This document shows, in pieces, positions 1 through 64,000 of a stretch of 64,000 nt of DNA (its first letter is position 1; every line of letters begins with the position of its first letter). The position numbers were made by a program, and so were the translations under genes. Location: NCBI RefSeq assembly GCF_008710285.1, contig NZ_VYQF01000003.1:62001-126000 (forward strand). The letters are read 5' to 3'. The notes under the pieces are model-generated. The model made no database searches and was not told where the DNA came from. It saw nothing but the letters and a program-made list of their open reading frames with translations. Source of the DNA: Ginsengibacter hankyongi. Its GTDB lineage: Bacteria > Bacteroidota > Bacteroidia > Chitinophagales > Chitinophagaceae.

Positions 1-933
1 TATCATAACGCCAGCAACTTTCAATGTTTCAATTCCATGGAAGAATATCCGCACATCCACAAGCATTCCCACACCCACCAAAAAAAAAGGAATGAAAATA
101 GCATTGCCCACAAACCCGATCCTGTTCATTAAGGCGGAATTATGCGGTATGAATTTATTGAGTGCAAGCCCTGAAAGAAAGGCACCTATGATGGGTTCTA
201 TGCCAGCGGCTTCCGCAAGCACCCCGCCCATAAAAACCATGGCCAATACAAAGATGTATTGCGAAATGCTATCCTCATATTTCTTAAAGAACCAGCGGGC
301 GATAACAGGAAATATAAATAATACAATGCATGCAAATACCACCACAGATACGGAAAGGGTTATCCAAAAGGACGGAGTAATATCTCCCTGCGCCATCCCA
401 ACAATAACGGCTAACACCAGTAATGCAAGTGTGTCCGTTATCATGGTACCTCCTATCGTAATCGTGATAGCCTTATTGCCCGATATACCATAGCGGCTCG
501 CTATAGGATAGGCAAGCAACGTGTGGGAGGCAAACATACTTGAGAGCAAAACGGAAGTCTCTATTGAAAACTGTAATAAGTAGTAAGAGGCAAGTACGCC
601 CAGTAGCATTGGAATAGCGAACGTGAACAAACCGAAGACGAGGCTCTTGTATTTATTTTTATTAAATTCTGCCAGGTCAATTTCCAGACCTGCCATAAAC
701 ATAATGTATAAAAGGCCTACTGTTCCAAATAATACGATGCTGCTGTCGCGTAGCAATAAGTTGAAGCCATAGGGCCCTACAATTACCCCGGCAACAATCA
801 GCCCTATAAGATGGGGAACCTTTATCTTATTTAATAAGATAGGTGCAAAAAGTATGATGAAAAGAACCAGCGAAAAAATAATCACAGGGTTTTTTAAGGG
901 CAAAGAAAAATCAAGGTCAGCTAACAATACCAT
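1..933 (-). CDS. Cation:proton antiporter (CPA2/Kef type), C-terminus cut off
   Basis: Integral inner-membrane antiporter that would exchange Na+ or K+ for protons. Reading the minus strand from the ATG at 933 gives 311 residues with no stop before the window edge, so the C-terminal part lies outside. The N-terminus is a series of hydrophobic helices; the early motif PHLIGLIVAGVIVGP followed by a MAGLEIDL segment is typical of the CPA2 family (KefB/NhaS3/GerN), and a later GAFLSGLALNK segment agrees. A cytosolic regulatory domain (TrkA-N or USP) might follow but cannot be seen. The next gene upstream is a lipoprotein on the same strand 33 bases away, so the two may be co-transcribed. Family is clear; the ion is not. 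Confidence 0.85.
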   Translation of the reverse strand, partial: MVLLADLDFSLPLKNPVIIFSLVLFIILFAPILLNKIKVPHLIGLIVAGVIVGPYGFNLLLRDSSIVLFGTVGLLYIMFMAGLEIDLAEFNKNKYKSLVFGLFTFAIPMLLGVLASYYLLQFSIETSVLLSSMFASHTLLAYPIASRYGISGNKAITITIGGTMITDTLALLVLAVIVGMAQGDITPSFWITLSVSVVVFACIVLFIFPVIARWFFKKYEDSISQYIFVLAMVFMGGVLAEAAGIEPIIGAFLSGLALNKFIPHNSALMNRIGFVGNAIFIPFFLVGVGMLVDVRIFFHGIETLKVAGVMI

Positions 934-966
934 AAGGATCTTTGAAAGGATGAAAGATGAATAGTT

Positions 967-1551
967 CTATTTTTTTTTCAATTGTAAATCATAAATAATA
1001 TGGCAGTCGTCCGGCCTTATTATTTCCCGCTCACCTTCCATTTCATTTTCTTTTGTTTTTTTAAGGCGAATTATTATCTGTACACCTTTTGATGTGGAAG
1101 TATCAATGGCTTGCGATGACAACTCCAATTTGTTTCCTGTATAAGTACCCGAGTAAGTGCGTATCACTTTATCTTTGTTAATCGCGTTTGCTATTACTGT
1201 GTTGTGCTGCAAACTGATTTCCCATTGTTCCACCTTGGAATCGCCAACGGCCGAACCGGCGCAGGTTGTCGCTGTACATAACATATCCACTGCCCATGTA
1301 CCGGTAAGATCCGGATGAAGCATTGATAAAGTATCAGGTGGAATTTTTAACAGGCTGTCGGATACGTGTTCTCTTTTATTTAATTGCTCTTCTTTTAGCT
1401 GTATCTCTTTTTCCTTAAGTGAAAGTTCCTGTTCCTTTTTATTCACTTCCTGCATTTTATTTTTAAGTTCCAATTCACGCTCGCGTAAATTACAACTGCA
1501 AAAAGTTATAAGCCAGAGCCCTGATAAACACATGATCCACTTCATAAACAT
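967..1551 (-). CDS. Predicted lipoprotein with N-terminal coiled coil, function unknown
   Basis: 194 residues. A short hydrophobic signal ends in a Cys-rich lipobox-like stretch (ITFCSCN, Cys19/Cys21), so a lipoprotein anchor is likely. Residues about 22-65 are very rich in Glu, Lys, Leu and Gln and form a strong coiled-coil pattern built on repeated KEKE/LKEEQL blocks. The C-terminal part (about 75-190) starts with LTGTWAVDMLC and looks like a small beta-rich domain of the kind that measures deviation from a baseline (lipocalin-like), but I do not recognise a named family. It lies just upstream of, and co-directional with, the cation/proton antiporter. Function is not assigned. Confidence 0.7.
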   Translation of the reverse strand: MFMKWIMCLSGLWLITFCSCNLRERELELKNKMQEVNKKEQELSLKEKEIQLKEEQLNKREHVSDSLLKIPPDTLSMLHPDLTGTWAVDMLCTATTCAGSAVGDSKVEQWEISLQHNTVIANAINKDKVIRTYSGTYTGNKLELSSQAIDTSTSKGVQIIIRLKKTKENEMEGEREIIRPDDCHIIYDLQLKKK

Positions 1552-1971
1552 CTTTAAGGCAAATTTAAGGAATACATATAAACCAGTTTATGTTTTACAA
1601 GGCAGTGAAAACATTCTACTATTAATTATTTTCATCCCGTCATCTCTGAAGAAGTGTCTCCAATCCGTATTTATTGAAGAAATAAACTGCATTTAATGAT
1701 TAATGACTCTTTCGCTCTCCGGCATATTTAAAAGAGGTTGACATGAATATTTCTAAGATAATAGAAATTCAGGAACAGCGCATGGGGATTGCTATGATTA
1801 ATCCAAATCCCTTTCATTCGGTTTAAACTTACATATCGTTTATAACGGCCACAATTACACGATAATAATATTTATATAAGATAACCGAAAAGCCTAATCG
1901 AAATTATTTTTTGCATCTATATTACAACACTGCTAATAACATTACACATAGCTGTCGGTACGGATTGAATA
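1552..1971. other. Intergenic region, no supported gene
   Basis: 420 bases, A+T-rich, between two minus-strand genes. It contains a 27-codon reading frame at 1743-1826 (+) that I do not accept as a gene, and one copy (1841-1861) of a 21-base motif that recurs at 4889-4909 on the other side of the mechanosensitive channel gene. No RNA gene or clear terminator was seen. Confidence 0.5.
1841..1861 (+). repeat. 21-base motif, copy 1 (second copy 4889-4909)
   Basis: The sequence reads TATAACGGCCACAATTACACG here and TATAACGGGCACAGTTACACG at 4889-4909: 19 of 21 positions agree. Both copies are in the same orientation and bracket the MscS-type gene. Meaning unknown; it could be part of a longer degenerate intergenic repeat or a binding site. 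Confidence 0.45.
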
Positions 1972-4314
1972 TCATGCAAGTTTTATATCACTGTCTTTTA
2001 AATATTTATAAATGGCCCTGTACACTTCACCACGTACCAGTTCAGTTTTATTAACATCCTTACACCAGAAATATACCTTCATCTCCATTGATTTTGAAGT
2101 AATCGTATTGATGAATATTTCGGGGTCCTTTTGTACGAGTACATCCGGTATCGCTTGGATTATTTCTTTAATAGCCCGCTTTCTGTCATCATCTATTATC
2201 AATTCTTCGATCATGAAAGACACCTCAGCCCGGATGTTGTTGTTACTAAGCGTCCAGTTAACAATATTATGAGATAATATATCACCGTTAGGTATAATAA
2301 CTTCTGCACCTTCAGGTGTCAATAAAGTGCTGGAACGAACACTTATTTCTTTTACTCTTCCTTTATTATTACCTATCTCAACGATATCACCTATACGCAG
2401 CGGGCGGTCAAAAATTAAAATAATTCCGGATACAAAGTTGCTTACTATATTTTGTAAACCTAAACCGATACCTATGCCCAGGGCACCCAGTATCACTGTT
2501 ATTTTATCCAGGGGAAGCCCTGATGCTGCAACGGCTAATAAGAATCCGGCAATCAATAAAACAAGGCGTGTAATCAATAATCTTGAACGCGGCCCTTTGT
2601 TGTCGAATGCCGGGTCATCACCAATATCTCCAAAGAAATAAGCAATATATTTTTGTAAAAAATTAGCTGTCCATATAATTGCTAAAAATAAAATAACCCC
2701 GTTAAAAGTAAATGAAATACTGCCCAGCTGTCTTGGTGTGGTTAAAAAGTTAATGAGCAAGTCGTTTAATGCATCATATAAATTGAGGTTGGTCGTAAAT
2801 ACGATCAGCCAAATGACGATCGACAGGATGGACACGAGCAGGGAAATGCCTTTTGCAATTCCGGTATATTCAAAATGCTGCGAATATTTTTTGCGAATTC
2901 TGCTGCTTTGAATCTGCAACAGGAATGTTTCCGTAACGAGTTGCACAAACACTACCAGGCCAATAGCCTGCGCAATCGCAGTATTAGCTGAGGTGCTCAA
3001 TATCTGTGTTAATGTTACCCGTCCAAACAGGTTACAAATAACAGCCAGTACATTAAAAAGAAGATAAAGTAGTATAACAAAAAAAATAACCTTATAGCTT
3101 TTTAACAACATCTTTAATTGCAACAAAGCATATATGCCAAGCACACAGGATGTAACGTTAACAGAAAAGATCCACCAGCGCTGAATATAAAATGGAGCGC
3201 CTAAAAATCTTGTTATGGATAATAAGATAAAAAGCAAAACAAAAGCGATCCACATATACCGCAATTGGCTGGTCATTTGTTTCCAGAAAAGAGCTGTAAG
3301 TGCAAGCATCAATAAAAAATCAATTGATTCAATATAAATGGCTGGCGCATTGAGATCGAAAAATGGCGCAAGATTAAGAACGAAAACCAATGAAACCAGA
3401 ACAGGAAACGGGTTAATAAACCTGAAGTGTAATGCATCCAGTGCTGGTATTTTGTTAAGGCGTTTAAGACTTCTGAAGTTGTAAAATATCCAATAAAAAA
3501 AGATCAATGCTGTTAAAAGTAAAAGGTACAACCGGTTCCGGCTATGCTGAAAATAAAACAGGGTGATTTTTTTTTCGTCTGAAAGCACTTTTGAGAATCC
3601 CTTCATAGCCGAAGACGAAACACCTGCACCAGATTCCCATAAATATCTTCTTTCTTTACTAAAAGCTCTCGGGCCGGTGGTTTGTAGTAGTGCGTCAGCC
3701 TGCCGGGATAGTTCGTCTATTGTAATGACGTTATTGGAGATGCGCGCCAATGTCTGATCAATAAGAACGTTGACATTCTTAATGATGCCGTCCGCATTTT
3801 TCCACTTGTCGTGTACAAGAATGAGTTGCGGTTTAAAAGTTTCCCATAAGTTACGATCGCGGAAAATATGTTGTATTACGCTATCTTTTCTAATTAAGAA
3901 TATCGCCTTTTTTGTGGCATCTAAAATACTGTCATATTGAGTGAGCTTTTTATTATAGTCTTTGTTATCAATCCTTAGATGATCAAGAAGTATATTAAAC
4001 ATTTGCAGGTTGCGGATATTCAGGCTGCGCTCTTTCCCCGAAAGTCTTTCTTTAATGATGTTTAATGCAGAATCATCTTCATCCATATGCTGAATGATCA
4101 CCTTAATAGGTGCAACAAATTGGGCCACGTACGGCGCTTTGTTTAAGGTCTGAAAAACTTTACCAATCCCCAGCAAATAATCGCTGCGAGTTAGGGTATC
4201 ATCGTTTGCAAATGCCGAAGAATCGAAAGATTTGCCGGTAAGTTTTAATGTATCCTGCGCTGCAAGCGTTCCATACAAAACCAGAATAAAAATAAAAAGA
4301 AGTAACTTTTTCAT
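1972..4314 (-). CDS. MscS-family mechanosensitive ion channel, large
   Basis: Membrane channel that opens under membrane tension to release solutes on hypo-osmotic shock. The start at 4314 (MKKLLLFIFILVLYGTLAAQ) is chosen because it gives a clean signal peptide; an upstream in-frame ATG at 4395 would put 27 polar residues before it. The 780-residue product has a long periplasmic N-terminal region (about 20-250) rich in helices, then a run of transmembrane helices (about 260-570), and a C-terminal MscS core with the glycine-rich pore helix LGALGIGIGLGLQNIVSNF followed by the beta domain (DRPLRIGDIVEI...VIIPNGD). It is much longer than E. coli MscS (286 residues) and is organised like the MscK/YbdG-type large members. 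Monocistronic as far as can be seen. Confidence 0.9.
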   Translation of the reverse strand: MKKLLLFIFILVLYGTLAAQDTLKLTGKSFDSSAFANDDTLTRSDYLLGIGKVFQTLNKAPYVAQFVAPIKVIIQHMDEDDSALNIIKERLSGKERSLNIRNLQMFNILLDHLRIDNKDYNKKLTQYDSILDATKKAIFLIRKDSVIQHIFRDRNLWETFKPQLILVHDKWKNADGIIKNVNVLIDQTLARISNNVITIDELSRQADALLQTTGPRAFSKERRYLWESGAGVSSSAMKGFSKVLSDEKKITLFYFQHSRNRLYLLLLTALIFFYWIFYNFRSLKRLNKIPALDALHFRFINPFPVLVSLVFVLNLAPFFDLNAPAIYIESIDFLLMLALTALFWKQMTSQLRYMWIAFVLLFILLSITRFLGAPFYIQRWWIFSVNVTSCVLGIYALLQLKMLLKSYKVIFFVILLYLLFNVLAVICNLFGRVTLTQILSTSANTAIAQAIGLVVFVQLVTETFLLQIQSSRIRKKYSQHFEYTGIAKGISLLVSILSIVIWLIVFTTNLNLYDALNDLLINFLTTPRQLGSISFTFNGVILFLAIIWTANFLQKYIAYFFGDIGDDPAFDNKGPRSRLLITRLVLLIAGFLLAVAASGLPLDKITVILGALGIGIGLGLQNIVSNFVSGIILIFDRPLRIGDIVEIGNNKGRVKEISVRSSTLLTPEGAEVIIPNGDILSHNIVNWTLSNNNIRAEVSFMIEELIIDDDRKRAIKEIIQAIPDVLVQKDPEIFINTITSKSMEMKVYFWCKDVNKTELVRGEVYRAIYKYLKDSDIKLA

Positions 4315-5136
4315 AGGAAATCCTTGTGAACAATACTTAAAAGTACACAAGAACCGTGGAACTTGTGAAAGATGGGCTATATTTAAATCAGTCAATCCGA
4401 CAGCGAAAAGATTTTGGAAGAACCAAGGTATAATTATATACGTTTCAATTTGATGTAACTGAATTGCTAACAGTTATATACAAATTTATGTATAGAATTT
4501 AGTGATGGAATAATTAGCAAGCTGAAATCCCCTGACTTCCTGGTTTGCATCCAACCGTAAAGCTGCGCCAATTATTTAAACTTTGTAGAATAAAACTAAG
4601 AAGAAGGCTTATTTGTTTAAACATGCTCAGCACACCATGTTGGATGCGCTTATTGCGCATAACGGTAACGGTTATTGTCAAAATCGCATCCCTGTAAACG
4701 GTACAAGTCGTGTTATAATAATAAACTATAACCTGCTCAACTAATTCTTATTGGCAAATGACAAATAATATAAAGCTATCTTCTGCATTAAGTAAACTCA
4801 AGCCTCTTTTTTAATGCGGGCGCAAGGTACTGTCATGAAGTTAAACTTTGTTAACTCTTTACGCAATATTGTTATTTTTTTTCACTTATATAACGGGCAC
4901 AGTTACACGCAGACTTATTTTGGTAGCTGCACAAGCGGGAAGCTTCCGCTGTCCCTTTGCCCGGGCCAACAATGGGCCAACGTAACGCCGCTGCGAAAGT
5001 TAAAGCATTGAGACTCCCGCAACAGGTATAAAAATAAAATCAGGAATTCTCTTGCATCGTTAAATTCTGTGCTGTAATTTTTACATCGCTTAGCCCTCCG
5101 TCCACCCCCTTTTTTCAATTTATTAATATCAGAAAA
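4315..5136. other. Long intergenic region, no supported gene
   Basis: About 820 bases between divergently oriented genes (minus-strand channel and plus-strand small lipoprotein), so promoters for both should lie here. Two overlapping short frames (4814-5011 + and 4915-5118 -) show no recognisable protein features. It carries the second copy of the 21-base motif (4889-4909). I saw no RNA gene. Confidence 0.5.
4889..4909 (+). repeat. 21-base motif, copy 2
   Basis: Matches 1841-1861 at 19 of 21 positions in the same orientation, on the opposite side of the mechanosensitive channel gene. Confidence 0.45.
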
Positions 5137-5493
5137 ATGATTGCAAATACTTATTTCCGCAATGCGCTCATCATTATGGTTACCTGTATAGGTTCCATCA
5201 GCATGGATTCCTGCACCACTACACGCATCGTCTCCAAATACGATTGCGATACCTTTGCAAACAATCCCTTAAATAAAATGACAACCTGGTCCTTTGCATG
5301 GGGGCTGGTGCAGCCTAAGGACATAATTCCAAACTGCGATAAACGCTTCAACCATCTTAACCAGGTAACTGTAAAAAATAACCTTGGCTTTGCATTAATA
5401 TCTGTTGTAACCCTTGGTATTGTTATGCCACAAAGAGTGGAATGGTGCTGCGCACCTTACAGTCCCGCAACAGATTCTTTAGGTCACAATTAA
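5137..5493 (+). CDS. Small cysteine-rich predicted lipoprotein
   Basis: 118 residues. The N-terminus (NALIIMVTCIGSISMDSC) is a hydrophobic signal ending at a plausible lipobox Cys26. The mature part has the pattern YDCDTF...TTWSFAWGLVQPKD...CDKRFNHLNQVTVKNNLGFALISVVTLGIVMPQRVEWCCAP. The ending, a short hydrophobic stretch with TLGI then a basic/aromatic-CC segment, resembles the layout of Bor-type small lipoproteins, but the similarity is only by eye. It sits 11 bases upstream of the FAD oxidase start at 5505 and is probably co-transcribed with it. Function unknown. Confidence 0.65.
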   Translation: MIANTYFRNALIIMVTCIGSISMDSCTTTRIVSKYDCDTFANNPLNKMTTWSFAWGLVQPKDIIPNCDKRFNHLNQVTVKNNLGFALISVVTLGIVMPQRVEWCCAPYSPATDSLGHN

Positions 5494-5504
5494 AAAATAT
5501 ATTG

Positions 5505-7103
5505 ATGGCAACAGTAACTACATTACCCGATGGCATTTCCACGTTACCCATTACCACATGGGAAAACGGTCATGAAAACTTTGTACATACCTTCAAAGAA
5601 AATGCCTCTTTTAAACTGAGCATCCCTTCATCAGCCTCTCACAACCCTTACCAGGATACTACCAAAAACTTTCAATGGCTTATTCAATATGCAATAGACA
5701 ATAACGTCCAGTTGCGGGCAATGGGCAATGGATGGTCTTTCTCCGAAGTAGCCGTTTGTGAAGGTGGGCTGGTAGATACCAAGGCCCTGCGGCTTTCTTA
5801 TAATCTTAAAAATTCTTTCATAGCACCGGAATACCTGGCAAGCGGCAAAACTGCCGGCAACCTGTTTTTTACTCAATGTGGCATGAGCATTCTTGACCTG
5901 GATGAAAAACTGGAGCAGGATTCCAATCCTAAAAGATCTTTGAAAGCTTCCGGGGCCAGCAACGGGCAAACAATTGCAGGATGCTGCTCCACCGGTACTC
6001 ATGGTTCTGCATTTAATGTAGGCGCCGTGCACGATTCTATCGTTGGAATGCATTTGGTGGTAGGCCCCGACAGGCACGTCTGGCTCGAAAAAAAATCAAA
6101 CCCTGTTGCCTCAGATGACTTTATACAATGGCTTGGAGCAGAACCCATCAAAGATGATGATATGTTCAATGCAGCCCTGGTAAGCTTTGGGAGCTTTGGA
6201 TTTATTCACGGGATATTGATTGAAACCGAACCCATCTTTTTGCTGGAACAATATCGCACCGGTAACATTATTTACAATGATGATTTAAAACTGGCCATGA
6301 ACCATTTGGATTTTTCTGCTATTTTAAATCAGTTACCTGCACCGCCGGTGTCCCCGGGAAAGGAAATGTATCATTTTGAAATACTGGTGAACCTCCAGAG
6401 GTTTGAGCCCAATAACCCTCAAAAGGGGGTTTACCTTAAAACAATGTATAAGGAACCGTACCGCGAGGATTATACAAAAATCGCCGCGGATGATAAAGGT
6501 TTTACGTATGGGGATGATTTGCTCGGCGTAATAGAAACCATCCTGGATACCCTGGGTCCTGGTATTTCTTCAATGCTTATTCCCGGGTTAGTAAATAAAT
6601 TATTCCCGCTGGCTTTTACCGCTAATGTAAGCATGACCGGTACAGTAGGAGAAACCTTTAGTAATACCAAATTCAGGGGAAAAGCTGCCAGTGCAGCTAT
6701 AGGCGTTCATATCAATGATGCCAGTTCAGTACTGGAAGAAATTGTGGCAATCAATAAAGATTTTCCTTTTGCAGGTGCGCTTGCATTGCGGTATGTGAAA
6801 GGTACAGAAGCTTTGCTCGGCTTTACTCATTTTGATAAAACCTGCGTTATGGAACTGGATGGCGTAGACTCCCAATTATCAAGAACTTTCATTGAAAAAG
6901 TATGGGCAAAATTGCAGGAACTTAATATCCCTTTTACCATGCATTGGGGAAAATTCAATTTCGGTTTAAATCCTGGTCTCATTCAAACCATGTATGGCGA
7001 TAGGCTGGCAAAGTGGAAAACCTGCCGGAATTCTTTGCTATCCGATGATGTAAAAAAAGTATTTACCAACAATTTTATGGTACAATGCGGCCTGGATAAG
7101 TAA
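5505..7103 (+). CDS. FAD-linked oxidase of the aldonolactone oxidase type
   Basis: Predicted flavin-dependent oxidoreductase of the vanillyl-alcohol oxidase fold. The ATG at 5505 is preferred over one at 5442 because the latter would overlap the preceding gene; this gives 532 residues. The FAD-binding domain covers about residues 35-240, with GNGWSFSEV, the GASNGQTIAGCCSTGTHGSA segment that cradles the pyrophosphate, and a following GMHLVVGPDRHVWLE strand. The C-terminal substrate domain ends with the MHWGKFN motif seen in L-gulonolactone/D-arabinono-lactone/alditol oxidases. At the position where many of these enzymes have a flavin-linking His (GxGHSF), residue 77 is Trp, so FAD is probably non-covalent. 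No signal peptide is visible. Substrate unknown; likely a sugar alcohol or aldonolactone. Confidence 0.8.
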   Translation: MATVTTLPDGISTLPITTWENGHENFVHTFKENASFKLSIPSSASHNPYQDTTKNFQWLIQYAIDNNVQLRAMGNGWSFSEVAVCEGGLVDTKALRLSYNLKNSFIAPEYLASGKTAGNLFFTQCGMSILDLDEKLEQDSNPKRSLKASGASNGQTIAGCCSTGTHGSAFNVGAVHDSIVGMHLVVGPDRHVWLEKKSNPVASDDFIQWLGAEPIKDDDMFNAALVSFGSFGFIHGILIETEPIFLLEQYRTGNIIYNDDLKLAMNHLDFSAILNQLPAPPVSPGKEMYHFEILVNLQRFEPNNPQKGVYLKTMYKEPYREDYTKIAADDKGFTYGDDLLGVIETILDTLGPGISSMLIPGLVNKLFPLAFTANVSMTGTVGETFSNTKFRGKAASAAIGVHINDASSVLEEIVAINKDFPFAGALALRYVKGTEALLGFTHFDKTCVMELDGVDSQLSRTFIEKVWAKLQELNIPFTMHWGKFNFGLNPGLIQTMYGDRLAKWKTCRNSLLSDDVKKVFTNNFMVQCGLDK

Positions 7104-7443
7104 AACAGGAATGGAAATTGGTTTAAACCCTTATCCGGTCGGGCCGCTTCAAAGCTTCCATTACCGTTCGCTGCGTGGATCCCTGCAAGAAGATTTTTTT
7201 AATAGAAGACAGAAAGCGGCGCATTTTATTTGAAGTTGACTTATTGATATTTTTAAACTTTCTATTGTTGATTATTTGAAATTGAAAAAGGTAAAAGGAA
7301 GCAAAGCTTACCCTGCCGGATATTATTTGCCGCTCTCGTTCATGAATTAAGTGCAAATAACCATAACCAACGGTTTTATAAACCAACAGTTACTTTTCCT
7401 CAAAATGCATTGACATATAACAGCTACTGCTTCTCCCGCAACA
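7104..7443. other. Intergenic region between convergent genes
   Basis: 340 bases between a plus-strand and a minus-strand stop codon. An 87-codon minus-strand frame (7123-7386) lacks a ribosome binding site and any protein-like pattern. No clear terminator hairpin was found. Confidence 0.45.
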
Positions 7444-8157
7444 TCAAAAGAACATTTTTGCAAAACCTTCACCTATATTTTGCCATAATGCTGAATCCCG
7501 GAAATTCCAGGCAAGATGCAATAACAAAAAAATAAACAGAACAAACGCAAAAGGTATAAAAGATCTTTTTTTAACGATGTCATTGATCAAAAGACCAGCG
7601 GCAATTGCCATAACAAAATAGTTGCTGTAGTTCACCGCATCCTGTAAAGAATTATGAAAATAAATTATTAATCCCCTGCCAAGGCCCGGAGCAACCATAA
7701 GAAACGAGGTGCCGATCATATAACGCATATGCCTATACGTTTTTTTCCTGTTGATAATAGCTAAGGAATAAAATATCGCAAAAGCAACAAGATAAGGTAT
7801 GCTTAAGGCAATCATAGCGATCCTTTCCTTGTGCAACACGAGGGGTGCCGCTCTTTGATAAACCATCCGGCTTACCAGGAAAATTGAAACGACAAGTAAT
7901 GGTGCTACCACATACGACAATTTTCCAATAGCCCTGTGAATACCCAATTTACCTGACCTGATAAGCAAGGGTTGAGTGATAAGAATTATCATCCATGTCA
8001 GCATCATGGCTCCATGAAAATGCTGAATATTACTAAACCCTGTAAATCCCGGGAAAAAAATAATATAGGTTTTATAAAAGCCCCATGTTACGAGTGCCAG
8101 GATGAATACAAAGAACAGGCTGATGCGGCGATAGGGAATAGTTTGTAGTCTTTCCAT
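7444..8157 (-). CDS. Multi-pass membrane protein, function unknown
   Basis: 237 residues with about seven hydrophobic helices spread over the entire length. The segment HFHGAMMLTWMIILITQPLLIRSGKLGIHRAIGKLSYVVAP has conserved-looking His residues at helix ends (HxHG, GIHRxxG), a pattern seen in a loose group of bacterial membrane proteins annotated as hypothetical or DUF2306-like; the His residues could bind haem or metal, but this is only inference. It is followed on the same strand by the DHFR-like reductase gene 8329-8913, which lies upstream with a 171-base gap, so co-transcription is uncertain. Confident only that it is a real membrane protein. Confidence 0.7.
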   Translation of the reverse strand: MERLQTIPYRRISLFFVFILALVTWGFYKTYIIFFPGFTGFSNIQHFHGAMMLTWMIILITQPLLIRSGKLGIHRAIGKLSYVVAPLLVVSIFLVSRMVYQRAAPLVLHKERIAMIALSIPYLVAFAIFYSLAIINRKKTYRHMRYMIGTSFLMVAPGLGRGLIIYFHNSLQDAVNYSNYFVMAIAAGLLINDIVKKRSFIPFAFVLFIFLLLHLAWNFRDSALWQNIGEGFAKMFF

Positions 8158-8328
8158 TGCAGTTGATTTTAATTTGATTTAAAAAAAATGTAGTGGATTC
8201 CTAAAGCAGCAAACTAAATATAGGCAATTAGTCAGATTTACTGAAAATTATAAAATCCGGATTCTATGTCCAGGTAATAAGTTTGCGCTAATGACAGGTG
8301 CGTTTGGCATCAGTGGGAAATGCGATAA

Positions 8329-8913
8329 TCAACTGCTGTAAACATGTGCTACAATGCCGCCCGGAAAAGACTTTGCCTCAATCAATTTCAGATCCATTGG
8401 CTGTTCAACACTACTAAAAATTGGCATCCCTGCACCTAAAACCACAGGATGCATATTTAAATGATATTCATCAATAAGTCCTGTCGCAACCAGGCTCCGC
8501 ATAAATCCGGCGCCTCCGAGTGCCAAAATAGGTTTGCCCTCCTGTGACTTAAGTTCCTTTATCTCATCGGCAAGGTCGCCATCAAAAATCTGTGCCTCTG
8601 CCCAGGAAGCTGCGGCCGGAGACAGTATGGTATCGGGCTCCACATGAATTCCTTTATAACCGCTTTTGGTAAATACTGCTTTTGGAATTTCGTTCATGGG
8701 TGTAGCAAAAGGCCGGGGCGCAGTTGGCCAGTACGGCGCCATAGCTTCAAACGATTTTCTGCCCATGATGACCATGCTGGCATCATAGCTCCGCTCCAGG
8801 CTCCAGGCTCTCGAAGTTTTATCCGAGCTTGTGAAAATCCAGTCAGCCTTTCCGTCAATGCCGGCTACAAAACCATCAACAGTTATTGACATCTTCATAA
8901 TCAGTTTACGCAT
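8329..8913 (-). CDS. Dihydrofolate reductase family protein (RibD C-terminal domain)
   Basis: 194-residue cytosolic protein of the RibD_C/DHFR-like fold, which uses NADPH to reduce a pterin- or pyrimidine-like substrate. The N-terminal strand MKMSITVDGFVAGIDGKADW is characteristic, as is VIMGRKSFEAMAPYWP with the GR(K)S/T nucleotide-binding turn, and ALGGAGFMRSLVATGLIDEYHLNMHPVVLGAGMPIF near residues 130-170, which matches the second half of the NADPH site. This group (often labelled YyaP/YwjB-like) is common in soil bacteria and its substrates are mostly unknown. Starts at 8895 (MKMS) or 8913 are both possible. Confidence 0.85.
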   Translation of the reverse strand: MRKLIMKMSITVDGFVAGIDGKADWIFTSSDKTSRAWSLERSYDASMVIMGRKSFEAMAPYWPTAPRPFATPMNEIPKAVFTKSGYKGIHVEPDTILSPAAASWAEAQIFDGDLADEIKELKSQEGKPILALGGAGFMRSLVATGLIDEYHLNMHPVVLGAGMPIFSSVEQPMDLKLIEAKSFPGGIVAHVYSS

Positions 8914-9375
8914 AGTTCATTAATTTATTTGTCAAAACTAAGCGCTCCTTTTGAAAACAAAGGCTGCTGAATGCGACATTCAACAGGGGCAATTGCACCT
9001 TTATTTTTTTCTTCCAGACAATATCTCTTTAGCAAGGCAATGTATCCACGCAACGACATTATAAATCGAAATTTAGTTTGCCGGGAAAGCGTCAACATTC
9101 CAAATCTATTGCCGCTGCTACACTTGGTGTGTTCGTAGCCGTTAGTTGCGTTATTTTAGGTTTCAAATAAGGACTTACGAGCATTAGAAGATTGCCACGG
9201 CGCAACAAAATTCCTTCTTCACTTCAACATCTGTTATACGCCTCGCAATTGCGAGAAGCCTTGTAAGTTGCCAATCGGTTCCTTAATTTCTTTGGCCTTT
9301 TTTGCAAACAAAAACTACGAATATTAAATCTATAACAAAAATTCAATTTCAATAAGCCACATTGCCTGGCATACA

Positions 9376-9427
9376 AAAAACAGCACTGCCAACCGGTGCG
9401 ACCATCCCGGCCCTACCTGCTGTTTTT
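9376..9427 (+). other. Hairpin with 10-base stem ending in a T-run
   Basis: AAAAACAGCA (9376-9385) pairs perfectly with TGCTGTTTTT (9418-9427), enclosing a G+C-rich 32-base loop. It could act as a weak terminator on either strand or be the base of a structured RNA. No protein gene lies next to it. Confidence 0.5.
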
Positions 9428-9575
9428 AAATTATAGTAGCTGCATTTTTTTACCCTTTTGTGACCCGGGCTGTAGCTATTCATCTAGTAAATAAATCCTG
9501 GGGCATTGTATAATAAAATGTTTTATAAAACGTTTTAAAAGGGCGTGCCTTGTGTAGGCGACCTCTTAAACACCG

Positions 9576-9611
9576 AAGCTTCCCAGGTCAATTTTGGGAA
9601 GCTTTTTTTTT
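9576..9611 (+). terminator. Strong intrinsic terminator without an adjacent protein gene
   Basis: Perfect 9-base stem AAGCTTCCC (9576-9584) / GGGAAGCTT (9596-9604), 11-base loop, followed by a run of T to 9611. Plus-strand orientation. The nearest plus-strand protein gene upstream ends at 7103, so this may terminate a small RNA transcribed from roughly 9430-9575. Confidence 0.8.
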
Positions 9612-9843
9612 GTCTGACCATAATTTATTTGATTAAAGGATTAAAGGATTATTGAAGAGGGCTGTTGCTTTAATCATGGTAATCTTTTAATCTTTTTGTC
9701 TGAACCATGATTTCCTGATTTAAGGATTAAAGGATTAATTACGACGCCTGGTGCTTTAATCATGGTAATCCTGTAATCCTATTAATCATGGTTCAAATTA
9801 TTAATCATGGTAATTCTTTTAATCCTTTTAATCATGGTTTCTT
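9611..9843. repeat. Foldback intergenic repeat, tandem copies (element A)
   Basis: Two tandem and one partial copy of a palindromic repeat. Each copy begins near TGTCTGAACCATGATT, has an inner GATTAAAGGATTAAAGGATTA arm, and ends with the complement, TAATCATGGTAATC...AATCATGGTTC. Related copies lie at about 10685-10709, 11601-11702, 18252-18313 and 30041-30131, always between genes. No open reading frame is inside, so any movement would need help in trans. Confidence 0.75.
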
Positions 9844-9893
9844 TTTCTCTAAAAGGGTAGTAAATCGTTTGTTATTCGGTCGTAAACCGGTTG

Positions 9894-9919
9894 TTATTCG
9901 GTCGTCAATGACCGAATAA
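9894..9919 (+). promoter_or_regulatory. Perfect inverted repeat with an extra direct half-copy
   Basis: TTATTCGGTC (9894-9903) and GACCGAATAA (9910-9919) are exact reverse complements around a 6-base loop. The left arm also occurs as a direct copy at 9872-9881 within the 15-base unit TTGTTATTCGGTCGT. The set lies about 100 bases ahead of the DUF6266 start, so it could be an operator with three half-sites, or a structured leader. Confidence 0.5.
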
Positions 9920-9958
9920 GCTCCGCCATAAGACCAATTTCTTTTCGTTTTACCAAAC

Positions 9959-9986
9959 AATAAAACGATAGCAGGAGCGTTTTATT
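9959..9986 (+). promoter_or_regulatory. Hairpin in the leader of the DUF6266 gene
   Basis: AATAAAACG (9959-9967) pairs perfectly with CGTTTTATT (9978-9986) around a 10-base loop that contains AGGAG. It ends 28 bases before the ATG at 10015. A role in translation control or attenuation is possible but unproven. Confidence 0.4.
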
Positions 9987-10014
9987 CTGTTTGTTTATTA
10001 TTAAAAATAGTTTT

Positions 10015-10662
10015 ATGGCTAGAATTCCCAATGGTATTACAGGAGAATTTATCGGAACTGCCGGTAACGTTTCGGGTTATATGAGATTTGGTACCAACTT
10101 CCTCCGCAGCAGGCGAAGAAAATCAACCAACGCCATGACGCCTAAGCGGCTGGCGCAGCAACAAAAAATTAAAGTGTGCAACGACTTTACCAGGCCATTT
10201 GCCGGCCGCGGCTTCTTTACTAAAACCTTCCCGGCTTATGGCAGCAAGGGCTCGGGGTTTAACAGGGCAACCAGTGCGCTTATGAACCAGGCGATAGTTG
10301 GCAGTTACCCGGAAACTGCGGTGTCGTACCCGCTGGTACTGGTATCACAGGGGCCACTACCCTCGCCGGTAAATGCATCGGCAGCGCTGAATAACGAAGG
10401 CAATATAGTGTTTTCATGGACCGATAATACGGGAACCGGCACCGCGAAAGCCAATGACAAGGCAGTGTTGGTGGCTTATTTTCCCGGGCTACAACAGGTG
10501 GTCTTTAGCCTGGATGCCGGCACGAGAGCGGCCGGAACAGCAGTACTACAGGTAAGCCCTATGAGGGGTGCAGTCGCCGAAACATGGATGGGTTTTATAA
10601 GCAATGATGAAAAAGATGCCGCGGATAGTGTGTATACCGGGAGCGTGGGTGTTGAACTGTAA
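10015..10662 (+). CDS. DUF6266 family protein
   Basis: 215 residues from the ATG at 10015, chosen because MARIPNGITGEFIGTAGNVSGY is the usual N-terminus of this family; an in-frame ATG at 9991 would add eight residues. Other family marks are TPKRLAQQQKIKVCNDF near residues 40-60 and the ending GFISNDEKDAADSVYTGSV. The protein has no signal peptide or membrane helix and looks beta-rich in its second half. DUF6266 is found almost only in Bacteroidota, often in several copies per genome, and has no known function. Here it stands alone, bracketed by foldback repeats and hairpins and with slightly higher G+C than its surroundings, which hints at mobility. Confidence 0.8.
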   Translation: MARIPNGITGEFIGTAGNVSGYMRFGTNFLRSRRRKSTNAMTPKRLAQQQKIKVCNDFTRPFAGRGFFTKTFPAYGSKGSGFNRATSALMNQAIVGSYPETAVSYPLVLVSQGPLPSPVNASAALNNEGNIVFSWTDNTGTGTAKANDKAVLVAYFPGLQQVVFSLDAGTRAAGTAVLQVSPMRGAVAETWMGFISNDEKDAADSVYTGSVGVEL

Positions 10663-10684
10663 TTTGCAGGATTGAAGGCTTGGT

Positions 10685-10709
10685 TGTCTGAACCTAATCA
10701 TGGTTCATT
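10685..10709. repeat. Foldback repeat, minimal or degenerate copy (element B)
   Basis: TGTCTGAACC, six bases, then TGGTTCA: the two outer ends of the foldback repeat brought together without the inner arms, immediately after the DUF6266 gene. Confidence 0.55.
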
Positions 10710-10918
10710 TTTACTGAACTTGCTTTTGCCAATTAATTTACCTACTGCTGCATTTTTTCAATAACGATGGCTAGTTCTTTGTTTTGTTTTTGTGACTCAT
10801 TATTCTCATCCGGCAGCCCCGTTGTTCTCTAGGCATAGGCGGACGCTGCTGTGAGGTTGCGCTCGTGACAGGTAATAAATTGAAAGTGAGCAGAAGTTCT
10901 GCCAAATCAACTTCCTAC

Positions 10919-11470
10919 TTAAAATTTTCTGAACCTGAACTTTTGCCCTCCTATCGAAGCCTCATACATCAGCCCTCCTTTCTGTTGGGTAAATATCATT
11001 ACACCATCAGCATACTTCGCGTTGCCGGAAGCTCCTTCAGTAACCGCAACAGCAGAAGCCTGGGCAGAAAACTGTAATTTATTTTCTTTAAACTTGTCCA
11101 TATCTTTTTTCGCTTCAAAAAATATAACCTCCCTATATGCCTGACCGCCCGCCTGGAAACCGATATTAACCTGGGTTAATCTTGCCTTACCAATCATTTT
11201 TCCTTTTTCATACACTATTCCATTACCGGAGGCTCCGCCAATGCCAAGGCCTCCCTTGCCCACGTTGGGAAAGATAACGTACCCATAGGCATTATTAAAT
11301 AAACTTTTCATCAGGCCATCTACCTTAATGAATTCGGCCCTAGCAGTTTTAGTGTCTGCTATTATGCGCTGGTCGGTTTTACTATGTTGACTCACTGCCT
11401 TAAAGGAAATAACAATGGCTAACAGCGTAATTATCCATTTTATTTCCTGGAAAATATTTCTCTTTTTCAT
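10919..11470 (-). CDS. Lipid-binding SYLF/Ysc84-domain protein
   Basis: 183 residues from the ATG at 11470; the longer frame to 11548 is rejected because MKKRNIFQEIKWIITLLAIVISFKAVSQ is a good signal peptide. The mature protein is one SYLF (Ysc84-related) domain, with NAYGYVIFPNVGKGGLGIGGASGNGIVYEKGKMIGKARLTQVNIGFQAGGQAYREVIFF and AVAVTEGASGNAKYADGVMIFTQQKGGLMYEASIGGQKF as hallmark stretches. The domain binds phosphoinositide-like or acidic lipids in eukaryotes; bacterial members are secreted or periplasmic and their role is open. It is flanked by foldback repeats on both sides. Confidence 0.88.
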   Translation of the reverse strand: MKKRNIFQEIKWIITLLAIVISFKAVSQHSKTDQRIIADTKTARAEFIKVDGLMKSLFNNAYGYVIFPNVGKGGLGIGGASGNGIVYEKGKMIGKARLTQVNIGFQAGGQAYREVIFFEAKKDMDKFKENKLQFSAQASAVAVTEGASGNAKYADGVMIFTQQKGGLMYEASIGGQKFRFRKF

Positions 11471-11890
11471 ACTGTTTTTTTTGTAAGTTATGCACCAGGC
11501 CGCCAGGATACAATGACATCGGTCATAGCATTGAATAAGGGTCGTCATAGTCTAATTATCTACGAGGGTTAAAATCCTTTTAATCTTGTTTCAGAATATT
11601 TGTCTGAACCACGATTTGCCTGATTAAAGGATTAAAGGATTATTTGCAAGTCACGCGGCTTTAATCATGGTAATCTTTTGATCTTTTTAATCATGGTTCA
11701 GATTTTTAATCACGGCTCAGGTAATCTTGTAAATTAAGCGCCAGCCGTGCATGCGTACTGCGCATAAACGTATCCGTTATGTTAAGGATCTCATGAGCAA
11801 ACAGCTGGAAAATTTTTAATCTATATAAAAAAAAATTATCATCTTTGTAGTGAATATTACCTCGAGACGCCAAAATTAATTTAAACGTTT
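11471..11890. other. Divergent intergenic region with a foldback repeat
   Basis: 420 bases between the minus-strand SYLF gene and the plus-strand giant secreted protein. It holds foldback element C (11601-11702) and should contain promoters for both genes; CATCTTTG around 11840 resembles the TAnnTTTG -7 element with one mismatch, but no matching -33 element was seen. Confidence 0.5.
11601..11702. repeat. Foldback intergenic repeat (element C), best-formed copy
   Basis: About 102 bases. Outer ends TCTGAACCACGATT and AATCATGGTTCAGA are near-perfect inverted repeats; inner arms TGATTAAAGGATTAAAGG and ATCTTTTGATCTTTTTAA also pair. A short unique spacer (TTGCAAGTCACGCGGC) fills the loop. Confidence 0.8.
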
Positions 11891-14800
11891 ATGAGGTTAT
11901 TTATATTCATCTCCGCTCTTGTTATGAGCAGCTTATTCGCTACCGCCCAAACAGGAGTTTCCGTACTTACCCAGCACAATGATATTAATCGCACCGGCTG
12001 GAACAATAAAGAAACTATCTTAAATCCTGCCAACGTTAGTTCCGGTAATTTTGGCCGCATCGGCACATTTAACGTGGATGACGAGGTATATGCCCAACCG
12101 CTGGTCGTTAATAACATTACGGTAGGCAATCATACCGGCAGCGTGTTATATACGGCCACTGTAAATAACACCGTGTATGCTTTTGACGCAGACGATGTAA
12201 CTGACACGGCGTATTTATGGAAGGTAAGTTTAAATCCATCCGGCCAGCGGGCGCCCAATACTGCTGACCTAAAAGATGCGCAATGGGGAACACCTTGTGC
12301 GGGTAATTACCTCGATTTCTCAGGAAGGATTGGTATTGTTGGAACGCCGGTAATTGATACCGTCACCAATACATTATATGTTGCCGCCAAAACTATTGAC
12401 GCTAATGGAAATTTTTATGCATACCTGAATGCTTTGGATTTAAAAACGGGTCAGCAAAAAACAGGCAGCCCTCATTTAATTTCAGCCCAAGTGAATGGCA
12501 CCGGCGCCGGAAGCGTAAATGGTAAGGTAGCCTTCCAGGCTAAATTTCAAAATCAACGGCCGGGCCTGCTTTTGTATAATAACGTGGTATATGTAGCCTT
12601 CGCCTCACATTGCGATTGGGGTCCCTATCACGGGTGGGTTTTAGGCTTTGACGCAGGCACACTGAATTTCAAGTATGCCTACAATACAACCCCTGATGCA
12701 AGATTGGGGGGCATCTGGATGTCTGGACAAGGTATAACGGTTGGGCCGGATGGAAATCTTTATGTAACCACCGGGAATGGTGTTACCACACCTGATAATA
12801 CGATAACAGGAAGCAGAAGTTCCAGCATGATAAAACTTTCGCCTCAACTAACACAGCTTGATTGGTTTACGCCGGCGAATTATGCTTACCTGGACTCCAC
12901 AGACGGGGATTATGGAAGTGACGGGGTATTAATAATTCCCAATTCCAGCACTACGGTTTCAGGATCAAAAGAAGGTATTTCTTATGTGATTGACTATAAC
13001 AACATGGGTCGTTTCGATTCCCTGAACAGGCAGGTAAAAGATACACTCATCTGGAACCCAAACACATTTGGGGATATTCATGTCCATGGTTCACCGGTGT
13101 ATGCACAGTTAAACGGGAAAGAATTTGTATATGGGTGGGCAGAAAGCTCTAATCTTCATCAGTTTAGTTATGACAGAAACACTGGAACATTCCTGAATGC
13201 TTACAAACAGGGAAACAGGACGCTTGATAACGGGATGCCGGGTGCTATGTTGTCTTTATCATCTAACGGAGCGGATACTTCTTCGGGAATTGTCTGGGCT
13301 TGTTTCCCTACGTCAGGAGATGCTAACCACCAGGTGAGGCCTGGAAGTTTTGCAGCATACAAAGCGAATGATGTTTCGGCAGGTGAATTATGGAATAGCG
13401 ATCAAAACCCTAATGATGTTATAGGGTACTTTGCAAAATTTAACCCGCCTACAGTTGCTAACGGGAAGGTATATGTGCCTACTTTCTCCAAAGCGATAAA
13501 AGTATATGGCATACTTCCGCCGGATACATCAAGGTGCGTTAATAACGGAACAGGCCTCAAAGCCGAATATTTTTCAAACACAGCTCCTACAGATCCTTTT
13601 CCGGCTACTGCTACAATTACAACAACAACTCCCACCATCAATTTTAACTGGGGAACCGGTGGCCCGCCCGGAATCAGTACCGATTTTTTCAAAGCAAGGT
13701 TTACCGGTACTGTACAAAGTATTGATGCAGGAACCTATACCTTCTATGTTACTTCAGATGACGGCTTTAGATTATGGATAAACAACCAGTTAGTGATAGA
13801 TAAATGGATTGACAAATCAGCGTCAGAAGACAGTGCAACCATTACTTTATCCAAATGCACAAAAAATTTTATAAAGCTTGAGTATTACGAAAATCAGTAT
13901 GATGCCGTTTGTATCCTGAAATGGAAGGGGCCGGGTATAATAAAGCAGGTGATCCCAGCTGTACTATTATATCCACCGGACACGACGGTACAATGCATAA
14001 GTAACGGCACAGGCCTGTTAGCTGAATATTTTTCCAACACAGCATCTACAGCGCCTTTTCCCGCTACCCCTACGGTTACAAAAACAGAACCCACCATCAA
14101 TTTCAGCTGGGGAACCGGCGGCCCGCCGGGAATAAGCGTTGACTCCTTTAAAGCGAGGTTTTCCGGTGCTGTACAAAGTCTCGACGCAGGCACCTACACC
14201 TTTTATGTAACCTCAGACGATGGTTACAGGCTTTGGGTAAATAACCAGTTGGTACTTGACCGGTGGTTCGACAAATCGCCGTCGGAAGACAGCGTAAACG
14301 TTCCCTTAGCCGGGTGCACGAAAAACTCCATAAAGCTGGAGTATTATGAAAACCTATATGACGCCACGTGTATACTAAAATGGAGCGGGCCGGGCATATT
14401 AAAACAGGTGATCCCGGCTATTCAATTATACCCGGTGGATTCCACAAAATGCACCAGCAACGGAACCGGCCTGCTGGCCCAATATTATTCAAACACGGCA
14501 CCCACAGATCCTTTCCCTGCGACTGCTACGGTTACAAAAACAGAACCGACCATTAATTTTAACTGGGGCACGGGCGGGCCCCCGGGCATCAGTATCGATT
14601 TTTTCAAGGCAAGATTTACCGGTACTGTACAAACGATTACCACCGGTACTTACACCTTCTATGTTACTTCAGATGACGGCTTTAGATTATGGATAAACAA
14701 CCAGTTAGTAATAGATAAATGGATAGACAAATCCGCCTCTGAAGACAGTGTAAGCATTCCCCTGCCCGGGTGCACCAAGAATGTTATAAAGCTTGAGTAT

Positions 14801-16396
14801 TATGAAAACCAGTATGATGCCGTTTGCATTCTGAAATGGAGCGGGCCAGGCATTGCGAAGCAGGTGATTCCGGCTATTCAGTTATATCCTGCAGATACAA
14901 CAATTGCCTGTGGGGACCCGGCAGGGTTACAATCGGGCAGCATAACTACAACCAGTGCTGTTGTTAGCTGGACTGCGGTTTCTAATGCAACCAGCTATAG
15001 TGTGGATTTTAAATTAGATTCTTCCAATACCTGGATAAACGCTGCCAGTGCCACTATTGCCACTTCCGTTACCTTAAGCAGTCTGCAGGCCGGCAGCCTG
15101 TATGACTGGCGCGTGGAAGCAACCTGCTCCGGTGGTACCGGTAATTATATTGCGGCGCAATTCACGACCTTGCCGCAAAGCACCTGCAATGCCCCCTCAA
15201 ATTTAAGTTCGTCTTCCATTACTGGCAGCAGTGCAACAGTAAGCTGGGGGGCAGTTAGTGGCGCATTAAGTTATAATGTAGATTATTCTTTGTCGGGTCA
15301 AAATTCATGGACGTCTGGTGCATCTGCCACCACTTTAACGTCAGTAACCATTGCGGGTTTAAATTCTTCAACCACTTATGATTGGAGAGTTAGATCCAAC
15401 TGTAGCAGCACGTCTAGCAGCGGGTATACTACAGCTTCATTCACAACTTTGGCTTCGGCTACCTGCAATGCACCAGCAAGCTTAAATACTACTTCCATTA
15501 CAAGCAGTGGTGCAACAGTAAGCTGGGGGGCAGTTAGTGGTGCATTAAGTTATGACATGCAATATGGCACTTCCGGCTCTGGCCCATGGACAACCGTGAA
15601 TACCACTTCAACATCAGTGAATATTACGGGCTTAAGTGCCTCTGCCATTTATTACTGGCAGGTGAGAACCAATTGTTCTTCCGGAAGCAGCGCCTATACA
15701 AATGCTTTGCAATTCACTACAAGTGCTGCGGGCTGTACGGACGCGTTGGAGCCCAATAATACCTTGGCCACTGCACAATCGATTTCTATTGGAGCAAATG
15801 TAAACGCAGAGATTGCTTCGTCTACCGATGTAGATTATTACGTTTTCACCACAAGCGGAAGTCAGAAAAATGTCAAGGTAAACCTAACCAATCTTCCGGC
15901 AAATTATAACCTGGCATTATACAATAGTAAAGGAAATCAGTTGGCAACTTCCACCAATGGAGGCACCTCGGGTGAAACACTGGTCTACAATAATAATAAA
16001 GCGGGTACCTATTACGTGAAAGTATATGGCGCCACTTCAAGTGATTACAGTTCCACACAATGCTATTCGCTGCAGGTATTAACCGGCAACACCGCTTTTA
16101 CAGCTACTGTTGCAGGAATTATCGATAACACAACTATTTCCAATGCAGGCCTGAGGCTCTATCCTGTTCCTGCTTCGTCAGACATCACGATTTCCTTTGA
16201 TGCAGCTGCCGCAGGAAAAGCAATAGTGACGATCATCAATCAATTGGGACAAGAGGTATATCGCCGGCAGGTAGACATCACCAGCGGTAATAACACGAAT
16301 AACATCAACCTCAGCAAACTTGTATCCGGCGTATATATGCTGAAATTGCAAACAACGGAAAGTATTCAATCCCGCAAGTTGATAATTAGTAAATAG
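11891..16396 (+). CDS. Giant secreted T9SS protein: beta-propeller, three PA14, three fibronectin III, PPC
   Basis: 1501 residues. A signal peptide (1-20) is followed by a quinoprotein-like beta-propeller region to about 540 with repeated LYTATVNNTVYAFDADD-type blades. Three PA14 domains start near residues 547, 702 and 854, each opening with C-x-NGTGL-AEYFSNTA and holding DDGFRLWINNQLVIDKW; PA14 domains commonly bind glycans. Fibronectin III modules start near 1007, 1099 and 1192, a pre-peptidase C-terminal (PPC) domain near 1283 (DALEPNNTLATAQSI), and the last 80 residues (LRLYPVPASSDITISF...GVYMLKLQT...SRKLIISK) are a type A sorting domain for the type IX secretion system. It is therefore exported and attached to the cell surface, probably as a glycan-binding adhesin or enzyme. 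No catalytic motif was recognised. A terminator follows at 16415-16446. Confidence 0.88.
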   Translation: MRLFIFISALVMSSLFATAQTGVSVLTQHNDINRTGWNNKETILNPANVSSGNFGRIGTFNVDDEVYAQPLVVNNITVGNHTGSVLYTATVNNTVYAFDADDVTDTAYLWKVSLNPSGQRAPNTADLKDAQWGTPCAGNYLDFSGRIGIVGTPVIDTVTNTLYVAAKTIDANGNFYAYLNALDLKTGQQKTGSPHLISAQVNGTGAGSVNGKVAFQAKFQNQRPGLLLYNNVVYVAFASHCDWGPYHGWVLGFDAGTLNFKYAYNTTPDARLGGIWMSGQGITVGPDGNLYVTTGNGVTTPDNTITGSRSSSMIKLSPQLTQLDWFTPANYAYLDSTDGDYGSDGVLIIPNSSTTVSGSKEGISYVIDYNNMGRFDSLNRQVKDTLIWNPNTFGDIHVHGSPVYAQLNGKEFVYGWAESSNLHQFSYDRNTGTFLNAYKQGNRTLDNGMPGAMLSLSSNGADTSSGIVWACFPTSGDANHQVRPGSFAAYKANDVSAGELWNSDQNPNDVIGYFAKFNPPTVANGKVYVPTFSKAIKVYGILPPDTSRCVNNGTGLKAEYFSNTAPTDPFPATATITTTTPTINFNWGTGGPPGISTDFFKARFTGTVQSIDAGTYTFYVTSDDGFRLWINNQLVIDKWIDKSASEDSATITLSKCTKNFIKLEYYENQYDAVCILKWKGPGIIKQVIPAVLLYPPDTTVQCISNGTGLLAEYFSNTASTAPFPATPTVTKTEPTINFSWGTGGPPGISVDSFKARFSGAVQSLDAGTYTFYVTSDDGYRLWVNNQLVLDRWFDKSPSEDSVNVPLAGCTKNSIKLEYYENLYDATCILKWSGPGILKQVIPAIQLYPVDSTKCTSNGTGLLAQYYSNTAPTDPFPATATVTKTEPTINFNWGTGGPPGISIDFFKARFTGTVQTITTGTYTFYVTSDDGFRLWINNQLVIDKWIDKSASEDSVSIPLPGCTKNVIKLEYYENQYDAVCILKWSGPGIAKQVIPAIQLYPADTTIACGDPAGLQSGSITTTSAVVSWTAVSNATSYSVDFKLDSSNTWINAASATIATSVTLSSLQAGSLYDWRVEATCSGGTGNYIAAQFTTLPQSTCNAPSNLSSSSITGSSATVSWGAVSGALSYNVDYSLSGQNSWTSGASATTLTSVTIAGLNSSTTYDWRVRSNCSSTSSSGYTTASFTTLASATCNAPASLNTTSITSSGATVSWGAVSGALSYDMQYGTSGSGPWTTVNTTSTSVNITGLSASAIYYWQVRTNCSSGSSAYTNALQFTTSAAGCTDALEPNNTLATAQSISIGANVNAEIASSTDVDYYVFTTSGSQKNVKVNLTNLPANYNLALYNSKGNQLATSTNGGTSGETLVYNNNKAGTYYVKVYGATSSDYSSTQCYSLQVLTGNTAFTATVAGIIDNTTISNAGLRLYPVPASSDITISFDAAAAGKAIVTIINQLGQEVYRRQVDITSGNNTNNINLSKLVSGVYMLKLQTTESIQSRKLIISK
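13533..14905 (+). repeat. Three tandem PA14-coding units of about 456 bases
   Basis: Units start near 13533, 13995 and 14451. Units 1 and 3 share long near-identical DNA stretches (for example about 13738-13815 and 14650-14728), while unit 2 differs at many silent sites. Confidence 0.8.
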
Positions 16397-16414
16397 CTAA
16401 TACCATGCGGAATA

Positions 16415-16446
16415 AAAGGGGCTGGCCCGGCAAGCCAGCTTTTTTA
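16415..16446 (+). terminator. Intrinsic terminator of the giant secreted protein gene
   Basis: GCTGGC (16421-16426), 7-base loop, GCCAGC (16434-16439), then six T; preceding purines extend the stem through A-T and G-T pairs. It lies 25 bases after the stop codon. Confidence 0.8.
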
Positions 16447-16529
16447 TTGGGAATTATAACCAAAAACCGTTGGTCACAACTTTCTAACTCCGGCCAGAGG
16501 CGAGAGTGTGTTGGCTTACATCCGTGGTT

Positions 16530-17132
16530 CTACTTAAGCCTGACTTTAAATTTGCCGGCGGTAATTACTGCTGTATCGCCATTTGCTTTATAAACCGTGC
16601 CGCTGAAAGTGCCCGTGGCAATACCGGTAGCATAAATAAAACTTTGTACCGTTACAGAAAACGGAGCCGGCGGTAGGCTTATAAGTATATCTTTTGCAGC
16701 ATGATTGTCATAATAATAGAAAGCTGCGCGGGCGGTGGTGAGGTTGAACCTGTCCTGATCCAGTGGTACCGAAAGGTAGGCAGATATGACAAGGCCGGTA
16801 TCAACAGAACAGGCCGAAGGCCCGAATAAAGTAAAATCCTTTTTTGAATAGCCACCGATAAAGCCGGAATTGGTAACTCCTCCGCATAAAAAAGAATTAC
16901 CTGTTTTGAAACTCCATTGCCCGGTGGAAAGCTCTGTTGAGGAATTACACAGTGGACACGCCGGAAATTCTTTAACAACAACCGGACCCGGATTGGCAGT
17001 CGTATCTCTTACAATTCTTGCAGTATCTCCGCCTTCATAACTATATTCTTTGTAGCAACCGGTGTTTTGAAGCATGAGTACCGGCAAGACGAAAGCGAGT
17101 GCTAATAAATGGTATTGCTTTATACGCTTCAT
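16530..17132 (-). CDS. Predicted lipoprotein, function unknown
   Basis: 200 residues. The N-terminus (HLLALAFVLPVLMLQNTGC) is a signal with lipobox Cys26, so the protein should be a lipid-anchored envelope protein. A CPLCNSS motif occurs near residue 60. The second half (FNLTTARAAFYYYDN... ATGTFSGTVYKANGDTAVITAGKFKVRLK) has the alternating pattern of a small beta-sandwich; the last segment resembles the C-terminal strand pattern of DUF6252-type Bacteroidota lipoproteins, though that link is only by eye. It faces away from the following barrel gene, with which it shares a promoter region. Confidence 0.65.
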   Translation of the reverse strand: MKRIKQYHLLALAFVLPVLMLQNTGCYKEYSYEGGDTARIVRDTTANPGPVVVKEFPACPLCNSSTELSTGQWSFKTGNSFLCGGVTNSGFIGGYSKKDFTLFGPSACSVDTGLVISAYLSVPLDQDRFNLTTARAAFYYYDNHAAKDILISLPPAPFSVTVQSFIYATGIATGTFSGTVYKANGDTAVITAGKFKVRLK

Positions 17133-17350
17133 AAATACTACTGCTAAACGGGGAAAACTTCCCTTAACAAACTTAACTCATTTTTGTAAGGGAAAGTGCA
17201 TTGGAAGTTAAACGCATTTTTCTTACATAAGGTTTGCTTTCAACAATTAATTAACGCAGCCGAACTACCCCTGTACCCGAAGATCTGAAATAAACAGGAT
17301 AAGAAAACGTTAGTTAATTTTAATTATAATATTCTCTTATTTTATTTTCA

Positions 17351-18205
17351 ATGAAAAAATTATTTATTGCTTTTTGTTTATTGCCGATGCTAACGGTAGC
17401 GCAAAACTTTCATTTCTCCGGGCGGCTTGGCGTTGCAAATTACCAGGGCGATTTGAAAGCAAAAGCTATTTCACTGTCGCAGGCCAAATTAATGGGTTCA
17501 CTGGGTGCGCAATACGACCTCTCTGAACACATCACTGCGAGGAGTTATTTAACGCTCACCTCGCTGCAGGCTGATAATAAAAAAGGAACAGTTGCGATGC
17601 AACAACGGAACCTCAATTTCCGGTCAAAAATTGCCGACTGGGAACTGACAGCACAGTATAGCTTTTTTAATCTTAACGACCGTTGGTGGACGCCTTATGT
17701 ATTTGCCGGCGTGGGTGTTTATCACTTTAATCCCTACACGAAGGACACTAGCGGCAAAAAATATTTTCTGCAACCACTGAGCACAGAAGGCGAAGGTTTT
17801 ATAAACGGCGCGAAAAATTATAAACTTACGCAATTTAGCGTCCCCGTTGGGTTTGGGGGAGAGTATTCACTCAACGAAGACATGCGGCTGGGAATTGAAT
17901 TTGGTTACCGGAAAATATTTACGGATTACCTCGACGATGTTAGCAATAATTATGTAGATGAAGGCAGCCTGTTTAATGCAAGAGGAGCCAAGGCTGTTGA
18001 GCTGGCCTACCGGGGCAATGAAGTACAGACCGGGCCTTACCCCGCAGCGGGCGCCAGGCGTGGCAACCCCAATATTAAGGATGGTTATTATTATGTAGCG
18101 GTCACCTACACGGTCCGTTATTTTTTCGATAAGTACAAAGAGATAGCCGGCCTTCTTCATGGAAAGAAAGACAAAAGAGTGGGCTGCCCGGCCTCCAGGC
18201 AATGA
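17351..18205 (+). CDS. DUF6089-type outer-membrane beta-barrel protein
   Basis: 284 residues. Signal peptide MKKLFIAFCLLPMLTVAQ, then a run of amphipathic strands typical of an 8-stranded OmpA-like barrel: FSGRLGVANYQGDL, WELTAQYSFFNLNDRWWTPYVFAGVGVYHFNPY, FSVPVGFGGEYSLNEDMRLGIEFGYRKIFTDYLDDVS, YYYVAVTYTVRYFF. The order GDL near the N-terminus, TPYVFAGVGVYHFNP in the middle and FTDYLDDVS with a following Y/N-rich stretch matches the DUF6089 family of Bacteroidota. Such proteins sit in the outer membrane; their exact role is not known. Foldback element D follows shortly after the stop codon. Confidence 0.8.
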   Translation: MKKLFIAFCLLPMLTVAQNFHFSGRLGVANYQGDLKAKAISLSQAKLMGSLGAQYDLSEHITARSYLTLTSLQADNKKGTVAMQQRNLNFRSKIADWELTAQYSFFNLNDRWWTPYVFAGVGVYHFNPYTKDTSGKKYFLQPLSTEGEGFINGAKNYKLTQFSVPVGFGGEYSLNEDMRLGIEFGYRKIFTDYLDDVSNNYVDEGSLFNARGAKAVELAYRGNEVQTGPYPAAGARRGNPNIKDGYYYVAVTYTVRYFFDKYKEIAGLLHGKKDKRVGCPASRQ

Positions 18206-18251
18206 TGGGTAATTCTCTGAATCTTAATTTGTATGATTGAAGGATTAAGTG

Positions 18252-18313
18252 CCTGAACCTTGATTTGCATGATTAAAGGATTGAAGGATTGAAGGCTATT
18301 AATCATGGTTCAG
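18252..18313. repeat. Foldback intergenic repeat, short copy (element D)
   Basis: Outer ends CTGAACCTTGATT and AATCATGGTTCAG with the GATTAAAGGATTGAAGG inner arm, about 62 bases, between convergent genes. A partial half-copy precedes it (18225-18250). Confidence 0.75.
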
Positions 18314-18321
18314 CTAATTAT

Positions 18322-18352
18322 AAAAAAAGCTGTTGGCGGTTAAGCCAACAGC
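18322..18352 (-). terminator. Intrinsic terminator of the alcohol dehydrogenase gene
   Basis: Perfect 9-base stem GCTGTTGGC/GCCAACAGC around a 6-base loop; on the minus strand it is followed by seven T. It lies about 30 bases downstream of the minus-strand stop at 18383. Confidence 0.85.
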
Positions 18353-18382
18353 ACCCTGATCTGAAAAACCACACTTTACTAC

Positions 18383-19492
18383 TTAGTTGGTGAGTATAAC
18401 TTTTAGGGCTTTTTCTTTTGCGGCATTTCCAAAGGTATCATAGGCTTCAATTATCTGGTCCAGCTTAAAGTGGTGTGTGATGAGGTTATTAGGGTCCAGT
18501 TTTTTAGATTGAACCGTCTTTAACAACATAGGCGTGGTAACCGTATCCACCAGTCTCGTTGTAATGGTAATGTTCTTTGCCCACAAGGTTTCGAGATGGA
18601 GGGTGGCGCTTTTTCCATGTACGCCAATGTTGGCTACACGGCCGCCGGGAGCAATTATTTCGGCGCATAACTCAAATGTATCCGGTGTTCCTACTGCTTC
18701 AATAGCTGTATCCACTCCCTTACCATTAGTAAGGCTCTTAATTTTTTCAATTACATCCACATTACGGCTATTGATGGTTTGCGTAGCGCCGAAAGTTTTG
18801 GCAACCTCCAGCCGGTTGTCATCCATATCTACCATTATAATTTCAGCCGGGGAATAAAATTGCGCTGTGAGCAAAGCGGCTAAGCCAATGGGGCCTGAAC
18901 CTACTATGGCTATGGTGTCCCCGGGTTGCACCTGGCCGTTTAACACGCCGCATTCAAAACCGGTGGGTAAAATATCGCTTAGCATCACAAGGGCTTCTTC
19001 ATCGGAGCCAGCAGGAATGGGATAAAGGCTGTTATCGGCATGGGGTATTCTTACATATTCTGCCTGGGTGCCGTCTATCAGGTGTCCCAATATCCATCCG
19101 CCATCTTCGCAATGAGAGTACATTCCTTTCTTGCAATATTCACATTTGCCACAGGAGGTGATACAGGATATCAAAACATGATCCCCTTTTTTGAAATTGC
19201 TCACTCCGGTTCCCACTTCTTCTATAATACCTACGCCTTCATGGCCAATGATTCTGCCGTCCGTTACTTCCGGCACATCTCCTTTCATAATATGAAGGTC
19301 AGTACCGCATATAGTGGTTTTCAAAATTTTCACCACTGCATCTGTTGGTTTTTGAATTACAGGCAGGGGTTTTTGTTCCCATGATTTTTTACCGGGACCA
19401 TGGTACACCAATGCCATCATGATATTTGTCTTAGGGGTAAGATTAGCCTCGGGAGGGTTTTTAATGGCCGCCGGCCGCACCAATGTTTCCAT
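18383..19492 (-). CDS. Zinc-dependent alcohol dehydrogenase (MDR superfamily)
   Basis: 369 residues. Medium-chain dehydrogenase that would oxidise an alcohol (or reduce an aldehyde) with NAD(P). Catalytic zinc ligands sit in TTICGTDLHI and GRIIGHEGVG; the four structural-zinc cysteines are in ISCITSCGKCEYCKKGMYSHC; the Rossmann motif is IAIVGSGPIGLAALL near residue 200. The C-terminal NNLITHHFKLDQIIEAYDTF is typical of the secondary-alcohol/threonine dehydrogenase-like branch. About 24 residues precede the usual start MMALVYHGPGKKSWEQKPLP, so translation may instead begin there (near 19420). Monocistronic, with a strong terminator. Substrate not determinable. Confidence 0.9.
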   Translation of the reverse strand: METLVRPAAIKNPPEANLTPKTNIMMALVYHGPGKKSWEQKPLPVIQKPTDAVVKILKTTICGTDLHIMKGDVPEVTDGRIIGHEGVGIIEEVGTGVSNFKKGDHVLISCITSCGKCEYCKKGMYSHCEDGGWILGHLIDGTQAEYVRIPHADNSLYPIPAGSDEEALVMLSDILPTGFECGVLNGQVQPGDTIAIVGSGPIGLAALLTAQFYSPAEIIMVDMDDNRLEVAKTFGATQTINSRNVDVIEKIKSLTNGKGVDTAIEAVGTPDTFELCAEIIAPGGRVANIGVHGKSATLHLETLWAKNITITTRLVDTVTTPMLLKTVQSKKLDPNNLITHHFKLDQIIEAYDTFGNAAKEKALKVILTN

Positions 19493-19662
19493 GATTATAA
19501 GTTTTAATTGTTAGGAATATTTGCAGCGAATGTCTGCTTTAATAAGCGGGGAATAAATGACCTTGGTCAGGGTAACAGGTGATTACAAAGCGAGGGAAAA
19601 TGAAGAATCTTTTTGAGAGTAATGGTAACGGGTGGTGGTTCATGCTGTAGTAGCTATTTAAA

Positions 19663-20922
19663 CTAACTTGTTTCGGGCAATGGCTGCACTTCGGGCAATT
19701 CGACAATGAATGTAGCACCTTCGCCCGGTTTGCCAATAGCCCTGATAAAGCCATTGTGCTTATCAACAATTTTTTTACAAATAGATAACCCAACCCCCGA
19801 ACCCTGGTACTCATGATAGCTGTGCAGCCGCTTGAAAATGACAAAGATGTCATCGGCATAAGCAGGGTCGAAGCCGATACCATTGTCTGAAACCGACAGG
19901 CGGTAGTAATTTGCGTTGAGATGGTTTTTTATTTTTTCCGCTGAAATGTTAATGGCAAGAACAGTATCTTTTTTCCTGAACTTAATGGCGTTACTGATTA
20001 AGTTATAAAACAACTGCCGTATCAAGGGAGGTATGGCCCAGATCACCGGCAGGTCATCAATGGTTATCTGTGCATTGTTTTTTTCTATTTCTATTTCCAG
20101 TTCCAGCATGGCTTCTTTAACGAGTTCATTCAGGTTAATGTTCACAAAATCATCTGTTTGTACTGTATGCCTTGAAAACTCCAGCAGGTCGTTGATGAGT
20201 GATTGCATCCTCTGGGAGGAGCCCACAATTTTTTTGAGGTATTTCTCCACCTCGGACTGGTTGTCCTGCTTCGATAATATCTTATCGCTGAAAACCATAA
20301 TTTTCCGGAGAGGTTCCTGCAAATCGTGGGAGGCTACATAAGCAAACCGATCCAGCTCTTCATTGATGGCCAGCAAATGGGCATTATTGGCGATAAGCTG
20401 CTTGTTTAGCACCTTTATTTTTTCCTCGGATATTTTACGTTCTTCAATTTCTTTTTGCAGTGACCTGTTGGCGGTAAGTAATTTTTTTTCGTGTACCACC
20501 AGCTGCCGGTTCTTTCGATACAGTTCTACAAATACGCCGACTTTCGCTCTCAGGAGCTCCTGGTTTACCGGCTTATAAATATAATCCACCGCGCCCATGC
20601 GGTAGCCCTTGAAAATATATTCTTCTTCGTGGTTATGAGCCGTTATAAAAATGATGGGTATCCCTTTCAGTTTATCCCGCTCGTAAATGATGGTAGCGGT
20701 TTCAAAGCCATTGAGGTCTGGCATTTGAACGTCCATCAAAATCAGCGAAAAGTCATACTCTTTTAATAAAATTTTGAGAGCAGCCCTGCCGGAGTTAGCC
20801 TTTACTATAGTATAGTTGTCCTTTTCCAATACGGTTTCAATAGAAAACAGGTTGTCTTCCCGGTCATCAACTACTAAGATCTTTATATCACTTTTTTTTA
20901 AGGTGTCTTTTTCTGGTATCAT
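19663..20922 (-). CDS. Response-regulator/histidine-kinase hybrid without membrane segments
   Basis: 419 residues. An N-terminal receiver domain (about 13-130) with IKILVVDDREDN and phospho-acceptor Asp64 in LILMDVQMPD is followed by a coiled coil (about 140-185), a HisKA domain with His199 in ASHDLQEPLRKIMVFSDKIL, and a HATPase_c domain (N-box LFYNLISNAIKFRKKD, G-box SGVGLSICKKIVDKH). It lacks transmembrane helices and any DNA-binding output, so it is a soluble relay protein controlled by phosphorylation of its receiver. The stop of the giant kinase upstream is only six bases away, so the two are almost certainly co-transcribed and may act in one phosphorelay. Confidence 0.92.
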   Translation of the reverse strand: MIPEKDTLKKSDIKILVVDDREDNLFSIETVLEKDNYTIVKANSGRAALKILLKEYDFSLILMDVQMPDLNGFETATIIYERDKLKGIPIIFITAHNHEEEYIFKGYRMGAVDYIYKPVNQELLRAKVGVFVELYRKNRQLVVHEKKLLTANRSLQKEIEERKISEEKIKVLNKQLIANNAHLLAINEELDRFAYVASHDLQEPLRKIMVFSDKILSKQDNQSEVEKYLKKIVGSSQRMQSLINDLLEFSRHTVQTDDFVNINLNELVKEAMLELEIEIEKNNAQITIDDLPVIWAIPPLIRQLFYNLISNAIKFRKKDTVLAINISAEKIKNHLNANYYRLSVSDNGIGFDPAYADDIFVIFKRLHSYHEYQGSGVGLSICKKIVDKHNGFIRAIGKPGEGATFIVELPEVQPLPETS

Positions 20923-20928
20923 TCCTGC

Positions 20929-23900
20929 TTATTTTTTATATAACCACACTCTCATAAGCGACATGAGCTGATCAATTTTTAAAGGCTTAGTTATATAATC
21001 AGAGGCCCCGGCTTCCAGGCATTTTTCTCGGTCGCCCTTCATGGCTTTTGCCGTTACGGCAATAATGGGAAGAGAGCTGTTTTTATGTTCTCTTCTTATT
21101 TTTTGGGTCGTTTCGTAACCATCCATTTCGGGCATCATAATATCCATCAGTACAATATCTATCTCTTTATTTTCACCAAGGATGTCCATGGCTTCCTTAC
21201 CGCTTTCGGCTGTAATAGTATTTATGTTGAAACGTTCAAAAGCGGTGGTAAGTGCAAACAGGTTACGTACATCATCATCTACCACTAATACATTTTTATT
21301 GGTTAACACATCTTTCTTGGAACGCAGGTCTTCAATCATTTTTCTTTTTTCGGGAAGGAGGTCTTTGTGATCGATGTGTAACAGCATGATCGTTTCTTCC
21401 AATAAAAGATCGAGAGAATTTACATCTTTCAATAAAATCCTGTTGGCATATTGTTTCAGCTTTGTTCGTTCTTTGGCAGAAAAATCTTTAGCGGAATAAA
21501 TTATTACCGGCGTCATTTCCATCTTTTTAAGCGCACTGATTTCTGTAACTAATTCCAGTCCCGAAATATCAGGCAACATAAAATCAACAATCAGGCAATC
21601 GTATAGATTACTTTTTATAAGCTCCAGCGCTTTTTTTCCTGAATTGACAATTTCAATTTCCAGCAGGTCGCCATTATCTAAAATTTTGGCAGCCTGCGAA
21701 GAATCCAGTTCGTTATCTTCAATTAATAATAGCCTCTTAGGCTTGCGGCTGTTAAACTCCACGATATCTGCAAAGAGCACGGTAAGCTCTTCGGTTTTTA
21801 ATGGCTTCAGGTGAAAGCTTCTTGCGCCACGCTGCATCGCGAGCAGGCGGTTTTCCTCGCCCGAGATCAGGTGAACAGGAATATGCCTGAAATTAATATC
21901 ATTCTTAAAGAGATCAAGAATACGCCACCCGCTGGCATCCGGTAATTTCACATCGAGTGTAACTGCTATTGGCGTAAACTTATTAGCCAGCTCAAACACA
22001 TCGCCAAAACTGGCAGCCACCACTACTTTTAAGTCCATCTCGTGCGCCTTTTCTATGGTGATCCTGGCAAACCTCACATCATCTTCCACCACCAACACTA
22101 CTTTGTCTGTGCTGAGGATATTATTTCTGTCGTCGCCGATTTCATTGATTATTTCATTGAGCACATTCAGGTCTTTAGTCTCCGCTACCTTAATGGTGGG
22201 CACCGATTGAATGGCTACTTCACCGGCAGCTTCTTCCAACTGGTATTCACTAACGGTGAGGCTTGTGTGCTTTTCTTTACGGGTTACTGCGGCGTCATAT
22301 TCAATAGGTAAAAAGAGAGTAAAGGTGCTTCCTATACCGGTCTGGCTCTCCAGTTCTATTGTTCCGCCCAGGAGTTCGGCAAGCCCGCGGCTGATGGATA
22401 AGCCGAGACCGGTTCCTCCATACTTACGGCTGGTAGATCCTTCTGCCTGCTGGAAAGCTTCGAAAATAATATTCTGCTTGTCTCTTGAGATTCCGATACC
22501 GGTATCTTTGATCTCGAATGCGACCACCTTACGGGCATTGTCCAGGCTTTCATTGCTTTGTTTCCAGTTGTGGCTGGCTTCATAGATCCTTAATCTTACC
22601 TCGCCTTTTTCGGTGAATTTAAAAGAATTGGAAAGCAGGTTTTTGAGGATCTGGTTAAGCCTTTGGGCATCGGTTTCCATGCTGGCAGGCAATCTTTCAT
22701 CCATTTCAATAGTAAAGCGCAGGTTTTTGCTTTCAGATATATGTTTGAAGGTTGTTTCTACAAATGCTGTAATGGCGCTGAACCTGAGGCTTACAAAATC
22801 AGTGGAGATATAACCGGATTCGATCTTGGAAAGATCCAGGATGTCGTTGATAAGCTGGATGAGGTCGTCGCCGCAACTATGAATGGTTTTGGCATAACGA
22901 ACCTGCTTTTCATTTAGGTTACCTTCATGATTTTCATATAATTGCTGCGCCAGTATCAATAAGGAGTTTAAGGGAGTGCGCAGTTCATGCGACATGTTTG
23001 CCAAAAATTCGGATTTATACTTGGAGGTTAGCTGCAACTGCTCGGCCTTATCTTCCAGTGATCTTCTTGCTTCTTCCACTTCCTTGTTCTTGGCTTCCAC
23101 TTCTTCTTTTTGCTTGATCATTAATTGCGCCCTGTCTTCCAGTTCCTCATTGGTTCTTCTCAATTCTTCAGCCAAAGATTGCGACTGCTCCAAAAGCCCC
23201 TCAGTACGGGAGTTGGCTTCAATCGTATTAAGCACAATCCCGATACTTTCCGTTAGCTGGCTTAAGAAATCCAGGTGCGTTTCACTGAATGTATCGAAGG
23301 AAGCCAGCTCAATAACGGCTTTAATTTGTGTTTCAAATAAAACGGGAAGTACGATTAAATTCACCGGGGAAGCTTTACCCAGGCCGGAGCTGATCTTCAC
23401 ATAATTTTTAGGAACATTGGTTAACAATATTCTTTCTTTTTCCACGGCGCACTGCCCTACCAGGCCTTCGCCCAATTTAAATTCTTTGGCCGTTTTTACT
23501 TCATCGCCAAAAGCATAGGCAGCAAATAATTTCAGCTTTTGATGTTCAGTAATCTCATTTTGCTCCAGTATATAAAACATCCCTTTCTGGGCATTCACTA
23601 CCTGGGCTAGCTCAGAAAGAATGCGGCGGGTTACCGTGTTCAAATCTTTCTGGCCTTGCAGCATTTGGGTAAACTTCGCAAGGTTCGATTTAAGCCAGTC
23701 CTGTTCCTGGTTTCTTAGCGTGGTTTTTTTCAGGTTAATGATCATCTGGTTGATGGTATCTTTCAACTCTTCTACCTCTCCCTTTGCCTCCACCCTAATC
23801 ATCTGCGTTAGGTCTCCTTTTGTTACTGATGATGCCACTTCCGAAATGGCACGCACCTGTGTAGTCAGATTTTCCGCCAACTGGTTTACGTTTTCTGTAA

Positions 23901-26900
23901 GATTTTTCCAGATACCTGATGCGCCAGGCACGCTTGCCTGTCCACCTAAACGGCCCTCCACTCCCACCTCGCGGGCAACCGTGGTTACCTGGTCTGCAAA
24001 TACCGCCAGCGTGTCAATCATTTCGTTTATGGTATCCGTTAGTTGAGCTACCTCGCCCTGTGAAACAATAGATAATTTTTGTTTCAGGTTCCCGGTAGCA
24101 ACGGCTGTCACCACTTTGGCAATTCCCCGAACCTGGTTGGTAAGATTGGAAGCCATCATGTTCACTGAGTCTGTAAGGTCTTTCCACGTACCAGCAACCC
24201 CCTGGACTTCTGACTGGCCGCCCAGCTTTCCTTCCGTGCCAACTTCCCTTGCCACGCGGGTTACCTCGTAGGCAAATGAATTGAGCTGATCCACCATGGT
24301 GTTGATGGTATTTTTCAAATCGAAAATTTCTCCCTGTACGTCGATGGTTACCTTTTTGGAAAGATCGCCGGAGGCAACGGCCTTGGTTACTTCGGCAATA
24401 TTGCGCACCTGTGATGTAAGGTTACCCGTCATTTGGTTTACCGAGTCGGTAAGGTCTTTCCATGTTCCCGCAACACCCGGTACAAATGCCTGTCCGCCCA
24501 GCTTTCCATCAGTACCCACCTCTCTCGCCACACGGGTTACTTCAGATGCAAATGCACGCAACTGATCCACCATGGTATTCAATGTTTCTTTCAATTGCAA
24601 GATTTCTCCACGAACATCCACCGTAATTTTTCTCGACATATCACCATTAGCAACTGCAATAGCAACGTCGGCGATATTCCTTACCTGTGCCGTTAAGTTA
24701 CCAGCCATTTGGTTTACGGAGTCAGTAAGATCCTTCCATGTTCCTGCAACACCCGGTACGTTTGCCTGTCCGCCCAGTTTACCTTCGGTGCCCACTTCTC
24801 TTGCCACACGGGTAACTTCAGAAGCAAATGCGCGAAGCTGTTCCACCATGGTGTTGATCGTATTTTTTAATTCAAGGATCTCTCCTTTTACATCCACTTC
24901 AATTTTACGGGAAAGGTCACCGTTGGCCACTGCAGTGGTAACTTCTGCAATATTTCTTACCTGCGAGGTAAGGTTAGATGCCATCTTATTTACCGAATCC
25001 GTTAAATCTTTCCAAAGACCTTCCACACCGGGCACATCGGCCTGGCCGCCCAGCTTCCCTTCACTGCCTACTTCCCTTGCCACACGAAACACCTCAGAAC
25101 CGAATGAGTTGAGCTGGTCCACCATGGTATTGATGGTATTCTTTAATTCAAGAATTTCCCCTTTTACATCCACAGTAATTTTCCTAGATAAGTCGCCCTT
25201 GGCAACAGCGGTGGTAACCTCTGCAATATTTCTTACCTGGGCCGTAAGGTTGGACCCCATCTGGTTTACTGATTCAGTCAGGTCTTTCCAAGTGCCCCCC
25301 ACCCCTTTTACTTTTGCCTGCCCACCCAGTTTTCCTTCCGTACCAACTTCAAGCGCCACACGGGTTACCTCAGATGCAAAAGAGTTTAACTGATCCACCA
25401 TCGTATTGATCGTTTTCTTCAATTCCAATATTTCTCCCGCCACATCCACGGTGATCTTTTTAGATAAGTCGCCGTTGGCAACAGCCGTTGTTACTTCAGC
25501 AATATTTCTTACCTGTGCCGTGAGATTGGATCCCATCTGGTTTACGGAATCAGTAAGGTCTTTCCACGTGCCACCGACACCCTGCACTTTTGCCTGGCCG
25601 CCGAGTTTACCTTCGGTACCCACCTCCAAAGCAACCCTTGTAACCTCAGATGCAAAAGAGTTCAACTGATCCACCATGGTATTGATGGTATTTTTTAATT
25701 CAAGAATTTCACCCTGCACATCCACGGTAATTTTCCTGGACAGGTCACCTTTAGCAACTGCAGTAGTTACATCAGCAATGTTACGAACCTGCGCCGTCAG
25801 ATTTGATCCCATTTGATTCACCGACTCCGTTAAGTCTTTCCAAACACCCCCTACGCCTTTCACTGTTGCCTGACCGCCAAGTTTTCCTTCAGATCCCACT
25901 TCCCTTGCCACACGGGTAACTTCAGCAGAAAATGAATTTAGCTGGTCCACCATGGTATTGATGGTATTTTTTAGTTCGAGAATTTCTCCCTTTACATCCA
26001 CGGTTATTTTACGGGACAAGTCTCCCCTTGCAACAGCCGTGGTTACTTCCGCAATGTTGCGCACCTGGCCGGTAAGGTTAGATGCCATCTGGTTTACAGA
26101 ATCTGTAAGATCTTTCCAGGTTCCTGCAACACCTTTTACTTCTGCCTGGCCACCGAGTTTTCCGTCAGTACCCACTTCTCTTGCCACGCGGGTTACCTCA
26201 GATGAAAATGAATTCAACTGATCCACCATGGTGTTGATCGTATCTTTTAATTCAAGAATTTCCCCCTGCACGTCTACCGTAATTTTCTTGGATAGATCAC
26301 CCTTTGCAACCGCTGTTGTTACTTCAGCAATGTTACGCACCTGGCCGGTAAGGTTCCCTGCCATTTGGTTTACGGAATCCGTAAGATCTTTCCACACACC
26401 GGCAACACCTTTTACTTTCGCCTGTCCGCCAAGGATACCTTCTGATCCTACTTCTCTGGCCACACGCGTTACCTCCATAGAAAACAAATTGAGCTGCTTC
26501 ACCATATCATTTACTTCTTTGGCAATTCTTCCAAACTCACCTTGTAAGAGATGGTCGCCGATTTGCAGCGGCATTTCCTGCGAAAGATTTCCTTTGGCAA
26601 CGGAACTAATTACATGTGCAATTTCAATAGTAGGATGCACAAGGTCTGATATCAGGTTATTAATAGAATCTACGCCCGTGCTCCATGAGCCTCTTGCAAC
26701 CCGGGGCAGTTCTACCCTATGATTGAGTTTTCCCTCCTTGCCAATGGTATTACGGGCCAGGGTAAGTTCCCTGAATAATATTTCATTGAGTGAAATTATT
26801 TCGTTGAGCGTATCACAGATTTTTCCATTTAAGCCCACGCCATCTATGGGCATGCGCACGGTAAAATCCCCATTCTTCACCTGGTTTAAAACCTCCAGCA

Positions 26901-27060
26901 ACAAATGGTTGTCTAAGTGGTCTTCCAACAGAAAAGTACCGGATCTCTGTTTAGCCTTACCGTTAGTTTTTTTCAACGCAACTGTCGTACCAGGGGTATT
27001 ACCGGGTGATATCAGGTGAGCAGCAACAGGTTTTACTGAACCGTTAGTGTTCTTCTTCAT
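20929..27060 (-). CDS. Giant poly-HAMP hybrid histidine kinase with GAF and three receivers
   Basis: 2043 residues. After a short polar N-terminus comes a long array of HAMP units: ten near-identical 92-residue repeats from about 205 to 1125 (each with [46 protein letters not shown] and [19 protein letters not shown]), preceded by two diverged units. Then a GAF domain (about 1125-1285), a coiled coil, HisKA with His1358 in [14 protein letters not shown], HATPase_c (about 1440-1585), and three receivers starting near 1653, 1773 and 1925. The layout resembles fungal group III (Nik1/Hik1) and bacterial poly-HAMP kinases used in osmotic or stress sensing, but those usually have about five to nine units. 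No transmembrane helix is visible. A TAGGTTTG promoter element lies 30 bases before the start codon. Confidence 0.95.
23685..26448 (-). repeat. Ten tandem 276-base HAMP-coding repeats
   Basis: In-frame tandem array inside the giant kinase, with period 276 bases (92 codons). The central six or seven units are nearly identical in protein sequence, while the last two ([16 protein letters not shown] and [16 protein letters not shown]) are diverged. The array also creates long artefactual open frames on the opposite strand. Confidence 0.9.
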
Positions 27061-27090
27061 AGAAATTTCTTAGGTAAATTATTAGTATAC

Positions 27091-27098
27091 CAAACCTA
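27091..27098 (-). promoter_or_regulatory. Candidate -7 promoter element of the giant kinase operon
   Basis: On the minus strand this reads TAGGTTTG, a perfect match to the Bacteroidota TAnnTTTG element, 30 bases before the ATG. A clear -33 TTG at the right distance is not present, so the call is tentative. Confidence 0.4.
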
Positions 27099-27208
27099 CA
27101 AAAAAAGACTTTTAAAAGCTGAACTTTTATTTTTAGTTTAAATTAAAGCAACGGGTATTTTGAAATTGTCTTAACTAAATTCATATCTTAGTAGGGCAAA
27201 ATAACTTA

Positions 27209-27634
27209 ATGAAAGAACAACATGCCGGGATTTCGCCGGTAACAAGTCCCTCAAAATTCATACTCCTTGGTGAAGACGACATAGACGACCAGGAAATACT
27301 CGAAGAAGTTTTTCTTAAAGCAGATGCGTCGCTTCAGTTGCAGTTTTTTAATAATGGCAGAAAGGTAATCTCGCACCTGGAAACCCCCGGTGATCATCTT
27401 CCCTGCCTTATCGTACTGGATTACAACATGCCCGAGTTGAACGGGGCCGACATTTTGAAAATATTATCATTTGATAAGCGCCTTGAAGCCATCCCGAAAA
27501 TAATCTGGAGCACTTCTGATGCACCGGTTTACCGGAGCCTGTGTTTCGGATACGGTGCAACCGATTACCTGGTAAAGCCTTCGAAGATCAGTGCACTGGA
27601 AGATATGGTAAAATACATGCTGTCGCTTTGCTGA
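27209..27634 (+). CDS. Single-domain response regulator
   Basis: 141 residues forming only a receiver domain. KFILLGEDDIDDQEILEEVF carries the acidic pair, Asp71 in CLIVLDYNMPEL is the phospho-acceptor, WSTSD supplies the Ser/Thr switch and YLVKPSK the conserved Lys. The overall pattern (EDD-DD at strand 1, long loop, NMPELNG) resembles Rcp1-like regulators that pair with phytochrome or PAS kinases. No output domain, so it probably shuttles phosphate between kinases or acts by protein contact. It is divergent from the giant kinase and lies 74 bases ahead of the next kinase on the same strand. Confidence 0.92.
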   Translation: MKEQHAGISPVTSPSKFILLGEDDIDDQEILEEVFLKADASLQLQFFNNGRKVISHLETPGDHLPCLIVLDYNMPELNGADILKILSFDKRLEAIPKIIWSTSDAPVYRSLCFGYGATDYLVKPSKISALEDMVKYMLSLC

Positions 27635-27708
27635 ACACGGCTTACTAATCTATGCTAACCTGATAATATTTTTATTATAACATTGATAACACTGTAAAAA
27701 TAAAATAG

Positions 27709-28512
27709 ATGAAACCGCCGGAAATGTTATACCAGGAAAGGATTAACCAGGTAGAAACCGAATTGGTACATGCCCGCAGCCTAATCAATTATTACAAAAA
27801 AGCGCATGAGGATTTTATTATGATAGCTTCACACGACCTGCAGGCGCCACTGAGAAAACTGTCAACATTTGTGGAGCGATTGGTTTATAAGTTCCAGGAA
27901 GTAAAGGGCGATGAAGTTAATAACTATGTAGAGCGTATTCAGTCAACGCTTGCCGGCATGCGCAAAATGATAGACGGCCTTTCTGTTCTTACTTACACTT
28001 CAGAAGCAAGCCCGGGTTTCGCGAAATGCAGCCTGGACGAAATATTGCAACAGGTCTTAACAGACTTTGCATCTTTATTCGCAGAGGCTAACACAACCAT
28101 TGAGTGCACTGCATTGCCGGTGATTGACGGGAACGCTGTGGAGCTAAAAAGTTTATTTGAAAATATTATACTCAACGCCGTTAAATTTCAGCACAAAGAC
28201 GTTGGTTCAAAAATACAGATTACCACTATGCCGGTAAGCGATGCAGAACGGAACAAATTTAGCTTTGACGCAGCCAGCAGCTACCATAAAATTGTAGTTA
28301 CAGACAATGGCGTTGGATTTGACGACCAATACTCCGACAAAATATTTGATCCATTCATACGTTTGCACGGTAAGTCAGATTTTGAGGGTAACGGATTCGG
28401 CCTCGCTTTATGTAAAAAAATTATTGAAAAACACCACGGCTTCATTTATGCAAAATCCAATAAAAATTCGGGCAGTAGTTTCATACTATTTTTTCCAGAG
28501 ACACATAATTAA
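27709..28512 (+). CDS. Soluble histidine kinase lacking a sensor domain
   Basis: 267 residues. It begins with a short coiled coil and goes straight into HisKA with His42 (ASHDLQAPLRKLSTFVERL) and a HATPase_c domain (N-box LFENIILNAVKFQHKD, DNGVGF, G-box GNGFGLALCKKIIEKHHG). The phospho-His region and ATPase region closely resemble those of the REC-kinase at 19663-20922 (ASHDLQEPLRKI; GSGVGLSICKKIVDKHNG), suggesting they are paralogues. It has no receiver, membrane helix or recognised sensor, so the input must come from a partner, possibly the receiver just upstream. The next gene starts three bases after its stop. Confidence 0.9.
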   Translation: MKPPEMLYQERINQVETELVHARSLINYYKKAHEDFIMIASHDLQAPLRKLSTFVERLVYKFQEVKGDEVNNYVERIQSTLAGMRKMIDGLSVLTYTSEASPGFAKCSLDEILQQVLTDFASLFAEANTTIECTALPVIDGNAVELKSLFENIILNAVKFQHKDVGSKIQITTMPVSDAERNKFSFDAASSYHKIVVTDNGVGFDDQYSDKIFDPFIRLHGKSDFEGNGFGLALCKKIIEKHHGFIYAKSNKNSGSSFILFFPETHN

Positions 28513-28515
28513 TAT

Positions 28516-30030
28516 ATGCTAACATCCAAGAGAATAAAGATACTAGTGGTTGACGATGACGAAGATGATTATTTTATAATTTCAGATTACATAAATGAAA
28601 TTGATAAAAATAAATTTGTTATTGATTGGTGTAATAGTTATCAATCCGCTGTTGAAAAATTCAAAGCAAAGGCATACGATATTTATTTTGTTGACTACCG
28701 GCTTGGAAACGAAACCGGCCTAGAACTGCTGAAGGAAGCCGTTAACCTGGAATGTGAAGACCCGATTATTCTACTAACCGGAAAAGGTAATAAAGTAATT
28801 GACATAGAAGCCATGAAAAGTGGCGCCACCGATTATCTCATTAAATCGGAATTAAATGCGGAAAAACTGGAGCGTTGCATGCGATACTCACTCGACCGCG
28901 CTGCCTACTTAAAAACGATAAGGGAAAGTGAGAAGCGGTTGAAAACTTTTTTCCGGAATGGACCTAATGCTATAATTGTTATAAATGAGGATGAAGAAAT
29001 ATTAGAATGGAACCCGCAGGCAGAAGTTATTTTTGGATTCACGGAGGCGGAAGTTCATGGCAAATTGTTATCGGAAACTATCATACCCCTGCAATATCGC
29101 CAGGCACATAAAAAAGGAATGACCCGTTTTTTGGGAACCGGTGTGGGGCCCTTTCTTAATAAAACGATCGAGGTAACGGCACTACATAAAAACGGCCATG
29201 AATTTTATGTGAGTATGAGCATCTCTAATGTGAAGATCCAGAGTGACTGGCTGTTCATTGCTTTTCTTTCGGACATTACTGAAAGAAAAAGAACCGAAGA
29301 CGCATTGATACATAAAGAAGCGGAATTGTTACAGGCACGCTTGCTGGAAGAAAAGAAAAATGAATTTCTTTCCATCGCCAGTCATGAATTAAAAACGCCA
29401 TTAACCACATTGAAAGCTTACGCAAGTATGGCCCTTGCCTTCAGTGAACATCAGGGCCCGGACATGATGCGGGATTATCTTTTTAAAATAGATCAGTACT
29501 GTAATAAGCTAACTTTCCTGATTAATGAATTGCTCGACGTATCAAAAATTCACGCCGGACGATTAATACTCAACCACACCGAAGTGGATACGGACCAGTT
29601 TCTCCCGGATGTCCTTAATTCAATGCAACAAATTACACAAACGCACCGGATAGTTTTAGAGCAGAATCACCCTGCAAAAGTTCACATGGACCCTCTTCGG
29701 CTCGAACAGGTAATTACCAACATAATAGGTAATGCGGCAAAGTATTCGCCGGGCCAGGAAAAGATTATCGTAAACTCCGTAAGAAACTGTGATGAAATCG
29801 TTATGTCTTTCAGGGATTTTGGAATAGGCATCCCCGAAGAGAAACTGGAAAAAATATTTGACCGCTTTTACAGGGTAGATGAAGAATCCAATAAATTCAG
29901 CGGCCTTGGAATTGGATTATTTGTGTCTTCAGAAATCGTAAAACAACACGGCGGAAAAATATGGGCCACTGTTAACGATGATGGTGGAAGTACATTTTAT
30001 TTTACATTGCCCGCAGTGGATCGAAATTAA
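28516..30030 (+). CDS. REC-PAS-histidine kinase
   Basis: 504 residues. N-terminal receiver (about 5-125; KILVVDDDEDDYF, Asp60 in YFVDYRLGNE), then a PAS domain (about 140-260; FFRNGPNAIIVINEDEEILEWNPQAEVIFGFTEAEVHGK), a short coiled coil, HisKA with His290 (SIASHELKTPLTTLKAY) and HATPase_c (N-box ITNIIGNAAKYSPGQ, G-box GLGIGLFVSSEIVKQHGG). Soluble. It follows the sensor-less kinase by three bases, so both are in one operon with the receiver at 27209. The PAS domain may bind a small ligand or cofactor, not identifiable here. Confidence 0.93.
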   Translation: MLTSKRIKILVVDDDEDDYFIISDYINEIDKNKFVIDWCNSYQSAVEKFKAKAYDIYFVDYRLGNETGLELLKEAVNLECEDPIILLTGKGNKVIDIEAMKSGATDYLIKSELNAEKLERCMRYSLDRAAYLKTIRESEKRLKTFFRNGPNAIIVINEDEEILEWNPQAEVIFGFTEAEVHGKLLSETIIPLQYRQAHKKGMTRFLGTGVGPFLNKTIEVTALHKNGHEFYVSMSISNVKIQSDWLFIAFLSDITERKRTEDALIHKEAELLQARLLEEKKNEFLSIASHELKTPLTTLKAYASMALAFSEHQGPDMMRDYLFKIDQYCNKLTFLINELLDVSKIHAGRLILNHTEVDTDQFLPDVLNSMQQITQTHRIVLEQNHPAKVHMDPLRLEQVITNIIGNAAKYSPGQEKIIVNSVRNCDEIVMSFRDFGIGIPEEKLEKIFDRFYRVDEESNKFSGLGIGLFVSSEIVKQHGGKIWATVNDDGGSTFYFTLPAVDRN

Positions 30031-30040
30031 TCTCTTCAAT

Positions 30041-30131
30041 TGTCTGAACCTTGATGAGCACGGGTGACAGATGAAACGATGAAATTTCAGGTAATCATGC
30101 TGATCTTATAATCCCCCTATCATGGTTCAGA
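30041..30131. repeat. Foldback intergenic repeat, diverged copy (element E)
   Basis: Ends TGTCTGAACCTTGAT and ATCATGGTTCAGA are complementary; the interior is diverged from the other copies. It fills the gap between two convergent genes, where the hairpin could serve as a bidirectional terminator. Confidence 0.7.
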
Positions 30132-30137
30132 TGATCA

Positions 30138-32006
30138 CTAATGCATTAATTCCCACACATCTGCGGCTTTTGCAGCAACAGCAAAATCTTTTAAGGCAGT
30201 TACTTCACCGGTGATAATATTTTTCATTTTGGAGAAGCCCGTGGTTCTCTCAGCAAATGCGGAGGGAGAAATATTCTTTTGTTCTTTGGCAGTATTCATA
30301 ACTACCATCACGGTTTGGTTAGAACTATACCTGAAATATACATACACTCCATCATCAAAAGGAACATACTGCATCATTTTACCGGTGGTAAGTGCGGCAG
30401 ATGTTTTACGGAACCTGGCCAGCCTGGCAATGTAACTCCACAAATCTTCTTCCTGTGCATTGCGGCCCGCTGCTGTAAATTTATTCAATGAATCGGAAGG
30501 CCACCCACCGGGAAAGTCCTGCCGTACATGACCATCATTGGGGCTGGTAAAACCGGTAAGTCCTAACTCGTCGCCATAATAAATTTCCGGGATACCCCTG
30601 CACGTTAGTAGCCAGGTAAGGGCGGATTTATATTTTACCACATCTTCTCCAACCACCGAAAAGAAACGGGCCATATCGTGATTATCCAAAAAGATCACTT
30701 CGCGTGTAGGATCTTTGTACACAAAATCCTGCGCAAGGGTAGTATATAAATTATTAACGCCATCCGTCCATCCAAAATCTTTAGTCATTGCATCTGTTAT
30801 TCCCCATAACGTTTGAAAATCTGTAGATGCCTGCAGGTTGCTTTTAAAAGGAATATCATAATTGTTTTGAACAAAATAACTTTGATTAGGAACGCCGTGC
30901 ACCCACGTTTCTCCAAACATGGTGATATGCGGGTATTCATCCATCAATGCTTTATTGCACCTATTCATAAACGTTAGATCGTTATAGGCATAGGTATCTA
31001 TTCGCCATCCGTCAATTCCAAATTCTTGCACCGTCCATAAGACATGTTGAATTAAAAAGCTGGCAACGTATGGATTGCTTTGGTTAAGATCAGGCATCTG
31101 GCTGGTAAACCATCCATCCGTCATTTTTATTTTATCGATATTACTGGCATAAGGATCAAAAAGCACCTGGTCTTTATAGTTAGTATTTGTATAAGAAGGC
31201 CACTGGTGCAGCCAGTCTTTCATGGGCATATCCTGCACCGTAAAATGATATAATCCCACATGGTTATACACGGCATCCTGTATGATCTTCATATTTTTCG
31301 CATGAGCGGCCGTTATTAAGTCTTTGTAACCTTTTTCCCCACCAATCCTCGGGTCAATAGTGTAGTGATCAGTAAATGCGTAACCATGTTCCGTACGGTT
31401 CGGCATATCATTTACAATAACCGGATTCAGCCACAATGTCGTTACTCCTAATGACTGTAAATAATCCAGGTGGTTCTGTATACCTTTTAAATCACCACCA
31501 TGCCTGTAAAAAACAGAATCCCTGCCAAGGCTCTGGTCTCTCATTCCTGCAATGCGATCGTTTGTTGGGTCGCCATTACTAAAGCGATCAGGCATTATTA
31601 AATAAATAAAATCTTTTGAAGTAATTCCCTGCGAATAGTCTTTACCGTTACCCTTGCGGCGTGCCTTTAACTCATATTCAAGATGTATATCTTTTAGAAA
31701 TGGAAAAGAGAACCTGCAAGGCTTTGCGTTTGGATCTATTGTAATATCGAGAAAAACATAATTGGGATTTTCAACGCGGTTTATTTGTGTGAGATACACT
31801 CCTGTTGCCAGTTTCACTCCCTGTGCGCTCATCTTTATCATTGGAAAATGGTCTGCAATTTTATCTCCATGCACCATTATTTGTATCTTATTCCACTTCA
31901 TACCAACCCACCAGTTGGTGGGATAAACTTTGACATTTCCGGTTTGTGAAAATAGAACAGAAACGAAAGCTAAATAAAAAACCAAAAAAAATGAAAGCTT
32001 TTTCAT
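30138..32006 (-). CDS. Secreted GH13 alpha-amylase (neopullulanase/cyclomaltodextrinase type)
   Basis: 622 residues with signal peptide (to about residue 20). An N-terminal Ig-like cyclomaltodextrinase domain (about 22-120) precedes the catalytic barrel starting at DFIYLIMPDRFSNGDPTND. The GH13 catalytic residues are all present: nucleophile Asp337 (GWRIDTYAY), acid/base Glu366 (MFGETW) and Asp444 (FLDNHD). A small C-terminal beta domain follows. It would hydrolyse starch, pullulan or cyclodextrin outside the cytoplasm, releasing maltose or glucose. It is the last gene of a minus-strand set with an MFS transporter 48 bases upstream, then glgC and glgA, which fits a starch-to-glycogen module comparable to SusA without SusC/SusD. 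Confidence 0.93.
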   Translation of the reverse strand: MKKLSFFLVFYLAFVSVLFSQTGNVKVYPTNWWVGMKWNKIQIMVHGDKIADHFPMIKMSAQGVKLATGVYLTQINRVENPNYVFLDITIDPNAKPCRFSFPFLKDIHLEYELKARRKGNGKDYSQGITSKDFIYLIMPDRFSNGDPTNDRIAGMRDQSLGRDSVFYRHGGDLKGIQNHLDYLQSLGVTTLWLNPVIVNDMPNRTEHGYAFTDHYTIDPRIGGEKGYKDLITAAHAKNMKIIQDAVYNHVGLYHFTVQDMPMKDWLHQWPSYTNTNYKDQVLFDPYASNIDKIKMTDGWFTSQMPDLNQSNPYVASFLIQHVLWTVQEFGIDGWRIDTYAYNDLTFMNRCNKALMDEYPHITMFGETWVHGVPNQSYFVQNNYDIPFKSNLQASTDFQTLWGITDAMTKDFGWTDGVNNLYTTLAQDFVYKDPTREVIFLDNHDMARFFSVVGEDVVKYKSALTWLLTCRGIPEIYYGDELGLTGFTSPNDGHVRQDFPGGWPSDSLNKFTAAGRNAQEEDLWSYIARLARFRKTSAALTTGKMMQYVPFDDGVYVYFRYSSNQTVMVVMNTAKEQKNISPSAFAERTTGFSKMKNIITGEVTALKDFAVAAKAADVWELMH

Positions 32007-32054
32007 TTGGGAAAGAATTTGGACGAGTAAGAATTCAATATTTTTTTAACCGGA

Positions 32055-33413
32055 TTATTCAACAATCTGCAATGGCGTCATTTCCTGAACAGGAACATCT
32101 TTATCCTTTACAATAAAATTCATAAAGCCTGCAACTATCATAGATATACCACCTATTACTAAGGCATAAATTCCCTGTTCATGAAAAATATTTTTTATTA
32201 CAATGCCAAGGATTGCTGATGCCACTAATTGAGGAATAACAATAAAAAAATTAAACACACCCATATAGAATCCCATTTTATTTGCAGGTAAAGCCCCTGC
32301 TAAAATCGCGTAAGGTATCGTTAAGGTAGATGACCACGCAAGCCCTATTGCGATCATCGGAATTAAAAGAAGGTTATGCGATTTTATTAAGATCAGTGAT
32401 AAAAAACCAATACCTCCAATTACCAGGCATAGCATGTGGGTATATTTTCTTCCGATCCGTTTGGCCAGCACTGGTAACAAAAATGCAGTAATTGCGGACA
32501 CTGCACTATAAACAAAAAACATAACGCCTACCCAATCACCTGCATCCTGATATGCTTTTGAAGTTGTATCAACTGTTCCCCAGGCATTTTGAGCAATCGC
32601 CGGAGTTGTATATATCCACATCGAAAAGAAAGCAAACCATGTGAAAAATTGTACAATTGCTAACTGAAACATTGTTGCCGGCATTGTAAAAATTCCTTTC
32701 GTGATTTCCGCAAGCCCCTTCATTAACCCTTTTGTTCTGAGCTTTTCTTCCTCCCATGTTTCAATATTATCAGGTGGAAATTCATTTGTTGTTAAAACGG
32801 TCCATAATACGGAAGCAATGAAAACAATAGCGCCAATATAAAAGGAATATTTTACTGAATCCCCGATTTGTCCGGCAGGGGCAGTATTACTCATGTGAAA
32901 AACGTTAGTAAAAATGTAAGGAAGCAACGATGCAATCACCGCGCCCAGGCCAATAAAAAAGGTTTGAGTTGCAAAACCTGTAGTTCTTTGCGATGAAGGC
33001 AATTTATCGCCAACAAATGCTCTGAAGGGTTCCATAGAAATATTGATAGATGCATCCAATATCCATAGTAATAAAGCCGCCATCCAAAGCATGGTGGCCT
33101 GGGGCATCAAAAAAAGTGCAAAGGAAGCAAGCACCGCTCCTATAAAAAAGAAAGGCCTTCTTCTGCCCCATCTTGGATGCCAGGTACGGTCACTTAAATA
33201 ACCGATTATGGGTTGAACTAACAATCCGGTGAGTGGTGCAGCAATCCATAAAAAACCGATTTTATCAATATTTGCCCCGAGCGTTTGAAATATCCTGGAT
33301 ACGTTGGCATTTTGTAAAGCAAATCCAAACTGTATTCCAAAAAAGCCAAAACTCATGTTTAGAATCTGCTTGAAAGTGAGCCTGGGCTGAGGCAATGTTA
33401 GTTGAGATGACAT
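32055..33413 (-). CDS. MFS transporter, SLC45/maltose-type
   Basis: 452 residues with about twelve membrane helices. The N-terminus MSFGFFGIQFGFALQNANVSRIFQTLGA and the loop GYLSDRTWHPRWGRRRPFFFIGA are the signature of the SLC45-like major facilitator branch that carries sucrose or maltose with protons. In Bacteroidota this branch usually lies beside GH13 or GH65 genes, as here. Likely role: proton-driven uptake of maltose or maltodextrin released by the neighbouring amylase. A perfect palindrome (33436-33452) sits 23 bases before the start codon and may be the operator controlling this gene and the amylase. Confidence 0.9.
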   Translation of the reverse strand: MSSQLTLPQPRLTFKQILNMSFGFFGIQFGFALQNANVSRIFQTLGANIDKIGFLWIAAPLTGLLVQPIIGYLSDRTWHPRWGRRRPFFFIGAVLASFALFLMPQATMLWMAALLLWILDASINISMEPFRAFVGDKLPSSQRTTGFATQTFFIGLGAVIASLLPYIFTNVFHMSNTAPAGQIGDSVKYSFYIGAIVFIASVLWTVLTTNEFPPDNIETWEEEKLRTKGLMKGLAEITKGIFTMPATMFQLAIVQFFTWFAFFSMWIYTTPAIAQNAWGTVDTTSKAYQDAGDWVGVMFFVYSAVSAITAFLLPVLAKRIGRKYTHMLCLVIGGIGFLSLILIKSHNLLLIPMIAIGLAWSSTLTIPYAILAGALPANKMGFYMGVFNFFIVIPQLVASAILGIVIKNIFHEQGIYALVIGGISMIVAGFMNFIVKDKDVPVQEMTPLQIVE

Positions 33414-33435
33414 AGCAATCGTTTAGTAATAGAGT

Positions 33436-33452
33436 TGTGTAATATTTACACA
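33436..33452. promoter_or_regulatory. Palindromic candidate operator
   Basis: TGTGTAA-TAT-TTACACA: 7-base arms are exact complements around a 3-base centre. The site is immediately upstream of the disaccharide transporter gene, where a repressor would block transcription of the transporter and amylase. Regulator unknown. Confidence 0.5.
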
Positions 33453-33492
33453 TTGATAAAATTACAACAATTAAGGAAGCGGTAAAATTTAT

Positions 33493-34776
33493 TTATCCGA
33501 GCGTGAATCCATCAGGAACAACGGCTCCTTTCTTTATTACTACAATACCATCTTTTACAACATATAATGCATGGTCGGTATCGGTTAAATGACTTCCCCC
33601 GTTTATCCTAACGTTATTGCCTATGCGACAATTTTTATCTACGATGGCATTCTTTATAAAGCAATTATCGCCGATGCCGATTTTTGGTATTCCTCTTTCT
33701 GCTTCATAAGCCATTTCTTCAAGCGTCTCATAATAATCGCTCCCCATCAGATAGCAATCTTCAATTACAGAACCAAAACCGATCCTCATCCTTATACCAA
33801 TTATACAGTTTTCAACACGCTCCGCAAAAATGATACATCCATCGGCAGCCAATGTATTTTTTAAAGTGGAGCCACTGATCTTTGCGGGTGGAAGCATCCT
33901 GGCACGGCTGTATACTTTCTTTTCATTGTCGAAGAAATTGAAAGGCGGAATATCCTTTGTTAATGCCAGGTTGGCCTCAAAGAAAGAAGAGATATTCCCG
34001 ATATCTGTCCAGTAGCCATCGTATTGATAGCTGTACACTTTATGGTCTTTTATGCAATGTGGAATAACTTCTTTACCAAAATCGGTCGCTTCTTTTACCT
34101 CGTCCTGTAATAACGCAAACAACACTTCTCTTTTAAATAAATAGATACCCATAGACGCAAGATAATTTCTACCAAGGCCTTGCATGGTTTGTCCGGTGTC
34201 GCTTAACCATTCAGGAAGTTTATCATATCCCGGCTTCTCAATAAAAGAAGTTATTTTATGATCTTCATCAGATTTTAAAATACCAAATTCGGTAGCTTCT
34301 TTTTCAGTAACAGGAATAGTTGCGATGGTAATATCAGCGCCATTTTTTTCATGGTTGCGAAACATATTTCCAAAATCCATTTGGTATAATTGGTCGCCCG
34401 AAAGGATAAGCACGTGATCAAATTCATTATTTTGAATATGGCGTAGTGATTGACGCACGGCATCGGCAGTTCCCTGGAACCATTTAGGATTATCCGGCGT
34501 TTGTTCTGCTGCCATAATATCTACAAAGCCCGAGCTGAAAGCACTGAACTGGTAAGTATTCTTTATATGTTTGTTGAGTGAAGCAGAATTGTATTGCGTA
34601 AGCACAAACATCCGGTTGATGTTGGAATTAATACAATTGGAAATTGGAATATCTACTAACCTGTATTTTCCTGCGATGGGTACGGCAGGTTTGCTCCTGC
34701 TGGCTGTAAGCGGGTAAAGCCTGGTGCCTGCTCCACCACCGAGTATTACTGCAACTAACGATTTACTGATCCACAT
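33493..34776 (-). CDS. glgC: Glucose-1-phosphate adenylyltransferase
   Basis: 427 residues. Makes ADP-glucose from ATP and glucose 1-phosphate, the committed step of bacterial glycogen synthesis. The nucleotide-binding motif AVILGGGAGTRLYPLTASRSKPAVPIAGKYRLVDIPISN at the N-terminus, FLGTADAVRQ-like WFQGTADAVRQSL near residue 95, the glucose-1-phosphate site SFIEKP and the C-terminal left-handed beta-helix with hexapeptide repeats (GDNCFIKNAIVDKNCRIGNNVRI) are all present. Length is normal for the enzyme. It sits between glgA upstream and the disaccharide transporter downstream on the same strand. In most bacteria the enzyme is under allosteric control by glycolytic intermediates. Confidence 0.96.
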   Translation of the reverse strand: MWISKSLVAVILGGGAGTRLYPLTASRSKPAVPIAGKYRLVDIPISNCINSNINRMFVLTQYNSASLNKHIKNTYQFSAFSSGFVDIMAAEQTPDNPKWFQGTADAVRQSLRHIQNNEFDHVLILSGDQLYQMDFGNMFRNHEKNGADITIATIPVTEKEATEFGILKSDEDHKITSFIEKPGYDKLPEWLSDTGQTMQGLGRNYLASMGIYLFKREVLFALLQDEVKEATDFGKEVIPHCIKDHKVYSYQYDGYWTDIGNISSFFEANLALTKDIPPFNFFDNEKKVYSRARMLPPAKISGSTLKNTLAADGCIIFAERVENCIIGIRMRIGFGSVIEDCYLMGSDYYETLEEMAYEAERGIPKIGIGDNCFIKNAIVDKNCRIGNNVRINGGSHLTDTDHALYVVKDGIVVIKKGAVVPDGFTLG

Positions 34777-34911
34777 GGTTTAAGTTTTAGAAGTTAAGAG
34801 TTAATTTTTAGAAATTTTGAATTGGTATTTTAAAATAATAAAAAAGATAAATACAATTGAAATTGTATTTCTGTTCAACAATTTATTAAATTAAATTGAC
34901 ATAAAGCAAGC

Positions 34912-36321
34912 TTATGAATTATAAAGATTAATATAAATTTGTGCGCTCCGCTCCCAACTGTTATCAATCTCCATTATTTGCTTCCTGATTTCGTCTATCC
35001 TTTCCTGTTGTTCATACAATTGTATGGCACGGTGAACAGAATAACTTATATCCCAAACAGTAGCATTATCAAAACAAATTCCATAACCACCTTCGCCTCC
35101 AAAGTCTTTTACCGTATCTTTTAATCCACCTGTATTTCTTACAATTGGTATAGTGCCATAGCGCATGGCGTACATTTGATTAAGCCCGCATGGTTCTACC
35201 CGGCTGGGCATTAACAAAAAGTCGGCGCCTGCATACATCTGGTGGCTCAGCTTTTCATTATACCCGATCTGCGAATTATAATATCCCAGGAAATGTCCTC
35301 TTAAATTCTGAAGTTGAAGTTCTATCCAATGCTCGCCGCTTCCCAAAATTAAAAAATTCATTTTGCCTTCCATATGGTAAATTGAATCACTTATTGCAGA
35401 AGGCAAAAGGTCTGCAGCTTTTTCGCCCACCAGCCTTCCTATAAAAACAATTAAAGGTTTGTCTTCATCCAGGTTAAACTGGTCGCACAATACTTTCTTG
35501 TTGGCAAATTTTTTCTTCTTAAAATTTTCTGCATTAAAATTCTCCGCAATGTAAACATCAGTTCCAGGATTCCACACATCGGTATCTATTCCGTTTAAGA
35601 TGCCATAACATTTTCCTCTTTCATACTCGAACAATTTCTCAAGGCCGTTTGCACTGTGTCTTAATTCTTCTAAATAACCCGGACTAACGGTAGAAACTTT
35701 TGCAGCGCATTTAATTCCGGAGGCCAGCGGGTTAATGGTATTTTCCCATTCCAGTAATCCCGACTTCCATGGATCCCAATGCGGAATGTAATTAGACTTA
35801 TCCCATCCCAGCCAGCCCTGGTACTCGGCATTGTGAATGGTAAGTATTGTTTTAATATGTGATAAATGCCTGTAAGCATAACAATGCTGCATCATAAAAG
35901 GAATGAGCGCAGCCTGGTGATCGTGCACATGAACAATATCGGGATGGTGGTTCCATTTGCTAAGCCAATCTACAACGGCTACCTGGAAAGCCGTGAACCG
36001 AAGGGAATCGTCATCATATCCATAAATTTTTTCACGATCGAGTATTCCATAAATATCAACAAGGTAAAGATCGAATCCTGTTACATTATTTGCTTCCTTA
36101 ATTATGGTATAATCAAACCAATAATTGGCAAGACCAAATGCGCCTTTGTGTACTACCTCAAAATTATTTTCGAATAAAAATCTTGTCCTGTACATCGGCA
36201 TTACTACCTTTGCGATATGCCCGAGATTGTTCTGATATTTTGGCAACGCCCCTACTACATCACCAAGACCACCTGCTTTAGCAACAGGATAACATTCGGC
36301 GCTAACATGAATAATTTCCAT
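34912..36321 (-). CDS. glgA: Glycogen synthase (ADP-glucose type)
   Basis: 469 residues of the GT5 family. Transfers glucose from ADP-glucose to the growing alpha-1,4-glucan. The N-terminus has the ADP-glucose binding motif AKAGGLGDVVGALP, followed by TIHNAEYQGW; the C-terminal Rossmann half has VFIGRLVGEKAADLL and the E-x7-E region PSRVEPCGLNQMYAMRYGTIPIVRNTGGLKDTV. It is the first gene of the minus-strand alpha-glucan set and starts 112 bases from the divergent FHS transporter. The branching enzyme (glgB) is not in the window. Confidence 0.95.
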   Translation of the reverse strand: MEIIHVSAECYPVAKAGGLGDVVGALPKYQNNLGHIAKVVMPMYRTRFLFENNFEVVHKGAFGLANYWFDYTIIKEANNVTGFDLYLVDIYGILDREKIYGYDDDSLRFTAFQVAVVDWLSKWNHHPDIVHVHDHQAALIPFMMQHCYAYRHLSHIKTILTIHNAEYQGWLGWDKSNYIPHWDPWKSGLLEWENTINPLASGIKCAAKVSTVSPGYLEELRHSANGLEKLFEYERGKCYGILNGIDTDVWNPGTDVYIAENFNAENFKKKKFANKKVLCDQFNLDEDKPLIVFIGRLVGEKAADLLPSAISDSIYHMEGKMNFLILGSGEHWIELQLQNLRGHFLGYYNSQIGYNEKLSHQMYAGADFLLMPSRVEPCGLNQMYAMRYGTIPIVRNTGGLKDTVKDFGGEGGYGICFDNATVWDISYSVHRAIQLYEQQERIDEIRKQIMEIDNSWERSAQIYINLYNS

Positions 36322-36433
36322 ACCTTAAAAATATATTCTTCAAAGTAACAATGATTTTCTTATTAAAAAATAATTAATGAAAATTCTTACCTTGAAAAAA
36401 TTGCCCTACTTTCATTTTTAAATTTTTATTACG

Positions 36434-38197
36434 ATGGCCACACCCACAATGAATATTGTTACTCCAAAAAGTACCGGCGGAAAATTTGTACCAACTAATT
36501 ACGGAGCGTTGAGCACCCTGATTGTTGTATTCTTCTTCTGGGGCTTTATTGCCGCGGGCAATAGTGTATTTATTCCCTTTTGTAAACATTACTTTCAGCT
36601 GGATCAATTTCAAAGCCAGCTCGTAGACTTTGCTTTTTATCTTGCTTATTATCTTGGTGCACTCGGGCTGTTTGCTTATGGCGCATTTGGCGGTAACGAT
36701 CTCGTTGCAAAGTGGGGTTATAAAAAAAGTATCGTGTATGGCTTGCTGTTTTCTGCGTTAGGTGCAGTGGCTATGATCATTGCCGTAAACGCAAATACTT
36801 TTACCGGGATGCTGGTGGGGCTTTTCATTGTTGCGCTTGGATTTTCGTTGCAGCAAACAGCAGCACAACCATTTGCCATCTCGCTGGGCGATCCTTCAAC
36901 AGGAACAAGCCGTGTAAATCTTGGCGGTGGCGTTAACTCGTTCGGTACTATGATAGGCCCTCTTATTGTTGCCTTTGCATTATTTGGCACCACCGCATTT
37001 GTACCCGATGAAAAGATTGCTGCGTTGGGCTTAAGTAAAGTGATTATACTATATACCTGCGTAGGTATACTTTTTATAGCTGCTGCTGCTTTATTTTATT
37101 TTTCAAAAAAAGTGCCGTTAGGAGTATCAACCGAAAAAACTGAAAAGGCAAACAAAGTTTTGTATTCGTTATTAATAATGACAGGGCTACTTATTATAAT
37201 GTTTGTTCCGGTTTTTAATAGTTATAAAACAAATCCAACCGTTTTATCAGATATTGAAAAACATAACCTGGAAACTTACCGCATGAAATGGCTGTTTGGA
37301 GCTTTAGCTGTGGTTGTTGTAAGTTTATTGTTTTCGAATATGCGGGCCAGGAAAAATCCTGATGGATGGGGTGCAATGAAATACCCGCAGCTTGTGTTAG
37401 GTATGCTCGCCTTGTTCGTTTATGTAGGAACAGAAGTAACGATTGTGAGTAACCTGAGTGAATTATTAAAACAACCTGACTTTGGCGGATTTCAGTCTTC
37501 CCAGGCGGCGCTTTTTGTTTCAATGTACTGGGGAAGTTTAATGATTGGAAGATGGGTAGGTTCTATTGCTGCTTTTGATCTTAAGCCTGCAACGAAACAA
37601 ATACTCACCTTTGTTGTTCCTTTAATCGCTTTTGTCATTGTACTGGCAGTGAACGCACTTTCAAAATATGATATAACAATTTTATACTATTATATTATTT
37701 GCGTATTAATTCAAATTGGTGCCTTTTATGTAGGCAATAATAAACCTGCACGCACTTTATTAATATTTGGCCTCCTTGGTATGATATCGATGCTCATCGG
37801 TTTATTTTCCACCGGAACAGTTGCCATCTATGCATTCCTGAGTGGCGGCCTGTTTTGTTCTATTATGTGGCCATGCATTTTTGCATTATCCATTGCCGGG
37901 CTTGGGAAATATACTACACAGGGAGCCGCATTTTTAATTATGATGATCCTAGGTGGCGGAATTATTCCTCCCATCCAGGGAAAGTTGGCAGATTTCCTCC
38001 AATCGAAGAGCACCATAGTTGGTTATGGCATCCATCAATCCTACTGGGTACCTGTTATTTGTTTTGCCTACATTGCATTATTTGCATTTGTAGTTAAAGG
38101 CATTTTAAAAAGACAGGGAATAGATTTTGAAATTACTTCAACGGGTACAGATGAAATTACTTCTCCCGAAGGAGCACTTGAAGGCCTGCAAGCCTGA
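36434..38197 (+). CDS. Sugar MFS transporter, FHS (FucP/GluP) family
   Basis: 587 residues, about twelve or more helices. The N-terminus [52 protein letters not shown] is the FHS-family hallmark (fucose/galactose/glucose:H+ symporters), and the loop [43 protein letters not shown] agrees. It is 130-150 residues longer than E. coli FucP; the extra length lies in the middle between helices 6 and 8 and at the polar C-terminus. With a sugar kinase 40 bases downstream, glucose is the likeliest substrate, taken up by proton symport and then phosphorylated. Confidence 0.9.
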
Positions 38198-38237
38198 CAC
38201 ATTTTTGACTAAAATTTAAAAAGAATAAAATAAAAAC

Positions 38238-39218
38238 ATGGAGTCACCATTGGAATATGCGATAGGAATAGATGTTGGAGGAACAACCGCTAAATTTGGA
38301 ATTGTAAATCACCGCGGCGAAATATCAAACAGGGGGAACTTGCCAACCAATGAACATGATGATGTAAACAGGTTCATTAATGAATTGTATGATGAGATTC
38401 AACCGGCCATAAAAGAAATTGGTGGCCCCGATTTAATAAAAGGCATCGGCGTAGGCGCACCCAACGGAAATTATTACAATGGTACGATTGAGTACGCGCC
38501 TAACCTTCTTTGGCGGGGAGTTATTCCTCTTGCAAAACTAATTACCGATAAATTCAATAAACCCTGCACGTTAACTAATGATGCCAATGCAGCAGCCGTA
38601 GGTGAAATGATGTATGGTGCAGCCCGCGGAATGCGTGACTTTATAATGATAACATTGGGAACGGGGGTTGGCAGCGGCATTATTGCCAACGGGCAATTAA
38701 TATTAAGACATGATGGATTTGCCGGAGAATTAGGGCATACCGTTATAAGGCCAAAAGGCCGTCTCCATTCAGGCACTGGTATGAGAGGCACACTCGAAAC
38801 GTATGCATCTGCAACAGGAATTGCCATAACGGCAAATGAATTATTGGACCAACGAAGTAAAGAAAAAAGTCTTTTAAGAAAGACCCCTCACAAAAAAATG
38901 GATTCCAAAGTGGTGTATGAGGCTGCAATGAAAGGAGACAAAATTGCCAAAGATGTTTTTAAATTTACCGGCCAGATATTAGGAGAAGCGCTGGCCAATT
39001 TTGTTATGTTTTCTTCACCCGAAGCCATCATTTTATTTGGCGGAGTTTGCAAGGCGGGAAAGCTGTTGATGGATCCAGTTAAAAAACACATGGAAAAAAA
39101 TCTCCTTCCTATTTTTCAGAATAAGGTAAAATTATTATTTAGTGAATTAAAGGAATCGGATGCTGCTATATTGGGCGCCAGTGCCCTGGTTTGGGAAATT
39201 AAACCGGAGCCGAAATAG
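38238..39218 (+). CDS. ROK-family sugar kinase (glucokinase-like) without the zinc motif
   Basis: 326 residues. The ATP-binding phosphate-1 motif AIGIDVGGTTAKFGIV is at the N-terminus, LTNDANAAAVGEM carries the catalytic Asp, and ITLGTGVGSGIIANGQL the phosphate-2 region. In ROK kinases a zinc site CxCGxxGCxE follows GHxxx; here GELGHTVI is present but the site reads SGTGMRGTLE, so all three cysteines are Ser or Thr. The Glu and the surrounding LETYASATGI are kept, so the enzyme is likely active but folded without zinc. It is downstream of the FHS transporter by 40 bases and would make glucose 6-phosphate for glycolysis or, after isomerisation, for GlgC. Confidence 0.88.
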   Translation: MESPLEYAIGIDVGGTTAKFGIVNHRGEISNRGNLPTNEHDDVNRFINELYDEIQPAIKEIGGPDLIKGIGVGAPNGNYYNGTIEYAPNLLWRGVIPLAKLITDKFNKPCTLTNDANAAAVGEMMYGAARGMRDFIMITLGTGVGSGIIANGQLILRHDGFAGELGHTVIRPKGRLHSGTGMRGTLETYASATGIAITANELLDQRSKEKSLLRKTPHKKMDSKVVYEAAMKGDKIAKDVFKFTGQILGEALANFVMFSSPEAIILFGGVCKAGKLLMDPVKKHMEKNLLPIFQNKVKLLFSELKESDAAILGASALVWEIKPEPK

Positions 39219-39292
39219 ATACACGTTGAGTTATAGTTTGAAAAACTTATATTAATATTCTTATTTATCTTGCGCTTGCCCAAAATTTCCTG

Positions 39293-39838
39293 TTGAAAAA
39301 AATAAGCGTTATATTATTATTTCTTGTGATGATACTTTGTGGCAGCGGGTTCTACGTTGCATGGTATATGAGCTTACAATCCATTCGAAATTCCCAGAAA
39401 GCTATACTCTCCCATTCATCATTTAGTAAAAATATGGTGGTAAAATTTGTTTTTACAAAGGACGATTTAAAAAATAACAGCGATGTCATTTTTGATGAAG
39501 ACGATTCGAACGAATTTGAATACAATAAACAAATGTATGATGTAATAAGCCGAAAGGAAGTTGGCGATCATATTTATATAACTTGTATTTCGGATACAGA
39601 GGAAGACAACTTAAGAGATTTTGCCATGTCGCAAATTATGAATAATGGCAATAATACCACCGGCAAAGAGTTGCCAATATTTAAATTCCGTTTGGATCAT
39701 TTCACCCATAATTTTAAAAGTGCCTTTACTGTATTTTCAATGAACGTTGTAGCATGTTCTCACCATGATTATACAGTTGGAAAACTAATTGCACCCTATC
39801 TTAATATCTCTTCCCCGCCACCGTGGCCTTTGGTTTAG
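39293..39838 (+). CDS. Single-helix membrane-anchored protein, function unknown
   Basis: 181 residues starting at a TTG (39293) that gives MKKISVILLFLVMILCGSGFYVAWYM, a good signal anchor. The rest is soluble and mixed: KNMVVKFVFTKDDLKNNSDVIFDEDDSNEFEYNKQMYDVISRKEVGDHIYITCISDTEEDNLRDF. The arrangement resembles small Bacteroidota proteins annotated as hypothetical that precede TonB-dependent receptors and carry a conserved hydrophobic start plus a periplasmic domain. The first residues could be a signal peptide rather than an anchor. Located 155 bases ahead of the receptor gene. I do not recognise a family. Confidence 0.65.
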   Translation: MKKISVILLFLVMILCGSGFYVAWYMSLQSIRNSQKAILSHSSFSKNMVVKFVFTKDDLKNNSDVIFDEDDSNEFEYNKQMYDVISRKEVGDHIYITCISDTEEDNLRDFAMSQIMNNGNNTTGKELPIFKFRLDHFTHNFKSAFTVFSMNVVACSHHDYTVGKLIAPYLNISSPPPWPLV

Positions 39839-39993
39839 GTTTCAATAACAATTTAAGTGAACCGCAGTTTACGTTTACCTGCCACAGAAATGCAGGCATA
39901 TTTTCATGAATATTTTTTAGTAACTGTTATTTGAGCGCATTAATAGCACCGTTGCTCATAAAATATTTAATCCTAACCAATAAATTTAATGAA

Positions 39994-42360
39994 ATGAAGC
40001 ATTTGCTTTTGTTGTGTGCATGGATGTGCAGCACACCTTTATTTTCCCAAACATTAAAAGGAAAAGTTTTCGATTCTTATAACCATGAGCCACTCTATGG
40101 CGCCAGTATTTCTTTAGGAGGCTTATCAACCGCCACTGATAACAACGGTGCTTTTTCGATTGGGTGCTCTAAGTCATCAACCTTAACGGTTTCATTTGTA
40201 GGTTATAAAACGTTTACCCACGTTATAAAAAATTGTGATGCTTTTTTGAACATTGCACTTATTCCTGTTAATAAAAACCTGGATGAAGTGGATATAACTG
40301 CCACGTCGAATTTAAACAAGTCGTTATTGTATCAACCTTCATCCATAACTAAACTGGGTACCCCGGAGTTAAAGAGGGGATTGGGATTATACCTTGATGA
40401 TGCCATTAACGCCAACGTGCCCGGGGTAACTTTACAAAGAAGATCCGTTTCCGGCGGACAACAATTTAATATCCGTGGCTATGGAGGCGGAAGCGGAGGC
40501 ACAGGCCGCATCAGCAGCAACTTCGACGGGCAGGGATATAAAGTTTATTTAAATGGAATTCCCATTACCGACGCTGAAGGAATTACCGTGCTGGATGATA
40601 TAGATTTTGGTTCTGTGGGCGACTTGGAAGTTACGAAAGGCCCTTCGGGAACTTTGTATGGGCTTGCAATTGCAGGTGTAGTAAATATCAAAACTATTAA
40701 ACCGGCAATAGGAAAAGTTTCTATTGGACAAGACGTTTTAATTGGGAGCTATGGATTGCAACGTTATACAACTCATTTTGAAATGGGAACTTCCAATTCA
40801 TCGCTGCTGATTAATTATGGCCAACAGGAAACAGATGGTTATTTAATTCATAATGCTTCTCATAAAGATTTCGTGAACCTGGCCGCCGATTTTAAAATCA
40901 ATGAAAAGGAATCTGTAAATACTTATTTCGGTTACAGCAAAAGTTATGATCAACGGGCAGGCGAGCTAACGTTAACCCAGTATGCGAATAAAGATTATTC
41001 CGGCAACCCCGATTATATTATAAGAAACGGCCATTCCGAAGTTACCAGTTTCCGTGCAGGCTTGAGCCATATGTATAATTTTAACGATCGTATTTCAAAT
41101 ACGACCACTGTCTATGGTTCCGGCGCCACCACCAATGCAAGCTCCGCTGCAGGCTGGACAGACAAAGACCCAATTAACTTTGGACTGCGTTCAACCTTCG
41201 ATACTAAATTTTCATTAAAAAAAGGCGTGAGCCTGAGTGGAATTACCGGTATTGAAACACAACATCAAAATGCACAAACTATCGGCTATGGCATGGTAAA
41301 AAATGCGGCTGACACTTCAGGGTATTATATCATTGGTGCGCAGAGAAGTAATCAATATACATTAACCGGCACAACTTCTCTTTTTACTGAATGGTCTTTA
41401 ACCCTGCCTCACGATATATCTTTTACTGCCGGGGTGGGCTTAAGCAACATGAATATTCAATTGAACGACAGGATGTACGTTGCCAACAGCACAAAGCCAA
41501 CACAGTATTCAAAAAATTACAATGGATTGTATTCTCCGCACTTTGCAATAAACAAAGTAATTAGCAAAGAATTTTCAGTATATGGCTCGTATAGTAAAGC
41601 CTACAAAGCTCCAACCAGTTCATATTTCTATATTCCAAGTACCGGGGCCGTTAATACAGATCTGAAACCTGAAACCGGCAACCAGTTTGAAGTTGGAACG
41701 AAGGGAGCAGTGCTTAATAATAAGCTATCTTATCAACTCGCATTATTCGATGCAATCTATTCAAATAAGTTTACCGCAATGAATGTATTAAACCAGGCAG
41801 GCACTGCAACATTGTACACGTACGTTGTTAATGGCGGAAAACAGGATGATAAAGGAATTGAACTCCTGGTAAAATGTACAGCTTATGAATCGGCAGATGA
41901 CTTCTTTCAATCTGTCCGCCCGTTTGCAAATTGTACTTATTCTGATTTCAAATATGTTGATTATGTATTTCATACCAAAAGCAAGGCCGGCCTGGATTCA
42001 GCAATTAATTATGACGGAAAGAAAGTTGCAGGCGTGGGGCCTTTCAATGCAAATGTTGGTTTAGACCTTTCATTAAAATATGGCTTGTATGCGAATGTTA
42101 CTTATTCTTACAAAGATGCATTTCCCATTACCTCTGATGGGTTGAACATCACGTCATCTTATAGTTTGCTAAATGCGAAAGTCGGTTTCCAACATAGTCT
42201 TTCCAATCACTTTGATTTGAATGTATATTTTGGTATAGATAACATTACCCAAACACAATATCCCATTTTTGTATTTGTAAACCAGTTACCTGATGCATAT
42301 TTGCCAGCCGCACTCAATGCAAATTATTATGGTGAATTAAATTTGAAATATAATTTTTAA
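39994..42360 (+). CDS. TonB-dependent outer-membrane receptor
   Basis: 788 residues from the ATG at 39994 (MKHLLLLCAWMCSTPLFSQ, a signal peptide); a TTG at 39931 would only add a polar leader. An N-terminal carboxypeptidase-regulatory-like domain (about 20-100) is followed by the plug (about 115-235, with DDAINANVPGVTLQRRS and NIRGYGGG) and a 22-stranded barrel ending in the typical aromatic YGELNLKYNF. Unlike SusC it has no obvious SusD partner and is shorter, so it is closer to siderophore/vitamin-type receptors. The substrate cannot be told. It ends at a strong terminator (42375-42415). Confidence 0.93.
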   Translation: MKHLLLLCAWMCSTPLFSQTLKGKVFDSYNHEPLYGASISLGGLSTATDNNGAFSIGCSKSSTLTVSFVGYKTFTHVIKNCDAFLNIALIPVNKNLDEVDITATSNLNKSLLYQPSSITKLGTPELKRGLGLYLDDAINANVPGVTLQRRSVSGGQQFNIRGYGGGSGGTGRISSNFDGQGYKVYLNGIPITDAEGITVLDDIDFGSVGDLEVTKGPSGTLYGLAIAGVVNIKTIKPAIGKVSIGQDVLIGSYGLQRYTTHFEMGTSNSSLLINYGQQETDGYLIHNASHKDFVNLAADFKINEKESVNTYFGYSKSYDQRAGELTLTQYANKDYSGNPDYIIRNGHSEVTSFRAGLSHMYNFNDRISNTTTVYGSGATTNASSAAGWTDKDPINFGLRSTFDTKFSLKKGVSLSGITGIETQHQNAQTIGYGMVKNAADTSGYYIIGAQRSNQYTLTGTTSLFTEWSLTLPHDISFTAGVGLSNMNIQLNDRMYVANSTKPTQYSKNYNGLYSPHFAINKVISKEFSVYGSYSKAYKAPTSSYFYIPSTGAVNTDLKPETGNQFEVGTKGAVLNNKLSYQLALFDAIYSNKFTAMNVLNQAGTATLYTYVVNGGKQDDKGIELLVKCTAYESADDFFQSVRPFANCTYSDFKYVDYVFHTKSKAGLDSAINYDGKKVAGVGPFNANVGLDLSLKYGLYANVTYSYKDAFPITSDGLNITSSYSLLNAKVGFQHSLSNHFDLNVYFGIDNITQTQYPIFVFVNQLPDAYLPAALNANYYGELNLKYNF

Positions 42361-42374
42361 GAATTAATTATAAC

Positions 42375-42415
42375 GCTGTGGCGTAAACGATTTTGTTTTA
42401 TGCCACAGCATTTTT
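42375..42415 (+). terminator. Intrinsic terminator of the TonB-dependent receptor gene
   Basis: GCTGTGGCGTAAAC (42375-42388) pairs with GTTTTATGCCACAGC (42395-42409), 13 or 14 pairs with one G-T, followed by ATTTTT. Convergent genes flank it, so it may work in both directions. Confidence 0.8.
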
Positions 42416-42464
42416 AAACCAGCATTAAAAAGTATTTATGATACGGGCGAACTTACGCGGCGTT

Positions 42465-43448
42465 TTATTTCTTCTCAATTAAAAAAACGGAAGGCACGGA
42501 ACGCTGGCCTTTCTTATCTGACGGCGAATTAGTTTGACGGCCATTCACAAGCATACAACTGCTTCCGCCTCCGTCCAAATTCAGTGCTTCTTTACATCCA
42601 AGATCTTTAAGAATTTGCGCCTCCTGTATTAAAGTAATTCCCGACGCAGTTTCACTTCTTCCCTCAGCAACGAGGATAATTATTTCATGACCGTTTGTAT
42701 ATCCTATTGCCGTTCTTGGATGCCTGTCGTTAATAGCCATACCGTAAAATTTTCTCTCTTCATTATTGGAGATTTGTACTTTGCTATTTTGAACTAACAC
42801 AGGGCCACCACCAATGGCAGTTTTCATTCTCCATTTTTTAAATGATGGAACTGATTTTCCTCTGTGTCCTAAAACGAGCGAAGTGTTTATTTCTATATCA
42901 TTAAAAGAATGGTTGGCCACAGAATCGTGCATGAATGGAATAGCAAATTCACTTGCATATGGATATTTTTTTGAGGAATCAGTATATATCCATGCAATAT
43001 CTGCAGTACGGTTTTTTGTAACTCCAAAGGCACCATCAAAGGAATGATAATAAGTCAAAGTATCTTTCTTTTTTCCGGCAATTGAATGCACATTATACCC
43101 AACAAGCTTTCCATTCTTCTCGACAATATTTAGATTTTGATTGGTGGCAAAAGAAAAGAAACAGGAGTTAACTACTAACAGCGGATGATTATCTTTTTCA
43201 AAAAATTGGGAAGGAGTAAATCTTCGTTTATAGGTTGTATCAGTTGTAAAATTCAAACTTTTATCTTTCATATCTGCTATTACATAATAGACCACCTCAG
43301 GCTTGCCATCAATTAAATCAGTAGATTTATAAATATGCATAGATGCCGGCAGCGGCTGATATAATGAATCTAAATTCTTCCAGGATAACTGCGCGTTTGA
43401 AACCAGGCATATCACGACAAAATAAATAAAGAACAAAAATTTTTTCAT
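42465..43448 (-). CDS. Phosphodiester glycosidase family protein (NAGPA type)
   Basis: 327 residues with signal peptide MKKFLFFIYFVVICLVSNAQ. The product has the NAGPA domain (residues about 90-325) named after the mammalian uncovering enzyme N-acetylglucosamine-1-phosphodiester alpha-N-acetylglucosaminidase. Hallmark segments are LLVVNSCFFSF, KMKTAIGGGPVLVQNSK, HPRTAIGYTNGHEIIILVAEGRS and, near the end, EALNLDGGGSSCMLVNGR. Bacterial members are secreted and act on phosphodiester-linked sugars or related surface glycans, but few have been tested. It is convergent with the TonB-dependent receptor. Confidence 0.88.
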   Translation of the reverse strand: MKKFLFFIYFVVICLVSNAQLSWKNLDSLYQPLPASMHIYKSTDLIDGKPEVVYYVIADMKDKSLNFTTDTTYKRRFTPSQFFEKDNHPLLVVNSCFFSFATNQNLNIVEKNGKLVGYNVHSIAGKKKDTLTYYHSFDGAFGVTKNRTADIAWIYTDSSKKYPYASEFAIPFMHDSVANHSFNDIEINTSLVLGHRGKSVPSFKKWRMKTAIGGGPVLVQNSKVQISNNEERKFYGMAINDRHPRTAIGYTNGHEIIILVAEGRSETASGITLIQEAQILKDLGCKEALNLDGGGSSCMLVNGRQTNSPSDKKGQRSVPSVFLIEKK

Positions 43449-43577
43449 TTTAAATATTTAGGGTTACACAAGAGCCGTAGTGTTTTAGACAAAACGGCTG
43501 GTTTTACTTTTATAAATTAAGAGAAAGAGAAAATAGAATACCCGATATTTTTATGTTATAAATGATGCGTAAGCTAA

Positions 43578-43721
43578 TCAAATATCGCACTCATATCCGG
43601 ATGTGGGAACAGGTGTAGGACACATGGCAATTGGATGGCTTTCAATTAATTCCCATTTACCTTCGCAATGAACCCAGTCATCATAAGTATAATGGGGAAG
43701 CATTTTATCTGAAATGCCCAT
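43578..43721 (-). pseudogene. Truncated Uma2-family (PD-(D/E)XK) fragment, N-terminus only
   Basis: A 47-codon frame: MGISDKMLPHYTYDDWVHCE then GKWELIESHPIAMCPTPVPT and a short tail to a stop. The order LPHYTYDDW, GKWELIESHPIAM, PTPVP is the start of Uma2 (DUF820) restriction-endonuclease-like proteins, whose full length is about 180-200 residues; here it ends before the catalytic core. No continuation in any minus-strand frame down to 43449. It is likely a decayed remnant of a Uma2 gene, sitting 18 bases upstream of the lipA stop codon's end of the same strand's transcript. I rate the family by pattern only. Confidence 0.6.
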
Positions 43722-43739
43722 AGTTCAAAATTAAAAAAT

Positions 43740-44669
43740 TTATTTATCAGCATTCTGTAATGCTTTTTCTTCTCTCCATTTATTTCTTCCATAACCAGCT
43801 ATTACATGTTTATCCGAATGGTAGGAAGAACGAACCAGCGGTCCGCTTTCAACATAATCAAATCCAATCTGGTAACCAATTTCCCTTAATTCAGCAAATT
43901 CATCAGGATGTACAAAACGTTGCACCGGTAAATGCTTTTTAGAAGGCTGAAGATATTGCCCGATGGTAATAACATCTACGTTACTTTCCTTAAGATCCTG
44001 CATGGTTTGTATCACTTCTTCTTTGGTCTCGCCAAGGCCCAGCATAATTCCACTTTTGGTACGCATACCGCCCTGCTTCAAAATACGCAGGGTTTCCATG
44101 CTGCGCCAGTATTTTGCCTGTATTCTAACAGTACGGGTTAAACGCTCAACAGTTTCTATGTTATGGCTCACTACGTTTGGCGCTGCGTCTATAATTCTTT
44201 GGATATTTTCCCGCTCTGCTTTAAAATCAGGAATTAATGTTTCCAACGTGGTGGTTGGATTTAACGCGTACACTGCTTTTATGGTATTGTACCAGATAAT
44301 TGAACCGCCATCTTTAATTTCATCCCTGTCAACTGAAGTTATGACGGCATGCTTCACTTTCATTAATTGAATTGCTTCGGCTACCCGCTGCGGTTCATCC
44401 CAGTCTACTGCCAGGGGGCGCCCGGTGGCCACTGCACAAAAACCACAACTTCTTGTACAAATATTTCCTAATATCATAAATGTTGCTGTGCCTTCGCCCC
44501 AGCATTCGCCCATGTTTGGGCAATTGCCACTTTCGCAAATGGTATGCAGTTTATGGGTATCTACCAATCCGCGTACATGTTTATATTCTTCGCCTATTGG
44601 TAATTTTACCCGGAGCCACGATGGCTTTTTAGATTGTACTTCCGGAGTCGTAATTATTTCTTCGCTCAT
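43740..44669 (-). CDS. lipA: Lipoyl synthase
   Basis: Radical-SAM enzyme that inserts two sulfur atoms into the octanoyl chain on the E2 or GcvH lipoyl domain. The ATG at 44669 ([24 protein letters not shown]) is preferred over one at 44723, giving 309 residues. The auxiliary cluster cysteines are in [15 protein letters not shown] and the SAM cluster in CTRSCGFC; the C-terminal Ser-x-x-x-Ser region appears as [14 protein letters not shown] with the YHA-type end [10 protein letters not shown]. It lies 53 bases behind a predicted outer-membrane protein gene on the same strand. Confidence 0.96.
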
Positions 44670-44722
44670 TAATATTATATTGCCTTGTGGTTTAAAAAAT
44701 TTAAAAACACATCGTCTTGCCA

Positions 44723-45502
44723 CTATTTTCTTTTGCCAAACAAAATGGAAACATACCCACTAAAGAAAAATGACCGTTGCTGGTTCTGAAGTAGGATGGG
44801 AATTTTCTTTGTATAATATTCGCCCGTTACGCCCACTTCAATTGCTGAGATTATTTCATTATAACTCCCATAATCAAAACGCAAAGCTGTTTTGGCATAC
44901 AAGCCGGGTGTTACAGTCATGTCGCTCCAGCCCTTACTTAAAGAAGGCCCTCCAATAATGGGTCCGTTTAAAAATAAAGAACTATCGGGCGAATTATATT
45001 TCACGTATGCGTAATCGTTACCTTTTTGAACCTGTACATAATATGGTCTTAATAAGGACAATGATATTCCGCCACCATAATTTGCGGTAACGCTTACCCC
45101 ATTTTTGTTTGATTTATTTCCCAATAAAATTTGTTGCTGCACTCCTAACTTTACAGGGTACACGAAATTTTCTTTACCATACACAAAAGGAACAGAATTT
45201 ATAAAAGGGTTGCTTTGCTTATCTTCCTTAATAGCTTTCCGTTCAGTGATCTCAAGCTGGTATAAGGTTGCTTTTTTAACTGAACTTGCACGGCCCAATT
45301 CAAAAAATACTCCATATCCATCACTGGTTAGTTTAGCCCCAAAAAGAAAACTTTTTTTATAAGCAATTACGCCTTCTTCCTCTTCTTTTACCATGCTGTT
45401 GATTCGTGCTCTTTTCTCGGCCTGACGTTGTTTTTTAGATTGTTGTGCAAACGCTCCGAGAGAAAATGACAGTATAAAAATCAGAAAAAATATTTTTCGC
45501 AT
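44723..45502 (-). CDS. Predicted outer-membrane or secreted beta-rich protein
   Basis: 259 residues. Signal peptide [20 protein letters not shown], a basic stretch [14 protein letters not shown], then alternating-strand sequence ([88 protein letters not shown]), ending like a barrel protein. Found in Bacteroidota ahead of lipA or in core gene clusters; no named family recognised. Reads in the same direction as lipA and may share its transcript. Divergent from the OsmC-family gene. Confidence 0.75.
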
Positions 45503-45554
45503 GTAATTGATTGATGGTTATGGTTACTGGTGTAAATTTATACAAAAATACATA

Positions 45555-45956
45555 ATGACTGCCTCAATAGTATATACAGGAAATTTGCGATGTGAAGCTG
45601 AACACGTTCAAAGTAAAACAATTACAGAAACTGATGCTCCCACAGACAATAGGGGTAAAGGCGAAAAATTTTCTCCAACCGATCTTTTATGTGTTTCTGT
45701 AGCTACCTGTATGCTTACAACTATGGCAATAAAAGCTGGAGACTTACAGGTAGACATCACTGATGCAAAAGCAGATGTGACAAAGCATATGTTCAGCAAC
45801 CCACGCAGGGTTGGTAAAATTGAAGTGATGGTAACCTTACCTCCTAACGGAAACGAACGCGACAGGAAAGTGCTTGAAAAAACTGGTGACAATTGCCCCG
45901 TCATAAAAAGTATTCACCCGGATATTGAACTTGTTATAAATTATAAATGGGGATAA
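45555..45956 (+). CDS. OsmC/Ohr-family protein
   Basis: 133 residues from the ATG at 45555 (MTASIVYTGNLRCEAEHVQS), preferred over an upstream alternative at 45507. The OsmC fold is shown by GKGEKFSPTDLLCVSVATCMLTTMAIKA with the first catalytic Cys, and EKTGDNCPVIKSIHPDIEL with the second. These proteins reduce organic hydroperoxides through the Cys pair. The short length and the spacing place it nearer to OsmC/YhfA than Ohr. Divergent to the gene at 44723-45502 and convergent with the DUF2851 gene. Confidence 0.9.
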   Translation: MTASIVYTGNLRCEAEHVQSKTITETDAPTDNRGKGEKFSPTDLLCVSVATCMLTTMAIKAGDLQVDITDAKADVTKHMFSNPRRVGKIEVMVTLPPNGNERDRKVLEKTGDNCPVIKSIHPDIELVINYKWG

Positions 45957-46027
45957 AATTCAATTGTTGATGCTTTTTACTTGGCTAAGATTTAAGGAAA
46001 CTTTATCAATTTAACCTGATTCCATCA

Positions 46028-47302
46028 TCACTTGTTTCTCTTAAGTAATGTATTACCAATAGCGCAATGCGGGCAAAGTTTTTTATTACAGTATTCATTT
46101 TTAAGCTGGATAAGAGCCTGGGAATCCAAAGCGTTCTTATTTAAAAAATTCAACTTTTCAAAAGCTTTGGTTATATTATTTTTTTCTGCTGCAATTTCTT
46201 CAAGCCATTTTATTGCTTTGTCTTTATATACCTCTTCGTTGTGGTTCAACCCATAAGCGAATAATGTCGGAATAATCGTATTGATGATAATATTATCAAT
46301 CATCTGTTTGCCGATTGTCTTTACTTTGTAGCCTGATGTTTCATCGAAAATATAATGATAATGCCAGTAATCGTTGGCACTTACATCCAGCATTTTTTTA
46401 ATTTCCTTCAAAGAAGTTGCATCTTTTATTTTCGAAAACAAATGCTCACTCTCATGAATGAGCATGGCGAGTTGGGCAAGTCTTATCGTCGGAAAATTTG
46501 CCGGGCGCATTCTTAAAAAAGACAATTCACCATCAACAGCTTTTAAATTATATTTTTTTTGATAAAAAGAAAATTCTTTCTTCAACATCAAAGGATATTT
46601 TTCTATAAATTCAGACACAAGTAAACCGGCTGTTCCAAACAATAAAGCTTCAACCTGCGGAATGCTGTTTTTATGTTTTGCCAAAATTGACACAGGTATT
46701 GACCTTGCAACTTTTTGAAAGAGGTCGCTGTTAACCTTTATTCCAAAATTGGCAGCAATTAACCACCAAAAAGTTTCTTCCCAATGAAAATTTGTTTCTT
46801 TTAGAATGGCCAGTGTGTTCTTTGATTTTTCAATTAGCCTTTCAGCAACAAGTCTTTGTTTCCAATTGGAAAGCGTAAGCTCATTAACCTCCGGCAACTG
46901 GTTCTCGCAGGGAATAAAATGCGAAGAATCCATTAGCATTCTGTATTTTTCAAGCAATAATTTCGGAACCCGGTTCTTCAATTCAACTGTAGCAAGATTA
47001 TTACCATGCTTATCTTTTATTAGGACATTATTGTTCCAAACCACATGAAGGATAACGTTATTAAAATTTGAATCAGCGGAATGGTTGTGCACGTTCCAAT
47101 CGGATGAATTAAGATGAAGTTCTACATTTCCGGCCCATGTTGTTTTTCCAATTTTAATTTTTGCATCAATAAAATCAGCGCCCTGGTTGGTATTATAGTT
47201 TCCCGTCTTAATTACCTGGATGGGTTCGCCCGAAGAAGTAACCAGTTCTGAATTATTGAAGTATTGAAATTGCCAGATATATTGCAGCAAGTCTTCTTTC
47301 AT
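46028..47302 (-). CDS. DUF2851 family protein
   Basis: 424 residues, cytosolic. The N-terminus MKEDLLQYIWQFQYFNNSELVTSSGEPIQVIKTGNYNTNQGADFIDAKIKIGKTTWAGNVELHLNSSDW is the signature of DUF2851, a family nearly confined to Bacteroidota; NQGADFIDAKI with a later GNVELHLNSSDW resembles a nuclease-fold acidic site but this is unproven. The C-terminal NEYCNKKLCPHCAIGNTLL carries three cysteines that could bind metal. The gene is the last of a five-gene minus-strand block shared with Maf, UbiA, KdsC-like and DUF2520 genes. Confidence 0.88.
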   Translation of the reverse strand: MKEDLLQYIWQFQYFNNSELVTSSGEPIQVIKTGNYNTNQGADFIDAKIKIGKTTWAGNVELHLNSSDWNVHNHSADSNFNNVILHVVWNNNVLIKDKHGNNLATVELKNRVPKLLLEKYRMLMDSSHFIPCENQLPEVNELTLSNWKQRLVAERLIEKSKNTLAILKETNFHWEETFWWLIAANFGIKVNSDLFQKVARSIPVSILAKHKNSIPQVEALLFGTAGLLVSEFIEKYPLMLKKEFSFYQKKYNLKAVDGELSFLRMRPANFPTIRLAQLAMLIHESEHLFSKIKDATSLKEIKKMLDVSANDYWHYHYIFDETSGYKVKTIGKQMIDNIIINTIIPTLFAYGLNHNEEVYKDKAIKWLEEIAAEKNNITKAFEKLNFLNKNALDSQALIQLKNEYCNKKLCPHCAIGNTLLKRNK

Positions 47303-47345
47303 GCGCAGGAAGTTAGTTATCGAAAAAATAAAACAAATACTTTAT

Positions 47346-47933
47346 TTATCCTAATGCTTCAAGTTCTTTTACCACCCTGCTTACCGGTAATCCCATAACG
47401 TTATAAAAGTCGCCGTTAATGGAACGAATACCCGTAACGCCTATCCATTCCTGGATTGCGTAAGCCCCTGCCTTATCATAAGGTTTGTATTTGTCAACGT
47501 AAAATTCAATTTGCGAACGCGAAAGATTATAGAATTCCACCTGTGTTTCGTCAGAAAAAATTATTTGCTTTTTTGCCGATAAAATACACACACCGGTAAT
47601 TACAGAATGCTTCTTGCCCGAGAGCTCAGAAAGAATTTTGATGGCATCTTCCCTTCCGGACGGTTTACCAATTATGGTATCGTTCAACACAACAATAGTA
47701 TCAGCAGCAAGAATCGTTTGCGCTTCCTCGTTGGTTAGTGAACCGGCCACCTTTTCTTTAACCGCAATAGCTTTATTGTACGCGATATGAGTTGCCACTT
47801 CAGCCGGGCTTAACAGCGCAGGATAACTTTCATCTGTGTTTGCCACGCTTACCTCAAACGGAATCTCAGCCCATTGCAGCAATTGACTTCTCCTGGGAGA
47901 TTGTGATGCTAATATTATTTTTTTGATGTTCAA
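47346..47933 (-). CDS. maf: Maf-like nucleotide pyrophosphatase
   Basis: 195 residues. Hydrolyses non-canonical or canonical nucleoside triphosphates to monophosphates and is linked to septum formation and nucleotide-pool cleaning. The N-terminal SQSPRRSQLLQWAEIPFEV carries the SxSPRR phosphate-binding loop; TILAADTIVVLNDTIIGKP the catalytic Asp; YKPYDKAGAYAIQEWIG the last motif. It is preceded by the prenyltransferase gene (11 bases between stop and start on the minus strand) and followed by DUF2851. Confidence 0.95.
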   Translation of the reverse strand: MNIKKIILASQSPRRSQLLQWAEIPFEVSVANTDESYPALLSPAEVATHIAYNKAIAVKEKVAGSLTNEEAQTILAADTIVVLNDTIIGKPSGREDAIKILSELSGKKHSVITGVCILSAKKQIIFSDETQVEFYNLSRSQIEFYVDKYKPYDKAGAYAIQEWIGVTGIRSINGDFYNVMGLPVSRVVKELEALG

Positions 47934-47943
47934 CTTATATTAT

Positions 47944-48873
47944 TTAAAAGAAAACCATTGATAAAATTCCTGTAAACATTACTACTTTAACGGCCGTACT
48001 TAACTGGTGAAAATCTTTGGGAGACTGAGCGTTATACAATTTTCGTAGTATCCACGCCAGTGGAATAATTATAGCGAATAAAGAATAGACCGCCGAAAGC
48101 CACCAGCCTAATTGAAGTACATAAATTTGAACACCTGCAACCCCGGCTATAATAACCACCAGCCAAACGGCAACAAAAACTTTTGACACCTGCAATCCCC
48201 ACACAATCGGCATAGTCGTTCCCCCATATTTCGCATCGCCCCGCATGTCTTCCATATCTTTTATAACTTCTCTTATAAGAGAAATAATAAAGGCAAACCC
48301 TGCATAAATAAACGATAGTTTAATAAGTCTTTTCCAATAAGCATCTGAAGAAATAACATGGACTGGATGTTCTGAAAAAGTAAGCACCAGAATAACCCAC
48401 GCAGTAAGTAGCGATATTAAAATATTTCCTATCAGCAGTTTTTTTTTGAAAGTGGTAGAGTAAAACCAAAGCAAAATAATGGCGGCAAAATTAAATACGG
48501 GTATATAAAAATTACGCAACTTATAACCGATATAGCAACTTATAACTAAGCCTGTAAACGATAAAACGATATGCCACACAATTGCCCAGCGTCGTTTAAT
48601 ATAACGGTCAATGATAAGTTTTGACGGCTTATTTATAAGATCAATATTTACATCAAAATAGTCATTGATGATATAGCCCGCAGCAGCAATACAAACAGAT
48701 GCAAATACAAGCCAGTAAAATAAAGACAATGGAAGTTTTATGTATTCTGCATCCCCCGTACCGTCGTGGTAAACAAAGCGGAGCACAAAAAACCTGAACA
48801 GCATTTGAGTAAGTGCAATAAAAACCAGGTTGGGCCACCTGGTTAGTTTAAAAAATGCTGAAACAATGTTCAT
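47944..48873 (-). CDS. UbiA-family prenyltransferase
   Basis: 309 residues, about eight membrane helices. It transfers an isoprenyl chain to an acceptor. The first Asp-rich motif is NDYFDVNIDLINKP; the second, DMEDMRGDAKYGGTTMPIVWG, follows REVIKD. The GGTTMPIVWG loop is typical of the group annotated as geranylgeranylglycerol-phosphate geranylgeranyltransferase in Bacteroidota, related to digeranylgeranylglyceryl phosphate synthase, but the acceptor in these bacteria is unknown; ring-containing acceptors are also possible. Located between the KdsC-like and Maf genes in a compact set. Confidence 0.9.
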   Translation of the reverse strand: MNIVSAFFKLTRWPNLVFIALTQMLFRFFVLRFVYHDGTGDAEYIKLPLSLFYWLVFASVCIAAAGYIINDYFDVNIDLINKPSKLIIDRYIKRRWAIVWHIVLSFTGLVISCYIGYKLRNFYIPVFNFAAIILLWFYSTTFKKKLLIGNILISLLTAWVILVLTFSEHPVHVISSDAYWKRLIKLSFIYAGFAFIISLIREVIKDMEDMRGDAKYGGTTMPIVWGLQVSKVFVAVWLVVIIAGVAGVQIYVLQLGWWLSAVYSLFAIIIPLAWILRKLYNAQSPKDFHQLSTAVKVVMFTGILSMVFF

Positions 48874-48900
48874 CCGGTTTTTTTTAAAGGAAATTTGATG

Positions 48901-49422
48901 TCAGGTAGCAGCAATAGACGTTTGCAGCGGCCAGTTATTATTAAGCTTCAACACTTTTTCAATAACATCTCTTACGCATCCATAACCACCGTCAAAGGGC
49001 GAAATATAAGAAGATATTTGTTTAATTTCAACTGCGGCATCAGCCGGACAGCAAGCAAAATCAGCCATTTGCATACAGTTATAATCGGGAATATCATCTC
49101 CCATAAATAGAACTCCGCCGGGCCCGCAATTGTTTTTCAGGATATATTCTTTTAAAAGAGATTCCTTGTTTAGCACTTTCATAAATACATCCGTAACTCC
49201 TAATTTACCCAGGCGTTCGGCAACAGGAATCGATTCACTTCCTGAAATCACAAGAATATTGTACCCGTATTTAATGGCTAACTGCAACGCATAGCCGTCT
49301 TTTATATTCATACGGCGCAACCATTGCCCGTTATCATCTATAAGAAGCCCACCGTCAGTAAGCACTCCATCAATATCGAACACAAACGTTTTAATTAGCC
49401 TAAGGCGTGAAAGAATATTCAT
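48901..49422 (-). CDS. HAD-IIIA phosphatase, KdsC-like
   Basis: 173 residues, cytosolic. HAD motif I is FVFDIDGVLTDGG (Asp16/Asp18), motif II VISGSES, motif III Lys in KVLNKESLL and motif IV FMGDDIPDYNCM. It lacks a cap domain, as in 3-deoxy-D-manno-octulosonate 8-phosphate phosphatase, which removes phosphate from KDO-8-P in lipopolysaccharide synthesis. The Bacteroidota copy in this place, next to UbiA and DUF2520 genes, is often called KdsC-like; the substrate is probably KDO-8-P but not proved. Confidence 0.88.
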   Translation of the reverse strand: MNILSRLRLIKTFVFDIDGVLTDGGLLIDDNGQWLRRMNIKDGYALQLAIKYGYNILVISGSESIPVAERLGKLGVTDVFMKVLNKESLLKEYILKNNCGPGGVLFMGDDIPDYNCMQMADFACCPADAAVEIKQISSYISPFDGGYGCVRDVIEKVLKLNNNWPLQTSIAAT

Positions 49423-49443
49423 GCGTTAAAAATACGCACCATA

Positions 49444-50211
49444 TTAATGCTTTTCATGAAATTTTAAAATACTTTCTGAAAGTTTGAGATACAGGTATTT
49501 AATATCAGGATGAGAGGAAAGTGCCTGCAAATGCCGGTTAATGGTAAAAATATCTTCTCTCATAGCCGGCCCGGTCTGTACATCATGTGGTGAATTATTG
49601 TTAACCTTTAAAGTAACTTCATTTATAAGCGGAAGTAAATTTTTAAAATCTATCTTTTCCTTTTCGCAAAAATTTTCCGCAAGGGCATACATGTGATTGG
49701 TAAAATTGCCGGCAAAGACCGCAGCAATATGATAATGGAGCCTTTCGGCTTCGCTAACCGGTATCACTTTGTCAGAAAGTGTTCTTGCAAATCCAATTAC
49801 CTGGTGAAGAGTTTCTTTATTATTGCCTTCTACTAAAAAAGGAATTTCCGGGATTTGCTCTGTTAACTTAGATAAAGTTTGTAGCGGGTAAAGTACGCCG
49901 TAAGTAGAAGAGATATTTTTAAAAACATCTTTTGACACAGAGCCGGCTGTGTGAACAACAAACTTATCTTTTAATGCAGTTATTTTTTCGATCGATTCCA
50001 GTGCTGCGTCATTTAATACTATAATATAAATATCTGCACGGGCAAACTCAACGGCATTAAGTAAAGCAGCATCAGCGTTATACCGTGAAGCCACATGTAC
50101 AGCATGATCTTTATTACGGCTTACGACCTGCACAATTTCATGGCCTGCTTTTTCAATTAATGAGCTTAAAACTGTCGCGACATTACCTGATCCTACGATT
50201 ACAACCTTCAT
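49444..50211 (-). CDS. Rossmann-like/DUF2520 oxidoreductase
   Basis: 255 residues. N-terminal NAD(P)-binding Rossmann domain (MKVVIVGSGNVATVLSSLIEKAGHEIVQVVSRN, residues 1-120, with VHTAGSVS) and a C-terminal helical DUF2520 domain (about 125-250; HYHIAAVFAGNFTNHMYALAENFCEKEKIDF). This pair is related to pyrroline-5-carboxylate reductase/6-phosphogluconate dehydrogenase folds. It is the first gene of the minus-strand block; the function in the pathway with the KdsC-like phosphatase is unknown. The upstream 305 bases to topA should hold divergent promoters. Confidence 0.88.
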   Translation of the reverse strand: MKVVIVGSGNVATVLSSLIEKAGHEIVQVVSRNKDHAVHVASRYNADAALLNAVEFARADIYIIVLNDAALESIEKITALKDKFVVHTAGSVSKDVFKNISSTYGVLYPLQTLSKLTEQIPEIPFLVEGNNKETLHQVIGFARTLSDKVIPVSEAERLHYHIAAVFAGNFTNHMYALAENFCEKEKIDFKNLLPLINEVTLKVNNNSPHDVQTGPAMREDIFTINRHLQALSSHPDIKYLYLKLSESILKFHEKH

Positions 50212-50516
50212 TTAATATTAATTTTTTGTTCACAGATGTATTAAATAATACAATTGTGCTTTGAATATAGTTTTGGCCTGCGAGTTTAATTAAAAAAATA
50301 CGTTGTTATTAAAATAATTAACAGCGGTTTTTCGAAATATAGAGATTAATTCTCATTGGGGGTATTGCGAAGATAATAATGCATGATTAAAATTCCTATT
50401 TAGTTTTTAAGATTACATTTTTAATTTTTAAACTAATATTGCAGCAACCCGAAATATTTTTATTCTTATTATGTTTTATAATATGAATAGAGCAGAAATG
50501 GATTAAATAAAAAATT
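50212..50516. other. Divergent promoter region
   Basis: 305 bases, strongly A+T-rich, between the DUF2520 gene (minus) and topA (plus). No RNA gene, repeat or clear hairpin seen; promoters for both directions must lie here. Confidence 0.4.
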
Positions 50517-53048
50517 ATGGCGAAAAATTTATTGATTGTAGAGTCTCCTGCGAAAGCAAAAACAATAGAAGCAATTCTTGGAAAAAATTTCGAGGTAAAA
50601 AGTTGTTATGGACATATACGGGACCTGGAAAAGAACGATATGGGAATTGATATTGCTAACAATTTTAATCCCACTTATGTTGTTCCTCCGGAAAAAACGA
50701 AGGTGGTGAACGAACTTAAAAGCCTGGCAAAAAAAGCAGATGAAGTATGGCTTGCATCGGATGAAGACCGTGAAGGTGAAAGTATTAGCTGGCATTTGGC
50801 CGAAGTATTAAAACTTGATCCAAAGACAACCAAGCGAATTGTTTTTCATGAAATAACAAAACCTGCCATTGAAAAAGCAGTGCAAAACCCAAGAGTTATT
50901 GATATGAATCTGGTCGATGCACAACAGGCCCGCAGGGTTCTCGACAGGATTGTTGGCTTTGAATTAAGTCCCGTGCTTTGGCGAAAAATCGGCCAGCAAG
51001 GTGGCTTAAGTGCAGGCAGGGTTCAAAGCGTTGCAGTAAAATTAATCGTAGAAAAAGAACGTGAAATCAATAATTTTAAAGCAGTCAGTAGTTTTAAAAT
51101 TGAAGCCTTATTATCCGCAACCGATATTAATAATAAGACCGTAACATTTAAGGCGGAAGGCAATAAATATAATGAAGCTGAAGATGCGGAGCAGTTTTTA
51201 AAAAGCTGCATCGGTGCAAAATATACCGTTAAAGATATACAGGTTAAACCCGGCAAACGTACACCGGCAGCACCTTTCACAACATCAACCTTACAACAGG
51301 AAGCAAGCAGAAAATTAGGTTATGGTGTAAGTAAGACAATGTTGCTGGCGCAAAGATTATACGAAAGCGGTAAGATAACCTATATGCGTACCGATAGTGT
51401 GAACCTCGGTGAAACAGCCATGAATGATATTACAGCTCAGATTAATAAAAATTACGGAGGGAAATATTTGCAGGTACGTAAATACAAAAATAAAAATGAG
51501 AGTGCACAGGAAGCGCATGAGGCTATTCGCCCAACTTATATGCAAAATAGTTCAGTAGACGATCCTGAATTAAACCGGTTGTACGACTTAATCTGGAAGC
51601 GTACCATTGCCAGCCAAATGGCCGATGCCGAATTAGAAAAAACCATTGCAAAAATAAATATCAGTACGAACAACGCTGAACTTACAGCAAGCGGAGAAGT
51701 AATAAAATTTGATGGCTTTTTAAAAGTATATTTCGAAAGCACTGACGATGATGATGAAAGTGAGAATGATGAAAGCCGATTACCGAATCTAACGGTTGGG
51801 CAGGCATTGGATTTTTACCAGATGACCGCAACAGAAAAATTCACCAAACATGCTGCCCGTTATACCGAAGCGTCTTTGGTAAAGAAACTGGAAGAGTTGG
51901 GTATTGGCAGGCCAAGTACGTACGCCCCTACTATTTCTACCATTATCAAAAGAAATTACGTTGAGAAAAAAGATAAAGAAGGCATAAAAAGAGATTACCG
52001 GATTTTAAAATTAAAGAATGATGTTATTCAAAAAGTGACCGAACAGGAAAATACAGGAGCTGAAAAATCAAAACTGTTCCCAACCGATCTTGGATTAGTG
52101 GTTACCGATTTTTTAAACCTGCACTTTACGAAAGTGATGGATTATTCTTTCACGGCAGATATTGAGGAAGAGTTTGATGAAATTGCCGAAGGAAAAATGA
52201 AATGGAATACCATGGTCAGTGAATTTTACGGGCCGTTTCATTCAGGCGTGGAACATACATTGGAAACTGCAGTTCGGGCCGTTGGCGAACGACCGTTAGG
52301 CATAGACGAAGCAACAGGAAAACCGATAATTGCAAGAATGGGCAAATATGGCCCGATGGTGCAAATTGGCGCACCCGATGATGAGGATAAACCAAGGTTT
52401 GCCAAATTAAAATCAAGCCAGAGTATTGAAACGATTACTTTGGAAGAAGCGCTTGAATTATTTAAGCTACCATTAACGTTAGGCGAACATGAAGGCCTTG
52501 AAGTTTCGGTAAACATCGGGCGTTTCGGGCCGTATGTAAAATGGGGCGAGCAATTTATTTCTATCCCAAAAGGAGAAGAGCCGGGCGATGTGGACTTAAA
52601 AAGAGCAATTGAAATTATTCATGCAAAAAAAGTTGAAGACGCGCCTATTGGCTTTTTCGATCAAAAACCTATAACAAAAGGCAAAGGAAGATTTGGCCCA
52701 TTTATAAAATGGAACGATTTGTTTATAAATGTTCCGCGGGCATATAATTTTGATAATCTTACGCAACAGGATTGTAATGCGCTTATTGAAAAAAAATTAG
52801 AAAAAGAAGCCAACCGTTATATACGTCAATGGCCTGAAGAAAAGATCGCCATTGAAAACGGGCGCTGGGGACCATTCATACGTTTTAATAAAAAAATGAT
52901 GAAGCTTCCTGCAAATGGTACTAAAGGAAAATTCACTCCCGAAGAATTAGCTGCAATAGAATTAGATGCCGTAAAGAAAATGATTGTTGCGCAGGATCCA
53001 AAAGCTTTTGATAAAAAAGCCGCAAAGAAAAAAGTGAAGAAGAAGTAA
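50517..53048 (+). CDS. topA: DNA topoisomerase I (type IA)
   Basis: 843 residues. Relaxes negative supercoils by cutting one strand. The TOPRIM domain is at the start (NLLIVESPAKAKTIEAILG; later WLASDEDREGESISWHL), the active-site Tyr is Tyr289 in GKITYMRTDSVNL, and QEAHEAIRPT closes the core. The C-terminal part, instead of the Cys4 zinc fingers of E. coli TopA, has three repeats with the pattern GRFGPYVKWG / GRFGPFIKWN / GRWGPFIRFN (topoisomerase C-terminal repeat), then a lysine-rich tail (AKKKVKKK). This layout is usual for Bacteroidota. Confidence 0.97.
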   Translation: MAKNLLIVESPAKAKTIEAILGKNFEVKSCYGHIRDLEKNDMGIDIANNFNPTYVVPPEKTKVVNELKSLAKKADEVWLASDEDREGESISWHLAEVLKLDPKTTKRIVFHEITKPAIEKAVQNPRVIDMNLVDAQQARRVLDRIVGFELSPVLWRKIGQQGGLSAGRVQSVAVKLIVEKEREINNFKAVSSFKIEALLSATDINNKTVTFKAEGNKYNEAEDAEQFLKSCIGAKYTVKDIQVKPGKRTPAAPFTTSTLQQEASRKLGYGVSKTMLLAQRLYESGKITYMRTDSVNLGETAMNDITAQINKNYGGKYLQVRKYKNKNESAQEAHEAIRPTYMQNSSVDDPELNRLYDLIWKRTIASQMADAELEKTIAKINISTNNAELTASGEVIKFDGFLKVYFESTDDDDESENDESRLPNLTVGQALDFYQMTATEKFTKHAARYTEASLVKKLEELGIGRPSTYAPTISTIIKRNYVEKKDKEGIKRDYRILKLKNDVIQKVTEQENTGAEKSKLFPTDLGLVVTDFLNLHFTKVMDYSFTADIEEEFDEIAEGKMKWNTMVSEFYGPFHSGVEHTLETAVRAVGERPLGIDEATGKPIIARMGKYGPMVQIGAPDDEDKPRFAKLKSSQSIETITLEEALELFKLPLTLGEHEGLEVSVNIGRFGPYVKWGEQFISIPKGEEPGDVDLKRAIEIIHAKKVEDAPIGFFDQKPITKGKGRFGPFIKWNDLFINVPRAYNFDNLTQQDCNALIEKKLEKEANRYIRQWPEEKIAIENGRWGPFIRFNKKMMKLPANGTKGKFTPEELAAIELDAVKKMIVAQDPKAFDKKAAKKKVKKK

Positions 53049-53250
53049 GCTTTTTATGCAAGTTCTATAAATAGTTACCACACCTTTTCGGTAATTATTT
53101 CATTTACAATAATTAATTTTCTTGTCAAAATATATTTGTAACTAATGTTATAATTATATGTTGGTAAATATTGAGTATATATTTACCTTGTTTCTATTAC
53201 TTTTCTATCTTTACAAAAGAAACCAAACATTTTTTAAGCGCCTATTTTAA

Positions 53251-54120
53251 ATGCAGGAAAACAAGGAAATATCAGCACTCTTTCACTTAATAGACGATCC
53301 CGATGAAGAAGTTTTCAGCTCGGTCAGCGAGCGCATAGTATCGATAGGACGGGCCATTATTCCAAACCTGGAAAATTTATGGGAAACAACTCCCGATCAG
53401 AATGTACAGGAAAGAATTGAAATGATAATCCACAAACTCCACTTTAGAGATTTAGTTGAAGAGTTTACAAACTGGAAAAACGGTTCATGCGAATTATTGC
53501 AGGGCGCACTGCTCGCTGCTCGCTATCGATATCCCGAGATGAACACCACCACTACGTTGCAGGAAATGGAAAAAATTAGAAGGAACATCTGGCTGGAGTT
53601 AAACAGTTACCTCACTCCTCTCGAACAGGTAAACGTAATTACGGGTATCCTTTACAGTTATTATAAATTAAAAGGCAACGAAGTTGCTTATGATTTTCCC
53701 GAAGATTTTTTGATAAATAAAGTTATAGAACAAAAAAAAGGCAATGCCATTACTAACGGTATACTGTACCTGATTGTTTGCGAGCTGCTTGATATTCCTA
53801 TTAAAGCAATTAATATTCCCAAGCAATTTATTCTTGGATATTTTGATATTGATTATAATTTCCCCAATCCTGAGAGACAAAAAAGCGAGAAAATAAATTT
53901 TTATATCGATCCGCTTAACGGGCAGATTTATTCACATAAAGACGTGGAAAATTATTTCAAAAGAATTTCTGTTCCTCCTACCGCTTCTTATTTCAGGCAA
54001 TTGAGCAACAAGCGTATCATTCAACATTTATTAGAAGAATATAGTAAGTGCTTCACGGACGTTGCGAACCTGTATAAAAAAAATGACCTACTTTATTTGG
54101 CTAAATTGTTAGACGATTAA
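53251..54120 (+). CDS. SirB1/transglutaminase-like protein
   Basis: 289 residues, cytosolic. The first half is helical (SALFHLIDDPDEEVFSSVSERIVSIG, HEAT-like). The second half is a transglutaminase-like core of the SirB1 kind: KLKGNEVAYDFPEDFLINKVIEQKKGNAITNGILYLIVCELLDIPIKAINIPKQFILGYFD, then FYIDPLNGQIYSHKDVENYF. A Cys replacing the usual catalytic Cys is not obvious, so it may not be an active protease. The gene is 14 bases ahead of the DNA-repair methyltransferase gene and probably co-transcribed. Confidence 0.82.
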   Translation: MQENKEISALFHLIDDPDEEVFSSVSERIVSIGRAIIPNLENLWETTPDQNVQERIEMIIHKLHFRDLVEEFTNWKNGSCELLQGALLAARYRYPEMNTTTTLQEMEKIRRNIWLELNSYLTPLEQVNVITGILYSYYKLKGNEVAYDFPEDFLINKVIEQKKGNAITNGILYLIVCELLDIPIKAINIPKQFILGYFDIDYNFPNPERQKSEKINFYIDPLNGQIYSHKDVENYFKRISVPPTASYFRQLSNKRIIQHLLEEYSKCFTDVANLYKKNDLLYLAKLLDD

Positions 54121-54134
54121 AACAAAGCCGTACA

Positions 54135-54626
54135 ATGTTTTATCATTCCCCTCTCTGTATTATTAAAATAAAAATTTCCGGCGGTTACATAAACGAACTT
54201 ATTTATATAGACGAAGAAGCAGAATCATTGCCTGAAACGGCCAAATTATCTGGAGAGGACAACAGGGCTTTAAAAAAATGCATCACCCAGTTTGATGAAT
54301 ATTTTTCAGGAAAAAGAAAAATATTTAGCCTACCTGTAAAACAGGACGGCACAATCTTTCAGCAAAAAGTATGGAACGAATTAATTAAAATCCCTTTCGG
54401 GAAAACCATAAGCTACTTGCAACTTGCGCGACAATTAGGCGACGCAAAATCAATAAGGGCGGCCGCTTCAGCCAACGGACGCAACAAGCTCAACATTATT
54501 GTTCCATGTCATAGGGTAATCGGAAGCAACGGAACTCTTGTGGGTTATGGCGGCGGGTTGCCAAGAAAAAAATGGTTACTGGACCACGAAAATAAATATG
54601 CACACGGCGTTTCTCTCTTATTTTAA
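54135..54626 (+). CDS. ogt: Methylated-DNA-protein-cysteine methyltransferase
   Basis: 163 residues. Removes alkyl groups from O6-methylguanine by transfer to its own cysteine. The acceptor is Cys125 in IIVPCHRVIGSNGTLVGYGGGLPRKKWLL; the DNA-binding helix-turn-helix region is KIPFGKTISYLQLARQLGDAKSIRAAASANGRN. The N-terminal ribonuclease-like domain is short, as in Ogt. Located directly after the SirB1-like gene with a 14-base gap, so likely in the same operon. Confidence 0.95.
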   Translation: MFYHSPLCIIKIKISGGYINELIYIDEEAESLPETAKLSGEDNRALKKCITQFDEYFSGKRKIFSLPVKQDGTIFQQKVWNELIKIPFGKTISYLQLARQLGDAKSIRAAASANGRNKLNIIVPCHRVIGSNGTLVGYGGGLPRKKWLLDHENKYAHGVSLLF

Positions 54627-54745
54627 ATAAATTGCAACGATACCCAATATTTAACAGGTAAATATTTTCATATAAACAAACGCACTTTTTAACAATATTT
54701 ACCGAAAATCTTAATAGCTTTTTTAAACCTGATAAAAACAACAGT

Positions 54746-55936
54746 ATGCATTTTTCATTTTTATTTTTAAGAAGATTTGTTATCATTTCATTTACATTAG
54801 TTCTTATTCTATCGCTGTCAAACTGTAATAATAATAAAACCGAGCATACTAATGCGGGTGGTACGACGGTTTCGCAAAACACAGATTCGCTTTTTAAGAA
54901 ATATGATCTTGATAATATAAAATTACCCGCTGGTTTTAAAATAGGTGTTTATGCTGAAGTGCCTGATGCCAGAAGCATGTGCATTTCACCTAACGGAACT
55001 GTGTTCGTTGGAACCAAGAAAAAGAAGGTGTATGCGATAACCGATGAGAACCATGATGGCAATGCAGATAAGGTGTATGAAATTGCAAGTGGATTAAATG
55101 CACCTAACGGTGTTGCTTTTAAAGATGGCAGCCTTTATATCGGTACCATTTCAATTATTTACCGCATGGATAGTATTGAATCAAAACTCAGTAATCCTCC
55201 AGAGCCGGTTGTAGTATACGATAAATATCCAACGCTTACCCATCATGGAAATAAATTTATAGCCTTCGGCCCCGATGGAAAATTATATGCCCCAATAGGC
55301 GCCCCCTGCAACATTTGTGATTCGCCAAAACCTTTCGCATCAATAACACGCATCAACCCGGATGGAACCGGTTTTGAAATTTTTGCAACGGGCATTAGAG
55401 ACTGTGTGGGGTTTGCCTGGGATCCCGTAACTAAACAACTTTGGTTTACCGACAACGGTCGCGATGAACTGGGTGACGATATACCAAGTGACGAATTGAA
55501 TAATGCCAAAGAAGCTGGAATGAATTTCGGGTACCCCTTTTGCCATGAAGGCGATATTTTAGATCCTGAATTTGGCAAAGGAAAAAATTGCGGTGACTAT
55601 ACACCACCCGTAAAAAAGCTGGGTGCTCATGTAGCATCATTAGGGATGCGTTTTTACACGGGGAGTATGTTCCCGGAAGATTATAAAAATGCAATATTCA
55701 TTGCTGAGCATGGCAGTTGGAACAGAACTACACCGGTAGGTTACCGGGTGGTAGTTGCCAAAAGAGATAGTAGCGGAAATCTTGGAGATCCTGTTCCTTT
55801 TGCCGAAGGCTGGTTGCAAAAAGTAACCAGCGTTAACGGTCGCCCTGTGGACGTGCAGGTTTTGCAGGATGGCTCACTGCTTGTTAGTGATGATTATAAA
55901 GGTGTTGTTTACAGGATAACTCATAAGAACCCATAA
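54746..55936 (+). CDS. PQQ-dependent sugar dehydrogenase-like lipoprotein
   Basis: 396 residues. A signal ends at lipobox SLSNC (Cys27), so the protein is lipid-anchored in the envelope. The body is a beta-propeller of the soluble glucose/sorbosone dehydrogenase family: AEVPDARSMCISPNGTVFVGTKKKKVYAIT, THHGNKFIAFGPDGKLYAPIGAPCN, GIRDCVGFAWDPVTKQLWFTDNGRDELGDDIPSDELN, HGSWNRTTPVGYRVV, VLQDGSLLVSDDYKGVVYRI. These proteins oxidise sugars with PQQ bound in the propeller. Ca2+ and PQQ ligands cannot be assigned by eye, so activity is not certain. The next gene is 50 bases downstream. Confidence 0.88.
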   Translation: MHFSFLFLRRFVIISFTLVLILSLSNCNNNKTEHTNAGGTTVSQNTDSLFKKYDLDNIKLPAGFKIGVYAEVPDARSMCISPNGTVFVGTKKKKVYAITDENHDGNADKVYEIASGLNAPNGVAFKDGSLYIGTISIIYRMDSIESKLSNPPEPVVVYDKYPTLTHHGNKFIAFGPDGKLYAPIGAPCNICDSPKPFASITRINPDGTGFEIFATGIRDCVGFAWDPVTKQLWFTDNGRDELGDDIPSDELNNAKEAGMNFGYPFCHEGDILDPEFGKGKNCGDYTPPVKKLGAHVASLGMRFYTGSMFPEDYKNAIFIAEHGSWNRTTPVGYRVVVAKRDSSGNLGDPVPFAEGWLQKVTSVNGRPVDVQVLQDGSLLVSDDYKGVVYRITHKNP

Positions 55937-55986
55937 AGCCCAAACGAGAAACAATTGTTACACTTTTTACCCATTAAATTAAACCA

Positions 55987-56691
55987 ATGTCCGATCATCA
56001 TGGTCACCATCATACTGAAGAACATTTACAAAGTTCCGATCTTTTAAGAGATGTAGTTATAGGAATGAGTGATGGACTAACGGTTCCATTTGCTTTGGCT
56101 GCCGGGCTTAGCGGTGCCGTGTCTACCAGTGGCATAATAGTTATTGCAGGCATAGCCGAAATTGCGGCCGGCGGTATAGCTATGGGTCTTGGCGGATACC
56201 TTGCTGGCAAAACAGAACAGGATCATTACGACAGTGAGTTGAAAAGAGAATATGAAGAAGTGGAGCGCATACCCGAAAAAGAAAAACAGGAAGTAAAAGA
56301 TTTTTTTGAAAGCATAGGCCTCAGCGAAGAGCTGCAAAATAAAGCGACCGAAGAAATTGCGAAAGATAAAAAACAATGGGTTGATTTTATGATGAAATTT
56401 GAGCTGGGTCTTGATATGCCTGATCCCAAAAGAGCCAGGAACAGCGCACTCAATATCGGCGTTTCGTACATTGTTGGAGGCATTATTCCATTAAGCCCTT
56501 ATTTTTTTATTGAAAACTCTAAAGAAGCTTTAAAGTTTTCAGTGGTTGCTACCTTAATTTGCTTGTTCGTTTTTGGATATTTTAAAAGTAAAATAACCGG
56601 CGTGCCTGTATTATCAGGAGCCTTAAAAGTTATGCTCATCGGGGCCCTTGCGGCGGGTGCAGCGTATGGCGTTGCACTATTATTTAAATAA
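55987..56691 (+). CDS. VIT1/CCC1-family metal transporter
   Basis: 234 residues, five membrane helices. The N-terminus is His-rich (MSDHHGHHHTEEHLQ). LLRDVVIGMSDGLTVPFALAAGLSGAVSTSGIIVIAGIAEIAAGGIAMGLGGYLAGKTEQDHYDSELKREYEEVERIP is the VIT1/CCC1 motif, followed by an acidic cytosolic loop (EKEKQEVKDFFESIGLSEELQ) that in plant VIT1 binds Fe2+. The remainder has three helices. It would export or sequester iron or manganese. It follows the sugar dehydrogenase by 50 bases. Confidence 0.9.
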   Translation: MSDHHGHHHTEEHLQSSDLLRDVVIGMSDGLTVPFALAAGLSGAVSTSGIIVIAGIAEIAAGGIAMGLGGYLAGKTEQDHYDSELKREYEEVERIPEKEKQEVKDFFESIGLSEELQNKATEEIAKDKKQWVDFMMKFELGLDMPDPKRARNSALNIGVSYIVGGIIPLSPYFFIENSKEALKFSVVATLICLFVFGYFKSKITGVPVLSGALKVMLIGALAAGAAYGVALLFK

Positions 56692-57476
56692 ATATTTGTT
56701 TGGTTTTTTTTCAACAAAAGAAAAGACATAATTCTTATAACCAAGCCAGCCTTTGGGTTTTAAAATTGGTTTAGATTTCTCCAGGTGGCACAAAATTATT
56801 TTCATTAACAGGCCGGCACAAGCGTAAGACGACTGAATTGCGAAAAAAGCGTTCTGAATTGTAGCAACTAACTCCTAAGCATACACTAAAAATGAATTGA
56901 TTTTTGAGATAACCATTTTTGAAATAGTCAACTATTCTTTTAATGGCCGGGAAAGCATTGTAATTCTCGATTTGCTAATACAATAGTTTACTTATCGCCT
57001 ATATTAGGACTTCTACGGAGCAGCTATACGGTGTAAAAATCCTTTGGTACTTTCATTAAGCCGGGTAATCAACGATTTTACATTAGTAAAAATTCTTGTG
57101 GCTTCTACTGCAAAAAAAGTAACTGTACGCAATTTTGCACGTTACTAAAATATCTAAAGAGTATCAACGTTTTATAAACCTGAAGGCGTTGCTAACCCTA
57201 TTTTACATCACTTTCACTACACCTGATCACCTTACAAAAAAGTCACTTTGCATGTATGCTTTGCATATTTTATAGCCAGGCAAAGTATTGATTCTCGGCC
57301 TAATGATTTTTTATTATAAGCCATAAAACGATTAAGAAATAATAAAAAGGATAATTAATTATAGTATAGAAGAGCTTAATGGATAATCAGTTTTTGAATT
57401 TTGGAAAAATCCCCTCATTTCTATGAGGGGATAATTTTTTTAGATTAAATAGAATCTATTTATCGTAAGCAGGGCG
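56692..57476. other. Long intergenic region with a bidirectional terminator at its end
   Basis: About 785 bases between convergent units. No frame with protein-like features on either strand, no RNA gene and no long repeat were recognised, apart from the terminator hairpin at 57411-57430. Decayed gene remnants are possible but not identifiable. Confidence 0.45.
57405..57438. terminator. Hairpin terminator, likely bidirectional
   Basis: CCCCTCAT (57411-57418) and ATGAGGGG (57423-57430) pair perfectly around a four-base loop. T-rich tracts follow on both strands (ATAATTTTTTT on plus, ATTTTT on minus). On the minus strand it lies about 45 bases past the transporter stop. Confidence 0.75.
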
Positions 57477-58466
57477 TCAGCTAAAAACTTCATGCCTGGA
57501 ATCTTTGGAAATATTTTTTATGGTCCACATAACCTTCTTTTCAAAATCATATTTTCGAACCAGGCAATTCTGTTTTGTACAAATACGGCAGGAAAATTGC
57601 TCGCATCCGTCTGAGTGCGCAAATAGTTCAACAGCTTCTCCAAATTCATCCCGGATTAATTTTGCCAAAGCCTCTATTTCAGCGTGCGCTTCATATACAT
57701 TCAGGTACCAGGGCACTGTCAGATGGCAATCGCAATGCAGTGTACTGCCATATTTAATAAAACGAAGATTATGCAGATCAATCCAATTTTCTCTCCTGTT
57801 TTTATTTAGTAAATCAACAAGGTTATGTAATAATTTTGTATCAGCCTCATCCATTATACCGGCAACGGATGTACGAACAATTTTATAGCCCGTAAAAATA
57901 ATAATCAATGCAAAAACAGAAGCTTCCAGGCTATCAAGCCAAACCTGTTTTGTAAAATACAATAATACCAACCCAATAAAAATTCCTAAGTGCTGTAAGT
58001 ATCAGTTTTTAAATGTTTGCCGCTGGCAATTAAAAGTAAAGATTTGTTTTTCTCTCCCGTTGCAACACATATTACTCCCGCAAAATAATTTACAAGAGCT
58101 GTTGTAGCTAACAAAATAATTCCATAATCGAGTTTGGTAATTACGTGCGGATGAAAAAACTTACTACCGATTTATAAATAATAATAATCCCCGCCACGAT
58201 TATCAGGTTGCCTCAACGGCTGCAGAAATAAATTCAACTTTTCCATGCCCGTATGGATGATCCGCATCTTTAGGTTTTGCCGAAAGTTATAAACTGTACA
58301 ATCCCAAGAAACCAGAAGCAATATTTACTATACTTTCCAACGCATCTGTAAGAATAGCAAGGGAACCGGTTAAATACCATGCGGCAAGCTTGATGGAGAA
58401 TAATATAATTGCAATAATAATAATAATGAACTTCTGGAGTCGTATATTCTCTTTTGAACCTAGCAA
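57477..58466 (-). pseudogene. Cation diffusion facilitator (CDF) transporter, broken by three lesions
   Basis: On the minus strand the sequence encodes a CDF zinc/iron/cobalt exporter in pieces. N-terminal helices with AAWYLTGSLAILTDALESIVNIASGFLGLYSL are ended by TAA at 58287-58289, where the family has an aromatic residue before LSAKPKDADHPYGHGKVEFISAAVE. One base is missing near 58205 (ACCTGATAATC for an expected ACCCTG...), then LIIVAGIIIIYKSVVSFFHPHVITKLDYGIILL continues in another frame to SGKHLKTDTYST, where a second one-base deletion near 57988 shifts the frame into the last 164 codons (LGIFIGLVLLYFTKQVWLDSLEAS...). The C-terminal cytosolic domain (LHCDCHLTVPWYLNVYEAHAEIEAL) is intact. 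No ATG precedes the first fragment. The gene is therefore a recent pseudogene. Confidence 0.88.
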
Positions 58467-58566
58467 ACTAAATAATTTTGGACGTGCAAATTACACTTGA
58501 TAATTAATACTTTTCCGTTACCAGTACTTAATTATCTCACATCTTAAAAAACATTAAATTTGCTCT

Positions 58567-59811
58567 ATGCGCAAAACGCTTAACATATTGGCAAGTTCCT
58601 TCCGCCTCACTATGCAGGAGCTAATGGTAAACAAATTGCGTACGGCTCTTTCTCTTATTGGAATTTCATTTGGAATATTTTGCATAATTGGCGTGCTGGC
58701 AACAGTTAACAGCCTTGAAGCGAATATCCAGAATCAAATTAAAAGCCTTGGCACCAATACTATTTATATAGATAAGTGGGATTATAAAGGCGGTCCCGAT
58801 TACCCATGGTGGAAGTATGTTAACAGGCCGGTACCCAAATTTGAGGAAGTAAATTTAATAAAGCAAAGAAGCCGGCTTACAAGTAATGTTGCTTTTGAAA
58901 TTGATACAAGGCTAACCGTTGAATATGAAAATAATGCGCTGGAAGGCGTTACCGTATTTGGCGTTAGTGAAGAAGAAGATGATATCCAGCCAGTAAAAAT
59001 GGCCTATGGGCGTTTTATTTCCGGCGCTGAATTTGCATCCGGAAGTCCGGTGGCAATTATTGGATATACCAATGCAGAAAATTTATTTTTTAGCCCCGAA
59101 CTGGCTATTGGCAAAGAAATTAAAATAAAAGGAATAAAAGCGACTATTATAGGAGTGATAAAAAAAATGGGTACACCCATGATTGGATGGGATTATGATC
59201 AATGCTTTATCACCTCATACAGGTTTGCAAAAGAAATATTCAATGAAGAAAACAGCAGGCCAAAAATTATGGTGAAAGGAAAAGGCAATGTAAGCTCATC
59301 GGCGCTGGCAGATGAACTTGAAGGAGTAATGCGGTCGATAAGAAAACTCAGCCCTAAGCAGGAAGATAATTTTTCTTTAAATCAAATAAGCTCCTTTAGT
59401 GATAATGTAAGTTCTCTTTTTGGGAGTATAAATCTTGGCGGCTGGGCAATAGGAATCTTAAGCCTGATTGTAGGCGCATTTGGTATTGCAAATATTATGT
59501 TTGTAACAGTAAAAGAAAGAACACCAATCATCGGGCTAAAAAAGGCAATTGGTGCAAAAAAGAGAAGCATACTCTCGGAGTTTTTATTAGAGTCAGCCAC
59601 TATTTGTGTTATGGGAGGACTAATGGGTTTACTTCTCGTCTATATTCTTACGTTAGTGCTTACCAATGTGTTTAATTTCCCTGTTTTTATTTCAGCAGGC
59701 ATTCTTACGCTTGCCATTTCAATATGCGTTATCATAGGAATACTTGCAGGTATGATTCCTGCTTATTCGGCTTCCCGTTTAGATGCGGTTGTAGCCATTC
59801 GTTCTAAATAA
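58567..59811 (+). CDS. MacB/FtsX-type ABC transporter permease
   Basis: 414 residues. N-terminal helix after MRKTLNILASSFRLTMQELMVNKLRTALSLIGISFGIFCIIGVLA, then a periplasmic MacB-PCD domain (about 45-270), and three C-terminal helices with the FtsX signature (LGGWAIGILSLIVGAFGIANIMFVTVKERTPIIGLKKAIGAKKRSILSEFLLESATICVMGG and MIPAYSASRLDAVVAIRSK). Part of a type VII ABC system (lipoprotein release or macrolide/peptide export); the ATPase is not nearby. It is 16 bases ahead of tsaD and appears to share a transcript. Confidence 0.93.
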   Translation: MRKTLNILASSFRLTMQELMVNKLRTALSLIGISFGIFCIIGVLATVNSLEANIQNQIKSLGTNTIYIDKWDYKGGPDYPWWKYVNRPVPKFEEVNLIKQRSRLTSNVAFEIDTRLTVEYENNALEGVTVFGVSEEEDDIQPVKMAYGRFISGAEFASGSPVAIIGYTNAENLFFSPELAIGKEIKIKGIKATIIGVIKKMGTPMIGWDYDQCFITSYRFAKEIFNEENSRPKIMVKGKGNVSSSALADELEGVMRSIRKLSPKQEDNFSLNQISSFSDNVSSLFGSINLGGWAIGILSLIVGAFGIANIMFVTVKERTPIIGLKKAIGAKKRSILSEFLLESATICVMGGLMGLLLVYILTLVLTNVFNFPVFISAGILTLAISICVIIGILAGMIPAYSASRLDAVVAIRSK

Positions 59812-59827
59812 TTTTTATTCTAATCTT

Positions 59828-60844
59828 ATGTCTTATATCCTGGCAATTGAATCTTCATGCGATGAAACTGCAGCGGCGGTGTGCAATGATGGCCTTATAC
59901 TGAGTAATATTATAGCGAGCCAGAAAATTCATGAAGAATACGGCGGCGTTGTTCCGGAACTTGCTTCCAGGGCACATTTGCAAGCGATAGTCCCCGTGGT
60001 GGACACTGCGCTAAAAAAGGCAAATGTAAGTTTAGACGAAATAGATGCTTTCGCTTTTACACAATCTCCTGGTTTAATTGGCGCACTGCTTGTTGGAACC
60101 GAATTTGCAAAATCACTTTCACTTGGATGCAATAAACCTTTAATAGCCGTACACCACATGCAGGCGCATGTATTGGCAAATCTTATTCAATCACCCGGCA
60201 AAAAAAATGAAACTCCTTCATTTCCTTTTTTATGCCTAACCGTTAGTGGTGGCCACACGCAGATTGTATTATGTGAAGATTTTTTACAAATGAAAGTGAT
60301 AGGCGAAACACTGGATGATGCAGCAGGCGAAGCGTTTGATAAGTCGGCAAAAATATTGGGGCTCCCCTACCCAGGTGGCCCGTTAATTGACAAATTTGCA
60401 AAAAATGGAAATCCTGAAAAATATAAATTTCCTGAACCAAAAATTGATGAATTAAATTTTAGTTTTAGTGGATTAAAAACATCGATACTTTATTTTATAA
60501 GAGATGAAAAATTAAAAAATGAAAATTTTGTTGAAGAAAATATGGCCGATATCTGTGCATCTGTTCAATCCCGGATTGTTTCAATTTTATTACATAAACT
60601 AAAAAAAGCTTCCCGGGAAACCGGCATCACAGATATCTGTATTGCCGGTGGAGTAAGTGCCAATAAAGGGTTACGCAGAGAATTTGAAAAAATGGGAATT
60701 GAAGAAGGATGGAAAACTTTTATACCAGCATTTGAATATTGCACTGATAATGCGGCAATGATTGCTATAACCGGTTATTATAAATATAAGGCTGGAATTT
60801 TTGAAGATTTATCTGTAGTTCCATCTGCAAGAGCCGTTTTTTAA
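59828..60844 (+). CDS. tsaD: tRNA threonylcarbamoyladenosine transferase subunit
   Basis: 338 residues. Transfers threonylcarbamoyl to A37 of tRNAs that read ANN codons, together with TsaB and TsaE. The ASKHA fold is shown by ILAIESSCDETAAAV at the start; the iron/zinc ligands by HHMQAHVLANL and SGGHTQIVLC; then GEAFDKSAKILGLPYPGGP, NFSFSGLKTSILYFI, and CIAGGVSANKGLR ... CTDNAAMIAITGYYK. Length is normal. Starts 16 bases after the ABC permease and is followed 25 bases later by trmN6. Confidence 0.97.
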   Translation: MSYILAIESSCDETAAAVCNDGLILSNIIASQKIHEEYGGVVPELASRAHLQAIVPVVDTALKKANVSLDEIDAFAFTQSPGLIGALLVGTEFAKSLSLGCNKPLIAVHHMQAHVLANLIQSPGKKNETPSFPFLCLTVSGGHTQIVLCEDFLQMKVIGETLDDAAGEAFDKSAKILGLPYPGGPLIDKFAKNGNPEKYKFPEPKIDELNFSFSGLKTSILYFIRDEKLKNENFVEENMADICASVQSRIVSILLHKLKKASRETGITDICIAGGVSANKGLRREFEKMGIEEGWKTFIPAFEYCTDNAAMIAITGYYKYKAGIFEDLSVVPSARAVF

Positions 60845-60869
60845 TTTTGTCCTTTTTTAAAAGAGCCAT

Positions 60870-61592
60870 TTGTCTAATCAATATTTTCAATTTAAAAAAT
60901 TTAAAGTTCAGCAGGATAAGAGCAGCATGAAAGTTTGTACTGATTCGTGCCTTTTTGGAGCGTGGATTGCCGCTGCACTTGAACAAAAGAATATTAGTGC
61001 TGAAACTATTTTAGATATTGGAACGGGAACAGGTTTGTTAAGCATGATGCTTGGGCAAAAATCAGATGCATGCATAGACGCAGTTGAAATAGATATAAAC
61101 GCATTTGAACAAGCCAAAGACAATGTTGGTGCATCTCCTTGGCACGAACGAATTAAATTATTTCACAGTAATATTAAAAACTTCGATCCTGGTCTTAAAT
61201 ATGACCTGGTTATTTCCAATCCGCCATTTTATGAAAATGATTTAACAGCACAAGATGAAGGTAGAAATATTTCAAAACACAGTATCGCTTTAAGTTTGGA
61301 AGAATTAATCATTATTTCAAAAAATTTATTAAGTAAAGATGGAACGCTTGCAGTATTGCTACCATGGCACAGAACAAAGTTGTTTGAGGATGTAGCATCA
61401 AAATATTCGTTCTTTATCAAGGGAAAAATGCAAGTAAAGCAAACAACATCACATAATTATTTTCGTACAATGCTTATTTTAACGAAAACAAAATCAGAAA
61501 CAATAGAAACTGAATTAACCATTAAGAATAGTGAGAACAACTATTCCGATGAATTTAAGTCGCTCTTAAAGGATTACTATTTATACCTGTAA
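60870..61592 (+). CDS. trmN6: tRNA1(Val) A37 N6-methyltransferase (YfiC/TrmN6-like)
   Basis: 240 residues starting at TTG (60870). The start is chosen because SNQYFQFKKFKVQQDKSSMKVCTDSCLFGAW is the conserved N-terminus of this family; the first ATG (60927) would delete half of it. The SAM-binding loop is TILDIGTGTGLLSMML, then IDAVEIDINAFEQA, and the catalytic NPPF motif is in YDLVISNPPFYEND. It methylates A37 of tRNAVal. It is the third gene in the permease-tsaD set and its stop is 6 bases from the convergent LYS1-like gene. Confidence 0.92.
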   Translation: MSNQYFQFKKFKVQQDKSSMKVCTDSCLFGAWIAAALEQKNISAETILDIGTGTGLLSMMLGQKSDACIDAVEIDINAFEQAKDNVGASPWHERIKLFHSNIKNFDPGLKYDLVISNPPFYENDLTAQDEGRNISKHSIALSLEELIIISKNLLSKDGTLAVLLPWHRTKLFEDVASKYSFFIKGKMQVKQTTSHNYFRTMLILTKTKSETIETELTIKNSENNYSDEFKSLLKDYYLYL

Positions 61593-61598
61593 GAATTT

Positions 61599-62795
61599 TT
61601 ACAAGCCTGCATATTCCTTAAGATAGCCAAACTCATTAGTTAAATTTCCTTCTTTAACAATGGTGGCATTGGTTATAATTTTTGAACCGCCTTTGATCAA
61701 ATCATTCAATATAAATTTTATCAATTGCTCACCGAAATACCTCGAGGCATCCCGTGGCAATTCATTGGGCAAATTGCCCACAGCCATTATATCTATGGAG
61801 TTTTCCAGGTAAGGAATTGTTTTCTTCCCTGTCAATTTATCAACTCCGTAAATAGGATCTTCCATTGTTGCGTCACCGATATTACAGGGCACCGATCCGT
61901 TCCTGTCATCTGAAATATCAGCTATTGTTGTAATTGTAAAATCAGGTTTCTTAATATCAACCATTTCAAAAAGGCGTGGTATCTTTTCTTCCCAATACAC
62001 GCCATTTAACAAGATGTCCGTCTCGCTGATATATTTTTTGAAAAGGCAATTATAATTTTCAGGGTGTTCGTGAAAACCAATTCGGCTATACTTACACGTT
62101 AGTTTATCTTCATAGAGATCTGCTCCTTTTAAATGAACATAAACAGGGTAATCGAATTTTTTTTCAAGGTATTCATCAGGCTCTGCTTCGTGAATTTCCA
62201 TCAGGTTCATAACTTCCAATATTCCATGGGCTACTCTCCCACTGCCGGTTACTGCAATTTTAAGGAGAGGAAGTTGTAATCCAAAATAAGTATGAATCAG
62301 CTGCTGAAATGACTTTTGTTTATAAACCCTTCCCAATTTAAAAGCGCCGGTCCGGTTTCCGTATGCCATCATTCCATTATGCGCACCCACAACTCCGGCA
62401 AAAAAGCCAAAGCCAATTATGCGTGTTCCGTCATCATGCTCCAGGCATTCATAATCTATTAAAGTAATTTTTTTACTGATGATGTTCTGCAACAGTTTTT
62501 GATTATACGGTTGCATTTTTTTTGTATGGGAAAAAAACAAATAAGTTTTTCCGGGTATCAACATCCCAACCGGTACTTCTTTAATGCCCAGTAAAACATC
62601 GCAATCACCAATGTCTTCTTTCACTTCAATTCCTGCTTCAATATATTCTCTGTCTTTAAAACATCTTATTTCACATTGTTGCACTTTTATGGTAACAGAT
62701 AAATTTTGCTGAATCCATTTGCATTGTGCAGGAGTAAGCGCAACACGGTTATCCGGTGGAATTTTTCCCTCTCTTATTAATCCGATTGTCAGCAT
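61599..62795 (-). CDS. LYS1/AlaDH-like NAD(P)-dependent dehydrogenase
   Basis: 398 residues. The N-terminal catalytic domain has MLTIGLIREGKIPPDNRVALTPAQCKWIQQN, typical of the alanine dehydrogenase/saccharopine dehydrogenase (lysine-forming) N-domain; the Rossmann half starts at KIAVTGSGRVAHGILEVMNLM; later DITTIADISDDRNGSVPCNIGDATMEDPIYGVDKLTGKKTIPYLENSIDIMAVGNLPNELPRDASRYFGEQL matches the C-terminal part of LYS1-like proteins. In Bacteroidota this protein is often annotated as NAD(P)-dependent oxidoreductase; whether it acts on saccharopine or alanine is unknown. Single gene; convergent with trmN6. Confidence 0.85.
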   Translation of the reverse strand: MLTIGLIREGKIPPDNRVALTPAQCKWIQQNLSVTIKVQQCEIRCFKDREYIEAGIEVKEDIGDCDVLLGIKEVPVGMLIPGKTYLFFSHTKKMQPYNQKLLQNIISKKITLIDYECLEHDDGTRIIGFGFFAGVVGAHNGMMAYGNRTGAFKLGRVYKQKSFQQLIHTYFGLQLPLLKIAVTGSGRVAHGILEVMNLMEIHEAEPDEYLEKKFDYPVYVHLKGADLYEDKLTCKYSRIGFHEHPENYNCLFKKYISETDILLNGVYWEEKIPRLFEMVDIKKPDFTITTIADISDDRNGSVPCNIGDATMEDPIYGVDKLTGKKTIPYLENSIDIMAVGNLPNELPRDASRYFGEQLIKFILNDLIKGGSKIITNATIVKEGNLTNEFGYLKEYAGL

Positions 62796-62904
62796 TCTTA
62801 TATTTTTCTATTGTAGCAATTTACATTTTATATCATTAAAGAAATATTGAAACGTATTTTGGAAGGATAAGATGGATTGCGTAATATTGCCTCCCGATTT
62901 TAAA

Positions 62905-62988
62905 GCCCGGATGGCGGAATTGGTAGACGCAGCAGACTCAAAATCTGCCGTTCGCAAGGATGTGCAGGTTCGATTCCTGTTCCGGGCA
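62905..62988 (+). tRNA. tRNA-Leu(CAA)
   Basis: 84 bases. Acceptor arms GCCCGGA and TCCGGGC pair perfectly; the D arm has GGCGGAATTGGTAGACGC; the anticodon loop CTCAAAA inside GCAGA/TCTGC gives anticodon CAA (reads UUG); the variable arm is long, as in class II tRNAs; and the T arm is GCAGGTTCGATTCCTGT. The CCA end is not encoded. A terminator follows. Confidence 0.96.
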
Positions 62989-63001
62989 CGGATTTAAAAA
63001 T

Positions 63002-63038
63002 AAAAGCCTTGTCAGCATTAGCTTTCAGGGCTTTTTTA
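63002..63038 (+). terminator. Intrinsic terminator of tRNA-Leu, possibly bidirectional
   Basis: AAAAGCCTTG (63002-63011) pairs with CAGGGCTTTT (63026-63035), one G-T pair, 14-base loop, and six T. The minus strand also gives a T-rich tail, so it could end the restriction enzyme gene as well. Confidence 0.8.
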
Positions 63039-63064
63039 TTTTATAGGGGATGTGACAGGGGACG

Positions 63065-64000
63065 TTACGATTCATTTAAAGCCTTCATTTCGTTTATAAT
63101 TTTCATTGTCTCAACACTCACTGTACAAACTCGTGTTAGTAAATCAATTACATGCTCTTTATAGTCCGAAAATTTGTAAGTATTGAATTTTTCGGCTATC
63201 GTAGGGTCAGAATATTTTTTTTCTTTATATTGGTCAAGTACCCACTCCAAAGCTGAACGATTACCCAGTTTATAATTCCATGCCTCTGCCGGAATACCAG
63301 AAAGCGTTGTTCGCTCATCCAAAATAATTAAATTATTTTCTTTGTCGGTTTTAAGTTTACATTTCGGATTTTTAATTTCTACCGCGTCAGATATTGTCAA
63401 ACCAAAGGGTTTAATCGTTTCGTAGTCGAGATGTAATTTTAATAGAGCCTTTCCCCAATCGCTCCACTTTTTAAAATCTTTATAAAACGGTATCCGTGGG
63501 AACTCTCTTTTTAAATTTAGTTCATATTTTTTACGATAATCCGGATTGTGCAATACAGCGTATACATAATAAAATATTGTTTCTCTAGTAGTATCTTTTT
63601 TCCCGTATCGTTTTATAAATTGGTTAAGTCCCCATTCGGTAATATTATCTAGACGGTTACCGTCTTCATCATATTTATATAGTGGTAAACTTTGAGTTCC
63701 GCCGTTACCTTGTTTTAATAAGCATAAATCAATTACGTGATTTGAAGCCAAACATGCTAAAGGGTTATTTGATACGATACTTAAAAAAGCTATGACGACA
63801 TTTTCCTTATCATTTCCTTTTTTGAAAATGTTTGGCATTTTATATAAAGACCAATTTAACCACTTAGAGTAATAATATTTCTTTTTTACAAAGGGTCTGT
63901 GTAAGGATGTAATTATAGATTCCACATCAAAAAACAGTTCTATGTCTTTTTCAAAGTATTGTCTTATATCTTGTGTCCATTTAATTGTTTTATCAAAATT
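63065..64000 (-). CDS. Type ISP restriction-modification enzyme, C-terminal end only
   Basis: 312 codons are visible; the frame runs open to the right window edge, so the N-terminal helicase/nuclease and methyltransferase domains are outside. A GTG at 63925 is not the start, as the upstream frame (KWTQDIRQYFEK...FDVESII) continues the domain. The visible part matches the C-terminal specificity region of LlaBIII-like single-chain enzymes: SLHRPFVKKKYYYSKWLNWSLYKMPNIF, SLPLYKYDEDGNRLDNITEWGLNQFIKRY, ETIFYYVYAVLHNPDYRKKYELNLKREFPRIPFYKDFKKW, LHLDYE. These proteins methylate one strand and translocate before cutting. It ends just beyond tRNA-Leu, a common integration spot. Confidence 0.8.
   Translation of the reverse strand, partial: NFDKTIKWTQDIRQYFEKDIELFFDVESIITSLHRPFVKKKYYYSKWLNWSLYKMPNIFKKGNDKENVVIAFLSIVSNNPLACLASNHVIDLCLLKQGNGGTQSLPLYKYDEDGNRLDNITEWGLNQFIKRYGKKDTTRETIFYYVYAVLHNPDYRKKYELNLKREFPRIPFYKDFKKWSDWGKALLKLHLDYETIKPFGLTISDAVEIKNPKCKLKTDKENNLIILDERTTLSGIPAEAWNYKLGNRSALEWVLDQYKEKKYSDPTIAEKFNTYKFSDYKEHVIDLLTRVCTVSVETMKIINEMKALNES

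Follow-up and report, generated by a model that had tools for sequence, protein, structure and literature searches.

The window (the whole stretch of 64,000 nucleotides of Ginsengibacter hankyongi DNA that was analyzed) carries on its reverse strand, at 20929..27060, a gene that begins with an ATG start codon and encodes P0001, a poly-HAMP hybrid histidine kinase of 2043 residues. From the N-terminus P0001 comprises a HAMP pair, ten 92-residue HAMP pairs, a single HAMP, a GAF domain, HisKA, HATPase and three receivers; the open reading frame and Pfam thus uphold the domain content and length given in an earlier note on this DNA. Pfam assigns HAMP to 10 stretches (5.4e-106) and HAMP_2 to 11 (7.5e-98), together with one match each to GAF_2, HisKA and HATPase_c and three stretches of Response_reg; NCBIfam gave no family above its cut-off among the best 25 matches listed. 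Pfam matches to SpoIIID, GatB and HTH_6 were set aside as cross-hits of the helical repeats. A scan for promoters and terminators performed near chance.

The repeats were evident to Tandem Repeats Finder as 8.4 copies with a period of 276 bp (24152-26475), and the array as a whole was delimited by setting the sequence out in rows of 92 residues and with a unit HMM. The first HAMP-pair unit (residues 149-240; 26341..26616) shares 49-54% identity with the central units; eight near-identical 92-residue HAMP-pair units follow (residues 241-976; 24133..26340; TRF, Pfam and unit HMM), which are 74-92% identical to each other in amino acids and 68-81% in DNA, confirming the high identity reported earlier. 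The tenth unit (residues 977-1068; 23857..24132) is diverged, with 54-58% identity to the central ones, and the array ends in a final single HAMP, or half unit (residues 1069-1112; 23725..23856; unit HMM). A variable tail (residues 1-46; 26923..27060) and an N-terminal cap (residues 47-148; 26617..26922) precede it. The cap is probably a diverged HAMP pair: residues 57-148 stand out as a diverged stretch in the 92-residue rows, the unit HMM matches the corresponding region in many relatives (P0001's own cap is not called), homology to PDB 9trk and 9trj starts at residue 48, and the AlphaFold helix pattern agrees. The AlphaFold model itself (cap plus two units) is of low confidence, with a mean pLDDT of 64.7, and gives weak support at most; in a Foldseek search of this weak model against the PDB the best match was the Aer2 poly-HAMP, at an E of 0.098, and this and the matches to further HAMPs all lie below significance. 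Of the ten units plus two diverged ones claimed before, the ten stand, while the second of the diverged ones amounts to a lone HAMP and so to half a unit. Eleven pairs plus one, with the N-terminal pair putative, would give 23 HAMP-like modules.

The C-terminal part consists of the GAF domain (residues 1138-1277; 23230..23649; Pfam GAF_2, 5e-17), HisKA (residues 1349-1416; 22813..23016) with phospho-acceptor His1358, HATPase_c (residues 1464-1586; 22303..22671) and three receiver domains at about residues 1655-1768, 1777-1895 and 1924-2035 (20956..22098; Pfam limits for the third, limits read off the sequence for the first two). Candidate receiver phospho-acceptors are Asp1703, Asp1826 (read off the sequence) and Asp1973. 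As the earlier note had it, no membrane segment is indicated by a simple hydropathy scan, because the highest 19-residue value (1.63, at residue 1235) falls within GAF. GAF also stands as the only ordinary sensor domain: GAF_2 is present in all 45 C-terminal parts of relatives that were scanned, and the N-terminal tails are mostly short, with at most 15 residues ahead of the cap in 34 of 47 rows from outside Bacteroidota (first Met taken as start). An N-terminal sensor domain would therefore not be required, leaving GAF, the array or partners as candidates for the site of input.

Directly downstream on the same strand lies the partner gene P0002 (19663..20922), whose start is 6 bases past the P0001 stop codon and which encodes a receiver-HisKA-HATPase kinase of 419 aa (Pfam). 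On the other side, on the forward strand, is the divergent gene of P0003, a single-domain response regulator (27209..27634; Pfam), and a P0003-like divergent neighbor adjoins many ten-unit relatives. P0003 is part of a divergent cluster (27209-30030, forward strand) comprising the single response regulator, a HisKA-HATPase kinase and a receiver-PAS-kinase. Elsewhere in the window, at 11891-16396 on the forward strand, a predicted protein of 1501 residues has a signal-like start, followed by what we take to be about three long PA14-type-like repeats and then fibronectin-like repeats.

P0001 resembles the fungal group III kinases (Nik1, CaNik1p, TcsC, Hik1) in its 92-residue HAMP pairs with a single last HAMP and in its HisKA-HATPase-REC order, so that the kinship to Nik1/Hik1-type kinases proposed from the sequence is borne out. 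The fungal kinases have one receiver and, to our knowledge, no GAF, and those of the Nik1 type act through HPt to the HOG pathway in the response to fludioxonil or ambruticin. They are described as lacking transmembrane regions (PMC7643160, in excerpt). CaNik1p, with four 92-residue pairs and one HAMP, or nine HAMPs (PMC3848655, in excerpt), has fewer units than P0001; the view that known poly-HAMP kinases usually have fewer units is right for this fungal protein, at 4.5 units, and wrong for bacteria, in which 6-14 were found. CaNik1p from which all HAMPs had been deleted stopped growth of its yeast host, and changing the phospho-acceptor histidine restored growth (same source and extent).

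Also among the closest known systems are Myxococcus xanthus AskA (MXAN_0712) and AskB (MXAN_6735) and Sorangium Amb07, which are described as group III-like with an extended poly-HAMP region (PMC7643160, in excerpt). Like them P0001 would be a soluble hybrid kinase with a long poly-HAMP N-terminus and several receivers, and partial matches to SpoIIID-like and HTH_6 profiles, as reported along the HAMPs of AskA and AskB (PMC7643160, in excerpt), recur over its own; they belong to another phylum, and the likeness is one of description, not of residue-level unit counts. P0001 has the features of AskA/AskB-type proteins, namely a tandem HAMP array (frequently more than five), no indicated transmembrane segment, and HisKA-HATPase with several receivers, and by sequence it is a further member of the known bacterial AskA/AskB (Nik1/group III-like) poly-HAMP hybrid kinases. 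A structural counterpart is at hand in PDB 9trk and 9trj ('histidine kinase,Gcn4p'), with which P0001 residues 48-330 align at 376 and 205.5 bits, respectively; both are fragments of another protein, and residues 48-329 of 9trk correspond to P0001 48-330, i.e., to the cap plus first two units. A literature search for a paper on these two entries found none. Pseudomonas Aer2, a chemoreceptor with PAS and methyl-accepting domains that lacks a kinase domain and in this differs from P0001, has a three-unit HAMP structure. The two share concatenated HAMPs in a soluble protein (PMC3570549, in excerpt).

Comparison of the arrays of 94 complete proteins shows a strict geometry. The unit spacing is 92 in 908 cases; of 68 spacings of 97, 65 reflect a 5-residue difference in the first unit and 3 lie between cap and first unit, five spacings of 91, 93 or 99 all occur at the first pair of hits, and a single spacing of 57 corresponds to undetermined bases within a draft contig. 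Once past the first unit, all spacings up to the final half are exactly 92 in 93 of the 94 proteins, the exception being that gap, and the last element of every array is a half unit whose match ends at HMM position 43-47 (95/95). Array length changes only in whole 92-residue, that is two-HAMP, steps. There is about an even chance that these steps reflect nothing beyond recombination among the repeats and that odd HAMP numbers are not under selection, since in-register recombination yields gain or loss of 276 bp whatever the function and the observed differences in count are whole units; this account leaves unexplained that units past the first contain no indel at all, even of one residue, and that the count is stable along the tree. 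Because in-register recombination supplies a neutral reason, selection for odd HAMP numbers is not claimed.

The number of units was taken with the unit HMM as full units between cap and final half in complete proteins (94 rows); L098, which has a broken frame, was excluded from the count test and the spacing table, and L141, L149 and L151 were excluded as duplicates. Six units occur in 13 proteins, seven in 1, eight in 1, nine in 14, ten in 22, eleven in 24, twelve in 16, thirteen in 2 and fourteen in 1, where the single seven (L212) is an undercount from a broken frame that was left in, and the counts of L102 and L193 were set by hand to 11 and 9 (5-residue first-unit offset). Within the bacterial family of P0001 the range is 6 to 12. 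In a quick tree of the GAF-HisKA-HATPase part (95 rows, with L184 and its gap of unknown bases kept as 9), P0001 falls in a group of 21 rows (SH-aLRT 82), all of which have ten units, and its unit count, formerly taken to be unusual, is thus the common one of its clade, an outcome that the earlier note had itself named as evidence against its view. On the tree of 94 labelled rows the count changes 18 times, versus 51-64 in 200 shuffles.

This stability bears on the suggestion that the array expanded recently and is still in flux, altering the length of the rod in the P0001 lineage. The mutual identity of the central units (74-92%) and the variation of counts between genera are what such an expansion would leave, and the poly-HAMP tract is reported to differ in length between MXAN_6735 and LILAB_12790, orthologues from one genus (PMC4603909, in excerpt). 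The orthologues of P0001 tell another story. When its nine exact 92-mers were compared with those of 16 ten-unit orthologues (L082 and L083, with only eight exact 92-mers picked in each, being left out), the unit at the same position was strictly the best match in 137 of 144 comparisons, or 141 with ties included, and it exceeded any other unit of P0001 itself in 141 of 144. Unit by unit, identity to the orthologues averages 93-99%, and the 21-row clade is uniform in count. In the codons of conserved array residues only 41-50% of third positions are shared (18 orthologues), which indicates that the units of P0001 and of its orthologues have long been apart. Recent expansion is therefore very improbable; since units resemble the orthologous unit at their own position more than they resemble their neighbors in the same protein, the ten-unit array is, judged from these comparisons, an old and stable trait of the clade. 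Duplication during assembly, an alternative allowed for earlier, is likewise very unlikely as the source of the P0001 array, because the DNA of the central units is 19-32% divergent and ten units are also found in four single-contig genomes (G023, G139, G147, G173).

Where counts differ within the family (20 proteins), an order-keeping alignment always finds partners for the first unit and for the last five; in L102 the additional row at the start is the cap. Gains and losses fall mid-array, with their placement among the near-identical middle units approximate; in the two six-unit proteins, P0001 units 2 to 5 are without a partner. Since the count changes fall mid-array, a rod of changing length between genera is possible.

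Relatives are widely but unevenly distributed. Poly-HAMP matches were found in 49 of 195 genomes of the bacterial family of P0001 and, at a stricter cut-off, in 12 of 395 genomes of a phylum-wide draw; among 19 genomes of the same genus a full-length-type match is present in 3 (G003, G008 and G005, the last on a short contig), many of those without one being incomplete assemblies. The gene is patchy, and even close relatives do not all have it. When named genomes were scanned with an alignment of cap plus first unit, at least 578 stretches were confirmed, the best 80 loci of which were considered and lie, by record titles, in Bacteroidota, Acidobacteriota, Cyanobacteriota, Pseudomonadota and Myxococcota, and also in Verrucomicrobia, Gemmatimonadales and Elusimicrobia. 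Myxococcus qinghaiensis (L191) and Polyangium (L179, L182) share 56-57% identity in the cap-unit alignment and could be placed in the tree, which points to common descent of the P0001 cap and units with those of the myxobacterial members. At six loci (L078, L090, L098, L144, L187, L212) the poly-HAMP gene is split into at least two frames within or near the array, and this may be either real decay or sequencing error.

The array is also distinguished by its conservation. Measured against 18 ten-unit orthologues, the units average 96% identity and HisKA 97%, whereas the mean is 79% in HATPase, 74% in the cap, 67-88% in the receivers and 16% in the tail. Across 279 units of non-Bacteroidota origin, a single residue makes up at least 90% of the entries in 70 of the 92 columns, among them 30 of the 47 polar columns; across 385 units of the bacterial family itself only 45 of 92 columns reach this level, because units there differ by position. 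A membrane-bound HAMP kinase from the same genome served as a control: in 10 orthologues its HAMP and HATPase are about equally conserved (0.54 vs 0.49). The orthologues of this control have all diverged much further, which restricts the comparison to the ratio of one domain to another, and a single control family lends little weight to a general contrast. By these measures conservation of the array is exceptional, on a par with HisKA and far above HATPase.

Near-complete fixation of residues is what would be expected if the array served mainly as a scaffold of lattice type or as a polyvalent surface that binds a partner protein, DNA or the array itself, rather than as a simple relay. The contrast between units and HATPase, with the drift at third positions of the conserved codons, the conserved polar columns outside Bacteroidota and the even conservation of the control kinase would all fit, and there are precedents in AskB, which binds a promoter in vitro (PMC7643160, in excerpt), and in the di-HAMP receptor FrzCD, which assembles on the nucleoid (PMC12077210, in excerpt). 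However, DNA binding by FrzCD resides in a basic N-terminal tail, and a conserved tail of that kind was rejected for the present family, in which the net charge of the tail ranges from about -7 to +14 and a KKTNGK-type motif, present in P0001, was seen in just 3 of 115 rows (for L162 and L167 the tail was cut wrongly and takes in cap sequence). HisKA is as highly conserved as the units, the column counts within the family are the lower ones given above, and tight two-state packing could equally yield high conservation. A scaffold role is regarded as rather unlikely.

The gene downstream of the poly-HAMP kinase is likewise recurrent. Within the family, all 42 of the 42 loci have a P0002 homologue within 400 bp downstream and on the same strand (the poly-HAMP frame being broken at three of these loci), and an HMM of P0002 relatives detects a neighbor of this type at 21 of 22 further non-duplicate Bacteroidota loci for which downstream DNA is available, the miss being L166; Pfam was run on four of these further loci, and L160 has an extra PAS and a second receiver. 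Among 34 loci from outside Bacteroidota with downstream DNA, a receiver-first kinase comes next in 9 (8 by Pfam, L182 by HMM only), a CheR homologue in 14 (by BLAST) and neither in 11. Pfam upheld CheR in the four CheR-like frames that were scanned (L186, L191, L192, L215), and CheB is also found downstream in L171, L191 and L192. The CheR-like genes occur in cyanobacteria, Acidobacteriota, Myxococcus and Oxalobacteraceae-type genomes (e.g., L171, L189, L191, L192, L186, L215), and 10 of the 14 loci belong to Massilia, Duganella, Rugamonas or Pseudoduganella, so that the independent cases are few. No CheR was found by similarity among the open reading frames of the window. The one CheR match in the genome (L231, G000:C1:495666-496217) lies on a contig other than that of the window, in a frame of 1209 residues that is perhaps a CheB/CheR-type fusion.

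In M. xanthus, askC lies directly downstream of askB and encodes a hybrid histidine kinase with a receiver domain; AskA and AskB bind AskC in vitro, and a two-hybrid test showed an interaction between the receiver of AskC and Rec3 of AskA (PMC7643160, in excerpt). The P0001-P0002 pair resembles askB-askC in that a gene for a receiver-bearing kinase follows directly, and from its position and the shared receiver P0002 may be a counterpart of AskC. RsbM methylates the kinase RsbK, and a genomic link between RsbK and CheR has been reported (PMC12848376, in excerpt). With AskC and RsbM as precedents, control of poly-HAMP kinases by the products of partner genes is plausible.

Taken together, these results make it highly probable that P0001 is a cytosolic AskA/AskB-like kinase with an old array, which as a dimeric HAMP rod would govern the passage of phosphate to the receivers and P0002. 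Published work on HAMP domains leads one to expect such an array to form a dimeric chain, each module of which can adopt either of two conformations and switch between them (PMC3570549, in excerpt). By this analogy P0001 is probably a parallel homodimer, and its 23 HAMP-like modules, of two alternating kinds, would stack into a single unbroken rod. A signal received by the rod, the cap, GAF or a bound partner would alter the HAMP conformers; these would set autophosphorylation of His1358, so that the array would hold or release the kinase, and phosphate from His1358 would then pass to the three receivers and to the downstream receiver-kinase P0002. A bolder proposal is that poly-HAMP kinases are soluble chemoreceptor-like sensors, in which the array itself senses and adapts, with a fixed proximal block of five pairs, a middle of adjustable length, an odd number of HAMPs that keeps the polarity of the output, and tuning by partner genes (a receiver-kinase in Bacteroidota; CheR with or without CheB in cyanobacteria, Acidobacteriota, Myxococcus and Oxalobacteraceae). 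It is a speculative reading and is considered improbable; if true, it would parallel the methylation of the kinase RsbK by RsbM.

P0001 itself is an ordinary member of its family, and it is the side results, namely the whole-pair steps, the conservation contrast and the receiver-kinase and CheR neighbors, that deserve a look; in the literature covered, which was partial, nothing was found on a unit-step rule, on the conservation contrast or on a CheR neighbor of bacterial poly-HAMP kinases. The recurrent downstream neighbors are candidate partners of these kinases. Clear predictions for deletions of single versus paired modules follow from the strict 92-residue step, from the lone HAMP that closes every array examined, from the invariant proximal block and from the exceptional conservation, and the way in which long HAMP chains carry, filter or sense signals matters both for the fungal targets of fungicides and for bacterial kinases.
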